Below are positions 1-51,142 of a DNA stretch of 51,142 nucleotides, in pieces. A program made the position numbers and the translations under genes. Position 1 is the stretch's first letter. Every line of letters starts with the position of its first letter. This stretch comes from Planctomycetaceae bacterium (GTDB lineage Bacteria > Planctomycetota > Planctomycetia > Pirellulales > UBA1268): the NCBI GenBank assembly GCA_947449135.1, contig CANFQO010000017.1, positions 1-51,142 on the forward strand, read 5' to 3'. Below the pieces are notes generated by a model, which was not told the origin of the DNA, made no database searches, and was given only the letters and a program-made list of their open reading frames with translations.

Positions 1-1212
1 AACTGGCGGGGACCGGCGGTCGATGGCGTGGCCGCGGGCAGCGGCTATGTCTCCTCCTGGAGCCCGACCGAGCATGTGCTCTGGCGGGTGAAACTCCCCG
101 GACTCGGCGCGAGCACGCCTGCGGTCTGGGGAGATCGTGTGGTTGTGACCTGTGCGGTGGACGGCAAAGACGCCGTGCTCTGCCACGATCGCAACGGCAA
201 GGAGGTCTGGCAACGGGAACTCGGCACGGAGAAGCCCGGGAAGCACAAGAAGGCGACCGGCTGCAACCCATCGCCTGTCACCGATGGCACGCATGTCTGG
301 GTCTACTATAAAAGCGGCGATCTCGCGGCTCTGAATCTGGCCGACGGCACGGTGGTGTGGCAGACCAACCTGCAGGAGAAGTTTGGCGACGACACGCTCT
401 GGTGGGATCTGGGCACATCGCCCGTGCTTTCGAAGCGGGCCGTGATCGTCGCCGTCATGCAGACCGGCCCGAGCTATCTGGCGGCCTTCGATCGCACGAG
501 CGGCGAACTGCTCTGGAAGCAGGACCGGATGCTCGATGCTCCAGAGGAGGCGGCGCAGAGTTATTCGACGCCGCTGGTGATCGCTGGCGACGCCGCCAAG
601 GGCGAGCCGGACGAGGTGCTCTTCGTGCTGGGCGCTGACCACGTGACGGCGCACGATGCGGCCACCGGCCGGGAACTCTGGCGGGTGGGTGGACTGAATC
701 CCACTGGCAACACTTATTTTCGTTCGATCGCCTCGCCCGTGCTGGCCGGCGACCTGGTCATCGCGCCCTACGCGCGTGGCGAATCACTCACCGCCATCCG
801 CCGCGGTGGCACTGGAAACGTGACCGGTTCGCATGTGGCCTGGGCCCGCACCGATCTGGGCGCCGACGTGCCGACGCCGGCTGTCAAGGACGGCCGGCTC
901 GTCGTCTGCACCGACAAGGGGAAGGTGGTCTGTCTCGATGCCGCCACCGGCACGACCCTGACCACGACCGAACTGCCCAAGAATCGGAACGCCTACAGCG
1001 CCTCGCCGGTGATCGTCGACGGCCGGATCATCGTGACCCGCGAGGACGGCGAGTCGAGCGTGCTTGCCTGGCCGGCCGCGGCCGCGGAGACCTTCACGCT
1101 GCTCGGGCAGGGTGTCGTCGACGAGATGACCGTGGCCACGCCGGTCTGTGTCGACGGTCGGATTTTGGTGCGAACGCATGATTCACTCTGGTGCCTTGGA
1201 GACAAAGAATGA
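1..1212 (+). CDS. PQQ-type beta-propeller repeat protein (5' truncated)
   Basis: The reading frame is open from base 1, so the true start lies upstream of the window. The first visible residues, NWRGPAVDGV, match the WRGP-x-DGV motif that opens planctomycete PQQ-binding-like (BamB-like) propeller proteins. Blade-like repeats follow, such as LWRVKLPG, VVWQTNL, LLWKQD and ELWRVGG, each ending in the W/aromatic pattern of a quinoprotein blade. No PQQ-dehydrogenase catalytic signature is obvious, so it is more likely a periplasmic scaffold or binding protein than an enzyme. Its TGA stop overlaps the ATG of the next gene (ATGA at 1209-1212), which implies co-translation with the ThuA-like protein and the sulfatases downstream. 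Family call is firm; the function is not. Confidence 0.85.
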   Translation, partial: NWRGPAVDGVAAGSGYVSSWSPTEHVLWRVKLPGLGASTPAVWGDRVVVTCAVDGKDAVLCHDRNGKEVWQRELGTEKPGKHKKATGCNPSPVTDGTHVWVYYKSGDLAALNLADGTVVWQTNLQEKFGDDTLWWDLGTSPVLSKRAVIVAVMQTGPSYLAAFDRTSGELLWKQDRMLDAPEEAAQSYSTPLVIAGDAAKGEPDEVLFVLGADHVTAHDAATGRELWRVGGLNPTGNTYFRSIASPVLAGDLVIAPYARGESLTAIRRGGTGNVTGSHVAWARTDLGADVPTPAVKDGRLVVCTDKGKVVCLDAATGTTLTTTELPKNRNAYSASPVIVDGRIIVTREDGESSVLAWPAAAAETFTLLGQGVVDEMTVATPVCVDGRILVRTHDSLWCLGDKE

Positions 1213-2387
1213 CGACGGCAATGATCACGGCAATGAATCGGATGATCCGGCTAACAGGCCTCGCGGTGGTGCTCCTGGGCCTGGCGGCAGTTGCCGGCCC
1301 AGTCGTGGCGCAGGCCGCCGACGCAGGAAAGCCGGCGCGGCTCCTGGTGGTGACGGTGACCTCCGGCTTTCGGCATGCTTCGATCAACACGGCCGAACCG
1401 GTGCTTGAGCAACTCGGTCGTGAGCGTGGTCTCTACCATCTCGACTACCTGCGGATGCCGGAAGGCCGGCCGTCGCAGCCGAAGGCACCCAAGCGGGCCG
1501 ACGGTGTCAGCGACGCCGATTGGCAGCAGCAGGAGGCGGCCTACAAGGCTGCAGAGGAACAGTTCCGCGCCGCCGACGCGGTCTGGCAGCAGGGTCTCAA
1601 AGAGCAGTTCGCGAAGGCGTTTGCGCCAGCGTCGCTGGCCCAGTTCGACGGTGTCATCTTCGCGAGTACGACGGGTGAACTGCCGATTCCGGACCTTGGG
1701 GCATTCCTCGACTGGATCAAGTCGGGCAAGGCCTTCATCGGGTTTCATGCCGCCACCGACACGCTCAAGAGTTCCGATGCCTACTGCGACATGATCGGCG
1801 GCCACTTCGCTGGACATCCGTGGAATGGCAGCGGCCAGCACGCCTTCGTCGTCCATGAACCGAGCCACCGGATCGCAGCGATGTTTCCCGCGCGGTTTCG
1901 CTGGCAGGACGAGATCTATCAATACGACTCGCGGTATAAGCCCGAAAACCTTCGGGTGCTCGTCAGTCTGGAGATGCAGGCCAGTTCGCCCAAGGAGCCG
2001 TGGCATGTGCCGGTGTCGTGGGTCCGCGACTACGGGGCCGGCCGCGTCTTCTACACGAACTTCGGCCACAACGACTTCACCTGGAAGGAGCCGATGTTCC
2101 AGCAGCACATCGCCGAGGGCATCGCCTGGTCGCTCAAGCGGTTCGACGCCGATGCGACGCCGAATCCCGACGTGCAGGCGGCGGAATATCTCCGCAGCGT
2201 GATTGCCGCCGCAGCCGCAGCCACCGGCAAAAACGCCGATGATCTGCTGGCGAAGATCGAGACCAAAATCAGCCGCGATCCATCGTGGGCGAAAGGCCTG
2301 CGTCCGCTGCTCTTGGAGCTCCGTGAGCTCAAGGCTGACGAGCGTGCCGAGGCGTATGCCAAGGTGCTGGCGGCTATCGACCAATAA
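1209..2387 (+). CDS. ThuA-like domain protein, secreted
   Basis: A 392-residue protein. The start was chosen at the ATGA overlap with the upstream stop; in-frame ATGs at 1221, 1233 and 1242 are alternatives that leave a cleaner signal peptide (MNRMIRLTGLAVVLLGL, ending near AQA). The ThuA-like, glutamine-amidotransferase-type fold runs from about residue 43 (ARLLVVTVTSGFRH) to about 310, with conserved GFHAATD at 178-184 and GGHFAGHPW at 197-205. A charged, Gln/Ala/Lys-rich helical insertion sits at about 85-140. A helical tail of about 75 residues follows the domain. ThuA was named from trehalose utilisation; in Planctomycetota the domain is abundant in secreted sugar-related proteins and its reaction is mostly unknown. 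Placement between a propeller protein and sulfatases suggests a role in extracytoplasmic glycan use. Confidence 0.85.
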   Translation: MTTAMITAMNRMIRLTGLAVVLLGLAAVAGPVVAQAADAGKPARLLVVTVTSGFRHASINTAEPVLEQLGRERGLYHLDYLRMPEGRPSQPKAPKRADGVSDADWQQQEAAYKAAEEQFRAADAVWQQGLKEQFAKAFAPASLAQFDGVIFASTTGELPIPDLGAFLDWIKSGKAFIGFHAATDTLKSSDAYCDMIGGHFAGHPWNGSGQHAFVVHEPSHRIAAMFPARFRWQDEIYQYDSRYKPENLRVLVSLEMQASSPKEPWHVPVSWVRDYGAGRVFYTNFGHNDFTWKEPMFQQHIAEGIAWSLKRFDADATPNPDVQAAEYLRSVIAAAAAATGKNADDLLAKIETKISRDPSWAKGLRPLLLELRELKADERAEAYAKVLAAIDQ

Positions 2388-2399
2388 GCGAGTTGTGCC

Positions 2400-3833
2400 A
2401 TGATGCGGCGGGCGATCCTGGTGATGGCTGTGTGCGCTGCGATCGCGGTGGGGGCATCGGCGGCCATGGGTGGCGAACCGCCGCCGCGGCCCAACGTCCT
2501 GTTTGTGATCTGCGACGACCTCTGCTGTGCGCTCTCCTGTTACGGTGATCCCGGGGCGGTGTCGCCCAACATCGACCGGCTCGCCGCACGGGGCGTGCGG
2601 TTCGAGCGGGCCTACTGCCAGTTTCCCCTCTGCAATCCCAGCCGTTCGAGCCTGCTCACGGGCCGCCGGCCAGCCCGCACGACCATCCGCGACAACAAGA
2701 CGCACTTTCGCGAGATCGATCCCACGATCGTCACCCTGCCGCAGGCGTTCAAACAGGCGGGCTGGCGAAGCGAGCGGATCGGCAAGCTCTACCACTACGG
2801 CGTCCCGGCGCAGATCGGCACCAGCGGCCTCGATGATCCGCCGAGTTGGGATGCCGTCTTCAATCCCAAGGGCCGCGACGTTGCCGATGAGCCGAAAATC
2901 TTTTCGCTCGAGCCGGGCAACTTTGGCGGCACGGTGAGCTGGCTGGCGGCGGATGGCGTCGATACAGAGCAGACCGACGGCATTGCCGCGGCCCGGGCTG
3001 TTGCACTGCTCGAGGGGTATGCGCGGCAGCAGACCCCCTTCTTCCTCGCCGTTGGCTTCTATCGGCCGCACACGCCCTACGTGGCGCCGAAGCCCTGGTA
3101 TGAGAAGCACCCACTCGCCGGCGTGCAGGTGCCAGAGGTGCCGCCGGATCACGATGCCGGCGTGCCGCCGCCGGCACTCGCCAGTCGCAAGCCGGAGGAG
3201 CGCAGGCTGACCGGCGACCTTGGCCGTGAGGCGTTGCAGGCCTACCGGGCCAGTGTGTCGTTTGTCGATGCGCAGGTGGGGATCGTGCTCGACGCTCTCG
3301 ACCGACTGGGGCTGCGAGACGACACGATCGTGGTATTCACGAGCGACCACGGCTACCACCGCGGCGAGCACGGTCTCTGGCAGAAGCGCAGCCTCTTCGA
3401 GGAGAGCAGCCGCGTGCCGCTGGTCGTCGCGGTGCCGGGTGGCCGGGCTGGTGAGGTGGCTTCTCAGACAGTGGAACTCGTTGATGTCATGCCGACCCTC
3501 TGTGATCTGGCAGGCCTGCCACTGCCTGGCCGGGTCGATGGCCGCAGCCTGGCGCCGCTCGTGCGGGCTGGCGGCGATGATTCAGCTGCATGGACCGCGC
3601 GGCCGGCCTTCACGGAGGTGCAGCATGGCGCCGTCCGCGGCGTGAGCATGCGGAGCGGCCGCTGGCGGTACACCGTCTGGAATGGCGGCGAAGCCGGCCG
3701 GCAGCTGTATGACCACAACACCGACCCCCACGAACTCAAGAACCTCGCGGATCTACCCAATCATGCCGCCACGGTGCAGGCCCTCGATGCCGAGATGCGG
3801 TGGTTCACGCCCCTGTCGAGGTCCGTGCCATGA
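2400..3833 (+). CDS. sulfatase, iduronate-2-sulfatase-like
   Basis: A 477-residue secreted sulfatase of the formylglycine-dependent type. A signal peptide ends near residue 25. Metal ligands appear at CDD (38-40). The maturation motif is CNPSR with Cys78 as the residue to be oxidised to formylglycine, followed by SSLLTGRRP. The GKLYHYG segment supplies the Lys/His pair, and SDHGYHRGEHG plus LFEESSRVPL are typical of the iduronate-2-sulfatase (IDS) branch. It should remove sulfate esters from polysaccharides in the periplasm or outside the cell. It starts 12 bases after the ThuA-like gene, and its TGA overlaps the next ATG (ATGA at 3830-3833), so it is translationally coupled to the large sulfatase fusion. 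No sulfatase-maturating enzyme is encoded in the window. The actual glycan substrate cannot be read from sequence. Confidence 0.93.
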   Translation: MMRRAILVMAVCAAIAVGASAAMGGEPPPRPNVLFVICDDLCCALSCYGDPGAVSPNIDRLAARGVRFERAYCQFPLCNPSRSSLLTGRRPARTTIRDNKTHFREIDPTIVTLPQAFKQAGWRSERIGKLYHYGVPAQIGTSGLDDPPSWDAVFNPKGRDVADEPKIFSLEPGNFGGTVSWLAADGVDTEQTDGIAAARAVALLEGYARQQTPFFLAVGFYRPHTPYVAPKPWYEKHPLAGVQVPEVPPDHDAGVPPPALASRKPEERRLTGDLGREALQAYRASVSFVDAQVGIVLDALDRLGLRDDTIVVFTSDHGYHRGEHGLWQKRSLFEESSRVPLVVAVPGGRAGEVASQTVELVDVMPTLCDLAGLPLPGRVDGRSLAPLVRAGGDDSAAWTARPAFTEVQHGAVRGVSMRSGRWRYTVWNGGEAGRQLYDHNTDPHELKNLADLPNHAATVQALDAEMRWFTPLSRSVP

Positions 3834-6800
3834 TGCTGCTCGCGCGATTGTGTCGTGTCGCCTCATTAGCTCTCGCGACGGCCCTGACCGTGGCCGTCGG
3901 TGCGGCCGCCGTGGCTGCGGCTCCCAACGTTTCGGCGCCGCCCAACGTGGTCGTAATCCTGGCCGATGATCTTGGCTATTCTGATCTTGGCTGTTACGGG
4001 AGCGAGATCGACACGCCCCACCTCGACAGCCTCGCATCCGGCGGCCTGCGGTTCACACAAGGCTATAGCACCGCCCGCTGCTGGCCGACCCGCAGCGCGA
4101 TCCTGACCGGCTACTACCCGCAGGCGATCCGCCGCGATGCGTTGCCGGGAGGGACTGGCGGCGGCCAGCAGAAGCGTCCCGACTGGGCGCGGCTCCTGCC
4201 GGAGCTGCTCAAGCCGGCGGGCTACCGGAGCTATCACTCCGGCAAGTGGCATGTCGACGGCGACCCGCGGTCGCAGGGTTTTGATCGATCGCTCGACGCG
4301 ACCGGAGGCGACAACAACTTTTTCTCCGCCACGGGCATCGTCGAGGACGGCCGCCAAGTGCCGGCCACGGCCGATTTCTATGCGACGACCGCCATCGGCG
4401 ACCATGCGGTCGAGTGTCTGGCCGACCATGCGCGGGCCCACGCTGGAAAACCGTTCTTTCATGATGTCTCCTTCACGGCGCCGCACTTCCCGCTTCATGC
4501 GCCGCCGGAATTGATCGCGAAATACCGCGACCGCTACCGGGCCGGCTGGGATGCCGTGCGGCAGGCGAGGGTCGAGCGGCTGAAATCGCTCGGCATCGTG
4601 ACGACCCCACCGGCGGCGATGGAACGAGAAATAGGACCACCATATGCCTTTCCCGATGCGCTGAAGCTGCTCGGGGTGGGAGAGATCGACCGGCCGGTGC
4701 CGTGGACGGAACTCACAGCCGTGCAGCGGGAGTTTCAGTCTGAAAAAATGGCGATCCATGCGGCGATGATCGAGAGCATGGATCAGCAGGTTGGCAGGAT
4801 TCTGGCGCAGCTCAAAGCGATGGCCGCGTTTGACGACACGCTCGTACTCTTTGCCAGCGACAATGGCGCGTCGGCCGAGATCATGGTCCGCGGCGAGGGC
4901 CACGATCCGCTGGCTCCGCCGGGATCGAGAAAGACGTTTTTATGTCTCGGCCCGGGCTGGTCGAGCTGCGCCAACACCCCCTTTCGCCGCCACAAGACCT
5001 GGGTGCACGAGGGGGGCATCGCGACGCCGTGGATTGTGCATTGGCCGCGCGGGTGTTCGGCCCGCGGCGAACTCCGGACGCAGCCGGTGCATGTGATCGA
5101 CCTCCCGCCGACGGTGCTCGAGCTGGCGGGCATTGCCCTACCGACCGAGCATGCCGGAACGCCCGTGCCGCTGATGCAGGGCCGGAGTTTTTCCAAGACG
5201 CTCGTCGATTCCTCGGCGGTGCCGGCCCACGACGCCCTCTGGTGGTGCCATGAGGGGAATCGTGCGGTCCGTGTCGGCGACTGGAAGCTCGTCGCGGCCA
5301 AGGACACGCCCTGGGAGCTCTACGATCTGGCAGCCGACCGCTGCGAGACGACGAACCTCGCCGCTGCGGAGCCGGTGCGGGTGGAGACGCTTGCCGCGGA
5401 GTGGAACCGGATCGCCGCGGAGTGCCGGACGCTTGCCACCAGCGACGTTCCCGCCGCACAGGATCGGCCTGCGGCGGCGGCCGTGCCTGCCACGAGGCCG
5501 CCGAACATCATTTACGTGATGACCGACGACCAGGGGTATGGCGACATTGCGGCCCACGGCAACGCCATCATCAGCACGCCGAATCTCGATCGACTGCATG
5601 CGCAGAGCGTGCGGCTGACCGAGTTTCATGCGAGCCCCACCTGCTCCCCCACTCGGGCCGCTCTCATGACCGGCAGGCACGAGTTTCGCTCCGGTGTCAC
5701 GCACACGATTCACGAACGCGAACGGCTGGCCATCACGGCCACCACGCTGCCAGAGCTCCTCAGGCCCGCGGGCTATGCAACCGGCATCTTCGGCAAGTGG
5801 CACCTGGGCGACGAGGATGCCTATCAGCCGGATCGTCGGGGCTTCGACCGGGTCTTCATACACGGCGGCGGCGGCATCGGCCAGACTTTCCCGGGCTCCT
5901 GCGGCGACGCGCCGGGCAACCGCTACTTCAATCCCATGATCCGCAGCGACGGAAAGTTCGTGCGAACGACAGGCTATTGCACCGATGTCTTCTTCGAGGC
6001 GGCGATTGACTGGATCGACGCCCGTCGCACGTCGGGCACGCCGTTCTTCTGCTACCTGACACCGAACGCTCCCCACGGGCCCCTCGATTGTCCAGCCGGC
6101 TCCGACACGCCGTATCTCGAGAAGCTCGAGGCCGCTGGAATCACCGATCCCAAGCAGCGGGCGAAGATCGCAAAGTTCTACGGCATGATCGAGAACATCG
6201 ACACGAACATCGGCCGGCTCCTTGGGAAGCTCGACGAGTGGGGCCTAGCCAAAGACACGCTCGTGGTCTTCACGACCGACAACGGCACGGCCACCGGTGC
6301 GCCGGTTTTCACTGCCGGCATGCGGGGAATGAAGGGCACGCCCTATCGCGGGGGCACCCGGACGCCGAGTTTCTGGCGTTGGCCGGGCACGCTGCCGGCG
6401 GGCATCGACGTGCCGGCCGTCACGGCCCACATCGATGTGCTGCCGACGCTCTGTGAAGTGGCGGGCGTCACGATCCCTGCCGATGTCGCCGCCAAGGTCG
6501 AAGGCAGAAGCCTCGTGCCACTGCTGCGGAATGGAACAGCCGCGTGGCCCGACCGGCCGCTAATCACGCATGTTGGCCGCTGGGATCGAGGGAAGGCAGC
6601 GGAAAACGCGTATCGCAGCTGCCGGCTCCGGATGGGGACGTGGAGTCTGGTGAACGAAAAGAACACAGCCGACGGCTGGGAGCTCTACGACATCTCCGCC
6701 GATCCTGGCGAGGCGAACGATCTCGCGAAACGGCACCCGGACGTCGTGGCTCGCCTCGCGGCCGAATACGACCGATGGTGGCAGAGCGTGCAGCCCGATC

Positions 6801-7741
6801 TGGTCAATGAAAATGTCGACGGACCTGCCGAGAATCCGTTTAGGGTGGCCTACGAGCGACAGTTCGGCCCGCCGCCGACCTTCTCCGACGTCTCCTATGG
6901 CCCCCATCCCAAGCAGGTGATGCACTTTTGGAAGACGCCGCGGGCGACGGCCACTGCGCCGGCGCCGCTGCTCTTCTTCATCCACGGCGGCGGCTGGCAG
7001 GGCGGCGACCGGCTCGGTGGTCTGACTGGCATGCTGCCGAAACTGCTCGTGGCCGGAGTTTCCGTGGTATCGATAGAATACCGGTTCATCAGCGAGGCGA
7101 TGGCGGAGCAGATCGACCCGCCGGTGAAGGCACCGCTTGCGGATGCCGCGCGGGCGCTGCAGACCGTCCGCAGTAAGGCCGCCGAGTGGCAGCTCGACAA
7201 GACTCGCATCGCCGCCAGCGGCGGTTCGGCCGGCGCCTGTTCGAGCCTCTGGCTGGCATTCCACGACGACATGGCCGATCCCACGAGCAACGATCCTGTC
7301 GCGCGGGAGTCAACCCGGCTCATGGCCGCCGCGGTGACCGGCGCCCAGACCACGCTCGATCCAGCGCAGATGCATGAGTGGACCCCCAACAGCCGCTACG
7401 GTGGGCATGCCTTCGGTTTCATGAAGAGCCCCAAGGAGCGAGACACGCAGTTTGCCGAATTTCTCGCGGCCCGCGACCGGCTGCTGCCGGTGATCAACCA
7501 GTATTCCCCGTATGCGCTCGTGTCAGCGGATGATCCGCCGATCTACCTCTTCTACAAAGCCCCCCCGGCCCTCGGGCAGAATCAGAAGGATCCGACCCAC
7601 TCGGCCAACTTCGGCGTGAAGCTCAAGGAGCGGCTCGATGAAGTGGGCGTGCCCTGCGAACTGGTCTATCCCGGCGCGGCCAACGTCGAGCATGCGACGG
7701 TGGAAGACTCCCTGATCTCGACGCTGGGCTGCGGGCGCTGA
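3830..7741 (+). CDS. sulfatase-sulfatase-esterase triple-domain protein
   Basis: A 1303-residue protein in one uninterrupted frame. The start is placed at the ATGA overlap; an in-frame GTG at 3800 would precede the signal peptide (MMLLARLCRVASLALATALT). Domain 1, about 35-530, is an arylsulfatase: LADDLGYSDLG metal site, CWPTR with Cys84, GKWH, ASDNG and HEGGIATPWIVHWP. Domain 2, about 555-960, is a second complete arylsulfatase: MTDDQGYGD, CSPTR with Cys605, FGKWHLGD, TTDNG and YRGGTRTP. Domain 3, about 1000-1303, is an alpha/beta hydrolase of the BD-FAE/carboxylesterase type, with oxyanion motif HGGGW (His1052), nucleophile GGSAG (Ser1133), an acid candidate at Asp1234/1235 and His1288. All three active sites look intact. 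It probably desulfates and de-esterifies a sulfated, acylated polysaccharide. The Trp in CWPTR is unusual at that position of the sulfatase signature. Confidence 0.9.
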   Translation: MMLLARLCRVASLALATALTVAVGAAAVAAAPNVSAPPNVVVILADDLGYSDLGCYGSEIDTPHLDSLASGGLRFTQGYSTARCWPTRSAILTGYYPQAIRRDALPGGTGGGQQKRPDWARLLPELLKPAGYRSYHSGKWHVDGDPRSQGFDRSLDATGGDNNFFSATGIVEDGRQVPATADFYATTAIGDHAVECLADHARAHAGKPFFHDVSFTAPHFPLHAPPELIAKYRDRYRAGWDAVRQARVERLKSLGIVTTPPAAMEREIGPPYAFPDALKLLGVGEIDRPVPWTELTAVQREFQSEKMAIHAAMIESMDQQVGRILAQLKAMAAFDDTLVLFASDNGASAEIMVRGEGHDPLAPPGSRKTFLCLGPGWSSCANTPFRRHKTWVHEGGIATPWIVHWPRGCSARGELRTQPVHVIDLPPTVLELAGIALPTEHAGTPVPLMQGRSFSKTLVDSSAVPAHDALWWCHEGNRAVRVGDWKLVAAKDTPWELYDLAADRCETTNLAAAEPVRVETLAAEWNRIAAECRTLATSDVPAAQDRPAAAAVPATRPPNIIYVMTDDQGYGDIAAHGNAIISTPNLDRLHAQSVRLTEFHASPTCSPTRAALMTGRHEFRSGVTHTIHERERLAITATTLPELLRPAGYATGIFGKWHLGDEDAYQPDRRGFDRVFIHGGGGIGQTFPGSCGDAPGNRYFNPMIRSDGKFVRTTGYCTDVFFEAAIDWIDARRTSGTPFFCYLTPNAPHGPLDCPAGSDTPYLEKLEAAGITDPKQRAKIAKFYGMIENIDTNIGRLLGKLDEWGLAKDTLVVFTTDNGTATGAPVFTAGMRGMKGTPYRGGTRTPSFWRWPGTLPAGIDVPAVTAHIDVLPTLCEVAGVTIPADVAAKVEGRSLVPLLRNGTAAWPDRPLITHVGRWDRGKAAENAYRSCRLRMGTWSLVNEKNTADGWELYDISADPGEANDLAKRHPDVVARLAAEYDRWWQSVQPDLVNENVDGPAENPFRVAYERQFGPPPTFSDVSYGPHPKQVMHFWKTPRATATAPAPLLFFIHGGGWQGGDRLGGLTGMLPKLLVAGVSVVSIEYRFISEAMAEQIDPPVKAPLADAARALQTVRSKAAEWQLDKTRIAASGGSAGACSSLWLAFHDDMADPTSNDPVARESTRLMAAAVTGAQTTLDPAQMHEWTPNSRYGGHAFGFMKSPKERDTQFAEFLAARDRLLPVINQYSPYALVSADDPPIYLFYKAPPALGQNQKDPTHSANFGVKLKERLDEVGVPCELVYPGAANVEHATVEDSLISTLGCGR

Positions 7742-7801
7742 CTCGGTGCGGCTCTTGTCGGGCCGGTCACCACGCCGGCCGCGAGGATGCTAGACTCTTC
7801 G

Positions 7802-7820
7802 CCGCACGGGAAACGTGCGG
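7802..7820 (+). promoter_or_regulatory. hairpin at the presumed 5' end of the DUF485-symporter transcript
   Basis: A perfect 7-bp stem (CCGCACG / CGTGCGG) with a 5-base loop. It lies just downstream of a -10-like TAGACT at 7791-7796 and about 10 bases before the GGGAGGG ribosome site at 7831-7837. If that -10 is used, the hairpin would sit at the very 5' end of the mRNA, where it could stabilise it. It could also help end transcription from the sulfatase operon, though no T-run follows. Confidence 0.4.
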
Positions 7821-7844
7821 AATCACCAGCGGGGAGGGCGCGGT

Positions 7845-8108
7845 ATGGCACGATCTAAATCACAGGGCCCCGCCGGCACGGCCAGCAGCCGGATCGGCCT
7901 GACGCTCTTCTGGATCTACGTGCTGCTCTATGGCGGTTTCATCGGGCTGGTCCTGTTCCGTCCCGACCTGCTCTCGCGGCGGCCCTTCGGCGGCGTCAAC
8001 CTGGCCATCGCCTATGGGATGGGACTGATCGCGGGGGCATTCGTGCTGGCCATCATCTACATGGCCGCCTGCCGGGTTGTCGAACGCCCCGGTCCGCCCC
8101 GCACCTGA
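7845..8108 (+). CDS. DUF485 small membrane protein
   Basis: An 87-residue protein with two hydrophobic segments (about 20-42 and 58-80) separated by FRPDLLSRRPFGGVNLAIAYG. This matches the DUF485 family, which is typically encoded just ahead of ActP/SSS-type acetate and monocarboxylate symporters. The start is ATG at 7845, supported by GGGAGGG 7 bases upstream; an earlier in-frame GTG at 7815 overlaps the leader hairpin and is less likely. The symporter gene starts 41 bases downstream. It probably assists or regulates the symporter; its biochemical role is not known. Confidence 0.88.
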   Translation: MARSKSQGPAGTASSRIGLTLFWIYVLLYGGFIGLVLFRPDLLSRRPFGGVNLAIAYGMGLIAGAFVLAIIYMAACRVVERPGPPRT

Positions 8109-8149
8109 TAGACACCGGCACCTGTGCGTGCGGAAAGGAATCTCGACCG

Positions 8150-9895
8150 ATGCTCTACGAATCGTCCCCCGTTGCGATCGCGATCTTCGCCGCCTTCGTC
8201 CTCAGCGTCATCGGCCTGTCGTTCTACCTGGGCCGTAAGGGCCAGTCCGCCCAGGGCTATTATGCCGCCCACGGCGAGATCCACTGGTTCGTCAACGGCA
8301 TCGCCTTTGCCGGCGATTATCTCTCGGCGGCATCGTTCCTCGGCATCTGCGGGATGATCGCCTTCAACGGCTATGACGGTTTTCTCTACTCGATCGGCTT
8401 CCTGGCCGGCTGGATCGTGGCGCTCTTTGTGATCGCAGAACCGATCAAGGCGCTCGGGAAGTTCACCTTTGCCGACGCCCTCGACAGCCGGTTCAACAGC
8501 CGGGGCATCAAGCTGGCGGTCGCAATCTCGACGCTGGTCGTGAGCATTTTCTATCTCATTCCGCAGATGGTCGGAGCCGGCGACCTGATCGTGCCGCTGT
8601 TGGGATTGCCACACACCGCGGGCGTGATCCTGGTGGGAGTGGCCGTGACGATGATCGTAGTCACGGCGGGAATGGTCTCCACGACATGGGTGCAGTTCAT
8701 CAAGGGCTCGTTGCTGGTGCTGTTCTGCGGCATTCTCGCGGCGATGATCCTCAACCGCGGACTCGTGGTCGGCAGCGGCCCCGCCGCGAATCTCACGCCG
8801 CAGGTCCGCACCGTCACCCGCGACGGCACCGTCCTCATCGATGGCGTCCGTCAGTCGAAAGATCATGATCTCCGGCCGGTCGGCACGCTCATGGCGCTGC
8901 CCGAACGCTACGCCGGAAAAAATGCCACGGGTCCGCTCCGCCCCCTCGAATACTTGAGCGTGCTCGAAGACTCGACGATCGTCACCTGGTCGAGCGCGAA
9001 GCACACTGACGATGCCGGCACGCACACCACGTTCACGCCGGTCGAGCGGAAGGGTTCCGACCTGCTCAAGCCGGGCGGCTATTTTCGTGGGCTCACCACC
9101 GGAAAGCTCGCCGACCGACTCGATTTTGCCAGCCTGATGCTCGCCCTCTTCTGCGGCACGGCGTCATTGCCGCACATCCTCATCCGATACTACACCGTGA
9201 AGGACGCCGCCGCGGCCCGCAAGAGTACGGTCGTGGGGATCGCCGCGATCGGCGCCTTCTACGTGCTCACGCTCTACCTGGGGCTGGGCGCGATGACGAG
9301 CGGGGCCCTCGATCCCACGAGCACCAACATGGCCGCGCCACTCTTGGCGAAGTCGTTCAGCACGACGTTATTTGCCATCATCTCGGCGATCGCCTTCACG
9401 ACGGTGCTCGGCACGGTGAGTGGGCTGATCATGGCCGGCAGTGGTGCGGTGGCGCATGATCTCGTGGAAAACGTCTGCGGGATTCCGCTGACCGATCACG
9501 AGAAGGTGCGATGTGGCAAGATCGCGGCGGTGGGCCTGGGGATCATCGCGATGGTGCTGGGGGTGCTGTTCCACAGTTTCAACGTCAGCTTCCTGGTGGG
9601 CTGGGCCTTCAACATCGCCGCCAGCGCCAACCTCCCCGCGCTCGTCATGCTGCTCTTCTGGCCGCGGACGACCAAGCAGGGGATCGTCGCTGCCGTGACG
9701 GTGGGCATGGTCTCATCGCTGGCATGGATCCTGCTCTCGGCCGACACGTTCGAGAAGGTCTACGGCTGGAGTCGCGAGACGTCGATCGTGCCCTTCAGCC
9801 AGCCGGGGCTCGTGACGATTCCGCTGGGATTTCTGGTTTTGATCGTCGTGTCGCTGCTCACACCACCACCCACAGCGGTGCGCCGCCATGGCTGA
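8150..9895 (+). CDS. sodium/solute symporter, ActP-like (SSS family)
   Basis: A 581-residue polytopic membrane protein of the solute:sodium symporter family, closest by eye to the acetate/monocarboxylate permease ActP. N-terminal FYLGRKGQSAQGYYAAHG and GDYLSAASFLG, then FCGTASLPHILIRYYTVKD, are characteristic of that branch. It should import a small organic acid with sodium. Family members are about 550 residues; here a polar, probably extracytoplasmic loop of about 110 residues (roughly 205-315, containing TRDGTVLIDG and LPERYAGKN) is longer than usual. ATG 8150 is preceded by GGAAAGGA. The pairing with DUF485 just upstream supports the assignment. Its last 8 bases overlap the start of the acetyltransferase gene. 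Confidence 0.92.
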   Translation: MLYESSPVAIAIFAAFVLSVIGLSFYLGRKGQSAQGYYAAHGEIHWFVNGIAFAGDYLSAASFLGICGMIAFNGYDGFLYSIGFLAGWIVALFVIAEPIKALGKFTFADALDSRFNSRGIKLAVAISTLVVSIFYLIPQMVGAGDLIVPLLGLPHTAGVILVGVAVTMIVVTAGMVSTTWVQFIKGSLLVLFCGILAAMILNRGLVVGSGPAANLTPQVRTVTRDGTVLIDGVRQSKDHDLRPVGTLMALPERYAGKNATGPLRPLEYLSVLEDSTIVTWSSAKHTDDAGTHTTFTPVERKGSDLLKPGGYFRGLTTGKLADRLDFASLMLALFCGTASLPHILIRYYTVKDAAAARKSTVVGIAAIGAFYVLTLYLGLGAMTSGALDPTSTNMAAPLLAKSFSTTLFAIISAIAFTTVLGTVSGLIMAGSGAVAHDLVENVCGIPLTDHEKVRCGKIAAVGLGIIAMVLGVLFHSFNVSFLVGWAFNIAASANLPALVMLLFWPRTTKQGIVAAVTVGMVSSLAWILLSADTFEKVYGWSRETSIVPFSQPGLVTIPLGFLVLIVVSLLTPPPTAVRRHG

Positions 9896-10484
9896 ACCGG
9901 ATGCTGGGGGGCGACGGCACGCCGTGATCCGGTGCGGTCCAGAGCACCTGGAGGCCATTCGCGGCATCTACAATCACGAGATCCAGCACACGACCGCGCT
10001 CTACGAATATGAGCCGCGCAGTGCCGAGACGATGGCCGCATGGTGGGCCGCCAAGCAGGCTTTGGGCCTGCCGGTGCTCGGGATCGAGGCAGGCTCGGGC
10101 GGGCTCGCCGGGTTTGCCACCTGGGGGCCGTTTCGGGCGTTTCCCGCCTACCAGCATTCCGTCGAACATTCGGTCTACGTCGACTCACGGTTTCGCGGCC
10201 ACGGCATGGGCCGCACGCTGTTGGCAGCCTTGGTCGAGGAGGCTACGGCGCGAAACCTGCACATGATGGTGGGGGTGATCGACGCCACGAACGCCGCGAG
10301 CATCGGGCTCCACAGGCAACGCGGCTTCACCCACTGCGGCACCGTCCGCGAGGCGGGCTTCAAGTTTGGCCGCTGGCTCGACGTGGAGTTCTGGCAGCTG
10401 CTCCTGCGGACGGCCACCGATATCAAGGTCGAGCAGCCCAATCCGCCGGGGGCGGTGCAAGCCTCCGACTCGAGGGCAGGATAG
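9888..10484 (+). CDS. GNAT acetyltransferase, phosphinothricin acetyltransferase-like
   Basis: A 198-residue GNAT-fold protein. Residues 12-180 follow the Pat/Bar-MnaT pattern: IRGIYNHEIQHTTALYEYEP at the N-terminus, FATWGPFRAFPAY, the strand EHSVYVDSRFRGHGMGRTLL carrying the acetyl-CoA pyrophosphate loop (RGHGMG), and AASIGLHRQRGFTHCGTV. Members acetylate amino groups of small amines or methionine analogues. The ATG overlaps the symporter stop by 8 bases, suggesting co-translation. The last 20 or so residues are low in structure and unlike the family. The natural substrate is unknown; resistance to phosphinothricin is not implied. Confidence 0.88.
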   Translation: MAEPDAGGRRHAVIRCGPEHLEAIRGIYNHEIQHTTALYEYEPRSAETMAAWWAAKQALGLPVLGIEAGSGGLAGFATWGPFRAFPAYQHSVEHSVYVDSRFRGHGMGRTLLAALVEEATARNLHMMVGVIDATNAASIGLHRQRGFTHCGTVREAGFKFGRWLDVEFWQLLLRTATDIKVEQPNPPGAVQASDSRAG

Positions 10485-10578
10485 CCCGACTCGCTTCGGC
10501 TTCCCCCGACCCCCGGCTCCTCGAATGGTGAAGCGACGCTGCACGGCACGATGCCATGGTTCGCGTGAAGTCAGCTTC

Positions 10579-12063
10579 CTACACCCGCGGCAGCTCAAAA
10601 CCCTTACGGTAGTCTCGGGTGAAGAGACGGTTGGCCTCGGTGTCGGTCGACCGCTCTGTCTTAGGATCGATTGTGAGTTCACGACCAAGCGTGAGCTTCG
10701 TGGTGGCGAAGTCGACGTCATTCTCACGGTAATAGGCTTCGAAGCTATCCCACGTGTCGACCACATGCTGGTCGTTCGCTGCGAGCGAAGGTCGCGTGCC
10801 GGGAGGCACCGTCTTGCCGAGCGCCCATGACACGTAGCCCAGGTGCGCCAGCGCGCTCGAAAGATGGCCGTCTTCGATGTCGAGATGGAGATCTTTGTGG
10901 TTACGGCTCCTGATCGCCTTGACGAAATTGGCGAAGTGATGCTGGTATTTACCCCCCGACCACGCGCCCAGTTCATTGCCGTCGTAGTCGAAGGCGGCGC
11001 CGGAAGCGTAGCTTGGCCCGACGGCGAAGCCCTTCGTGCCGTACCAGATGTTGCATGCCTTGATGAACGGCCCGCCGTTCTTCAGGCCGAACGTGACAGG
11101 AGACTTGATCGGCAGCCCGCGGACATCGGAGATGAGGAGGGCGTCGTCCCACTGGTAGATCGTCACCTGGCTGTTGGCGACATCGCCATTGTCGATGTAG
11201 CCAAGCCGGCCGCCGACACTGACCACCCGCTTGGGCAGCTCCTGCTTACCGAGGCCCCAGCGGGCCTTGTCGAGTTCATGCGGATTCTGATTGCCGAGAT
11301 CGCCGTTGCCGGTGATCTGGTTCCAGTGCCAGTCGTAGTGCAGCCGCTGTCGGGTTGGCACTACTGCCGGGGCTGGGCCTGCCCAGAGGTCGAAGTCGAG
11401 GCCGGGCGGTAGTGGCGCGGGCGTGTCGACCAGCCCGATGCTCGGACGGTTGCGGTAACAGATGGCGCGGGCCACTTTGACGTCGCCAATCCGGCCGCTC
11501 TTCACGAAGTCGAGAGTTTCCCTCATGCCCGTCATGCTGCGGCTTTGCACGCCCATCTGGCACATTCTTCCGAGCTTCCTCGCCCACTGCGTCAGCACGC
11601 GGCCCTCGTCGACGTTGTGGCTGCAGGGCTTTTCGACGTAGACATCCTTGCCCGACTGCATCGCCCAGACGGCCATCACGGCATGCCAGTGGTTGGGGGT
11701 GGCGATCGAGACGGCGTCGATATCCTTTCGGTCGAGGAGGCGACGGACGTCCTGCACGTAGGCCGGCGGGTGCAACGCGTCCTTGAAATGCTTCTCACAC
11801 AGCCGCACGTAGGCGGCAGGATCGCAGTCGCAGATCGCCACCAGATCGCACTCAGGAGTGGCCAGCCACTGGGCGACATGGGCCGAGCCCTGACCGTTGA
11901 CTCCGATCACGGCAACCCGCAGTTTTTCAAGCGTGCTGTTTGGCCTGGCCTGTCCGGAGGACTCTGGCTCGGCCCCGTTGGTTCGGGAGGAGGGCATGCC
12001 AGCCAGCGCAGTGGCCGTGAGAGTGAGTGCGGTTTCCACGAAATGACGGCGAGACAGCGGCAT
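10579..12063 (-). CDS. Gfo/Idh/MocA family oxidoreductase, Tat-exported
   Basis: A 494-residue NAD(P)-dependent oxidoreductase family protein. The start is the ATG at 12063, which gives a twin-arginine signal (SRRHF at 4-8, then a hydrophobic run to about residue 22) and has a GGGGG ribosome-site core about 7 bases upstream; an earlier in-frame ATG at 12201 would bury the signal. The Rossmann motif GVNGQGSAH follows at about residue 55, and the catalytic-type EKP motif is seen in YVEKPCSHN. Export of this family through Tat is common in Planctomycetota and suggests a periplasmic sugar-modifying enzyme folded with its cofactor before export. It is transcribed towards the convergent acetyltransferase gene. 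Substrate is unknown. Confidence 0.92.
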   Translation of the reverse strand: MPLSRRHFVETALTLTATALAGMPSSRTNGAEPESSGQARPNSTLEKLRVAVIGVNGQGSAHVAQWLATPECDLVAICDCDPAAYVRLCEKHFKDALHPPAYVQDVRRLLDRKDIDAVSIATPNHWHAVMAVWAMQSGKDVYVEKPCSHNVDEGRVLTQWARKLGRMCQMGVQSRSMTGMRETLDFVKSGRIGDVKVARAICYRNRPSIGLVDTPAPLPPGLDFDLWAGPAPAVVPTRQRLHYDWHWNQITGNGDLGNQNPHELDKARWGLGKQELPKRVVSVGGRLGYIDNGDVANSQVTIYQWDDALLISDVRGLPIKSPVTFGLKNGGPFIKACNIWYGTKGFAVGPSYASGAAFDYDGNELGAWSGGKYQHHFANFVKAIRSRNHKDLHLDIEDGHLSSALAHLGYVSWALGKTVPPGTRPSLAANDQHVVDTWDSFEAYYRENDVDFATTKLTLGRELTIDPKTERSTDTEANRLFTRDYRKGFELPRV

Positions 12064-12226
12064 CGATTGGACCCCCAAAAGCTGAAGAGTAGAGCGAGAC
12101 ACCGGGCGTGGCTCCAAGCCGCACGGAAAAGGCCGCACGGCATCGCTCGCTCTGGAGTGTACCGCACCGGCTACCCGGTCCCAACCGCGGGCCATGACCA
12201 CATGTCAGACGGGCTAGGCGAGATCG

Positions 12227-12904
12227 TCAGGAACGCTTCCGCCGGCTGGCCGGCGGCGAACGCTTCTTGGGTGTCTCGCTGGCCTTCCGGGGACGTCCCG
12301 TGCTGGGTCTGCCGTGGCTGCTCTGTGCGGCCGTGGGCTTGGGATCATACGACACGCTCAGCACCTTGGCCGTCCCGCGGCCAACCGGTGCAAGCACATG
12401 GGGAATAGCAGCGTAGATGTAGACGCTGTCGCCCTTCCCGAGGGAGATCAGTTCATCGCCGTATTCGAGTGTCAACTCACCGTCGAGCACCAGCAGAAAT
12501 CGTTCGCCGTTGTGGTTATCGGGATGGTGGCGGTTGCCCACACCCGAGAGGTGCACGATCACGGGGTTCATGGCGCGGTCTCGCCACTGGTCGGCAAGAC
12601 TCTCGGTCACGTATCCGTTCCGCCCGTCGCGGGACGGCTCAATCCGCCCCTCACCCTGCTTGACGACGACATACTGCGGCGGGATCGACAAGCCCTGGAC
12701 GAGGGCGTCAACGCCGCATTCGAGGACCTGGGCCAGTTTGACGAGGCCCTCCAGCGACGGCGTGAGTTGGCCATTCTCCAATTTGGAGAGCCAACTGACC
12801 GTGAACTGTGCCCGCGAGACAACCTCTTCAAGCGTGAGGCGACGGGCGAGCCGGGCGGCGCGGGCACGCCTTCCCAGATCGGCGATATTGACAGAGTTCA
12901 TCAT
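12227..12904 (-). CDS. XRE-family regulator with cupin sensor domain
   Basis: A 225-residue transcription factor. The helix-turn-helix lies at about residues 5-60 (GRRARAARLARRLTLEEVVS, then FTVSWLSKLENGQLTPS). A cupin domain at about 95-185 holds the histidine pattern NRHHPDNHNGERFLLVLDGE and a later AAIPHVLAP. A basic, Pro/Ser/Arg/Lys-rich tail of about 40 residues follows. The start is ATG 12904 (MMNSVNI); a TTG at 12940 is possible. Family members bind a small ligand or metal in the cupin and repress nearby metabolic genes. It lies 163 bases upstream of the Tat oxidoreductase gene on the same strand and could regulate it, but no operator is obvious. Confidence 0.9.
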   Translation of the reverse strand: MMNSVNIADLGRRARAARLARRLTLEEVVSRAQFTVSWLSKLENGQLTPSLEGLVKLAQVLECGVDALVQGLSIPPQYVVVKQGEGRIEPSRDGRNGYVTESLADQWRDRAMNPVIVHLSGVGNRHHPDNHNGERFLLVLDGELTLEYGDELISLGKGDSVYIYAAIPHVLAPVGRGTAKVLSVSYDPKPTAAQSSHGRPSTGRPRKASETPKKRSPPASRRKRS

Positions 12905-13034
12905 GAGGTGCGAGTCAGGAGAGTTGTAAAACCCGAGCAAGTATGCTCCATGGGTTCTACGCTCGCAAGGGGGGGTGATGGCTGTGGGCCCCCTGCATCG
13001 GCTCGTGTGCGCACCGTCTGGTGTGGCCGTTCGT

Positions 13035-13280
13035 TCAGGCCACAGGCCGACGGAAGTGGCGGTAGGCCATCAGCACGTCGTGCAGGTCGGACGAGATCGA
13101 AATTTCGTCGTCCTTGAAATCGGTGAGCCAGGTCCGGTTGCTCACCACGGCGTCGGCCAGCAGCGGCAGAACCTCTCCCAACGTGATGCGGACGGCCGTT
13201 TCGCTGGACGGCTCCCGCGGCGCGACATTTGGCTGGTTCAGATCGGGGCCCGAATAGACGCGGAGACGACGCATGGCCAT
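13035..13280 (-). CDS. small conserved planctomycete protein
   Basis: An 81-residue protein of unknown function. It begins MAMRRLRVYSGPDL (a second ATG at 13274 is equally plausible) and continues with the pattern GEVLPLLADAVVSNRTWLTD, then DFKDDEISISSDLHDVLMAY. I recognise this as a family repeatedly seen in Planctomycetota genomes without an assigned role. It has no signal peptide or membrane segment, so it is probably cytoplasmic. The coding strand agrees with its neighbours. About 210 bases separate it from the floA stop and about 130 from the XRE gene. Confidence 0.7.
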   Translation of the reverse strand: MAMRRLRVYSGPDLNQPNVAPREPSSETAVRITLGEVLPLLADAVVSNRTWLTDFKDDEISISSDLHDVLMAYRHFRRPVA

Positions 13281-13490
13281 ATCGCATACTCCCTTACTGG
13301 CTGGAACGCAGGTGCCGACAGGCGGCTCTTGGCGGTGGTGACCGGGCCATCAAGGCCCCGCGTCATCCTGACGCACTCGCCACCAAGAGAAGGTATCGGC
13401 CCGACAGGCCGGCAAAGTTTGGCCGAATTCCCCGGACTATGAGGAATCGACCGGTAAAAGCGTTCGTTCAGGTGGTCTGGGGGGATGGCG

Positions 13491-14465
13491 TCAGGCTGGT
13501 CGTGGACCGACCGTGGGGTTTTGGGTCTGCACGCGACCGGCGCGGAAGGCGTCGCCGATCGATTGGGGAACGAGCGCTTCCGCCTGAAACAGACGGGCGC
13601 GATTCTCCGCCGTCGATGCCTTCATCTCCTGTTCACGTGCGATGGCGACGCTCCGGCGTTCCTCAGCCTTCGCCCGAGCCACCCGGGTGTCGGCCTCGGC
13701 CTGATCCGCCTGCAGACGGGCGCCGATGTTTTCTCCGACCTCGATATCGGCGATGTCGATCGACACGATCTGAAACGCCGTCTGTGCATCGAGCCCGCGC
13801 TGCAGCACGGCCTTCGAGATCGTGTCGGGATGCTCCATGACCTCGAAGTGGCTGGTGGCCGAACCGATGGAGGTGATGATGCCCTCGCCCACCCGCGCGA
13901 TGATCGTTTCCTCGGTGGCACCACCGATGAGTTGCTGGAGATTCGTCCGCACCGTCACGCGGGCCCGGATCTTGAGTTCGACACCGTTCTTGGCAACGGC
14001 CGACAGCGTGGACTTGCCGCTGGCCGTATCGGGGCAGTCGATCACCTTGGGGTTGACGCTCGTCTGCACGGCGTCGAGCACATCGCGGCCGGCAAGATCG
14101 ATCGCGCAGGCGCGGTCGAAGTCGAGGTCGAGGTCGGCGCGGTGGGCCACGATCAGCGCCCGGATCACGCGGGGCACGTCACCGCCGGCGAGATAATGCG
14201 CCTCCAGCCGCCGCGCCGTGAAGTCGGGGCCGAGGCCTGCCTGCGTGGCCATGATCCGCGCCTGGACGATCGTCCGCGCGTTGACCTTCCGCAGGCTCAT
14301 GCCGAGCAGTTCCAGAAACCGGACGGGGGCCTTCGACCAATACGCCTGAAACCAGAGTTGCCCATAGTTGAAGATCAGCAGCAGCATCGTCAGGGCCAAC
14401 AGGCCCAGCACAAGGCCCGCCCCCAACAGGATCGGCAGCGGTAGAGCGGCAGGCAGTTCGTTCAC
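13491..14465 (-). CDS. floA: flotillin-like protein FloA
   Basis: A 324-residue protein matching the FloA/YqfA family. A hydrophobic hairpin at about 10-32 anchors it in the membrane. The sequence [13 protein letters not shown], then [16 protein letters not shown] and LEAHYLAGG, are characteristic. The SPFH-like core runs to about 230, and an Ala/Glu/Arg-rich coiled coil ([20 protein letters not shown]) precedes the C-terminus. FloA organises lipid microdomains and scaffolds membrane protein complexes. The start is a GTG at 14465. Family length is about 330, so it is complete. Confidence 0.93.
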
Positions 14466-14572
14466 AGGAGTCTCACGATGGCGGGATGGACGGCCGCCGA
14501 AGGGTTCCGCAGCCGATCGTGCCAGACTAGTTCGGGACCACGCCCCTCGCCACCAGGCGGGAAAAAATGGTG

Positions 14573-15709
14573 CTAGCCCTCGATCCAGCCGCCACCGAGC
14601 AGTCGGTCACCGGCATAGCAGACGGCCGGCTGTCCCGGAGAAATCGGACCTGGGGAGCGTTCGGGTCCGCCGGTGAATCGGGCGGCGAACCGGCCCTGCC
14701 CAAGCGGCGTGACCACGGCCGGTGCCGGCCCCCGCTGGGCCCGGCACTGGACCAGACATTCAAACGGCCCGTCGGACACCGGCTCGAGCCAGGTCGCCTC
14801 GCCTGCCACCAGTTCCGTCTCGGGCACCTCCTCGCGGCCACCCACGATGACCCGGCAGGAGTCGGGTTCGATCCGCACGACGTAGAGCGGCCGGCCGACG
14901 GCCAACCGCAGGCCGTGCCGCTGGCCGACCGTGAAATGTTCGATCCCCGGGTGCTGCCCGAGCACGCGTCCGTCGCGGGTGACGATCTCGCCGGCGCGGG
15001 TGCCTCCCAGCCGGTGGCCGACCAGCCGAGCATGTTCTCCGGAGGCGACGAAGCAGATCTCCTGGCTGTCGGGCTTGTCGGCGGTGACGAGTCCGAGCGT
15101 CGCCGCCCGGCTGCGGACGTCATCCTTGGCCATGCCGCCAACCGGCAGGAGCATGCGTCGGAGCCGCTCAGGCGGCACGTCGAAGAGCACGTAGGATTGG
15201 TCGCGGGCGGCATCGAGTCCGCGGGAGAGGTGTGGCCGTCCGTCGGCGGCCTGCGACAGCCGGGCATAGTGGCCGGTGGCGACATGCGTGGCCCCGATGG
15301 CATCGGCATGGTCGAAGAGCCGGCCGAACTTGATCCAGGAGTTGCACCGCACGCAGGGATTGGGAGTTCGGCCGCGGCCATACTCTGTGGCGAAGTAGTC
15401 GATGATCTGAGTGAAGTCGTCGGTCATGTCGAGTGCGAAAAGCGGCATCCCCAGCCGGTCGGCAACCCGCCGCGCGTCGAGGGCGTCGGCGACGCTGCAG
15501 CAGCCCTGATGGCCGGCGCTGCCGTCCTGCGCAGATGGCAGGATCGCCAGCGGATCAGACGAACCGCCAGACGGCTGAGGTGTGGGTGGCAGTGCCGGTC
15601 GACCATGCCGCATGAAGACACCCACGCAGTCATACCCAGCCTCGACGAGCAGGCTCGCGGCCACGCTCGAATCGACTCCGCCCGACATGGCGACTACGAC
15701 GCGTGGCAT
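14573..15709 (-). CDS. mnmA: tRNA-specific 2-thiouridylase MnmA
   Basis: A 378-residue enzyme that thiolates U34 of tRNAs for Lys, Glu and Gln. The ATP-pyrophosphatase PP-loop is at the very N-terminus ([16 protein letters not shown], residues 4-19), which fixes the start at ATG 15709; a longer frame reaching 15781 adds an unlikely leader. The two catalytic cysteines appear in [13 protein letters not shown] and in [16 protein letters not shown] and the C-terminal barrel residues ([10 protein letters not shown]) agree. Length is normal for the family. It lies in a minus-strand housekeeping run with apt and a sigma factor, though gaps of more than 100 bases argue for separate transcription. Confidence 0.96.
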
Positions 15710-15891
15710 GGGGTTGACCTGTCGCTCCCTGTCGATTGCATCTGACGTCGGTGTAGTGATTGCCGGCTTCGGGGGCGGCAAAAGTCTCGTCGCGGGGGCC
15801 GCGGCGGCCCAACGCTCCTCGAGCTTCCGCCGACCCCCTCGCCTACGTCTCTTGGTATGCCAGACGTCGCTTCAGATATTCAGGAGAAGTG

Positions 15892-16404
15892 CTAGTAGAT
15901 CAGCGTCGCCTCGACGCGGTGCGGAGCCAGCCGTTCGCGGCCTCCGAGCGGCTCGATCTCGATCAGGAATGCGGCGCCTGCCACCTCGCCACCGCCCGCC
16001 TCGATGAGACGCATGCAGGCTGCTGCGGTGCCACCGGTGGCCAGCACGTCATCGACAACGAGGACGCGGGCCCCAGGGGCGAGCACGCCGCGGTGCATCT
16101 GGAGCCGGTCGCGGCCATACTCGAGGTCGTATTCGTGCTCGAGCGTGTCGGCCGGCAGTTTGCCGGGCTTGCGCACGGGAATCACACCCAGGCCCAGGGC
16201 CAAGGCCAGCGGCGTGGCGAACAGGAAGCCCCGCGCTTCCACCGCCGCGATGGCATCGAGCTTCGCGGTCCGCCAGGGTGCGGCGAGCTGCTCGATGGCT
16301 TCCGCCAGAGCGGCTGCGTTGGCCAACAGCGGCGTAATGTCCCGAAACAGGATGCCTGGCTTGGGAAAGTCGGGCACGGGGCGGATGAAGGCGGTGAGGT
16401 CCAT
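15892..16404 (-). CDS. apt: adenine phosphoribosyltransferase
   Basis: A 170-residue purine-salvage enzyme that makes AMP from adenine and PRPP in the cytoplasm. The N-terminus (RPVPDFPKPGILFRDITPLL) is diagnostic of APT. AAVEARGFLFATPLAL is the adenine-binding stretch, and VLVVDDVLATGGTAAA carries the PRPP-binding loop. Length matches the family (about 170-180). It starts at ATG 16404, only 32 bases from the sigma factor stop. Confidence 0.97.
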   Translation of the reverse strand: MDLTAFIRPVPDFPKPGILFRDITPLLANAAALAEAIEQLAAPWRTAKLDAIAAVEARGFLFATPLALALGLGVIPVRKPGKLPADTLEHEYDLEYGRDRLQMHRGVLAPGARVLVVDDVLATGGTAAACMRLIEAGGGEVAGAAFLIEIEPLGGRERLAPHRVEATLIY

Positions 16405-16436
16405 GCCCGACAGCCTACCCCATGCGGACGCCGCCG

Positions 16437-17315
16437 TCAGGCCCCGTGCCGTAGCCGGATCGTGGCCCGTGGGGTGCCGTCGATCGCCATGGCCAGGTTG
16501 GCGAGCGTTTCCGACTCGATCTGCCGCACCCTTTCCCGTGTCAGACCGAGCACCGAGCCGATTTCCTTGAGGGTCATCGGCTCGACACCACCCAACCCGA
16601 AACGGAGCCGGATGATCTTGGCGGCCCGTTCATCGAGATGGTCGATTCGCTTCAGCACGTGACGCAGCGTGTCGTGATCGAGCAGCACCTCCGCAGGACA
16701 CTTCGCGTTTTCATCGCGGACGAGTTCGCCGAGCGACCAGCCGCCCTCCGCCTGTTCCGTCTGCGGTGCGTTCTGGTGAACGTGGATCGCCTTCTTGATG
16801 ATCGGCAGCTTCTTCCGTGCCAGCCCGAGCATCCGAGCCACTTCCTCGGGGGTGGGCGTGCGGCCGAGGCTGTCGTTCAGGCGGGCCGTCGCGCGGCGCC
16901 ACTTCGAGAGCAGTTCCACCATGTAGGCCGGAATCCGGATCGTCTTTCCGGAGTTGATCAGGGCCCGCTTGATCGATTGCTTGATCCAGTAGCTGGCGTA
17001 GGTACTGAACCGCGTGCCCATCGTCGGATCGAACCCTTCGACTGCCCGCAGCAGCCCGAGGTTTCCCTCCTCGATGAGGTCGGGCAGGGCCAGACCCCGG
17101 TTGCCGTAGCCCCGGGCGATGTTGACCACCAGCCGCAGATTGGCACGGACCATGTGGTCCCGCGCCTCAGCGTCGCCACGACCGATGGCGGTGGCCAGCC
17201 GTCGCTCGTCCTCAGCCGTGAGGAGCGAGGTGGCATTGATATCGCGGAGGTAGGTCTCGAGGGGATTCTGAACGGCAGACGGAGCGGGCTTGCTGCGACG
17301 AGATGGCGATGGCAT
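16437..17315 (-). CDS. RNA polymerase sigma-70 family factor (RpoD-like, short)
   Basis: A 292-residue sigma factor. The start ATG 17315 has GGAAGG 12 bases upstream. Region 1.2 is at NPLETYLRDI (about 17-26), region 2 at NLRLVVNIARGYGNRGL through FSTYASYWIKQSI (about 60-120), region 3 at about 125-205, and region 4 with the helix-turn-helix (MTLKEIGSVLGLTRERVRQI) at about 245-285. Region 1.1 is missing, so it is a group 2-type or alternative primary-like factor rather than full-length RpoD. It directs RNA polymerase to sigma-70 type promoters. Region 2.4 and 4.2 residues look canonical, consistent with the TATACT-like -10 boxes seen elsewhere in the window. Confidence 0.93.
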   Translation of the reverse strand: MPSPSRRSKPAPSAVQNPLETYLRDINATSLLTAEDERRLATAIGRGDAEARDHMVRANLRLVVNIARGYGNRGLALPDLIEEGNLGLLRAVEGFDPTMGTRFSTYASYWIKQSIKRALINSGKTIRIPAYMVELLSKWRRATARLNDSLGRTPTPEEVARMLGLARKKLPIIKKAIHVHQNAPQTEQAEGGWSLGELVRDENAKCPAEVLLDHDTLRHVLKRIDHLDERAAKIIRLRFGLGGVEPMTLKEIGSVLGLTRERVRQIESETLANLAMAIDGTPRATIRLRHGA

Positions 17316-17579
17316 GGGCGGTGGTGGCCTTCCCCGTAATGCGGGGATCTCGAAGGTAAAAAGGAGGGGCGGCCGAGTCCGTTCGCAGTCCCCATGGACC
17401 GCGCACAAGCCGGATCGACATCGCTGTACAGAAGCTATCGACGCTCGTCACCGCGGTCTGCACAAGGAAGGCAGGAAGGGTGCCGCACAGCGGTCGCAGC
17501 GGTGCCGCCGGTCGTGCCGGTCGTGCGCGTGCGCCGCGCTACCCTGCATTGCCGGACCTGGCCGACCGACGAGCGTGGC

Positions 17580-18479
17580 CTACACACGCCAATCGATGAC
17601 CACCAGTTCCGGGGTCGCGCCGATGCGGATCGGCAACAGCGAGGTGCCGATGCCGCGCGAGACGTACATCGGTGGCCCACCGTCGCGATACCAGCCAGCG
17701 ACATACCGGCCGCAGCCACGGGGCAGAATCGTGGCCATCCCAAACGGCGCCACCTGGCCGCCGTGCGTGTGGCCGCTCAACACCAGCGATGCGAGGTGGC
17801 CAGGCGGCATGCGGAGTGAGTCTCGTGTGATCGGACAGTGGGCGAGCACAAGATGGTCGTCGAGTGGCCGGACGTCGGCCAGTGCCGCAGCGGTGTCGGG
17901 CCTGCCCTCCACGATGTCGTCGAGGCCTGTGATCCGGATGACCCGGCCCTGGTGGTCAAACTCGACCGAGCGATTGACAAGCAGTTCGACTCCGTGGCGT
18001 TCGTAGGTTCTCTCCAGATCGCTGAGACCGACACCGCAGCGGTATTCCCAGTTGCCCAGAATGGCGATCCGACGCGGCGACGTTGGGAATTCCGCCAGGA
18101 GCGTGTCGAGCGCGGGCAGGCCTGCGGCCCGGTCAATCGCATCGCCGGTGAGCACGATGAGATCAGCATGCAATCCATGCACCTGCTCGATGAGCTGTTG
18201 CTCAAGGGGGCCGATGCCGTGCACGTGGAGATCGCTGACCTGGAGGATTCGCAGCCGCTTGCCAGCGCCTGCCGGGCCGAAGGCATGGTCGCTCGTCACG
18301 AGCCGACGAGGTGTGATGCAGACGCCGTCAATTGCGGCCCCGAAAGGCACCACGGCTGCTGCCAGTCCAGCCGCTCCGAGGAGTCGGCGGCGGTGCATGC
18401 GCTGCGGAGGGTCTCCGGTCAGCGTCCGCCGCGTATCCACGGCCGGTGGTGGCCCGGCGATGCCCCGCGCCGTTCTCAT
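17580..18479 (-). CDS. metallophosphoesterase, Tat-exported, YkuE-like
   Basis: A 299-residue protein if started at ATG 18479, whose A overlaps the upstream stop (ATGA overlap); a second start at 18398 begins directly with the Tat-like signal MHRRRLLGAAGLAAAVVPFG. Calcineurin-like motifs follow: VSDLHVHG, LTGDAID, LGNWEY, LAHCPI and SGHTHGGQ. The third motif reads GNWE instead of the usual GNHE/GNHD, so one metal-site or catalytic His is Trp. The closest group is the YkuE-type membrane-associated phosphoesterases, some of which act on lipid precursors. Translationally coupled to the hydrolase gene before it. Confidence 0.88.
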   Translation of the reverse strand: MRTARGIAGPPPAVDTRRTLTGDPPQRMHRRRLLGAAGLAAAVVPFGAAIDGVCITPRRLVTSDHAFGPAGAGKRLRILQVSDLHVHGIGPLEQQLIEQVHGLHADLIVLTGDAIDRAAGLPALDTLLAEFPTSPRRIAILGNWEYRCGVGLSDLERTYERHGVELLVNRSVEFDHQGRVIRITGLDDIVEGRPDTAAALADVRPLDDHLVLAHCPITRDSLRMPPGHLASLVLSGHTHGGQVAPFGMATILPRGCGRYVAGWYRDGGPPMYVSRGIGTSLLPIRIGATPELVVIDWRV

Positions 18480-19753
18480 GGATTCTGACCGCTGTCGGGG
18501 CGAATGCCTGGCCCGAGCACGCGGTCGAGGAAGGAGAGGAGGGCCTGGCCGCCAGCTGCTCCTCGATCGAGGCTCGGCTTGTGGCCGATGGTGGGGAGGA
18601 CCACGAGTGTGCTGTCGACGCCAGCGGTTTTGAGTGCCGCCGCGAACTCTACGGACTGTTGTACCGGCACGACGATGTCATCACCGCCGTGCAGCAGCAG
18701 CACCGGCGGATCATCGGCTGAGATATGGGTGACCGGGCTCGCCTGTTGGGCCGCTTCACGAAACTCGGGCAGTGGCCCGCCGACCAGTCGGCTCGCAGCG
18801 GAACCGGCGCGGTCCTGTGCTGGGCCGAGCGTCGTGAGGCTGGACGGCGCCGCCACGGCACAAACCGCCGCCACACGGGGCCGCACGGTATCGTCGTCTG
18901 CGTCGGTCGTGCTCGAGCGGGCAATCGCTGTCTGACTGGTGAGGCCGACCAGGGCTGCGAGGTGGCCGCCGGCACCGCTGCCGACCACGGCGACCCGCTT
19001 GGGATCGATCCCCCAGACTTCGAAATTCCGCTCGATCTCGGCAATGGCTGCGCGGCAGTCATCGAGTTGCGCCGGAAACACCGCCGTATCGCTGAGACGG
19101 TAGCCGATGCTCGCTACCGCGTAGCCTTCGCTCGCCAGCCAGGCGATCGGGCAATCTGCTTTGGAGCCGTCCCGCCAGGAGTCGCCGTGGATCCAAACAA
19201 CGAGCGGCATGCCACCGGCGTTGCAGCCGGAGGGAAGATAAAGATCGAACCGCTGCCGGCCGTGTTGGGGTCGGCCTGTCGCGAGATGGCCATACGGCTG
19301 GTCGCGATGCGTCGTGACTCCGGTGGCATCGGCACCAGCGGAACGCGCCGGGGACGCCAGTGCGGAGTCGGCCTGCATCGGTGGTGCCGTGCTCTGGCTC
19401 GAAGCCGGCGATGGGAAAAACTCCGTAGCCGGCGAAGCACTTCGCAGTGGCGGGCGTGCTGGCACCGACTCGTTGGGCATCTCGTCGAGCGGCGGTCGCC
19501 GCCGGGTGGTGCGGCGTTGGGCCCGGCGGGAGATGCGACGACCCTGTGGCACCTCCACGCCCGCGGGCGTGTCGGCTGCCGGCCGGGGATCCTCTCGCCA
19601 GACCACGACCACGTGCGGAGGCAGGATCATCTCGAGCGCACTCGTGTCTGCGCTGGCGACCGAGCAGATCAGCAACGGCAAGGCCAGCACGGATCGCGGC
19701 AGCTGCCGCCACGGGGCTGCCGCGTTGGGGATGAAGGCAGAGAGGATCGCCAT
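18476..19753 (-). CDS. alpha/beta hydrolase fold protein with altered nucleophile motif
   Basis: A 425-residue protein. ATG 19753 is chosen because a TATACT -10 box lies 6 bases upstream, implying a leaderless mRNA. A hydrophobic segment at about 20-36 (VLALPLLICSVASA) suggests export. Residues about 45-165 form a disordered, Arg/Pro/Ser-rich linker. The hydrolase domain of BD-FAE type spans about 170-420: RFDLYLPSG, HGDSW, then GSGAGG at 258-263, LLLHGGDDIVVP (acid) and TIGHKPS (His). In active members the motif is G-x-S-x-G-G; here Gly260 stands in the nucleophile position. It may be catalytically dead or reorganised. Its stop overlaps the metallophosphoesterase start. Confidence 0.82.
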   Translation of the reverse strand: MAILSAFIPNAAAPWRQLPRSVLALPLLICSVASADTSALEMILPPHVVVVWREDPRPAADTPAGVEVPQGRRISRRAQRRTTRRRPPLDEMPNESVPARPPLRSASPATEFFPSPASSQSTAPPMQADSALASPARSAGADATGVTTHRDQPYGHLATGRPQHGRQRFDLYLPSGCNAGGMPLVVWIHGDSWRDGSKADCPIAWLASEGYAVASIGYRLSDTAVFPAQLDDCRAAIAEIERNFEVWGIDPKRVAVVGSGAGGHLAALVGLTSQTAIARSSTTDADDDTVRPRVAAVCAVAAPSSLTTLGPAQDRAGSAASRLVGGPLPEFREAAQQASPVTHISADDPPVLLLHGGDDIVVPVQQSVEFAAALKTAGVDSTLVVLPTIGHKPSLDRGAAGGQALLSFLDRVLGPGIRPDSGQNP

Positions 19754-19759
19754 GAACAG

Positions 19760-19765
19760 AGTATA
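19760..19765 (-). promoter_or_regulatory. -10 box (TATACT) for a leaderless hydrolase mRNA
   Basis: TATACT on the minus strand is followed by six bases and then the ATG at 19753. The expected transcription start falls on or beside that ATG, and no ribosome site is present. No clear -35 box is visible. Confidence 0.45.
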
Positions 19766-19797
19766 CCCTTCGATGCGACCCCAGGCCCGCCAGACCA

Positions 19798-19830
19798 CGG
19801 GCCCGCCGCAACGAATGCGCAGCGGGCCCG
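19798..19830 (-). terminator. GC-rich hairpin between the YidB-like and hydrolase genes
   Basis: A perfect 9-bp stem (CGGGCCCGC / GCGGGCCCG) around a 15-base loop, lying 17 bases after the YidB-like gene stop. There is no T-run, so it is either a weak terminator or a processing or stability element. Confidence 0.4.
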
Positions 19831-19847
19831 GGTGTGGAAGATGCTGA

Positions 19848-20306
19848 CTAGCGGCGGGCCTGCATCTGGCCGCTCGGAGTCAGTTCGTCGATGATCTTGG
19901 GGATGTACCGGCTGAGCACCTCAGCCAGTTGGTCGCGGTCGATTTTGTTCCGGCCGGCGATCTCGTCGAGTTCACGACGGCCGAAGACGTCCTCGATCTG
20001 CTTCCGATCGACCGGCTTGTTGGGGCCGGTGCGGACCCAGGAATCGACCTCGTCGCGCAGTCCCTTTTCCTCAAACTGCTTGACGACCTCGGGGAGTTTC
20101 TGGGCCTGGCCGCCGCCGAAGATCTGCGTGAAGATGTCCTGCAGATCGTTGGCAGAGGGCATGCCCTGCGCGCCACCCTGTCCGCCACCCTGGGGCTGCG
20201 GGGCACGTTGCTGCGGCTGGGGCGCCCGCTGCTGCGGAGCCGGAGCCTGCTGCTGTTGCGCGGCACCCTCGAGTACCTGCTTCAGAATCTCGCCGAGAAT
20301 ATCCAT
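19848..20306 (-). CDS. YidB / DUF937-like protein
   Basis: A 152-residue protein. The start is ATG 20306, with GGAGG 7 bases upstream; a GTG at 20312 is too close to that site. An N-terminal helix (MDILGEILKQVLEGAAQQQQ) leads into a Gln/Pro/Gly-rich linker at about 18-50. The YidB-like helical domain follows at about 75-145: VVKQFEEKGLRDEVDSWV, then GPNKPVDRKQIEDVFG and IDRDQLAEVLSRYIPKI. The family is widespread, soluble and of unknown function. First gene of a likely unit with the hydrolase and phosphoesterase. Confidence 0.85.
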   Translation of the reverse strand: MDILGEILKQVLEGAAQQQQAPAPQQRAPQPQQRAPQPQGGGQGGAQGMPSANDLQDIFTQIFGGGQAQKLPEVVKQFEEKGLRDEVDSWVRTGPNKPVDRKQIEDVFGRRELDEIAGRNKIDRDQLAEVLSRYIPKIIDELTPSGQMQARR

Positions 20307-20422
20307 CGACACGCCTCCAAAAGGGAAGAACTACCTGCGGCCAGTGTCCGCCATCGGGCACGCGGCCGAGAGAGCCGCTGGCATGCCGCCGAGCCGGGAA
20401 CCGCAGGGCCCTTCACCCTACC

Positions 20423-20528
20423 GGAAAATGGGGACGGGAGCGAATTTCCGGTTGCCGAAGTCGACAGGGCCTTCGCCGGCGTCTCACGCCAAGTTCCTCC
20501 AGAAAATTCACTCCCGTCCCTATTTTCC
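20423..20528. repeat. 106-bp element bounded by 25-bp inverted repeats (REP/MITE-like)
   Basis: The left arm at 20423-20447 and the right arm at 20504-20528 are inverted copies of 25 bases with two mismatches; the core reads GGGACGGGAG. The 56-base centre holds a small hairpin (GGCGT/ACGCC at 20478-20490). The element fills most of the gap between the DUF1559 stop and the YidB-like start. The size, terminal repeats and lack of any reading frame resemble non-autonomous elements mobilised by REP-associated tyrosine transposases, but no transposase is present here. Transcribed, it would fold into a long stem and could end the DUF1559 transcript. Confidence 0.65.
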
Positions 20529-20534
20529 AAGTGA

Positions 20535-21620
20535 TCACTCGGTGATGACCACCTCACCACCGTCACGAGTCGCGAGTTGACCGAGGACCTGCACCGATGT
20601 GTTGTCGGCCACGAATTGAACCGAGCCATCGGCCATGGCGATGTTCGCGCCGACGGGGTGGAAGCCATAGATGAGCCAGCCCCACTCGTTGGATCCGTTC
20701 ACTCTCATCAGTGACTTCGGAATGGTGCCTGCGGTCGGACTGCTCGCGGTCGTGCAACCGCTGACGAGACTCTCGCCGAAGGCGTAAGGGTTGTCGTTGG
20801 TCGCCCAGGCGCCGCCCCGGGCACGGGCACAGTTGGTGTTTGCAGAAACGTCGTTGGCGTCGGCAGCGTAGCGCACACGCTCGCGCCAGACATCCTCGCG
20901 GCCGGCGCATTCCGCGAGCAGGATCGTTTTGGTGCTGCCGTCGGCGATCTTGGCCATCGCGCTTTTTGGCCGAACGGCGGTGGCACCGCAGTTGGACCAC
21001 GCTTCCGTCGGTCCCGGACCAGCGGTCACGGTGCCCGCTGGTAGCCCGGCTGCCGTGTTGAAGTTCGCCCCCACACCGCCGACTGCGAAGTAATCGGTGC
21101 ACGCGCCATTCTTGCGAGGAGTTGCGATCTTGTCCTGGATCCGATCGGGTATCGGGGCCGACGGACATTGCAGCAGTTTGAGCTGGGTCCTGACGAGGCC
21201 GCGGTTGCCCGTCACGGGCGTGTCGAGGGTTCCGGCCGTACCGCCACCCGGGGCGGTGCCGTCTGCGTTCACCCACCAGTCCTGCGACAGGTTGTAGCCC
21301 TGGAGCAGGTTTGCTTCCTCGACGTAGGGCAGCACGTCGCACGCCCAACTCCGCTGCGCCATCGTCGCCTCGTTGTTGGGCGAGGCGGTGCAGTTGCTCG
21401 TTCGTTTGAGGGGCGGCAGATACTTTCGGGCGGTTTCATAATTCTGAAACGCGAGTGCGAGTTGCCGCAGGTTGTTGCTGCAGGACATCCGCCGCGCCGC
21501 CTCGCGGGCACTCTGCACGGCCGGCAAGAGCAGGCCGACGAGCGTGCCGATGATGGCGATGACGACGAGGAGTTCGACCAGCGTGAACCCCACTCGGGGT
21601 GGCAGCGTGTGGCGAGGCAT
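20535..21620 (-). CDS. DUF1559 protein with type IV pilin-like N-terminus
   Basis: A 361-residue protein of the planctomycete DUF1559 (SBP_bac_10) family. The start ATG 21620 gives a short leader then the prepilin cleavage and methylation motif [20 protein letters not shown]. The family motif [20 protein letters not shown] follows directly, and the C-terminus carries [12 protein letters not shown], the usual H/N-x-x-x-DGSV end. Such proteins are exported by a type II secretion or type IV pilin-like route and are hugely expanded in this phylum; their role is unknown. A sigma-54 promoter lies 42 bases upstream of the start and an NtrC-type activator gene lies just before it. Confidence 0.94.
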
Positions 21621-21661
21621 CGGTTGGCTCCGGTGAAACGTTTTCTTACCGGGAAGAAGGT

Positions 21662-21676
21662 GCAAACGCCGTGCCA
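21662..21676 (-). promoter_or_regulatory. sigma-54 (-24/-12) promoter of the DUF1559 gene
   Basis: On the minus strand the sequence reads TGGCAC-GGCGT-TTGC, an exact match to the RpoN consensus TGGCAC-N5-TTGC, with the essential GG and GC separated by 10 bases. The predicted transcription start is near 21650, about 30 bases before the ATG at 21620, leaving room for the CCGGAG ribosome site. Confidence 0.85.
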
Positions 21677-21680
21677 CGCC

Positions 21681-21728
21681 CTGCCAGGGCAAATACCGCT
21701 GTTTTTCCCAGCCGCTGGGGCCTGGCAG
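21681..21728. promoter_or_regulatory. inverted repeat upstream of the sigma-54 promoter (possible activator site or terminator)
   Basis: CTGCCAGG at 21681-21688 and CCTGGCAG at 21721-21728 form a perfect 8-bp inverted repeat, centred about 30 bases upstream of the -24 element. A second small palindrome (GGTGA-TTCTT-TCACC, 21728-21742) adjoins it. They may bind the adjacent NtrC-type regulator, or act as a terminator for its gene, whose stop is at 21757. Confidence 0.4.
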
Positions 21729-21756
21729 GTGATTCTTTCACCGCGCGAAGGAAAAA

Positions 21757-23154
21757 TCACCGGTTGAGTTTGGAGCGGAGTGTGGCCCGGTCGAGGCCGA
21801 GCAGCTTGGCGGCAGCGGTGCGGTTGCCGTCCGCGGCCTCGACGACCTTCTTCGCGAGCGTGGTTTCGACAAGCGAAAGGAGCGTGGCATGCAGGTCGCC
21901 GGCCCCTGCGCCGCCAGCCGCGAGGGCGGCGTCGACCCAGTCCCGCACGGCCACCATCACCCGCTCGTCGCTGGCCACGCCGCGGGCCGGCGGCCCGGAG
22001 GCAACCGGTAGCGGAGGCAGATGTTCGGGTTCCAGCATGCCCCCGCGGGCCACAACGGCGGCATATTCGACCGCATGCTTGAGTTCGCGGACATTGCCCG
22101 GCCAGCCGCGACCGCGAATGGCGGCGAGAAACTCCGTCGAGAGGGCCGGGACCGGCCGGCCGGCAGCCTGCCGTGCGAGAAAGTGCGTCGCCAGGGTCTC
22201 GATGTCGTCACCACGGGCGACCAGGGGAGGCATGGCAATGGGGAAGACGCGGAGCCGATGGTAGAGATCGTCGCGAAACGTCCCAGTTCTGATCGCCTCC
22301 TCGAGGTCGCGGTTGGTGGCCGCGATCACGCGGACATCCAGCGGCCGCGGGGTCGCCGCGCCCACGGGCGTTACCTCCTGATTCTCCAGTGCCCGCAGCA
22401 GTTTCACCTGCATGTCGAGGGGTGTCTCGCCGATCTCGTCGAGAAAGAGCGTGCCGCCGGCAGCCATGGCAAACAGCCCGGGTCGATCCGACGCGGCGCC
22501 AGTGAACGCGCCGCGGACATGGCCGAAGAGTTCACTCTCGATCACGCTCGGAGCCAGCGCCCCGAGGCTGGTGGCCACGAACGGCCCGCTGTGCCGTGGG
22601 CTATGCATGTGGATCGCGCGGGCCGCCAAATCCTTGCCGGTGCCGGTCTCGCCAGTGATCAGCACGGGGAGATCGGTCGGGGCGACCAGCGAGATCTGTT
22701 TGAAGACCTCCTGCATTGGCGGCGATGCACCGACCAAGAGCACGCCCTCCGCGACATTCGCCGTCCGTTCTGTCCCGGTCGTCTCCCGCTGCGACCGCTT
22801 GGCCAGTGCCCGTGCGATGATCCGCGACACGCTCTCCAGATCGAATGGTTTCACGAGATAGTCGAAGGCACCGCTGTTCACGGCGCGGACGGCCGTGTCG
22901 AGGTCGCCGAAGGCCGTCATCACCACGACCGGCGCTTCTGGCACGATGCTCCGCAACTCAGGGATCGCGGAGATGCCGTCGTGTCCCGGCAGTCGGACGT
23001 CGAGCAGCATGGCCTCGGGCACGAAGCGGGCACAGGACTCAAGTCCGGCCTCGACGCTCGCCGCCACTTCTACGGTGTGACCCTCGTCGGAGAGGATCTC
23101 GCGCAGGCTCCAGCCGATGGCGGGCTCGTCGTCGATAATGAGGATGCGGCTCAT
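21757..23154 (-). CDS. NtrC-family sigma-54-dependent response regulator
   Basis: A 465-residue activator. The receiver domain is at 1-115 with acidic pocket IIDDE and phospho-acceptor Asp52 (LLLDVRLPG). The AAA+ domain at about 138-370 holds Walker A GETGTGKD (168-175), the sigma-54 contact loop GAFTGA (215-220) and Walker B LFLDE (237-241). A Fis-type helix-turn-helix ends the protein (NRTAAAKLLGLDRATLRSKL). It should oligomerise on phosphorylation and open RpoN promoters. It begins 18 bases after the histidine kinase stop, and the nearest sigma-54 promoter, that of the DUF1559 gene, is about 80 bases past its end, making that gene the most likely target. Confidence 0.96.
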   Translation of the reverse strand: MSRILIIDDEPAIGWSLREILSDEGHTVEVAASVEAGLESCARFVPEAMLLDVRLPGHDGISAIPELRSIVPEAPVVVMTAFGDLDTAVRAVNSGAFDYLVKPFDLESVSRIIARALAKRSQRETTGTERTANVAEGVLLVGASPPMQEVFKQISLVAPTDLPVLITGETGTGKDLAARAIHMHSPRHSGPFVATSLGALAPSVIESELFGHVRGAFTGAASDRPGLFAMAAGGTLFLDEIGETPLDMQVKLLRALENQEVTPVGAATPRPLDVRVIAATNRDLEEAIRTGTFRDDLYHRLRVFPIAMPPLVARGDDIETLATHFLARQAAGRPVPALSTEFLAAIRGRGWPGNVRELKHAVEYAAVVARGGMLEPEHLPPLPVASGPPARGVASDERVMVAVRDWVDAALAAGGAGAGDLHATLLSLVETTLAKKVVEAADGNRTAAAKLLGLDRATLRSKLNR

Positions 23155-23172
23155 GCGTCGGCTCGTGGGGCC

Positions 23173-24636
23173 TCAGGCCGGTACGGGTGGGGCGGGCGTG
23201 TCGCTGCCAGTGGGGGCTGCGGCATCCTGTGTTTCGGCTCGTGTCAGTGTCGGTGCTGGCAGCGAAATCGCAAATCGCGTGCGGCCGTCGGTATGCTCCC
23301 AGACAAGTGTGCCCCCGTGCTCCTCGGCCACGGCTTGGGCGACGGCGAGCCCCAGGCCGATCCCCTCCGGCTTCGACGTGACGAAGGGCTCGTGCAAGGA
23401 TTCCCGCACGCTCTCCTGAGGACCGGCGCCTGAGTCGTCGATGGCCAGCACGATCTGCGGCCCGGCCTGAACGGCGGAGAGCCAGACCGTGCCATCCCGA
23501 CCGGCGGCGTCGATGCCGTTGAGGGTGAGATTCACCAAGGCCGCCCGCAGGCTGTCGTGGCGGCCGATGGTCGAGAGCCCTGTGGGCAGCGTGCAGATCA
23601 TCCGCACGCCGGCATGATCGCACCGCGGTGCGGTCAGGTCACGGACCTCTTCGAACAGCCGATCGACGGAGATCGACTGCGTCACCGGCTGGTTCCGTGC
23701 CGGTGGCTTCCCCAGGGCGAGCAGTCCGCGGACCTCCTCCTCGAGGATGTCGAGCTGCCGGGCCGCCACGGTGAGACTCTCGTCCGGCGGCGAACCACCT
23801 CCTGCTCCTGCCGGGCAGCGGCGGCGGTGCAGATCGATCGCCAGCCGGGCGCCGGTGATCGCGTTCCGGAGCTCGTGCGCAAATCCCGCCGCCAGCTGGC
23901 CGAGCAGTCGCTGTCGTTCGCCGGCGACGAGCGAACTCCGCAGCGCGCCGAGCTGCACGCTCATGTGGTTGACGCCGTCCACGAGCCGACCGATCTCGTC
24001 GTTGGCTCGCGGCTCGTGATCGGCAGCAAGCGTCTGACCAAACTCCCCGTCCGCGATCCGCCCGACATGCCGCTCGACGGCGGTGATCCGCGCGGCAAGA
24101 TGGCGCGTGGTCCGCAGGCCCAGGGGAACGAGCACCGCGAGCGTCCCGGCGGCCACCGCCAACACCGGCCAGACCGCCTCCAGGGTTGTGGCGAGAAACG
24201 ACCGCGCCGGCGTGAGCACGAGCACCGTCTCCGGCCGCACGCCCTCGCTGCGTACCGCGCCCAGCCGGTAGCGACGCCCCCCGAACGTGCCGCTGCCCGA
24301 TCGCAGGGCTGCGTCCACCGTGTCGCCGTCGAGCGATGTGAGTGTTTCCGCCGGCAGCGTCGCCAGGCCGGTGCTCCGGGACGATTCGTTCCAGACGACG
24401 AAGTGATTGCCGGTGAGCCGGTGCAGAGCGTCGAGGACGGCGGCTGAGAGCGACATCCGCGACGCCCGGAGGGCATCGGCCACCTGCTGCTGCGATGCCC
24501 GCGTCGCCTCGGCCGACCGCCGCGCGGCCAGCCATGCCGAGAAGCCTACGTTGGCCAACACGGCCGCCAGCACGAGGCCCACGACCGGCATCACCAGTTG
24601 CCGCGTCAAGGACAGGTGTCGGGATGGTGTGGGCAT
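23173..24636 (-). CDS. sensor histidine kinase
   Basis: A 487-residue membrane kinase. A first transmembrane helix at about 14-36 and a second at about 155-175 enclose a periplasmic sensor of about 115 residues with no recognisable fold. HAMP spans about 178-235. The H-box GFAHELRNAI places the phosphorylated His at 254, and the ATPase domain carries a D-S-G-x-G box (AIDDSGAGP) and EGIGLGLAVA. The architecture is that of NtrB/ZraS-type partners of NtrC regulators. Its ATG lies only 9 bases after the uxaC stop, so the kinase is probably co-transcribed with a hexuronate catabolic gene. The regulator follows 18 bases downstream. Confidence 0.95.
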   Translation of the reverse strand: MPTPSRHLSLTRQLVMPVVGLVLAAVLANVGFSAWLAARRSAEATRASQQQVADALRASRMSLSAAVLDALHRLTGNHFVVWNESSRSTGLATLPAETLTSLDGDTVDAALRSGSGTFGGRRYRLGAVRSEGVRPETVLVLTPARSFLATTLEAVWPVLAVAAGTLAVLVPLGLRTTRHLAARITAVERHVGRIADGEFGQTLAADHEPRANDEIGRLVDGVNHMSVQLGALRSSLVAGERQRLLGQLAAGFAHELRNAITGARLAIDLHRRRCPAGAGGGSPPDESLTVAARQLDILEEEVRGLLALGKPPARNQPVTQSISVDRLFEEVRDLTAPRCDHAGVRMICTLPTGLSTIGRHDSLRAALVNLTLNGIDAAGRDGTVWLSAVQAGPQIVLAIDDSGAGPQESVRESLHEPFVTSKPEGIGLGLAVAQAVAEEHGGTLVWEHTDGRTRFAISLPAPTLTRAETQDAAAPTGSDTPAPPVPA

Positions 24637-24645
24637 GGCCTTCAG

Positions 24646-26064
24646 TCAGTTGTGATTGAATCCGAAATACCGACGGGCATTGGCGGCGCAGACACCTTCT
24701 ACCAGCGGCACGATTCGGTCACGTCGCCAGGCTGGATCGTCGGGCAGCCTGCCGCTGGCGATGTCGGCACCGAGCAGGTCGCAGAGGATCCGCCTGAAGT
24801 ATTCGTGCCTTGGATAGGAGAGGAACGACCGTGAATCGGTCACCATGCCGACAAAGCGGGAGAGCAGCCCGAGGTCGGAGAGCATGTTGAGCTGGTCGCG
24901 CATGCCGCGTTCCTGATCCATGAACCACCAGGCACTGCCCCACTGCACCTTGCCTGGGAGCGTGCCATCTTGGAAGGAGCCCGGCAGAGCGGCGAAGAGG
25001 GCATTGTCAGCCGGGTTGATGTTGTAGAGGATCGTCCGCGGCAGCGTGTTCTCGGCCGCGAGCGTGCCGAGGAAGCGGACCAGGCCCGGCCCCTGTCTGG
25101 CGTCGCCGATCGTGTCACAGCCGGCATCGCCACCAAGCGTCGCCGCCAGTTGGGGGTTCGGATCACGAAATGGACCGAGGTGCAATTGCAGGCAAAACCC
25201 CCTGGAGTGGTTGAGCCGGGCGACATGAAGCAGCAGGAAGAGGGCGAACTGTTCCGCTTCGTGCGGCGTGGCGGCTGTGCCCGCCATGGCGCGGTGCCAG
25301 ATCGTCGCGGCCTCAGACTCTGTGCAGTCGGTGTCGGGCAGGCGGGCGAGGCCGTGGTCGGTGGCGCGGCAGCCAACCGCGGCGAAGTCGGCATGCCGCT
25401 GGTCGATCGCCGCGAGGAGACCGGTGAATGTGTCGGCGGCCACGCCTGCTGTGTCGGAGAGCCGGCGGGCCCAGGACTGTACTCGCTTCGGTTCGTGCAC
25501 CCTGACAGCCGCGTCGGGCCGGAACGTGGGCACGACCTTCGTCGTGAAGGTGTCGCGGGCGATTTTCTCGTGCCACTGGAGACTGTCGGCGGGATCGTCG
25601 GTCGTGCCCACCACCTCGACCTGCATCCGCGTGAGAATGCCCCGCGCGGTGAGGTCGCCCGAGGCCAACTGCCGGTTAGCCTCGTCCCAGATGCCCTGCG
25701 CAGTTGTCTCGTCCAAGAGACCGTTGATCTGAAAGTGGCGGCGGAGCTCGAGGTGCGTCCAGTGGAAGAGCGGATTGCGGAGCGTGTGCGGCACCGTCTC
25801 GGCCCAAGCCTGGAATTTCTCTCGCGGGGAGGCGGTGCCGGTGATCCGCTCCTCGGCGATCCCATTGGCCCGCATGGCCCGCCACTTGTAGTGGTCGCCA
25901 TCGAGCCAGATGGCGTGAAGGTTTTCGAACCGCCGGTCCTCCGCGATGTCGCGTGGGCTCAGGTGGCAGTGGTAGTCGATGATCGGCTGCTGGGCGGCAA
26001 CGTCGTGATAAAGGACGGCGGCGGCATCGCAGGAGAGCAGGAACGAGTCGTCGCAGAAGGGCAT
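24646..26064 (-). CDS. uxaC: glucuronate (uronate) isomerase
   Basis: A 472-residue enzyme that converts glucuronate to fructuronate, or galacturonate to tagaturonate, the first cytoplasmic step of hexuronate breakdown. The amidohydrolase-fold metal motif YHCHLSP (about 30-36) and RFENLHAIWLDGDHYKWRAMR are diagnostic. FRDPNPQLAATLGGDAG and the C-terminal RRYFGFN agree. ATG 26064 gives the normal family length (about 470). Upstream, 119 bases away, is an OFA-type transporter; downstream is a two-component system. No uxuA, uxuB or kdg genes are seen nearby. Confidence 0.95.
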   Translation of the reverse strand: MPFCDDSFLLSCDAAAVLYHDVAAQQPIIDYHCHLSPRDIAEDRRFENLHAIWLDGDHYKWRAMRANGIAEERITGTASPREKFQAWAETVPHTLRNPLFHWTHLELRRHFQINGLLDETTAQGIWDEANRQLASGDLTARGILTRMQVEVVGTTDDPADSLQWHEKIARDTFTTKVVPTFRPDAAVRVHEPKRVQSWARRLSDTAGVAADTFTGLLAAIDQRHADFAAVGCRATDHGLARLPDTDCTESEAATIWHRAMAGTAATPHEAEQFALFLLLHVARLNHSRGFCLQLHLGPFRDPNPQLAATLGGDAGCDTIGDARQGPGLVRFLGTLAAENTLPRTILYNINPADNALFAALPGSFQDGTLPGKVQWGSAWWFMDQERGMRDQLNMLSDLGLLSRFVGMVTDSRSFLSYPRHEYFRRILCDLLGADIASGRLPDDPAWRRDRIVPLVEGVCAANARRYFGFNHN

Positions 26065-26182
26065 CGGAGACCGCCGAGGTGAGAGAGTGATTCCGTGATG
26101 GACCAACACGTTCCCCACGATAGCGTCCGTTGTGGCGGTGGTAAAAGTGCGGCGCACTCCCGGAGTCGAATGTCCCTGAAAG

Positions 26183-27832
26183 TCATCCGAGCAGCGCCCA
26201 TGCCTGCCGCATGGTCATCCAGACACCCCAGGCCAGTGGTACGGCAACCAGCAGCCAGAACAGCACGAGCCAGATGAGTCCATCGCTCATGGGTGGGATA
26301 TCGCTGGTGGTGCCCTCGGCGTGGCTTCGCAGGCTGCCGGCATTCGCGGCCGCAGGCTGGTCGCCTGCTGGAGCGGGCCCTCTCGCCAGACCGGCTGGAA
26401 CCAGCCGCGTTGGCACGGGCCGCACCAGCAGATTGCAGAAGAAGCCCACCACGAGCAGTCCGGCCAGAAGCAGCATGGTCTGGTCGTATGCCCGTGCCCG
26501 GGGCACGCCTGCTTGGACCTGATACTCGTTCCAGTAATTGACGAGCACCGGTCCGAGGATGCCGGCGACGCTCCAGGCGGTGAGCAGGCGGCCGTGGATC
26601 GCACCCACGGAGCCCGTGCCGAAGAGATCCGCCAGATAGGCCGGGATCGCCGCAAAGCCACCGCCATACATCGAAAGAATCAAACAGAAGATGCCGCAGA
26701 ACAGTGGGATGTTGCCACTCTGGCCGACGCCCGGTACCGCGGCATAGAGCGCTGCCCCCAGGAGGAAGAACAGGCAATAGGTTGTTTTTCGGCCAAGCGT
26801 ATCGGAGAGCGATGACCAGAAGAACCGGCCCAGAATATTGAACAGGCTCAAGAGCCCCGTGAAGCCGGCGGCCATCGCCGCCACTCTCCCCAGCTGCCCG
26901 GCATCGAGTTCTTCAAACGGGATGTTCGTGCCCAGCAATCGGCCCCCAAAGATCTCCTGGAGCATGGGCGAGGCCATGCCGATCACGCCGATGCCCGCCG
27001 ACACATTCAGGCACAACACCAGCCAGAGCAGCCAGAACTGTCGGGTCTGGCAGGCCTGCGCAACCGTCAGGGAACGTGGGGCATCGAGGCCAACGGCCGC
27101 GGTTGGTGCCGGAGTCGCAGGGGCCCGCCCTGTGGGTGTCCAGCCTTCCGGCGGCACTCGATAGGCGAACGAACCGACCATCATGAAGACAAAGTAGACG
27201 CCCGCGAGCACCAGAAACGTCTGCCAGACGCCAACCGATTCCGGGCCGGCAAAATACTTCATCAGTCTGTCGGCCAGCGGCGAACCGATCATGGCGCCGC
27301 CACCGAAGCCCATGATCGCCATCCCGCTGGCCATGCCGCGCCGGTCCGGGAACCACTTGATGAGCGTGGATACAGGCGAGATGTACCCGAGTCCCAGGCC
27401 GATGCCGCCGATCACTCCCGAGCCGAGCCAGAGGAGCCAGAGTTGGTGGAGATACACACCAAGTGCCGAGATCACGAGTCCGCCGCACCAGCAGCAGGCC
27501 GCCACGACGCCGGCTTTTCTCGGGCCTGCCTTCTCGAGCCAGGTGCCGAACAGCGCCGCGCTCGATCCGAGGAACACGAAGAACAGGGTGTACATCCAGC
27601 CCAGCAGCGGCTTGTCCCAGTCGCAGGTTGTGGTGGTGAGTTTCTCGAGGAGACTCATTCCCGCCGGGCAGGCTACCGGGGCCGTGATGCCGACGGCTCG
27701 CGTGAGCGGCAGCCAGAACACCGAAAACCCGTAGGCCATTCCGATGCAGAGGTGAATGCACAGAGCGGCCGGCGGCACGAGCCAGCGGTTGAAGCCCGGG
27801 CCGGCGATCGTGCGGTGCTTGTCGAGGAGCAT
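26183..27832 (-). CDS. MFS transporter, oxalate/formate antiporter (OFA)-like, with C-terminal extra helix
   Basis: A 549-residue transporter with about 12 core membrane helices. The N-terminal pattern PPAALCIHLCIGMAYGFSVF, and GLGLGYISPVSTLIKWFPDR with RGMASGMAIMGFGGG, are typical of the OFA branch of the major facilitator superfamily, which exchanges small organic acids. ATG 27832 has CCGGAG upstream. After a flexible linker at about 470-510, the last 37 residues (SDGLIWLVLFWLLVAVPLAWG) form one more helix resembling the tiny stand-alone subunit that accompanies some OFA transporters. It lies 119 bases before uxaC on the same strand, so it may supply the uronate or acid substrate. Confidence 0.9.
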   Translation of the reverse strand: MLLDKHRTIAGPGFNRWLVPPAALCIHLCIGMAYGFSVFWLPLTRAVGITAPVACPAGMSLLEKLTTTTCDWDKPLLGWMYTLFFVFLGSSAALFGTWLEKAGPRKAGVVAACCWCGGLVISALGVYLHQLWLLWLGSGVIGGIGLGLGYISPVSTLIKWFPDRRGMASGMAIMGFGGGAMIGSPLADRLMKYFAGPESVGVWQTFLVLAGVYFVFMMVGSFAYRVPPEGWTPTGRAPATPAPTAAVGLDAPRSLTVAQACQTRQFWLLWLVLCLNVSAGIGVIGMASPMLQEIFGGRLLGTNIPFEELDAGQLGRVAAMAAGFTGLLSLFNILGRFFWSSLSDTLGRKTTYCLFFLLGAALYAAVPGVGQSGNIPLFCGIFCLILSMYGGGFAAIPAYLADLFGTGSVGAIHGRLLTAWSVAGILGPVLVNYWNEYQVQAGVPRARAYDQTMLLLAGLLVVGFFCNLLVRPVPTRLVPAGLARGPAPAGDQPAAANAGSLRSHAEGTTSDIPPMSDGLIWLVLFWLLVAVPLAWGVWMTMRQAWALLG

Positions 27833-28032
27833 GCTCACTCCGGTGCGATGGTTTGTGCGACGGTCGGGTCGGCCTGACACCTGCTGAGGGTATGGTCGGA
27901 GCCACCCACGGCACCATCGGGACGGCCTGCCGCGGCAGAAATCGCGGCACCGCAGAGTCTTTCCTCGCCGGTTTTGGCCATCGGCCTACCGTGGCTCGAA
28001 CAGGGCGGCGAACCATCCCACGGGATACTCCG

Positions 28033-28055
28033 TATAACCCTACAACCAAGGAGGG
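28033..28055 (+). promoter_or_regulatory. -10-like box and strong ribosome site of the 53-residue gene
   Basis: TATAAC at 28033-28038 is followed by AAGGAGGG at 28048-28055 and, 7 bases later, ATG at 28063. A well-spaced Shine-Dalgarno sequence of this strength is rare in the window. No -35 box is evident. Confidence 0.5.
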
Positions 28056-28062
28056 TTTCAGT

Positions 28063-28224
28063 ATGGACGCGCATTTCCAAGAGTATCTGGCCGCGATCGC
28101 CGGCATGCACGACATCTACGGCGACGCGGGGGACGAACACCCATCGGAGTTTCACGAGGCTGCCGAGATGGCACCGTCTGACGCTCCGTCACGTGGCGAC
28201 GGGCTGGCTGTCACGTCGTCCTAG
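28063..28224 (+). CDS. small acidic protein of unknown function (53 residues)
   Basis: I do not recognise this protein. It starts MDAHFQEYLAAIAGMHDIYG and continues with an acidic, Asp/Glu/His-rich stretch to GDGLAVTSS. There is no signal peptide or membrane helix; the first 20 residues could form an amphipathic helix. The call rests on a -10-like box, a near-perfect Shine-Dalgarno site and correct spacing. The last 36 bases overlap the convergent end of the antiporter gene. It may be a regulator or partner of a neighbouring transporter, but that is speculation. Confidence 0.55.
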   Translation: MDAHFQEYLAAIAGMHDIYGDAGDEHPSEFHEAAEMAPSDAPSRGDGLAVTSS

Positions 28225-29436
28225 GATGACATGCAGCGCCGGTCCGGCCGCCATCGTCGTGATCACGCACATCAGCACGCAGGCCACGAAGAGGCGGAGA
28301 TCGATCAATTCCGCCTCGTAGGCCGCGGCCGCCATCACGATGCCGAGGATGCCTCGGGCATTGAGGCCGCAGCCCACCGCCAGCGACTGCCGGTTGTCCA
28401 TGCCGGCCAGTCTGCCGCCGATGAAGACGCCGCAGATCTTGCCGATGAAGGCGACGACCGTGATCAGGACGACGAGCCAAAGGTCGAAACCCTCGACGAA
28501 GTCGGCCGCAATGGCCATCGAGACGAAGAAGATCGGCGTGAAGACCGCGTAGGAGAAGTCGCCGATGATTTCGAAGGGCTTGGGATGCACCTGATAGACC
28601 TCTGCCAGCGCGATGCCGACCACGAAGGCGCCAAGGAAGGAGTGGAGGCCGAGATACTCCGAGCCTGCCGCGCCCAGGAGGGCGAACAGGACGATGCATG
28701 AGATCGATCCGGCGGGCTGCGGCAAGTTGCGACGGACCCATTCCATGACCCGCGGCAGCACGAACCGGCCCAACAGGAGAATCCCGCCGATGAAGACAAA
28801 GACCATCGCGAAGATAGCGGCCCCCTGCCCTTGCCCGGTCGCGTGCGGGCCGAACTCGGCGAGAATCACCGCGAACAAGCCCCAGCCCACGAGGTCGTCG
28901 ACGAGGGTCGCCGACATGATCGTCCGGCCGATCTCGCTCTTAAACAGTCCCATGTCCATGAGGATCCGGGCAATCACCGGATTGGCTGAAAGCGACAGGA
29001 TCGATCCCATGAAGAGCGCCGTCGAGAACTGATCCTTCGGTGTCACGCCGATCACATGGGGGAAGACGTAACACATCAGGAATCCGAGCACGAGCGGGAC
29101 CAGCGTACCGATGACGCCCACCGAGAGCGCCTTGCGGCCGATGCGACGGAATTCACCGACACTGATGTCCAGGCCGATCGTGACAATGAAGAAGAGCATG
29201 CCGACCCGAGCCAGTGCGGTCCGCCCGCCCGTGATCGGTCCCGACGGCGGAAAGAGCCAGGCGAAGGTTTCCGGGGCGATGCGTCCCAGCACCGTCGGCC
29301 CGAGCAGGAGTCCTCCAGCGATTTCACCAACCACCGCCGGGATTCCGATCCAGCGGGCAGCCTGCCCCATCGCAAGCGCGACGAAGAGCATCGCCGCCAG
29401 GTGCAGGGAGAGCAGCGTCCAGTCGAGCGGACTCAT
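28189..29436 (-). CDS. CPA2-family cation:proton antiporter
   Basis: A 415-residue membrane protein with about 12-13 helices. The pattern AVVGEIAGGLLLGPTVLGRI, then LSLSANPVIARILMDMGL and SATLVDDLVGWGLF (containing the Asp-Asp ion-binding pair), and GLNARGILGIVMA identify a Na+/H+ antiporter of the KefB/NapA type. It lacks the RCK nucleotide-binding domain of KefB/KefC, so it is a minimal transporter unit. ATG 29436 was chosen over a longer frame to 29532 because it starts directly before the first helix. Divergent from the GHKL ATPase gene. Confidence 0.93.
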   Translation of the reverse strand: MSPLDWTLLSLHLAAMLFVALAMGQAARWIGIPAVVGEIAGGLLLGPTVLGRIAPETFAWLFPPSGPITGGRTALARVGMLFFIVTIGLDISVGEFRRIGRKALSVGVIGTLVPLVLGFLMCYVFPHVIGVTPKDQFSTALFMGSILSLSANPVIARILMDMGLFKSEIGRTIMSATLVDDLVGWGLFAVILAEFGPHATGQGQGAAIFAMVFVFIGGILLLGRFVLPRVMEWVRRNLPQPAGSISCIVLFALLGAAGSEYLGLHSFLGAFVVGIALAEVYQVHPKPFEIIGDFSYAVFTPIFFVSMAIAADFVEGFDLWLVVLITVVAFIGKICGVFIGGRLAGMDNRQSLAVGCGLNARGILGIVMAAAAYEAELIDLRLFVACVLMCVITTMAAGPALHVILGRRDSQPVAT

Positions 29437-29691
29437 GGGTTCGTTCCGGAGGGAAGCGGGGCAGCGGCCTGACGTGGCTGGTCGTGCAGGCTCTGTGGCG
29501 GGGGGCCACTGCCCATGAGAATACATTGCCAACGATCATTACGAGCGACCAGGAGAGCGACCACGAGATGATCCGACCGACTGGCGGGGTAGCGGGCCGC
29601 TCCGTGGTCGGCCCTTGCGATGCCGTCGGTGTGGGGCGAGGATGCGGTTCTCACGGTAGCCGCCTCACGCTTTAACCGTCCGCATGCCCCT

Positions 29692-31581
29692 ATGGCCCGT
29701 TCTCCCATTTCCCCCTCGCAGACGACTACCGGCACACTCCGGATCGGCGATCAGTGGAACGCGATCAACATCATCGCGCATTCGCAGACCCATCCGCTCA
29801 AGGCGATCTGCGAACTCACTGAAAATGCCATCGATGCGGGCGCCACGCAGGTCCACATCCTGCGGCGCCGCCACAAGGGCGATGTCTATCTCGAGGTCAC
29901 TGACAATGGCCGGGGCGTGCGGCCCGACGACGCGGGCAATCCAGACTTCCTACGGATCGCGACCCATCTGTGCGACTCGATGAAGCGTCATCTCGATGCC
30001 AGAGAACGGGCGGGTGTGCACGGTGAATTCGGCATTGGACTCCTGAGCTTCTGGAGCCTCGGCACGGGGCTCAAGATGATCGCCGGTGGGCCCGGAGGGT
30101 CGCTCCACGAACTGGAACTGACGCGGGGTGGCCGCACCTACACGATCCGTCCGGTCCGCGGCCAGTTGCCCACCGGCGGCACGCGTGTGGTCGTCGGCCC
30201 CCTGCTCGAGGCCACCAAGAAGCTCGTCACCGGTGAGAAGGTGGCCCGCTACCTCTCCGCCGAACTCCGCGATCGGATCCGCACGACCGGCGTGAAGATC
30301 CATGTGGTCGACCGTGTCTCGAGGAGCGAGCAGGTGGTGACGCCCCGGGAGTTTGACGGCGAGCGGCTCGAGCTTCCGCGGCGGTGCCAGACACCGCGGG
30401 GCGACCTCCAGATCGAACTCTATCTCCGCTGCGATTCGAGCCAGCCCGATGCGGGGATCAGCCTCTGCAAGGATGGCACACGGGTGCTTCGCGATATCGG
30501 GGAACTGCTCCCCTTCCAGCACGCGCCCTGGAATGACGGACGGCTCGAAGGCCTGCTCGACTTCGAGCCGCTCACACTTGCCCCCGGCACCCGTTCGGGC
30601 ATCGTCGCCGACGAGGCCTTCGATGATCTGATCGCGGCCGCCGCGGCGCTCGAACCGGAGATTCTCGCGGCGCTCGAGCAGCGGGAGCAGGCGGAGACCG
30701 ACCGGGCCAGCAAGCAGATTCTCAAGCAGGTGCACAAGGCGTTCGTGACGGCGTTGGCCGGTCTGCCATCGGCCGAATACATCTTTTTCGACATCCCCAA
30801 GGCGGCGCCAGGTCTGGAGCACCGCGGCGGTCTCCGCGGTGAGCTCGTGCCCGGTGATCCGGAGAGCGTCATCCGCGCGGCCGGCACAAGCCCTTCGGAC
30901 GCTTCGGCGCCGCTCCTGCCGCTCGATCCGGGTCCGCTGCATACGGTGCGGATCACGCCCCGGCAGCCTCGGCGGCTGCCGGGTGGCGAGTGCCAGCTCA
31001 CGGCGGTGGCCCGCGATGCCCTGGGCCTAGTGATCGCAGATGGAGTGCAGTATGCGTGGCGGGTGGTCGAGGGGGCCGGCCGGCTGGACGGCGATCCTGA
31101 TGCGGCGACCTGTCGGGTGACGGCAGAGGGAGTCGGGATGGTGACGGTTGAGGTGGTCGCCTCGGAAGCCACCGTGCGCCACGCTGGAGCGGCCGCGGAC
31201 GCCTGGGGTGCCGTTGCCGGCGCTGTGGACACGGGCGAGCGAGCGGGTCGCGAGATCTCGGATCGGGTGACGGTGAAATTCCTCGAGGACGGGGCGGCCG
31301 ATGGCAACGATCCGGGCAGCCGGGGGCTGCCGTCGTATCGTCTGGAGCCGGAGCACGGCCAGCCGTGGCGGTCGCGGTACGATGCACGAGCCAACGAGAT
31401 CATCATCAACTCGTCACACCGCGACTTCCTCTCCAGTAAAGCATCGGTTGGCAAGCACCGCCGGTACATCGGCAAGCTCTACGCCAAGGAAGTGGTGCTC
31501 AGTAATTTTCCGCACGAATCCCCGGCCCAGGCCCTGGAACGGCTGATCGAGGTGACTCTGCGAACGGAAGACGCGCTCTAG
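29692..31581 (+). CDS. GHKL-fold ATPase with Ig-like segment (MutL/Hsp90/MORC-type)
   Basis: A 629-residue cytoplasmic protein. The N-terminal ATPase has the complete MutL/Hsp90-style motifs: ELTENAIDAGA (catalytic-type Glu41 and Mg-binding Asn45), VTDNGRGV (71-75 box) and HGEFGIGLLSFWSLG (lid glycine box). A second, S5-like domain with a putative ATP-sensing Lys follows to about residue 300, then a helical segment. About 425-500 (PGGECQLTAVARDALG, then VQYAWRVVEGAG) looks like a bacterial Ig-like fold, unusual inside a cytoplasmic ATPase. The C-terminus (NEIIINSSHRDFLSS, then KLYAKEVVLSNF) is a separate conserved-looking module. No partner nuclease or methylase is adjacent. The start is uncertain because no ribosome site is seen. 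Confidence 0.8.
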   Translation: MARSPISPSQTTTGTLRIGDQWNAINIIAHSQTHPLKAICELTENAIDAGATQVHILRRRHKGDVYLEVTDNGRGVRPDDAGNPDFLRIATHLCDSMKRHLDARERAGVHGEFGIGLLSFWSLGTGLKMIAGGPGGSLHELELTRGGRTYTIRPVRGQLPTGGTRVVVGPLLEATKKLVTGEKVARYLSAELRDRIRTTGVKIHVVDRVSRSEQVVTPREFDGERLELPRRCQTPRGDLQIELYLRCDSSQPDAGISLCKDGTRVLRDIGELLPFQHAPWNDGRLEGLLDFEPLTLAPGTRSGIVADEAFDDLIAAAAALEPEILAALEQREQAETDRASKQILKQVHKAFVTALAGLPSAEYIFFDIPKAAPGLEHRGGLRGELVPGDPESVIRAAGTSPSDASAPLLPLDPGPLHTVRITPRQPRRLPGGECQLTAVARDALGLVIADGVQYAWRVVEGAGRLDGDPDAATCRVTAEGVGMVTVEVVASEATVRHAGAAADAWGAVAGAVDTGERAGREISDRVTVKFLEDGAADGNDPGSRGLPSYRLEPEHGQPWRSRYDARANEIIINSSHRDFLSSKASVGKHRRYIGKLYAKEVVLSNFPHESPAQALERLIEVTLRTEDAL

Positions 31582-31660
31582 ATGTCTGTGGAAACAGTCA
31601 TCCAGGACCTTTTCCACTCGGACGGTTGGCGGGAATGCAGAGGATTCCCAAGGCCGACAG

Positions 31661-31679
31661 GCATCGCCTCCGGCGATGC
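31661..31679. terminator. hairpin between convergent genes
   Basis: A perfect 8-bp stem (GCATCGCC / GGCGATGC) with a three-base loop, placed between the ends of the GHKL ATPase and VanZ-like genes. No T-run on either strand, as often in GC-rich genomes. Confidence 0.45.
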
Positions 31680-31680
31680 A

Positions 31681-32088
31681 TCACGGTAGCCCCGGCCGGC
31701 TCAGCCAGCGGGACGCGAAGATTCCGGCTGCGAGGCCGATCCCGTTGCCAAGGATGTCGCAGATCAGGTCGCTGACATCGGCCAGCCGACCGAAGAGAGG
31801 CTGCGTCAACTCGTCAAGAATGCCCCACGCGGCCAACAGGGTAAACAACCATACCGCGCCGCTGGACGGCTTCCGCCACCGATCGCCATACGCCAGACCC
31901 GCCAGCAAGCCCAGCACACCGTACGCCGCCAGGTGCAGCAGCTTGTCCGGGTCGAGCAGGCCGTAGTCGACGGCGCGGGCTAGAAACTGCACGTCTTTGG
32001 CGGGCGCGTGTGTCGCGATCAAGAGGATCATCCCGTAGACCCAAAACCAGATGGCGAAGGTCTTGCGGGAGTGACTGGGGCTGGTCAT
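31681..32088 (-). CDS. VanZ-like family membrane protein
   Basis: A 135-residue protein with about four hydrophobic helices. The pattern DPDKLLHLAAYGVLGLLAGLAYG and ILDELTQPLFGRLADVSDLICDILGNGIG carries the conserved D-K-x-x-H and D-E-x-x-Q-x-x...R-x-x-D-x-x-D residues of the VanZ-like domain. Start ATG 32088. The family is broadly distributed; outside teicoplanin-resistance clusters its role is unknown and resistance should not be inferred. Its start is 32 bases from the stop of the rhodanese gene, on the same strand. Confidence 0.88.
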   Translation of the reverse strand: MTSPSHSRKTFAIWFWVYGMILLIATHAPAKDVQFLARAVDYGLLDPDKLLHLAAYGVLGLLAGLAYGDRWRKPSSGAVWLFTLLAAWGILDELTQPLFGRLADVSDLICDILGNGIGLAAGIFASRWLSRPGLP

Positions 32089-32120
32089 GAGGTGAGAGCG
32101 GCCGGAGCCGTCGTGAGGAG

Positions 32121-32462
32121 TCAGTATCGCGGCACGCTCGGATCGACAGCCTTGCTCCAGGCGTCGATACCGCCGCACATGCTCGAGACGGCGGCGAAGC
32201 CGCGTTCGCGGAGCCAGTGCGTCACCCGCAGGCTACGGACGCCGTGATGGCAATGGACGATGATCGGACGCGTCCGCCACGACTCCAGTTCGCCAATGCG
32301 TTCTGGCAATTCCTGCATCGGCAGGAGAAGCGATCCGGCGATCCGCGCCGTCGCATGTTCCTCGGGTGTGCGGCAGTCGAGTAGCAGCATCTCGCCGGGG
32401 TGCGCCTCCCACAGCAGTCGCTTGGCCTCGCTGGCGTCGATTTCAAGAGGCGTGTCCGACAT
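32121..32462 (-). CDS. rhodanese-like sulfurtransferase
   Basis: A 113-residue single-domain rhodanese. LLLDCRTPEEHATARIAGSLLLP holds the CH2A-type entry motif, and VHCHHGVRSLRVTHWL the active-site loop with catalytic Cys71. MCGGIDAWSKAVDPSVPRY ends the domain, as in GlpE/thiosulfate sulfurtransferases and the rhodanese modules linked to MoeB. It probably transfers sulfane sulfur in the cytoplasm. Start ATG 32462; a longer frame to 32504 adds 14 residues with no support. Likely co-transcribed with the VanZ-like gene. Confidence 0.92.
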   Translation of the reverse strand: MSDTPLEIDASEAKRLLWEAHPGEMLLLDCRTPEEHATARIAGSLLLPMQELPERIGELESWRTRPIIVHCHHGVRSLRVTHWLRERGFAAVSSMCGGIDAWSKAVDPSVPRY

Positions 32463-32543
32463 GAGATGTTTCCCGAAGGATCGGCCGAAAACGAACCGCT
32501 CCAAGCCGCGGTTCGCAGTCCGAGTCAGTGTATCCTCAGGCCG

Positions 32544-33677
32544 CTAATACCAGATGGCAGCGCGGGCGAGGAACGTGTCGCTGGGATAAAACCACGGCTG
32601 GTTCGATTGGTAGTATTCCACCGAACGGCCCGTCACCCAGCCAGCCTCGAACTTCCAGGACAGACCCAGATTGGCAGGCCTTCGCTCCCAGCCCGCCAGG
32701 AGTCGGTAGTCGCGGATCACCATGATCTGATCCTGGCCCTGCGTCGGGCCCGTCGTCGACTGCGTGGCCCACTGGTTGCCGCCGAACTCCGCGGCCAGAT
32801 AGAGCCAGTGGCTCGCCCGTGGACGTTCCGCGATCCGCCAGGCCAGCCGCGGCCGCGGGAAGATCAGCTCGAACCGCTTGTCGTCGGCGGGAGTCCAGAG
32901 CAGACCGCCGGCCGGCAGCAGGTTGATGTCGTAGCGGTCGAGGTAGATCACGCCCGCCACCACCCGCAGGTCCTCGTTGGCCTCCCAGGCGCCGAAGCCG
33001 TGGCCGGTGACGCGGAGCGCCTGCGACGAGTCGTTCTTGAAGTCGCTGTACCAGCCGGGCGAGACGGCCAGATCGACCCCCAGCCGTTCGCTCACTTTCT
33101 TCAGCCAGCGTGCCTGGATGTAGCCCTCGAAGAGCTCACCCGGCATGTCGACGCTTGGCGCAGCGTCGGTGAGCGTGCCGACGAATCCGGGTGTGACCAA
33201 GAGCGGCGATTCGATCGTCGGGCAGGGCATGCCCAGCGTGATTGTCTTCTCGAGCGACGTCAGGCCGAGGCCGCCAGCGTCGAGCTTCGGCAGTTCCGTG
33301 ACTTGGTAGATCGCCTGCTGCAGGATGCCGGGCTTGGCGCCGGGCGGCAGTTTGCGGCCTGCCGGCGGTTCGAACTCCTGCCGGGGCTGACCCGGTGGCG
33401 CGACGTCGTCGGGCAGAAGCGGCTCGGTGAGATCCTGCGGGTCGCCGAGCGCCGCCAGCCGGATGCGGTCGAAGATCGTGGGTGTGGGCTGTGTTTCTTT
33501 CTGCTCCGCCGGCTGCTCGACCGCAGGCTCCACCGGTGGCAGCGGCGTGATGACGCTGTCGTCAGCGTTGGCGGAGCAGGCCACCAATGTCATCAGCACC
33601 AGCGCGCGGAGGCTCGCGAGGTAATTGTGACGCAGACAGGCGCCCAGTGGCGGCGCCCGCGGGGTGGTTGTGTTCAT
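32544..33677 (-). CDS. outer-membrane barrel-like protein, DUF6268 type (copy A)
   Basis: A 377-residue exported protein. ATG 33677 leads a signal sequence (LRALVLMTLVACSANA). A Pro/Glu-rich linker occupies about 35-105. The C-terminal 230 residues show alternating strands ending with an aromatic residue (FLARAAIWY), as in outer-membrane beta-barrels. Shared motifs with the next gene upstream are PLLVTPGF, AGVIYLDRYDINLLP, the WTPADD-x-RFELIFPRPR stretch and YLAAEFGGNQW, so the two are paralogues. I place it tentatively in the DUF6268 group found in Planctomycetota. Function unknown; porin or structural role is possible. Confidence 0.78.
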   Translation of the reverse strand: MNTTTPRAPPLGACLRHNYLASLRALVLMTLVACSANADDSVITPLPPVEPAVEQPAEQKETQPTPTIFDRIRLAALGDPQDLTEPLLPDDVAPPGQPRQEFEPPAGRKLPPGAKPGILQQAIYQVTELPKLDAGGLGLTSLEKTITLGMPCPTIESPLLVTPGFVGTLTDAAPSVDMPGELFEGYIQARWLKKVSERLGVDLAVSPGWYSDFKNDSSQALRVTGHGFGAWEANEDLRVVAGVIYLDRYDINLLPAGGLLWTPADDKRFELIFPRPRLAWRIAERPRASHWLYLAAEFGGNQWATQSTTGPTQGQDQIMVIRDYRLLAGWERRPANLGLSWKFEAGWVTGRSVEYYQSNQPWFYPSDTFLARAAIWY

Positions 33678-33817
33678 GTTGGTGACGTTCTGTGTGTCAA
33701 GCCGACTGCGTCGCACGGATGCGATGCTCCGCGTCTGCCGCCGGAGGGCGGCCAAGCGGCTGAATAAGGACGGGCATTCGCCCGTCGGTGAGACCTGACG
33801 TCGTGTTTTTCGTGAAG

Positions 33818-35050
33818 CTAGTAGGCAAGGCCGACACGGAGCATCAGCGTGGACGGAAGATCCTGGTACTGGCCCTGTGGCGGGCCGTCGACGTAGAAGA
33901 GTTGTCGCGCGAAGACGTATCCAACTTCCATGTTGCCGGTGATTCCGTGGCCGGCGACCGGCACAAACTCCGTGCCGAGCGTCACGCGGACGTCGTTGTA
34001 GTCAAAGGGGGAGATGCTGTCGCCGTTGGGGTTGTAGGTTGAGCGGCGGAAGGTCCACGCACCGCCGCCGTACTCGCCGGCGAGATAGCCCCAGACGTTG
34101 CGCTTTCCCATCGTCGTCAGCCGCCGCGTGACCCGCGGTGTCGGGAAGAGAATGTCGTAGCGGGTGTCGGCGTCGGGCGTCCAGGTCACGCCGATCACCG
34201 GCAGCAGCTTCACGAGGTTGCGGTCGAGGTAGACGATGCCTGCCTTACCCTGCACCGTCGGTGTGAGCTGCAGCGTGCCGACGGCGCGTCCCATGAGTCG
34301 CCAGCTCTGCCAGACGAAGACGTCCCAGTTGGTGTAGATGCCGACTCGCACGCCCAGTTCGGCGCCGAAGAGGGGCGTGAACCGCGGGTTCCAGGCCGTG
34401 TCGATAAACACGTCGTAGGTGCTCGCTGGCAGGTCGGCGGTCATCGAGGGGGTCGTCTGCGGACCGTCCCAGAGCTGCAGACCGAAGCCGGGCGTGATTA
34501 GCAGCGGCGCGTGGTTCAGGTTGGCCTGCGAGTTGTGGAAGAACGGCACGGCGAACGTGGCCGTGGTATCGAGCTCATTGACACCGACACTCGTGCCCTG
34601 TCCGTCCCCGAACAGGTAGGCCCAGCTGCCGCGGGCACCCTGATAGAGCCGCATCGTTTCCTGAAACGTGGAGTTTTGCGAGGGATAGCCGGGTGGGAAG
34701 AGCGAGCCGCTCGTGTTCGGTGGTCCCTGCGTTGGAGTGAGCGACGGCGCGGCGGTCGAGTAGCCGGGATAGCCGGGCTGTCCGTTGATCGCCGAGGGCG
34801 CCCAAGTCGACGGGGTGGGCGAGCCCGCGGCGGGCGTGGGAAACACCTGACCCGCCTGCGGCGCGTAGGGATCCCAGGCTGGCGGTGGCGGCAGGGGCGT
34901 GCCAGAGGGCGCTGCCTGCGCGATCCGATCGAGTGAGGAGGCAGCAGGTGGTGGCAGGGCGGCGGTCTGCGCAGCGGCAGGCCGACACCAGCACGCTGCG
35001 AACGTGCCCGTCACCAGCAGCGTCAACAAGAAAAAGAGCTTGGAGCGCAC
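33818..35050 (-). CDS. outer-membrane barrel-like protein, DUF6268 type (copy B)
   Basis: A 410-residue exported protein. A GTG at 35050 starts a good signal peptide (RSKLFFLLTLLVTGTFAACW, cleaved near AAAQ); the longer ATG frame from 35158 is less convincing. Residues about 30-125 are a Pro/Ser/Gly-rich disordered linker. The barrel-like domain follows, with PLLITPGFGLQLW, AGIVYLDRNLVKLLP, GVTWTPDADTRYDILFPTPR and YLAGEYGGGAW, closing in STLMLRVGLAY. It aligns by eye with copy A, but the linker and many loops differ. The 141-base gap to copy A suggests an old tandem duplication, perhaps each with its own promoter. Confidence 0.78.
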   Translation of the reverse strand: MRSKLFFLLTLLVTGTFAACWCRPAAAQTAALPPPAASSLDRIAQAAPSGTPLPPPPAWDPYAPQAGQVFPTPAAGSPTPSTWAPSAINGQPGYPGYSTAAPSLTPTQGPPNTSGSLFPPGYPSQNSTFQETMRLYQGARGSWAYLFGDGQGTSVGVNELDTTATFAVPFFHNSQANLNHAPLLITPGFGLQLWDGPQTTPSMTADLPASTYDVFIDTAWNPRFTPLFGAELGVRVGIYTNWDVFVWQSWRLMGRAVGTLQLTPTVQGKAGIVYLDRNLVKLLPVIGVTWTPDADTRYDILFPTPRVTRRLTTMGKRNVWGYLAGEYGGGAWTFRRSTYNPNGDSISPFDYNDVRVTLGTEFVPVAGHGITGNMEVGYVFARQLFYVDGPPQGQYQDLPSTLMLRVGLAY

Positions 35051-35304
35051 AGCCCACGCCACTTCGGGCGGGGATGAGCCGCCGGAAAAGAACACAGTGC
35101 CGCACTGCAGTACGGCCGACCGGAGTGGGGGGTACCGCGCGTGCCGCGGAAGGGTCAAGGCCGAGCGGCCTGCAGACCGGCCTCAAACCATCGCCAGAGT
35201 GCCGCCCTTGCCCGAACTCCCTGGATAGCGCTGCCATGCCCGCCAAAACAGCTATGGTACCGGTCTTTCCCACGCTCGCTGGTCGCACGTCTATCGTCAG
35301 TCAT

Positions 35305-36123
35305 ATGGAAACGATGAACGAGACATTCGACTTCCCCGACCCGATCGATCCGGCTGCGCTGGTGGCCCATACCGGGCTGGCCACGTTCGAGCACCATGCC
35401 ACCATCGGCTCGACGATGGAGCGTGCCCGGGAGTTGGCATCGCTTCCGGGCTGTCCGCTACCAGCAGCGGTGGTTGCCGATCTGCAGACGCTCGGCCGTG
35501 GCCAGCGGGGTGCCCGCTGGTGGCAGGCTCCCGGCAGTCTCGCGGTGAGCGTGGTGGTCGATGCCTCGGCACCATCACAGGCCTCGCCTCCGGCTGTCTG
35601 GTCGCTGGCCTGCGGCGTGGCGTTGGCCGAGTCGCTGGCGGTGCTCGTCCCGATGATCGAACCGCTGCTGCGGTGGCCCAACGATGTCGAAGTCAACGGA
35701 CGGAAGCTTGCCGGCATCCTGGTCGAGACGACACCCGGCGGTCGGGCCATCTTCGGCATCGGCGTGAACACCACCGGCTCCAGCCACGAGGTGCCGCCGC
35801 CGCTCGACAAAAAGATCGTCACGCTGCCCGACCTGACCGGCTCCATCCTGCCACGGGAATCACTGCTCGCGGAGTTTCTGCCCCGGCTGTTCCTGCTGCT
35901 GGCGGCGACCGCCGACGATCCCGAGGCGTTTGTGCCGCGCTACCGGGCGCGATGCGGCCTCGACGGCCAGCCCGTCACGGTCTTTTCCGGAGACGAACGG
36001 CTGACCGGCATCTGCCGAGGGATCGCGGCCGACGGCACGCTCGTACTCGACACACCAGGCGGCCGTATGCACGTGACCTCCGGCAGCCTCACCCATCCCG
36101 CTGACGTCTGGCGGGGAGACTGA
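35305..36123 (+). CDS. birA: biotin--[acetyl-CoA-carboxylase] ligase
   Basis: A 272-residue enzyme that attaches biotin to carboxylase carrier domains. The biotinyl-AMP loop is GRGQRGARW (about 65-73), preceded by HHATIGSTMERARELA. The central lysine motif is LRWPNDVEVNGRKLAGILVE and the C-terminal SH3-like cap ends in GRMHVTSGSL. There is no N-terminal DNA-binding domain, so it is the monofunctional type, unable to repress bio genes. ATG 35305 is chosen; 35236 and 35314 are alternatives. It converges on the methyltransferase gene with 6 bases between stops. bioF lies at 47835. Confidence 0.95.
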   Translation: METMNETFDFPDPIDPAALVAHTGLATFEHHATIGSTMERARELASLPGCPLPAAVVADLQTLGRGQRGARWWQAPGSLAVSVVVDASAPSQASPPAVWSLACGVALAESLAVLVPMIEPLLRWPNDVEVNGRKLAGILVETTPGGRAIFGIGVNTTGSSHEVPPPLDKKIVTLPDLTGSILPRESLLAEFLPRLFLLLAATADDPEAFVPRYRARCGLDGQPVTVFSGDERLTGICRGIAADGTLVLDTPGGRMHVTSGSLTHPADVWRGD

Positions 36124-36129
36124 AGACCA

Positions 36130-37245
36130 TCACGTGCGGCGAGACCGGAGTGCGACCACACAGACCTCGCGGCCGCCGGTGGAGACCTGGCGGGCCCTGG
36201 GGGCGAAGCCCCAGCCGCGGAATTGATCGAGCCAGCCCGGGAGTTCCTCCGCCCGCGACCAGTCGGGCATCTTGAGCGTGGCGATGATGCCAACGGGCTT
36301 CACGCCGGCGGCGGTGACGATCCTGCCGAGACTTTCGAGCGTGCTCCGAGGGTCGATGTTCATGTCGGCGACGATCCAATCAAAGCCACGAAAGCTCTTC
36401 ACCTTCACGTCACGGGCCCGCATCCGCCACTGTTCGAAGCTGGCGTGCGCCGCCACCCGCTCATCGACGAGTGCTGGATCGATGCCGACGACCGTGAGCC
36501 CAGCTTCAAGCAGTCGCTGGCAGGCGCCTCCGGGCGAGGCGCCGAGTTCGACGGCCCGCTGGCCAGGTCGCAGATCCACACCAAAGGTCGCGATCGCCTC
36601 ATCGAGCTTGAGCCACGCCCGCGATACCTTGTCTGCCGGGAGGTCTTTCTGGTGCATGCCGCCCGGTAGGCAACTCGTGGGTGTGGCGGCCCGATGCCAG
36701 CCCACCCACCAGCGGTCGGCCGTGTCGATCAGGCAGTCGAGCACGAGGTCGCCCGGGCGGGCAGTTGCCGAGAGCCCAGCCGGCTTGTCGTATGCCGACA
36801 GCAGGGCGGCACGGACAGACTGCGAATCGACGTCCGATTCCAGTCGCCGATCGCGGTGCCAGACGTGGATGTTGTCCCACGCGGTATGGGGCACAAGCGA
36901 CCGCATCGCCGCGATGCGTTCCGGATCAGACGCTCCCGATACCTGACCGAGCGAGCGGATCACCGCCCGCGCAAAGACCAGATCGGGGAAAAAGTCATCG
37001 GGAGGATCGCTGCTCCCCAGCCGGAACGTCACCACGCCCCGCCGCCAGGCCGCTTTTGCCACCTCCGGCAGAATCATCTCCTGCCGACGGACGAGGCTGG
37101 CCTCGGCACCACCTTGGCAGGTCGCCAAGAGAAACGTTCCCCGCACGGCGGGGGCGGGGGTCGCCTGTGGATGCTGGTGCGAGGGCCCTTCGCGACCGGA
37201 GCTATGGCTTTCAGATGACGTGCGCTGCATGCCGCAATCGTACAT
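36130..37245 (-). CDS. RlmM/FtsJ-like rRNA 2'-O-methyltransferase
   Basis: A protein of up to 371 residues. The C-terminal half is a Rossmann methyltransferase: SRAWLKLDEA (catalytic-type Lys), AVELGASPGGACQRLLEAG (SAM-binding), FDWIVADMNIDP (Asp) and IIATLKMPDW (Lys), which match the K-D-K part of the FtsJ/RlmM tetrad. The N-terminal half (GTFLLATCQGGAEASL through LVFARAVIRSLG) resembles the THUMP-like region of RlmM, which methylates C2498 of 23S rRNA in enterobacteria. Starts at 37245 or 37230 are both possible and lack a ribosome site. The 5' end abuts the terminator of the upstream microprotein gene. Confidence 0.82.
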   Translation of the reverse strand: MYDCGMQRTSSESHSSGREGPSHQHPQATPAPAVRGTFLLATCQGGAEASLVRRQEMILPEVAKAAWRRGVVTFRLGSSDPPDDFFPDLVFARAVIRSLGQVSGASDPERIAAMRSLVPHTAWDNIHVWHRDRRLESDVDSQSVRAALLSAYDKPAGLSATARPGDLVLDCLIDTADRWWVGWHRAATPTSCLPGGMHQKDLPADKVSRAWLKLDEAIATFGVDLRPGQRAVELGASPGGACQRLLEAGLTVVGIDPALVDERVAAHASFEQWRMRARDVKVKSFRGFDWIVADMNIDPRSTLESLGRIVTAAGVKPVGIIATLKMPDWSRAEELPGWLDQFRGWGFAPRARQVSTGGREVCVVALRSRRT

Positions 37246-37255
37246 TCAAAAAATC

Positions 37256-37291
37256 AGGCCGGCCCGGGCGCCCAAGGGCCCGGGCCGGCCT
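37256..37291 (-). terminator. strong intrinsic terminator of the lysine-rich microprotein gene
   Basis: A perfect 14-bp GC-rich stem (AGGCCGGCCCGGGC and its complement) with an 8-base loop. On the minus strand it is followed two bases later by TTTTTT (plus-strand A-run at 37248-37253), the best rho-independent terminator in the window. On the plus strand only TTTCTCGT follows, so it would work mainly for the minus strand. It ends the transcript of the gene at 37390-37452 before the methyltransferase start. Confidence 0.88.
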
Positions 37292-37329
37292 TTCTCGTCT
37301 GAACGCGGAAAAGGGGACTGGAACTGGCT

Positions 37330-37348
37330 GGCGAAACGATGTTTCGCC
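37330..37348 (-). other. hairpin in the 3' untranslated region of the microprotein gene
   Basis: GGCGAAAC-GAT-GTTTCGCC, a perfect 8-bp stem with a 3-base loop, lies between the microprotein stop and its terminator. It may protect the short mRNA or be part of a small RNA. Confidence 0.5.
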
Positions 37349-37389
37349 CGGTCGAAAGAGCTCCCGAAAGAACTCAATCAACCACCTGT

Positions 37390-37452
37390 TCAGCCGTGGC
37401 CCTTCTTCTTCTTGGCGACCTTCTTGGCAGCCTTCTTCTTCTTCTTCGCCAT
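37390..37452 (-). CDS. 20-residue lysine-rich microprotein
   Basis: The complete product is MAKKKKKAAKKVAKKKKGHG: 11 of 20 residues are Lys, with no acidic residue. The evidence for translation is an AAGGAG site (plus-strand 37461-37466) exactly 8 bases before the ATG. The evidence for independent transcription is the strong terminator about 100 bases downstream. A 263-base region with no gene precedes it. All six other near-identical Lys codons are AAG, as in its GC-rich neighbours. The charge pattern resembles histone H1-like or ribosomal-protein tails and suggests binding to nucleic acid or polyphosphate; that is inference. The same DNA read in the other two minus frames gives Arg-rich and Glu-rich strings that lack starts of comparable quality. 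I do not know a named family for it. Confidence 0.65.
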   Translation of the reverse strand: MAKKKKKAAKKVAKKKKGHG

Positions 37453-37715
37453 TGTGATGGCTCCTTGCCACGAGCACCCGCACTGTTACACGACCATTCC
37501 CCCGGGTGCTCTGTTGGAGGGAACAGTCGACGTTTCGCGTCGCGTCGAGGCGAGCCAAACACCGCTTTTGACACGGTGCGTGGCAACGCTTCATCGCGCT
37601 GCGGACGGTGTTGTGAAGGATGACAGCGAAAACTGTCAAGAGATGTTCGGAATTTTTTTCGAAAAAATTTCGCAGAACGGTCGATGCACACCACCTGCGG
37701 ATGCTGTCCGGACCC
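37453..37715 (-). promoter_or_regulatory. 263-base upstream region of the microprotein gene
   Basis: No gene is visible. It is more AT-rich than the surroundings near 37620-37680. It contains a hairpin (TGACAG/CTGTCA around 37621-37638), a TTGACA -35-like box on the minus strand (plus 37634-37639), and a near-palindrome of T- and A-runs at about 37651-37671. No convincing -10 box is spaced correctly from the TTGACA. The long leader could hold a regulatory RNA structure. Confidence 0.4.
37461..37466 (-). promoter_or_regulatory. Shine-Dalgarno site deciding the microprotein start
   Basis: AAGGAG on the minus strand, 8 bases upstream of ATG 37452. It selects the lysine frame over the two overlapping frames. 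Confidence 0.7.
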
Positions 37716-38951
37716 TTACGCGTGGTGCTTGGCCGTCGCGCGATCGGGTGCGGTCGCATGGCGCTTTGCCCACGCCGTGAGCATGCCGAACTGCGCGGCG
37801 AATTCCTGTTCGTCGACACCCAGCGGGCTCTTGAAGAAGCAGGCAAGCCATCCCAGCGCGCCGTATTCACCGGCACGATGGGCGCGTTCCACTAACCGGA
37901 CGAGATCGAGCACCAGCGGGGCCGCCAGGATCGAGTCGCATCCCTGCCAGGTGAACTGCATCGTCATCGGCGTGCCGAGGAAGCCGCGGAAGTGGATGTG
38001 ATCCCACGCCGTCTTCCAGTCACCGAGGCTCCTGATGTATTCGATCGAGACGTGGGTCTGAGGCGGGTAGCCGAGGATGTCGGCCAGGAGATGGTCCTTG
38101 CTCCGCACCTTGGCCTGTTTGTTCCGCGGGTCATCGAGGACTTTGCCATCCATGTTGCCGAAGATGTTGTGGCCGACCCAACTCATCACCTCCAGATGTC
38201 GCGCCGCGAACATCGGCGCCAGCACGCTCTTGAGTAGCGTTTCTCCGGTCTTGCCGTCGCAGCCGGTGTGGGCGATCTGACGCTGGCGGGCCACCTCCTG
38301 GAGAGCCTCCGGCGTGGCGCCAGTCGACGGCGTGAAGTTGATGTAGGAGGCACCGGCTTCAAAGGCGGCCAGGGCATACAGACTGCTGGCGGGAAGCGGA
38401 CAGGCCCGCGGGTCGTTGAGCAGAGGCTCCAGTTCTGCGAACGACCGCGGGATCGGCAGCGCCGCTGGCGGCTCGGTGGAGGCGACGTTCACCACCACCA
38501 CGTGGCGGAGCCGTTCGGCCGCGGCGAAGGCTTCGATGTCGGCCCGCACGCGGTCGATCGCCTGTCGGGGCGTTTCCACGATGGCAGCAATCGAGTCGTC
38601 AGCCAATTCGCGAATCTTGTCCCCCGCCGCCACGACCGTGCCGGGCCGCAGCCGCGCCTCCGTCTCGGTGAAGTAGTCGGCAGCGTCGTCGAGGAGTTCC
38701 GGCAGGATCGCGCGGCTGTCGGTCCACATGCGGCGGGCCTCGTCGGCCAGCCGGCCAGGACGGATGTCGTGGCCGCCGACGACGATGTCGGCAAAGTCGA
38801 CCAGGTCGAGTCGCGTGAAGGGATCAAGCGCCGTGACGAGTCCCACCGGTTCCATTCGGCCGTGGGCCAGGTTGGCCAGACCCGTGATCGCGGTGGTGGC
38901 CACGCCCCCTTTGGCCCCGATGAGCCACAGACCAATACGGCTGCCTGCCAT
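37716..38951 (-). CDS. ino1: myo-inositol-1-phosphate (inositol-3-phosphate) synthase
   Basis: A 411-residue NAD-dependent enzyme that converts glucose 6-phosphate to inositol 3-phosphate, feeding inositol lipids or compatible solutes. The N-terminal LWLIGAKGGVATTAITGL is the dinucleotide fold. Family signatures are FEAGASYINFTPSTG, GCDGKTGETLLKSVLAPMF, NIFGNMDG, and the C-terminal IHFRGFLGTPMTMQFTWQG with DSILAAPLVLDL. ATG 38951 gives normal bacterial length. It is divergent from the aminotransferase gene, with a 176-base shared region carrying a 16-bp tandem repeat. Confidence 0.92.
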   Translation of the reverse strand: MAGSRIGLWLIGAKGGVATTAITGLANLAHGRMEPVGLVTALDPFTRLDLVDFADIVVGGHDIRPGRLADEARRMWTDSRAILPELLDDAADYFTETEARLRPGTVVAAGDKIRELADDSIAAIVETPRQAIDRVRADIEAFAAAERLRHVVVVNVASTEPPAALPIPRSFAELEPLLNDPRACPLPASSLYALAAFEAGASYINFTPSTGATPEALQEVARQRQIAHTGCDGKTGETLLKSVLAPMFAARHLEVMSWVGHNIFGNMDGKVLDDPRNKQAKVRSKDHLLADILGYPPQTHVSIEYIRSLGDWKTAWDHIHFRGFLGTPMTMQFTWQGCDSILAAPLVLDLVRLVERAHRAGEYGALGWLACFFKSPLGVDEQEFAAQFGMLTAWAKRHATAPDRATAKHHA

Positions 38952-38968
38952 GTGAAGAACTTTCTTGA

Positions 38969-39000
38969 GTGAACGAGGGAGAGGGTGAACGAGGGAGGGA
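38969..39000. repeat. 16-bp tandem repeat in a divergent promoter region
   Basis: GTGAACGAGGGAG occurs at 38969-38981 and again at 38985-38997, a period of 16 bases. It lies 17 bases upstream of the inositol synthase start and could be a paired regulator site or a simple duplication. Confidence 0.5.
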
Positions 39001-39127
39001 AGGCGACAGGTTTCTGGCGGGAAGGAGCAGTCAAACAGCTGGGAAACCGACCGACGGGTGGTATCATTCTGGTCACGTGCCAACGCGTCAAGCAACCAAA
39101 GAGCATCCGAAAGGCCGCATCACCATC

Positions 39128-40327
39128 ATGGAGTCTTCCCGCAGCCTGCATCTGGCCCAGCGCATGCGAGCGCTCGAGCCGTCCGCCACGCTCGCCATGG
39201 CCGCCCGCGCCTCGAGTATGGCTGCCGCCGGCATCAATGTCGTCGATCTCTCGGTCGGCGAGCCCGATTTCCCCACGCCGCTCCATATCTGTCAGGCCGC
39301 CGAGGCGGCGATCCGTGCCGGGAAAACCAAATACACCCCCGCGGCGGGTATCCCCGATCTCCGCAAGGCGGTTGCCGCCGACTACTCCCGCCGCACGGGT
39401 CTGGCCGTGACGCCCGCGCAGGTGGTTGTCTCCAACGGTGCCAAGCACTCGCTCCATAACGCGTTCACGAGCTTGCTCAACGAGGGGGATGAGGTGATCG
39501 TGCCGACGCCCTATTGGGTGAGCTATGCGGAGCTGATCAAGCTGGCCGGCGCGAAGCCGGTGCTGCTCTCCACGCGGATCGAAGACGACTTCAAGCTGCG
39601 GCCGGAGGCTCTGCGGGCGGCCATCACGCCCGCCACGCGGATGCTCCTGCTCTGCACGCCGAGCAACCCGACCGGCGTGGTCTACTCGGCCGACGAACTG
39701 CGGGCCTTGGCCGACATCGCCATCGAGGCCGATCTCGCGGTCGTGTCGGATGAGATCTACGACCAGCTGGTGTTTGACGGTCAGCAGGCGGTGTCGTTTC
39801 CGACACTGCGGCCGGGGCTCGAGTCCCGCACGGTGGTCGTGGCCGGTGTGAGTAAGACCTATTCCATGACCGGCTGGCGGATTGGCTGGACGATCTGCCC
39901 GGAGCCGCTGGCCAAGGCGATCGGCAACCTGCAGAGCCAGGAGACGAGCAATCCCTGCAGCGTCAGCCAGCATGCGGCGGTGGCCGCGCTGACGGGCCCG
40001 CAGGAGTGCGTGGCTGAGATGTGCCGGGCCTTCGAAAAGCGACGCGATCTGGTGGCGGCACGGCTCTCGGCCATTCCGGGCGTGCGGCTGCCGCGGATCG
40101 GCGGCGCGTTCTATGCCTTCTTCGACATCCAGCCGGCGCTGGCGAAGGGAAAGAACGGCATCACCAACAGCATGCAGTGGTGCGAGTCGCTCCTGGAAAA
40201 AGAACATGTCGCGCTCGTGGCCGGCAGCGCGTTTGGCGCCGAAGGGCACGTACGGATGTCGTTTGCCGCGTCGGAAGAAAAGCTGGGCGAAGGGCTCGAC
40301 CGGATCGCCCGCTTCCTGGGCGCGTGA
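39128..40327 (+). CDS. aspartate/aromatic aminotransferase family (class I PLP)
   Basis: A 399-residue PLP enzyme of fold type I, close to bacterial aspartate/prephenate aminotransferases of the I-gamma group. Signatures are DLSVGEPDFPTP, KYTPAAGIPDLR, SNGAKHSLHNA, PTPYWVSY, CTPSNPTGVVY, SDEIYDQLVFDG and the Schiff-base Lys in VSKTYSMTGWRIGW; a C-terminal Arg is in GHVRMSFA. It transfers the amino group of aspartate to 2-oxoglutarate or prephenate. ATG 39128 is chosen because the sequence before it is unlike the family. Confidence 0.94.
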   Translation: MESSRSLHLAQRMRALEPSATLAMAARASSMAAAGINVVDLSVGEPDFPTPLHICQAAEAAIRAGKTKYTPAAGIPDLRKAVAADYSRRTGLAVTPAQVVVSNGAKHSLHNAFTSLLNEGDEVIVPTPYWVSYAELIKLAGAKPVLLSTRIEDDFKLRPEALRAAITPATRMLLLCTPSNPTGVVYSADELRALADIAIEADLAVVSDEIYDQLVFDGQQAVSFPTLRPGLESRTVVVAGVSKTYSMTGWRIGWTICPEPLAKAIGNLQSQETSNPCSVSQHAAVAALTGPQECVAEMCRAFEKRRDLVAARLSAIPGVRLPRIGGAFYAFFDIQPALAKGKNGITNSMQWCESLLEKEHVALVAGSAFGAEGHVRMSFAASEEKLGEGLDRIARFLGA

Positions 40328-40367
40328 ACGCGGCGCAGCGGGTTGCTCGACATCCGGCGGCTGTGTG

Positions 40368-40403
40368 CTAGAGCGCAAGTGCCCGCTAGAGCGCCAGTGC
40401 CCG
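40368..40403. repeat. 18-bp tandem duplication of the end of the DUF1080 gene
   Basis: Units at 40368-40385 and 40386-40403 are identical apart from one base. The second unit encodes the last five residues and stop of the DUF1080 gene (minus strand, RALAL-stop), and the first repeats them just after the stop, with a second TAG. Confidence 0.75.
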
Positions 40404-41009
40404 CAGGTCGCGGAATTCGACTTTCATCATCACGCCACGATGGATCTGCAAGCCGATCGGACCGGGCTCCGCATACGTGGCATCCTTGTACTGCGAGACC
40501 TGCTCGCCGTTGAGCCAGACAGTGAAGGTGTCCCCTTTCGCCTCCAGCCGGATCCGGTTCCATTCGCCGGCCTTGAGCAGTTCGGCGGCCCGCGGCGCCC
40601 GGGCCTCCTCCGGATACTTTCCGGTATAGAAGGAGCAGGTCATGTCACGCTTGAGGCTTCGCGACACGCCGATCTGCAACTGCAGTTCCGGCTTCCGGAC
40701 CATGATGCCGCTGTCGATGTCACCGCCGAAACGCACCTCCCCCTCCACGACCAGATCGCCATACGCCTGTTCGGTATAGAGCATCGAGCCCTGCTTCGCC
40801 TCGTCGCTCTGACCTACGAGCACGCCGTCGACGACCTTCCAGTAGGGTTCGGCCGGCACCTGCCAGCCCGTCAGGTCGCGGCCATTGAAGATCGACGGCA
40901 GGCTGGCGGTCGGCAGCACATCTGCGGCCCACGTGGGCATGTGGGCGAAAGCCACGCCGAGGCTGGCAACGACGAGCAGTCCAACAGTTCGGAGCGTGGA
41001 TGCAGGCAT
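40386..41009 (-). CDS. DUF1080 (3-keto-disaccharide hydrolase-type) lectin-fold protein
   Basis: A 207-residue secreted protein. The signal peptide (RTVGLLVVASLGVAFAHMPTWA) ends near residue 28. The DUF1080 domain follows: FNGRDLTGWQVP, YWKVVDGVLVGQ, YGDLVVEGEVRFGGDIDSGIMVR, then WNRIRLEAKGDTFTVWLNGE and GPIGLQIHRGVMMKVEFRDL. This jelly-roll (concanavalin-like) domain is hugely expanded in Planctomycetota; characterised relatives act on 3-keto-glycosides. No operon partner is evident. The gene terminates in an 18-bp duplication. Confidence 0.92.
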   Translation of the reverse strand: MPASTLRTVGLLVVASLGVAFAHMPTWAADVLPTASLPSIFNGRDLTGWQVPAEPYWKVVDGVLVGQSDEAKQGSMLYTEQAYGDLVVEGEVRFGGDIDSGIMVRKPELQLQIGVSRSLKRDMTCSFYTGKYPEEARAPRAAELLKAGEWNRIRLEAKGDTFTVWLNGEQVSQYKDATYAEPGPIGLQIHRGVMMKVEFRDLRALAL

Positions 41010-41073
41010 GGTGTCGCGAATCCGAGGGGGACGGTGGCCGATCGGAAGCTGATCCGGCCGGTGCTGCCGACGC

Positions 41074-41081
41074 AGTATAAA
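41074..41081. promoter_or_regulatory. overlapping divergent -10 boxes (mobA / DUF1080)
   Basis: The sequence AGTATAAA reads TATAAA on the plus strand (41076-41081) and TATACT on the minus strand (41079-41074). The first would start mobA transcripts about 30 bases before ATG 41117; the second would give DUF1080 a leader of about 58 bases. Neither has a clear -35 box. Confidence 0.4.
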
Positions 41082-41116
41082 GGAGAACGTCAGCCGCCCC
41101 CTCGTTCGGAGCCTCC

Positions 41117-41794
41117 ATGCAACACCCCGGTGACATCCGTCAGGCGGCGGTGGGCATTCTGCTGGCGGGCGGCGGGTCGACGCGGCTGGCCTCCTTCGCC
41201 GAGGCGACAGGCGGCGGCAAGGCGTTGCTCATGTTCCAGGGCGAGACATTCCTGGAGCATGTCGCCGCGGCCGTGGCGGCCGAAGTGGGGCAGACGATTG
41301 TGGTGGCGGCGCCGGAGCAGCCACTGCCGGACCTCGGGCCGACGCAGGTCGTGGGCGATAGCACACCCGGCGCCGGGCCGCTCGCCGGCATTCGCGACGG
41401 CCTGCGGGCCGCGCTGGCAGCCGACCGGGGTGGTTGCCCGCCGCCGCGACTGGCCTTCGTGGCCTCGTGCGACCTGCCGCTCCTCCGTCGGGAGGTCGTC
41501 CGGCTGCTGCTCGACGTGGCGGACAAGTCGAACGCGGTCTGGACCGTACCGATCGTGCACGGCCACCGGCAGGTGCTCGTGTCGGTGATGCGTGTCGAGT
41601 TGCTACCCAGGATCGAAGCCTGGCTGGCCACCGGCCGCCGCGATCTCCGCGGGCTTTGGCACGAGATCTCCCGGGATGATCCACGGAGTGTCTGCGAGGT
41701 GACGGCGGCAGAATGCAAGGCTGTCGACCCTGCGCTTGTGTCATTCATCGACATCGACACGCCGGACGACCTCCAGCGGCTGCAATCGCGGTGA
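41117..41794 (+). CDS. mobA: molybdenum cofactor guanylyltransferase MobA
   Basis: A 225-residue nucleotidyltransferase that adds GMP to molybdopterin. The N-terminal LAGGGSTRL is the GTP-binding loop, GGGKALLMFQGETFLEHV the K-A-L-L region and FVASCDLPLLRREVV the metal-binding D-x-P motif (SCDLP). FIDIDTPDDLQRL is the usual C-terminal N/D-x-D-T-P-D-D-L motif. Length is normal. No other molybdenum cofactor gene is nearby. Its end is 46 bases before the AsmA-like start. Confidence 0.92.
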   Translation: MQHPGDIRQAAVGILLAGGGSTRLASFAEATGGGKALLMFQGETFLEHVAAAVAAEVGQTIVVAAPEQPLPDLGPTQVVGDSTPGAGPLAGIRDGLRAALAADRGGCPPPRLAFVASCDLPLLRREVVRLLLDVADKSNAVWTVPIVHGHRQVLVSVMRVELLPRIEAWLATGRRDLRGLWHEISRDDPRSVCEVTAAECKAVDPALVSFIDIDTPDDLQRLQSR

Positions 41795-41826
41795 TATTCG
41801 CCTTCGCGGGATGGGGGAGAGACTTC

Positions 41827-41832
41827 TATACT
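41827..41832 (+). promoter_or_regulatory. -10 box (TATACT) for a leaderless AsmA-like mRNA
   Basis: TATACT ends 8 bases before ATG 41841, so transcription would begin on or beside the start codon; there is no ribosome site. The same box and spacing occur before the hydrolase gene (19760-19765). Confidence 0.45.
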
Positions 41833-41840
41833 TCCTTGCT

Positions 41841-44800
41841 ATGGCGACGCGACATACCCGATTCGGCGATGAGAGGCGTCCGCGTCCGCGTCGTCGCTGG
41901 CGACTCTTCACGCTGGTCGTTCTCGCGGCCGTCGGCGGGCTGATCTGGTTCGCGCCGGCGGTGATCGTGCTCACCGACCTCCGCGACCAGCCACTGCAGG
42001 CGATCTTCGCCGGCATCGATGGCCGCGTGACGAGCCGTGCAGCCATCTGGCGGTGGTGGGACACCATCGAATACCGCGACGTGGTGCTCCGTGACCGGGA
42101 GGGGCGTCCCCTGGTGGCTGTTCCCCGCGTCGTCATCGATCGTGGCCTCGTCAGGCTCCTGCTCCATCCCACCGATGGAGGCGTGATACGGCTGATCGGT
42201 GGCGAGGCACTCGTGGAAGTCCGCCGAGGCGGTAGCACGATCGAGGACGTGCTCGCCCCCTGGCTGGCGGCGGCCATGCAGACCAAGTCCAAGCCTGTGT
42301 CGTTTGAACTCGAGGTGGTCGATGCCAACATCGAACTGGTCGACCTCGAGCGGCACGACGCCTGGCGGATCACCGATCTGCTCGCGGCAGGCACGGTGCG
42401 GCCCGATGCGACCCTGGCCAGTTGGACGATTTCGGGTCGCACGCGGCATAGCGGCACACCGCTTCGCGACCTGACCGCCGCGGCCAATCGCATCGCTTCG
42501 GATCGGGTGCAGGATTCCGCCGGGCCGGTGCCCAGCGGGACGCAGACACGGGATCAGGCCGGCGGAGGTGACCACGCTGGGCCATCGGCACGACTCGACC
42601 GCACGACGGTCGCGGCGGGTGCCACCGCTATCCTCGCGCGGGACGGCGGCTGGTCGGTGTCGTCGCCCGAGAATCAGTCCGCCACCGTGACTCGGACACT
42701 TGCCGTGGCCGCCACCCGTCTGCCGCTCGGCGTGTCGAGTGTCTTTGCGACGCGGTTCGATGCGGAACATGTCCTCGACGGATTAGCTGATGTGCGGCTC
42801 GACATCACGCTGCCACCCTCCCTCGGCGAAGTGCCGAATGACACCCGTCAGCCGCAGTCGCCGAACATGAAGTCTGCGGCCGGTGGTGTGCGCGTGGCCG
42901 GCGTGGTGTCCGGATCGCAGCTGGCGCTCTGCCGAGCCGACACCCTGGCAGCACGCATCACGCTCGATCGGGGCGAGATGCCGATTGATCTGTCGGTCGA
43001 TGGCGATCGGATTACCGTGCGGTCACTGAAAGTGGTGTCACAGCTGTTCAAGGCGGAGGCATCGGGCCGGATTCGCATGCCTGCCGGGGGAACGTGGGAC
43101 TGGTTCGAGGCGCTCGCGGCGGAGAATTTCACCGTTGCCGCCGACGTTGATCTCGCTGCCGCGTCGCGGGCCATGCCCGGCGGCCTTGCCGTGCGGCCCG
43201 ATGTGCGGGTGACGGGTGGACAGCTGCAGCTCTCGGCAGTCTCGCGGCCTGATGGGAATGAGCGGGTGCTGGAGGTGCGGGCCAGTTCGCGGGATCTGGC
43301 CGCGGTGCAGAGCGTCGTCGCGACGGTTGAAGCTCCCGGGCAGGAGTCTCGACACGATCCACAGCAGGCCGGTGGCGGCACGCCTGGCGATGGAAGCGGT
43401 CCGGATATCGCACACCAGCAGGCACGACACCAACAGGGGAAAACGCAGGAGCGGCTGCTCCGCTGGAACGAGCCTTTCACCGCCTGGCTGCGGGGCCGCC
43501 GAGGGGCGACCCGGGGCGACCGGCTGCGGATCGAGGAGGCGAGGATCGCGTCTCCGGCGATGGAGGTCTCTGCCTTCGGCACCAGCGAGTCATCGACCGT
43601 GCAGTGGACGCTCGACCTCGACAAACTCGTGGCGCAAGCTGGTGAGGTGCTCGACATCGAGGGCATGACGCTGGCCGGCACCGTCCGCGGGCGGCTCGAC
43701 CTCCAGCGCGTGCCCGCCACCGCGGCATCCCATGCGGTCGTGTCGGCAAGCCTGTCAAATTTCGAACTGGTCCGGCCGGGCAGGCCCGCCTGGCGTGATG
43801 CAGACCTCTCGATCACGGCGGAGGGATCGGGTGGCATGGCCGGAGGTGCCCTGCTGATTGATCAGGGCCATGCCGCTGTGACTGCGGCCGACGATGCGCT
43901 CGAAGTGACGCTTACCGGAGGCGCCTTGGTGAACCTCTGGCCGCTCGTCGGCGGTGGGATGCCGAAGGCTGACCCGTGGCTCCGGGCGGCGCCGGGATCG
44001 CAGGCGATCGCTGCCGATTGTTCGCTCTCCGGCGATCTGGGCCGGTGGCAATCCCGGTGGGAAGGACTGTTGCCAGCGACCGGCCTCCGCGGTGTGGAGC
44101 TGGGGGGCTTCGTCAAGGCTTCGGCGGCCTTGGCTGCCGAGGGTGATAGCTGGCAGATCACACGGGCCGGAGGCGAGATCGAAAAGCTGACAGCCACGTT
44201 CGCTGACCGGCAGATCAGCGAGCCCCGCGCCGTGGTGAGCGCCGCGGGCCGGTGGAATCCCGCCACGGGTCAGATCGAAATCTCGTCGGCGGAAGTGCTG
44301 ACACCAACGCTCTCGCTACGGACCGGTGGCCTCGCCCTGCTCCCTGACCGCCGGTCACCCACCGTCACCGGCGGTGGCATGAACAGCATCGTGGAAAGGC
44401 TTCGCGGCAAGCTCCAGTGGCAGGCCGACGTCTCGCGGCTGGAACGCTGGCTCGCAGTGCCGGCCGCCGTGGAGCGGTGGCCGGCGAGTGGCCGGGCCTG
44501 GGGCACGGCGGAAGTTCTCGACACACCGATCGGCATGAACGTGCTGGTGGAGGCTACGGGCAGCCAACTCGCCATCTTGAGCGCGCCGGCCAACACGAAT
44601 TCTGGCTTCAGCACGCCGGCCAATACGCAGTCTGGTGCGCAACTGGATGGTAGGGCAGGCGATGGAGCCAACGTGCCGCGGGGCCGCGCGACACCGTCGT
44701 CGGTCCCACTCTGGAGCGAGCCACAGGCCAGGCTCTTGCTCGAGGTGACATGCCCACCGGGTCAGCTGCCTGAGCGAATGACGGTGAATCAGCTCAAGCT

Positions 44801-46094
44801 CGAGTCATCCACCGTGGCCGTCGCGGCTGCCGGCAGCATCGGCGAACTGTCGTCTCGACGGCTGGTCGACCTGAGTGGGAGCGTCGCCTACGACTGGGAG
44901 CAGGTGTCGCGGCTCCTCACGCCGTGGACCGGCGGCGGGCTGCGGCTGGCGGGCGGCGGGGCACGGCCGTTCACACTCCGCGGGCCGATGGGTCAGCTCG
45001 TTGCCACCAGCGCGGCGGCGGCTGGAGCGACTGATGCCCAGCAGGTGCCGCTTCCTGAGGACTGGCTGGCGGCGGCACGGGGAACGTCTGCGGAAAGACA
45101 GTCAGAAAAAATTGCCCGCGTCGCCCTGCCGCGGACGGCACCGACCCGCGACAGCGAGAGTCTTTCCGATCGGCTGCGAGCGGTCTCGGTCACCACCTCG
45201 GCAGCGTGGACCGCCGCGGAGGTCGCCGGCTTTCAATTCGCACCCGGCGAGATGCCGGTGCGGTTCTTCGAGGGACAGCTGGCACTGGGGCCATTCGATC
45301 TGGCCGTCGCGGGCGGCCGGCTTCGTGGGGCACCATGGCTGCGATTGCTGCCGGCGCCGGGCGAGCTGATCGTGCCCCCCGGCCGTTGCCTCGACCGCGT
45401 CGTGCTGACACGACAGTTGTGCGATCGCTGGGTGAGCTGGCTGGTGCCGCTGATTGGCCAATCGACACAGACGCAAGGGTTCGTGAGCGTCGATCTGGCT
45501 GGCGCCAGACTGCCGCTGGCCGATCCGTTCGGCGGCGAGGCATCGGGCCAGGTGATCTTCGAGAATCTGGAATCGACACCCGGGGAGCAGGTGCGGCCGC
45601 TGGTGAACCTGCTTGTGAAGCTGCAGTCGGCAATCGATCCACGGTTTGCGTTTGGTGACAAGACGGTGCTTTTGCGGGTCCGGCCGGAGCCGGTCAGCGT
45701 GCGGCTGGCAGACCGTCGGCTCTGGCACGAGGGGCTCGTGATGGATGCCGGCCAGCTTGTGATCCGCTCGGGCGGCAGTGTGGCCGCCGATGGCACGCTG
45801 GCGATGGTGGTCGAGGTGGCGTTTCGCGGCGACATCATCGGGGCCACGCCGGTGGTGGGGAAGCTGCTGCGGACACCGCTGGTGATTCCACTGAAGGGCA
45901 CGGTGAGCCGACCCCAGTTCGATGCTCGGGAGATGGACCTGATCATTGGACGGATCGTGGAAAACACCACCGAGGCGGTGATCGGTCCGCAGTTGAGCCG
46001 GGGTCTGGAGACGCTCTTTGGCAATCCACAGCCGCCGGAGGTGGCGGCGCCGCCTGGCCCGGCACCACTCGAATTTCCACAGCCGGGGAAGTAG
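41841..46094 (+). CDS. giant AsmA-like/DUF3971 membrane-anchored periplasmic protein
   Basis: A 1417-residue protein. A basic cytoplasmic start (RRPRPRRRWR) precedes one transmembrane helix (LFTLVVLAAVGGLIWFAP, about 20-40), after which the chain is periplasmic and built of many short beta-strand repeats, as in AsmA/YhdP/TamB proteins that bridge lipids between membranes. The N-terminal region after the helix resembles the AsmA chain (ATIEYRDVVLRDREGRPL-type repeats). The C-terminal AsmA-like end is clear: SGGSVAADGTLAMVVEVAF, LVIPLKGTVSRPQFD and RIVENTTEAVIG. It probably supports outer-membrane lipid transport. A Gly/Gln/His-rich segment at about 525-550 and a 10-residue tandem repeat near 915-935 (PANTNSGFST, PANTQSGAQL) are probable linkers. 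Confidence 0.8.
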   Translation: MATRHTRFGDERRPRPRRRWRLFTLVVLAAVGGLIWFAPAVIVLTDLRDQPLQAIFAGIDGRVTSRAAIWRWWDTIEYRDVVLRDREGRPLVAVPRVVIDRGLVRLLLHPTDGGVIRLIGGEALVEVRRGGSTIEDVLAPWLAAAMQTKSKPVSFELEVVDANIELVDLERHDAWRITDLLAAGTVRPDATLASWTISGRTRHSGTPLRDLTAAANRIASDRVQDSAGPVPSGTQTRDQAGGGDHAGPSARLDRTTVAAGATAILARDGGWSVSSPENQSATVTRTLAVAATRLPLGVSSVFATRFDAEHVLDGLADVRLDITLPPSLGEVPNDTRQPQSPNMKSAAGGVRVAGVVSGSQLALCRADTLAARITLDRGEMPIDLSVDGDRITVRSLKVVSQLFKAEASGRIRMPAGGTWDWFEALAAENFTVAADVDLAAASRAMPGGLAVRPDVRVTGGQLQLSAVSRPDGNERVLEVRASSRDLAAVQSVVATVEAPGQESRHDPQQAGGGTPGDGSGPDIAHQQARHQQGKTQERLLRWNEPFTAWLRGRRGATRGDRLRIEEARIASPAMEVSAFGTSESSTVQWTLDLDKLVAQAGEVLDIEGMTLAGTVRGRLDLQRVPATAASHAVVSASLSNFELVRPGRPAWRDADLSITAEGSGGMAGGALLIDQGHAAVTAADDALEVTLTGGALVNLWPLVGGGMPKADPWLRAAPGSQAIAADCSLSGDLGRWQSRWEGLLPATGLRGVELGGFVKASAALAAEGDSWQITRAGGEIEKLTATFADRQISEPRAVVSAAGRWNPATGQIEISSAEVLTPTLSLRTGGLALLPDRRSPTVTGGGMNSIVERLRGKLQWQADVSRLERWLAVPAAVERWPASGRAWGTAEVLDTPIGMNVLVEATGSQLAILSAPANTNSGFSTPANTQSGAQLDGRAGDGANVPRGRATPSSVPLWSEPQARLLLEVTCPPGQLPERMTVNQLKLESSTVAVAAAGSIGELSSRRLVDLSGSVAYDWEQVSRLLTPWTGGGLRLAGGGARPFTLRGPMGQLVATSAAAAGATDAQQVPLPEDWLAAARGTSAERQSEKIARVALPRTAPTRDSESLSDRLRAVSVTTSAAWTAAEVAGFQFAPGEMPVRFFEGQLALGPFDLAVAGGRLRGAPWLRLLPAPGELIVPPGRCLDRVVLTRQLCDRWVSWLVPLIGQSTQTQGFVSVDLAGARLPLADPFGGEASGQVIFENLESTPGEQVRPLVNLLVKLQSAIDPRFAFGDKTVLLRVRPEPVSVRLADRRLWHEGLVMDAGQLVIRSGGSVAADGTLAMVVEVAFRGDIIGATPVVGKLLRTPLVIPLKGTVSRPQFDAREMDLIIGRIVENTTEAVIGPQLSRGLETLFGNPQPPEVAAPPGPAPLEFPQPGK

Positions 46095-46154
46095 CGGCGG
46101 CCATCGTGAGAGGCCACGCGCTTCCTGGCGGCACCATTCGAAACGAGGCAGTCG

Positions 46155-46493
46155 ATGCGAATCACGTTCCTTCAGTCAGGCGGTTTCGCCGGAATGATCA
46201 AGGGCTGCGAGATCGACGCCACCGACCTGGCTCCAGGCGAACGTCATGAACTTGAGTCGCTTGTTGCCGGTAGTGGACTCACCGAATCGTTTGAGCGGTT
46301 CTCGGACACCGGCCGCGACCTACGGCAGTATGAGATTGTGATCGAACGCGATGCCGCGGTGCAGCGGATCTGCTGCGATGATCGCTCCGTGCCGGAGTCC
46401 GCAAGGCCGCTCATGGCCTTCCTCTCGGCCCGGGCCCGTCCGCAGTCGCCCGACGTCGCCGCGGCGCTGCGCCGCCGGGCGGTCGGTGGCTGA
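46155..46493 (+). CDS. emfourin-like protein (protealysin inhibitor family)
   Basis: A 112-residue protein beginning MRITFLQSGGFAGMIKGCEID, a good match to the emfourin pattern (ITF-x-x-SGGFAG). LAPGERHELESLVAGSG and DLRQYEIVIER follow, and the C-terminal SVPESARPLMAFLSARARP resembles the inhibitor's end. Emfourin inhibits M4-family protealysin-like metalloproteases. No signal peptide and no M4 protease gene are present in the window. Starts 60 bases after the AsmA-like stop and converges on the monooxygenase gene with only 4 bases between stops. Confidence 0.75.
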   Translation: MRITFLQSGGFAGMIKGCEIDATDLAPGERHELESLVAGSGLTESFERFSDTGRDLRQYEIVIERDAAVQRICCDDRSVPESARPLMAFLSARARPQSPDVAAALRRRAVGG

Positions 46494-46497
46494 CATT

Positions 46498-47832
46498 TTA
46501 GCCAGTAGCCGAGCGGAGCCTTCGATCCATCGATGCCAGCAGCCGCGTGAGCCTGCGGGCATACGAAAAATGTTCGACCTCCAGACGGTGCCGCGGGGAA
46601 TCGAGGTAGCGGACTGGCGTGGGCTTCGCTGGCTGGAGCCGGGCCCGGTAGAGCCAGGCAGCCGCCTGCGGTGACTGCCGCGCCGCCACCGCCATCCGCG
46701 CCACAAGCTGTGACTGCAGATCGGTGAGCCCCCACTGGCCGCTGTCGGGCTGGATCAGCCCCACCACCGCGATGTCGTCGCGGGTCGGATGGAGGAGGTT
46801 CATGAACAGCCGCGGCACCCCCTCGGCATCGGCGCAGAGGTGCTCCGGATCGATGAACGGCAGCGTCACACGGTAGCCCGTTGCGGCGATGACCACGTCG
46901 AACGGTGCGCGACTGCCATCGGTGAACACGACCGAGTCGCCATCGAAACGGGCCACGTCACCCGCGGGTCGGACCTGTCCTGAGTCGATGCGCTGGCAGA
47001 GGTCGGCATTGACGACCGGATGGGTCTCAAAGAGCCGGTGATCGGGCCGCGGCAGTCCATGCCGCCAGGGGAGGCCGATCTCGCGGTCGATCATTCGCAG
47101 GCTCACCATCCTGCGGAGCCAGAGGGGCAGCCCCAGCTTCAGGAGTCGTTCGCCGCGGAGGTCCGCCGGCCGGCCGAGAATGAACCGCGGCACGAGATAG
47201 TAGCCGCGCCGCATCGAGAGCACCGTCTCGGCCGCATGGCCCGCACAGTCGACCGCGATGTCGCAGGCCGAGTTGCCGCCGCCGATCACGAGCACCCGCT
47301 TGCCGGCGATATCGATGGGCTGCGTGTGCGACTTGTAGTGGCAGGCATGCAGGAGCGTGCCGCTGAACGTGCCGGGTAGCTCCGGCCACCGCGGCTCACG
47401 GTTGTGGCCACTGGCGATCACGACGCCGGCATACCGCGTGGGCTGTCGGTCGGCGACGTGAACGATCCAGCCGCCCTCTGGGGCCGGCTCCACCCGCTTG
47501 ACGGACGAGTGCGGGCGGATCTGTGGGAGGAGATCGAAGTGCCGCGCATACCGGCGGAGGTAGTCGAGGCACTGCGCGTGGTGGGGATAGGCCGGCCACT
47601 CCCGCGGCATCGGGAAATCGGTGTAGGCGGTGAGCGACTTCGAACTGATCAGCCGCGTCGACGCGAACACGCTCGAGGCCTCGGAGCCGAAATACCAGTT
47701 GCCGCCGACATCATCCTCGCGTTCCAGGCACTCAGCAGGAATCCCGAGCGCCAGCAGGTTTTTGAGCGCCGTCAGGCCCGACGGCCCGGCTCCGATGACG
47801 CACCACGTGGTTGCTTGTGACACCATGGGCAT
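46498..47832 (-). CDS. flavin-containing monooxygenase-like oxidoreductase
   Basis: A 444-residue FAD/NADPH enzyme. The FAD motif is VIGAGPSGLTALKNLL (about 12-27), the FMO signature FSGTLLHACHYKS matches F-x-G-x-x-x-H-x-x-x-Y, the NADPH motif is VLVIGGGNSACDIAVD, and the late AATGY box is present. FMO-type enzymes oxygenate N or S atoms or ketones. ATG 47832 lies two bases after the bioF stop, so the two are co-translated; the same frame stays open further upstream only as an overlap with bioF. Substrate unknown. Confidence 0.93.
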   Translation of the reverse strand: MPMVSQATTWCVIGAGPSGLTALKNLLALGIPAECLEREDDVGGNWYFGSEASSVFASTRLISSKSLTAYTDFPMPREWPAYPHHAQCLDYLRRYARHFDLLPQIRPHSSVKRVEPAPEGGWIVHVADRQPTRYAGVVIASGHNREPRWPELPGTFSGTLLHACHYKSHTQPIDIAGKRVLVIGGGNSACDIAVDCAGHAAETVLSMRRGYYLVPRFILGRPADLRGERLLKLGLPLWLRRMVSLRMIDREIGLPWRHGLPRPDHRLFETHPVVNADLCQRIDSGQVRPAGDVARFDGDSVVFTDGSRAPFDVVIAATGYRVTLPFIDPEHLCADAEGVPRLFMNLLHPTRDDIAVVGLIQPDSGQWGLTDLQSQLVARMAVAARQSPQAAAWLYRARLQPAKPTPVRYLDSPRHRLEVEHFSYARRLTRLLASMDRRLRSATG

Positions 47833-47834
47833 GC

Positions 47835-49085
47835 TCAGCGATCGGGCTGGTCGCGGAGAATGGAAGCGATTGTCGTTGCGAGGCGTTCCAGGTCGGTCGC
47901 CGTGTGGTGCCACGACAGGCTCACCCGCACGAGACTTCTCCCGGCTGGCACGCTCGGCGGACGGATCGCCGGCACGAAGAAGCCAGACTCCGCCAGCCGA
48001 GTGGCGACGTCGACTGCCGCCGTCGCCGCGCCGACCACGATCGGTACGATCTGGGTCGAATCCTGGGTCTGGTCGCCGGTGATGGTGAGGCCCGCCTGAA
48101 GGAGAGCCTGTCGAAAGTCGGCCGCTCGCGTCCGCAACTCCAGGCGACGGTGCGGCTCCTCGGCCAGCAAGGCGATGCTGCGGGTGGCCGCGGCGGCCAC
48201 GGCCGGCGGATGCGCCGTGGAAAAAATCCAGGCCCGCGCGGTGTGCCTGAGCCAATGGATCATCTCGGCATGGCCCGCGACAAAACCCCCTGCCGCCGCC
48301 AGTGCCTTGGAGAGTGTGCCGACGCGGACGTGCACCCCGTCGGCGCAGCCGGCCTCCTCGACCAGGCCGCTGCCGCGCGGTCCGAAGACACCCGTGGCGT
48401 GCGCCTCGTCGACCATCAGGATCGCCTGATGCTTTCTTGCGAGTTCGCAGAGGTCTGCCAGCGGTGCGACCGTGCCGTCCATGGAGAAGACCGTGTCGGT
48501 GACGATCAGCCGTCGGCGGGTGGAGACTGCCTGCGACAGAAGGCTGTCGAGGGCGGCCATGTCGCGGTGCGGATAGATGCCGACGCGGCCGCGGGAGAGG
48601 CGGCAGCCGTCGATGATGCTCGCGTGGTTGCGGGCGTCGCTGGCGACGAAGTCGTCGGGGCCCATCAGGGCCGCGATCGTGGCGGTGTTGGCGGCGAAGC
48701 CGCTGGGAAAGGCGAGGGCCGCATCGACTGCGAGCAGGTTGGCCAGTGCCCGTTCCAGGAGTTCGTGGGCCTGGGAGTGGCCGCTCACCAGTGGGCTGGC
48801 TCCCGCCCCAAACCCCTCGGCACAGGCGGCCTTCGACGCGGCTTTCGTGAGTCGGACGTCGCCGGCATAGCCGAGATAGTCGTTGGCGCCGAAGTTGAGG
48901 AGCGTCTCGCCGTTGAGTTCCACCTCGCGACCCTGCCGGCCTGCCCGCACGCGGTGTGGCCGCTCCAGGCCCGCGGCGCGGAGGGCTGCGAGGTCGTCGT
49001 CGATCCACGCAAGCGCTGTCGGAAGCGGAACACCGCCTGAGGGCGGTGGGGTTGGGGTCGCGGCAGCATCGAGGCGGCAGGTCAT
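47835..49085 (-). CDS. bioF: 8-amino-7-oxononanoate synthase (BioF-like)
   Basis: A 416-residue alpha-oxoamine synthase. LNFGANDYLGYAGD, GFGAGASPLVSGHSQAHELLE, FPSGFAANTATI, DARNHASIIDGCRLS, VTDTVFSMDGTVAPL, VDEAHATGVFG and the PLP Lys in GTLSKALAAAGGF all match. It condenses pimeloyl-ACP with alanine in biotin synthesis. No other biotin genes are near, while birA sits 12 kb away, so a related role (2-amino-3-ketobutyrate ligase-like or secondary-metabolite) remains possible. An N-terminal, Pro-rich extension of about 25 residues is unusual. In a tight unit with the FMO and EVE genes. Confidence 0.9.
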   Translation of the reverse strand: MTCRLDAAATPTPPPSGGVPLPTALAWIDDDLAALRAAGLERPHRVRAGRQGREVELNGETLLNFGANDYLGYAGDVRLTKAASKAACAEGFGAGASPLVSGHSQAHELLERALANLLAVDAALAFPSGFAANTATIAALMGPDDFVASDARNHASIIDGCRLSRGRVGIYPHRDMAALDSLLSQAVSTRRRLIVTDTVFSMDGTVAPLADLCELARKHQAILMVDEAHATGVFGPRGSGLVEEAGCADGVHVRVGTLSKALAAAGGFVAGHAEMIHWLRHTARAWIFSTAHPPAVAAAATRSIALLAEEPHRRLELRTRAADFRQALLQAGLTITGDQTQDSTQIVPIVVGAATAAVDVATRLAESGFFVPAIRPPSVPAGRSLVRVSLSWHHTATDLERLATTIASILRDQPDR

Positions 49086-49106
49086 GCCGCAATAGTAGAC
49101 GAAAGG

Positions 49107-49604
49107 TCAGGCCGTCCGGGTGCCCGGCTGTTTCGGTGCGGGTTTTTTGTGGCCGAGTGCTTCGATGGTGCGGAACTGGGCGGCAGTGACGGGCGAAACC
49201 GAGAGCCGGCTGCCGCGACGCAGGAGTTCCATGCCTGACAGGGCCTTCACCGTGCGGAGCTCGTCCAGCGGCACCTCCCGCGGAAACATTTCCACGAGTT
49301 TCACGTCGACCATCGACCAGACAGGATGCTCGGGCGAGGCCTTTGGGTCGTGGTAGTCGCTGGTCTGGTCCCAGGCCGTCGGATCGGGATAGGCGGTGCG
49401 GACGATCTCGACGATGCCGGCCACGGCCGACGGCGTGGCGTTGGAGTGGTAGTAGAGCGCCCGGTCGCCAACCTGCATCGCCCGCAGGAAGTTTCGCGCC
49501 TGATAGTTGCGGACGCCCTCCCAGTGGGTCGTCTGCCGCTTCGCCTTGGCGAGATCGCGGATCGAAAAGACGTCGGGCTCGCTCTTGATCAGCCAGTGGT
49601 TCAT
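49107..49604 (-). CDS. EVE-domain protein (YTH-like fold)
   Basis: A 165-residue protein. HWLIKSEPDVFSIRDL at the start, WEGVRNYQARNFLRAMQVGD, ALYYHSN and GIVEIVRTAYPDPTAWD are the EVE signature (thymocyte nuclear protein 1 type). EVE domains bind modified bases in nucleic acids and often partner restriction or other defence genes, but a housekeeping version is also common. Start ATG 49604 is 8 bases after the stop of the unknown gene upstream and its stop is 21 bases before bioF. Confidence 0.92.
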   Translation of the reverse strand: MNHWLIKSEPDVFSIRDLAKAKRQTTHWEGVRNYQARNFLRAMQVGDRALYYHSNATPSAVAGIVEIVRTAYPDPTAWDQTSDYHDPKASPEHPVWSMVDVKLVEMFPREVPLDELRTVKALSGMELLRRGSRLSVSPVTAAQFRTIEALGHKKPAPKQPGTRTA

Positions 49605-49612
49605 GGTGTGGC

Positions 49613-51085
49613 CTACGTGGGGCAGCGGGCCCCGAAATAGCCGTTGCGTTCGATGTGCTCGGCCACGGCGGGGGCTACGAGTTCTCGCCACGAGGGGTCG
49701 CCGGAGCAGATCCGCGACCGGACCTCCTCGCTCGAATAGGTGCGGAGCGCCGACTCCTCGCACGGCAGGGACCGGATCAGTCCGTTGACGCGGAGATGTT
49801 CGAGCAGGTGCGTGAGGTGCGGGGCCACCGTCATGGTGTCGGCGGTGATCACCTTTCCGTCGAGCATGTCCCGCGTCGGATGGACGTAGAGCCGGACCCG
49901 GTGCGTGAACAGCCGGCCGAAGGCCTCGAGAATGCCACCGTCGAGATGCTGGTAGTGGCTCTCGTTGAAGAGTTCCCGCAACAGCGGCACCCCGAGCACG
50001 AGGCCGGTTCGCTCCACGTGTCGGTCGGCGAGGTATTTTCCGAGCGAGTGGAACGCGCCGATGTCGGTGACGAGCACCATCTTGCCGGCGGCGGACAGGA
50101 GGTCGACGCGGGCCAGGAAATCGGCATCCTCCGCGGTGCCGCGGTCCCGCAGGTTGTTCATGGTGATTTCCATGATCTCGCGGATCTCGCCCGGCGGGCC
50201 GGCCGTGGCCGCCGCTGGGCTGCGCTGCAGAGCGGTTGGCTGTGCGGTGTCGGCCGCGAAGATCGCGCGGGCGCGGTCCATCATCTCGAGGTTCAGCTTG
50301 GTCACCGGGGCGAACCTGCCGCGCTCGATGAGCACCCGGGTCCGTCGGATCGAATCCGACGCCAACAGCGGCGTGCCATCCACGTCGAAGAGCAGGGCCG
50401 GCGTGAAGCCGATTCGCACCAGGTGCAGGCTCAGCAGCCGGTTGTCGATGCCGCCGAAGGCGGGCCCGCGCATGTGGATCCAGTCGATCTCCAGCCGTTC
50501 ACGGCCGATGTTGTCGAGCAGGGTTTCGATCAATGCCCGCGGCTCCTGCCAGCGGTGGAAGGCTGCATGGATCAGGTTGACACCGAGCCGGCCCACCGCG
50601 TCCTGCTGCAGGGCGTTGGTCGCGTCGAGCATCCGGACGTGCAGGAGGATGTCGCTGGTCTGCGACCGCACGGCATGCTGGAACCTCAAGCCCATCCAGA
50701 CGTGGCACTCGTTGCCGCCCTTGAAGGAGCGGGCCGCGGCGGTATCGGCAAAGACGAAGAATCGCGTCCGGTCGCCCCGCACGCTGTCGAGCCGCTCGTG
50801 CAGAAGCCCATACTCGTGGTCGAGCATCTGCTCGATCCGCTCCCGCGAGACATACCGCGGCGTCTTGCCATAGATGGCATCGCTGACGGTCATGTCGTAG
50901 GCGGAAATCGACTTCGCCACCGTGCCGGCCGCGCCGCCCACGGCGAAGAACCAGCGGGCCACCTCCTGGCCGGCCCCGATCTCGGCGAAGTTGCCGTAGA
51001 TGGAGTCGTCGAGATTGATGGCGAAGGCCCGCTGGGCGGTCGGATCGACGGCCTGCATCGGGCCGGACATGGCGAGAGGCTGCAT
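49613..51085 (-). CDS. conserved protein of unknown function (about 490 residues)
   Basis: A 490-residue protein without signal peptide or membrane helix. The N-terminus (FAINLDDSIYGNFAEIGAGQ, then EVARWFFAVGGAAGTVAK, then ISAYDMTVSDAIYG) and VFADTAAARSFKGGNECH are strongly patterned and I recall them from a broadly distributed family, sometimes annotated as a nicotinate-nucleotide adenylyltransferase, which the sequence does not visibly support: no nucleotidyltransferase H-x-G-H motif is seen. It may be enzymatic (conserved Asp, His and Glu occur in HVWMGLRFQH and DWIHMRGPAFGG). First gene of a four-gene unit ending with the monooxygenase. Confidence 0.7.
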   Translation of the reverse strand: MQPLAMSGPMQAVDPTAQRAFAINLDDSIYGNFAEIGAGQEVARWFFAVGGAAGTVAKSISAYDMTVSDAIYGKTPRYVSRERIEQMLDHEYGLLHERLDSVRGDRTRFFVFADTAAARSFKGGNECHVWMGLRFQHAVRSQTSDILLHVRMLDATNALQQDAVGRLGVNLIHAAFHRWQEPRALIETLLDNIGRERLEIDWIHMRGPAFGGIDNRLLSLHLVRIGFTPALLFDVDGTPLLASDSIRRTRVLIERGRFAPVTKLNLEMMDRARAIFAADTAQPTALQRSPAAATAGPPGEIREIMEITMNNLRDRGTAEDADFLARVDLLSAAGKMVLVTDIGAFHSLGKYLADRHVERTGLVLGVPLLRELFNESHYQHLDGGILEAFGRLFTHRVRLYVHPTRDMLDGKVITADTMTVAPHLTHLLEHLRVNGLIRSLPCEESALRTYSSEEVRSRICSGDPSWRELVAPAVAEHIERNGYFGARCPT

Positions 51086-51142
51086 GGTGGGCTTCCTGGG
51101 GCTGACGCACCTCGTCCCGGCGGGATCACGATGATACGCCGT

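What the first reader, a model, noticed from the sequence alone, without database searches (positions are those of the whole stretch)
37245..37715. Independent gene for a 20-residue, 55% lysine microprotein
MAKKKKKAAKKVAKKKKGHG is preceded by AAGGAG at ideal distance and followed by the best intrinsic terminator in the window (14-bp stem plus T6), with a second hairpin in between and a 263-base upstream region. Such complete gene signals around a tiny basic peptide are hard to explain by chance. Candidate roles are nucleoid compaction, ribosome or RNA binding, or counter-ion for polyphosphate. Automatic pipelines would miss it because of its length, so this is a good candidate for an undescribed gene family.
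Basis: partly seen in the sequence, partly recalled or inferred. Interest (0 to 1): 0.78.

Follow-up and report, generated by a model that had tools for sequence, protein, structure and literature searches.

The report
Lysine microprotein with pseudoknot leader
A real, self-contained bacterial gene makes a 20-residue, mostly-lysine peptide from a messenger RNA that starts with a conserved knotted RNA fold; the same fold precedes longer histone-H1-tail-like proteins across one whole order of Planctomycetes, so this looks like an undescribed, RNA-regulated family of DNA- or RNA-binding proteins.

Summary
The ORF (minus strand, 37452-37390) is MAKKKKKAAKKVAKKKKGHG. It is a single-copy gene in nearly every sampled genome of its family (59 of 66, 12 genera) and has five conserved parts: a near-invariant promoter (TCTCTTGACAGTTTTC-N6-ATC-N2-TCACAAC), an ~80-nt H-type pseudoknot, AAGGAGCCA, the ORF (18-27 aa, lengthened in frame to 65 aa in two genera), and a terminator hairpin frozen in sequence across genera.

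Covariation supports the pseudoknot strongly: 17 pairs and 122 cells changed on both sides, against at most 24 cells in slid controls.

Covariance models find the leader in 118 of 296 genomes of the order (13 families), one per genome, and in no other order. All 59 places outside the home family precede a lysine-rich protein (25-56% K, SPKK/STKK repeats like the H1 tail). The microprotein is therefore a reduced member of an order-wide family. Rfam, Pfam and NCBIfam contain neither the RNA nor the protein.

Most likely mechanism (inferred): a polycationic nucleic-acid-compacting protein, with the pseudoknot next to the ribosome site giving cis, probably autogenous, translational control. Expression, RNA fold and function are untested. 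Weinberg's unlisted "Rhodopirellula-1" motif could not be compared.

The parts
37610..37643 (-). conserved promoter element TCTCTTGACAGTTTTC-N6-ATC-N2-TCACAAC (-35 TTGACA at 37639..37634, putative -10 CACAAC 18 nt further)
   Evidence: Present in at least 38 of 54 family upstream regions and in the alignment of 14 representatives; unique in the own genome even with 3 mismatches. Use as a promoter is inferred.
37651..37670 (-). A/T-rich tract just upstream of the -35 (UP-element-like, or end of the ino1 terminator)
   Evidence: Sequence; A/T-rich tracts at this place in many relatives. Function inferred.
37491..37529 (-). Pseudoknot helix P1: 5' strand 37529..37518 CGACTGTTCCCT, 3' strand 37502..37491 GGGGAATGGTCG
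   Evidence: 12 pairs, 10 with changes on both sides in 50 sequences.
37472..37511 (-). Pseudoknot helix P2: 5' strand 37511..37503 GAGCACCCG, 3' strand 37480..37472 CGGGTGCTC; interleaved with P1 (H-type)
   Evidence: 9 pairs, 7 with changes on both sides; same topology in 12 other families of the order.
37448..37541 (-). whole leader RNA element (model R3 match, E = 1e-15), single copy
37461..37466 (-). Shine-Dalgarno AAGGAG, part of the conserved AAGGAGCCA
   Evidence: AGGAG invariant in all 50 family leaders and in the 39-sequence order alignment; GCCA after it is not the usual context in these genomes (2 of 65 control genes have CCA after GGAG).
37448..37461 (-). Small start-codon hairpin P3: GCCAT 37461..37457 with ATGGC 37452..37448
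   Evidence: 96% of cells pair but no two-sided changes in the family; GCC/GGC complementarity kept in 50 of 55 relatives elsewhere in the order. Weaker support than P1 and P2.
37390..37452 (-). ORF MAKKKKKAAKKVAKKKKGHG (20 aa + TGA)
   Evidence: in-frame length changes only, substitutions mostly at third positions, Lys codon AAG 310: AAA 6.
37248..37301 (-). Conserved 3' block CAGACGAGAAAGGCCGGCCCGGGCCCTTGGGCGCCCGGGCCGGCCTGATTTTTT (intrinsic terminator, stem 37291..37256)
   Evidence: terminator scan; one copy per genome in 8 of 8; found only in Planctomycetes among 84,980 species genomes; present in nearly all leader-selected family loci.
37716..39095 (-). context: myo-inositol-1-phosphate synthase gene upstream (not part of the unit; not beside it in some genera)
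36130..37245 (-). context: FtsJ-like (RlmM-like) methyltransferase gene downstream, neighbour in the family genomes examined

Best explanation
The unit is a free-standing gene with five parts: promoter, H-type pseudoknot leader, AAGGAGCCA ribosome site, lysine-rich ORF and intrinsic terminator. The 20-residue product is one of the most reduced members of an order-wide family of lysine-rich proteins resembling the histone H1 tail (18 to about 124 aa). Proposed mechanism: the polycation binds DNA and/or RNA by charge and helps compact the nucleoid. The pseudoknot, whose P2 strand ends about 5-10 nt before the Shine-Dalgarno, together with a small hairpin around the start codon, controls translation in cis. 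The most likely signal is the product itself (autogenous feedback, as with other nucleic-acid-binding proteins that repress their own mRNA at a pseudoknot). Shown here: the gene unit, the coding signature, the pseudoknot by covariation, the exclusive pairing of leader and protein type, and single copy per genome. Inferred: transcription start, nucleic-acid binding, compaction and autoregulation.
For: Micro-ORF in 41 of 72 family genomes with the strict pattern, none with the reversed pattern. Coding signature: in-frame length changes, third-position changes, AAG codon bias; in-frame repeat-lengthened forms of 48-65 aa in two genera. Pseudoknot covariation: 92.8% of cells paired, 17 pairs and 122 cells changed on both sides, 0 of 500 shuffles as high, slid controls at most 24 cells. 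Leader in 118 of 296 order genomes, at most one place per genome apart from one genome split over two contigs. All 59 places outside the family precede a K-rich ORF; 30 of these genomes were not in the model. No order other than the window's own (Pirellulales by record titles) in 397 class genomes and only noise elsewhere in 342 phylum genomes. Conserved promoter. A leader tied to one product type in single copy suits a product-specific control better than a metabolite switch (inference).
Against: No expression, proteomic or binding data exist here. The leader of the window alone folds no better than shuffles in a nested model (z -0.34), which cannot represent a pseudoknot. A 20-residue peptide with about +11 to +12 charge may bind weakly at cellular salt. 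The frozen terminator sequence is not explained by a plain protein-coding gene. Autogenous control is analogy only.
Confidence: 0.5

Rival explanations
1. Metabolite- or ion-sensing riboswitch: the H-type pseudoknot binds a small molecule or ion and gates the adjacent ribosome site of the polycation gene, as SAM-II, SAM-V and preQ1-II do for their genes.
For: Topology and position (pseudoknot ending about 5-10 nt before the Shine-Dalgarno) match translational pseudoknot riboswitches (PMC6061858 for SAM-V).
Against: Only one gene type is ever attached, once per genome; loop sequences are not strongly conserved, as a ligand pocket would require; no Rfam match.
Confidence: 0.2
2. Constitutive 5' stabiliser / translation enhancer: the pseudoknot and the strong promoter serve high, unregulated expression of an abundant architectural protein.
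For: Strong TTGACA promoter, strong SD, uniform AAG codons, insulated unit.
Against: Extended conservation of AAGGAGCCA and the GCC/GGC start-codon hairpin suggests control at initiation, not only stability.
Confidence: 0.2
3. Dual-function RNA: in this family the transcript acts mainly as a small RNA, with the frozen 3' hairpin (CAGACGAGAAAGGCC...) as an interaction site and the peptide as a minor or second product.
For: 3' block at least 94% identical at nearly every position in 62 copies while flanks are 40-60% (part of that set selected by an exact hairpin match); single copy; the ORF shrank to 18-27 aa in most genera.
Against: The ORF keeps frame, start, K/A/V composition and coding-type substitutions and is lengthened in frame in two genera; in other families the terminator varies while the protein persists.
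Confidence: 0.15
4. Chance ORF between ino1 and an FtsJ-like gene, or a leader peptide for a neighbour.
For: Very short and low-complexity.
Against: Conservation as a coding unit; its own terminator separates it from the downstream gene, and ino1 is not beside it in some genera without any change of the unit.
Confidence: 0.01

Closest known systems
Downstream-peptide / glnA RNA motifs (RF01704, RF01739; Weinberg 2010, PMC2864571)
   Same: 5'-UTR structured element in front of a short (17-100 aa) conserved ORF of no known family, with synonymous changes and in-frame indels
   Different: Cyanobacteria and marine, not Planctomycetes; no Rfam match here; the peptide here is a lysine-rich polycation; the glnA kind also sits before nitrogen genes, this leader sits before one gene type only
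Translational H-type pseudoknot riboswitches (SAM-II, SAM-V, preQ1-II)
   Same: H-type pseudoknot right at the ribosome site
   Different: P1 is up to 12 bp; no Rfam match; attached to no metabolic gene; no ligand known
Histone H1-like HC2 (PF07382) and Burkholderia H1-like protein (NF038053)
   Same: Lys/Ala-rich, Pro/Ser-containing repeats like the H1 C-terminal tail
   Different: Relatives score far below cut-offs (14.8 against 40; 15.1 against 80); the window member has 20 residues and no S, P or R, and matches nothing
Autogenously controlled mRNAs with pseudoknots (E. coli rpsO/S15, alpha operon/S4, T4 gene 32; from general knowledge)
   Same: Nucleic-acid-binding product, pseudoknot in its own 5' UTR at the ribosome site, one gene or operon only
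   Different: No sequence relation; autoregulation not shown here
Rhodopirellula-1 motif (PMC2864571, no Rfam number)
   Same: Listed as a probable cis-regulatory RNA in Planctomycetes
   Different: Also reported in Proteobacteria, whereas this leader is found only in one order; its alignment could not be read, so identity is not excluded

Membership tests
Any known Rfam cis-regulatory RNA (incl. Downstream-peptide, SAM-II/V, preQ1-II) | covariance-model match at gathering score | tested here: not met
   0 matches in the window at gathering thresholds; permissive scan of 37200-37760 gives only sub-threshold matches of unrelated families
H-type pseudoknot leader at a ribosome site (structural class) | two interleaved helices with covariation ending just before the SD | tested here: met
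Downstream-peptide kind | structured 5' UTR in front of a conserved 17-100 aa ORF without known family | tested here: met
   this is likeness, not membership
HC2 / H1-like (PF07382, NF038053) | profile score above curated cut-off | tested here: not met
   window protein 0 matches; a 65-aa relative scores 14.8 against cut-off 40, another relative 15.1 against 80
H1-tail-like DNA-compacting protein (functional class) | binds and compacts DNA | not testable with these tools
   only composition and SPKK/STKK repeats in relatives
Autogenously regulated mRNA | product represses its own translation through the leader | not testable with these tools
   inference from the exclusive leader-product pairing
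Rhodopirellula-1 motif | match to its published alignment | not tested
tmRNA or other known structured gene RNA | Rfam match at gathering score | tested here: not met

The most novel reading that the evidence does not exclude
An undescribed class of pseudoknot leader RNA senses the state of the nucleoid, through the free concentration of a polylysine, H1-tail-like protein or a ligand linked to it, and sets that protein's synthesis across a bacterial order. In one family the protein has shrunk to about 20 residues and the mRNA has gained a second, trans-acting role through its invariant 3' hairpin.
Probability: 0.2. Interest if true: 0.88.

Novelty: new variant of a known kind. Interest (0 to 1): 0.72.

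Why it matters
Planctomycetes are noted for condensed nucleoids, yet few of their architectural proteins are known. This gives a defined family of H1-tail-like proteins down to 18 residues, too short for gene callers, marked by a conserved RNA element that makes its members findable. The RNA appears to be an undescribed regulatory class with strong covariation, and the association with one protein type makes a specific hypothesis, autogenous control by a polycation, directly testable in cultured relatives. The frozen promoter and terminator hairpin are further puzzles.

Tried and rejected
Rfam at gathering and permissive thresholds: nothing relevant; the sobemovirus frameshift match on the plus strand covers the terminator stem and is below its cut-off (26 against 55). 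Nested folding of the window leader gives no signal (z -0.34), as expected for a pseudoknot. An SD-in-loop hairpin (GUGGC-AAGGA-GCCAU) was considered as a switch partner; it shows no covariation beyond controls. FtsJ/RlmM linkage is constant in the family genomes examined but was not seen elsewhere in the order. The first-model hits L239, L249, L250 and L252 and the phylum hits L256-L260 are noise: no lysine-repeat ORF follows the match (L257 precedes a non-repetitive 90-aa basic protein). Structure prediction was not run because a 20-residue lysine peptide gives no meaningful model.

Full report
Observation. The ORF lies on the minus strand, 37452..37390, MAKKKKKAAKKVAKKKKGHG, 11 of 20 residues lysine, with AAGGAG 8 nt before the ATG. 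A 14-pair stem with T6 follows at 37291..37256 and is the strongest terminator-like site in 34000-41000. It sits between a myo-inositol-1-phosphate synthase gene (upstream, same strand) and an FtsJ-like methyltransferase gene (downstream, same strand).

Conservation as a gene. A strict back-translated pattern finds the ORF in 41 of 72 genomes of the family, and never with the pattern read backwards. With the ribosome site and ribosome-site variants it is in nearly all of them. Products are 18-27 aa in most genera; two genera (g6, g11) carry in-frame repeat-lengthened forms, mostly 48-65 aa (the 32-aa L116 is cut by a contig end), for example MAKKKVAKKKVAKKK...GHA. Variable sites in the shared first 16 codons fall mostly at third positions (1, 3, 5 for positions 1, 2, 3), all length changes are multiples of three, and Lys is AAG 310 times against AAA 6. 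The FtsJ-like gene follows it in the family genomes examined, while ino1 is not beside it in some genera, so the gene is not an appendage of ino1.

Leader RNA. The 80 nt before the Shine-Dalgarno are conserved and form two interleaved helices: P1 (12 pairs) and P2 (9 pairs). On 50 sequences, counting P1, P2 and the small P3 together, 92.8% of cells pair, 17 pairs and 122 cells have changes on both sides, no shuffle in 500 reaches any of the measures, and sliding the partners by 1-3 columns gives at most 24 such cells. A small hairpin, GCCA(U) with (A)UGGC around the start codon, is kept but hardly varies in the family. Elsewhere in the order the GCC/GGC complementarity is kept in 50 of 55. CCA after GGAG is not the usual context in these genomes: 2 of 65 control genes.

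Order-wide range. Model R1 (mostly family leaders, plus two from family f7) reached further families. R3, built on 39 leaders, finds 118 of 296 genomes of the order at E <= 0.001, in 46 genera and 13 families, with one place per genome apart from one genome split over two contigs. The own genome has no second match at E <= 1. I read the ORF after all 59 non-family matches: every one is lysine-rich (25-56% K), 32 to about 124 aa where complete, mostly with KKSPKKKAAKK, KRSPKK or KKSTKKK repeats. One (L273) is truncated at 15 aa by a stop; L290 and L231 lie at contig ends. Thirty of these genomes were not in the training alignment, so the association is an independent result. A direct search for the same pseudoknot geometry in 55 of them exceeds all 30 shuffles in 43 cases; mean score 38.1 against 15.9 (one sequence, L246, gave no pseudoknot under the strict geometry). 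No hit lies in another order among 397 class genomes. A phylum sample of 342 gave only noise beyond the order. These scans used strict filters, so weak distant copies could be missed.

Promoter and terminator. Upstream, TCTCTTGACAGTTTTC-N6-ATC-N2-TCACAAC recurs in at least 38 of 54 family members and is unique in the own genome even with three mismatches. In L030 it directly abuts the leader, which places the start of transcription just before P1 there (inference). The 3' block CAGACGAGAAAGGCCGGCCCGGGCCCTTGGGCGCCCGGGCCGGCCTGATT is almost frozen: one copy per genome in 8 of 8, present in nearly all leader-selected loci with enough downstream sequence (L036 differs by one base), and among 84,980 species genomes found only in Planctomycetes records, 61 stretches. 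Other families keep only the stem base AAGGCCG...CGGCCTT where a terminator was recognised. This invariance is unexplained.

Known families. No Rfam match. No Pfam or NCBIfam match for the microprotein; relatives give only sub-cut-off hits to HC2 and a Burkholderia H1-like model. Literature searches in the held library found no description. The nearest precedent in kind is the Downstream-peptide motif (PMC2864571). The same paper's table lists an unnumbered Rhodopirellula-1 motif in Proteobacteria and Planctomycetes, which I could not compare.

Interpretation. Shown: gene unit, coding signature, pseudoknot by covariation, exclusive pairing with lysine-rich H1-tail-like proteins, single copy, restriction to one order in the samples searched. 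Inferred: DNA/RNA binding and compaction, cis control of translation, autogenous feedback. The window's peptide is best read as a reduced member of this family.

Noticed in passing
window 37248-37301 and L129-L189: The 3' hairpin block is nearly invariant across about 60 species although terminators usually drift; no explanation found.
   Followed up: partly
window 37610-37643: The promoter element is nearly invariant across genera and unique in the genome, which suggests a dedicated regulator or sigma factor.
   Followed up: partly
L061, L114, L115, L117 (genus g11) and L100-L103 (genus g6): In two genera the same gene is lengthened by in-frame KKKVA/KKKAA-type repeats to about 48-65 aa.
   Followed up: partly
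L273 (G157): The order relative has the leader, but its lysine-rich ORF stops after 15 residues; relatives of the same genus have 80-82 aa.
   Followed up: no
L067 (171 aa) and L075 (63 aa): Further lysine-rich ORFs starting MAKKK with a good SD but without the pseudoknot leader, so leaderless lysine-rich proteins also exist in the order.
   Followed up: no
L132, L134, L142, L177: In these family genomes ino1 is not beside the microprotein gene (an aminotransferase gene lies there instead); in the genomes of L132 and L134 ino1 is on another contig.
   Followed up: partly
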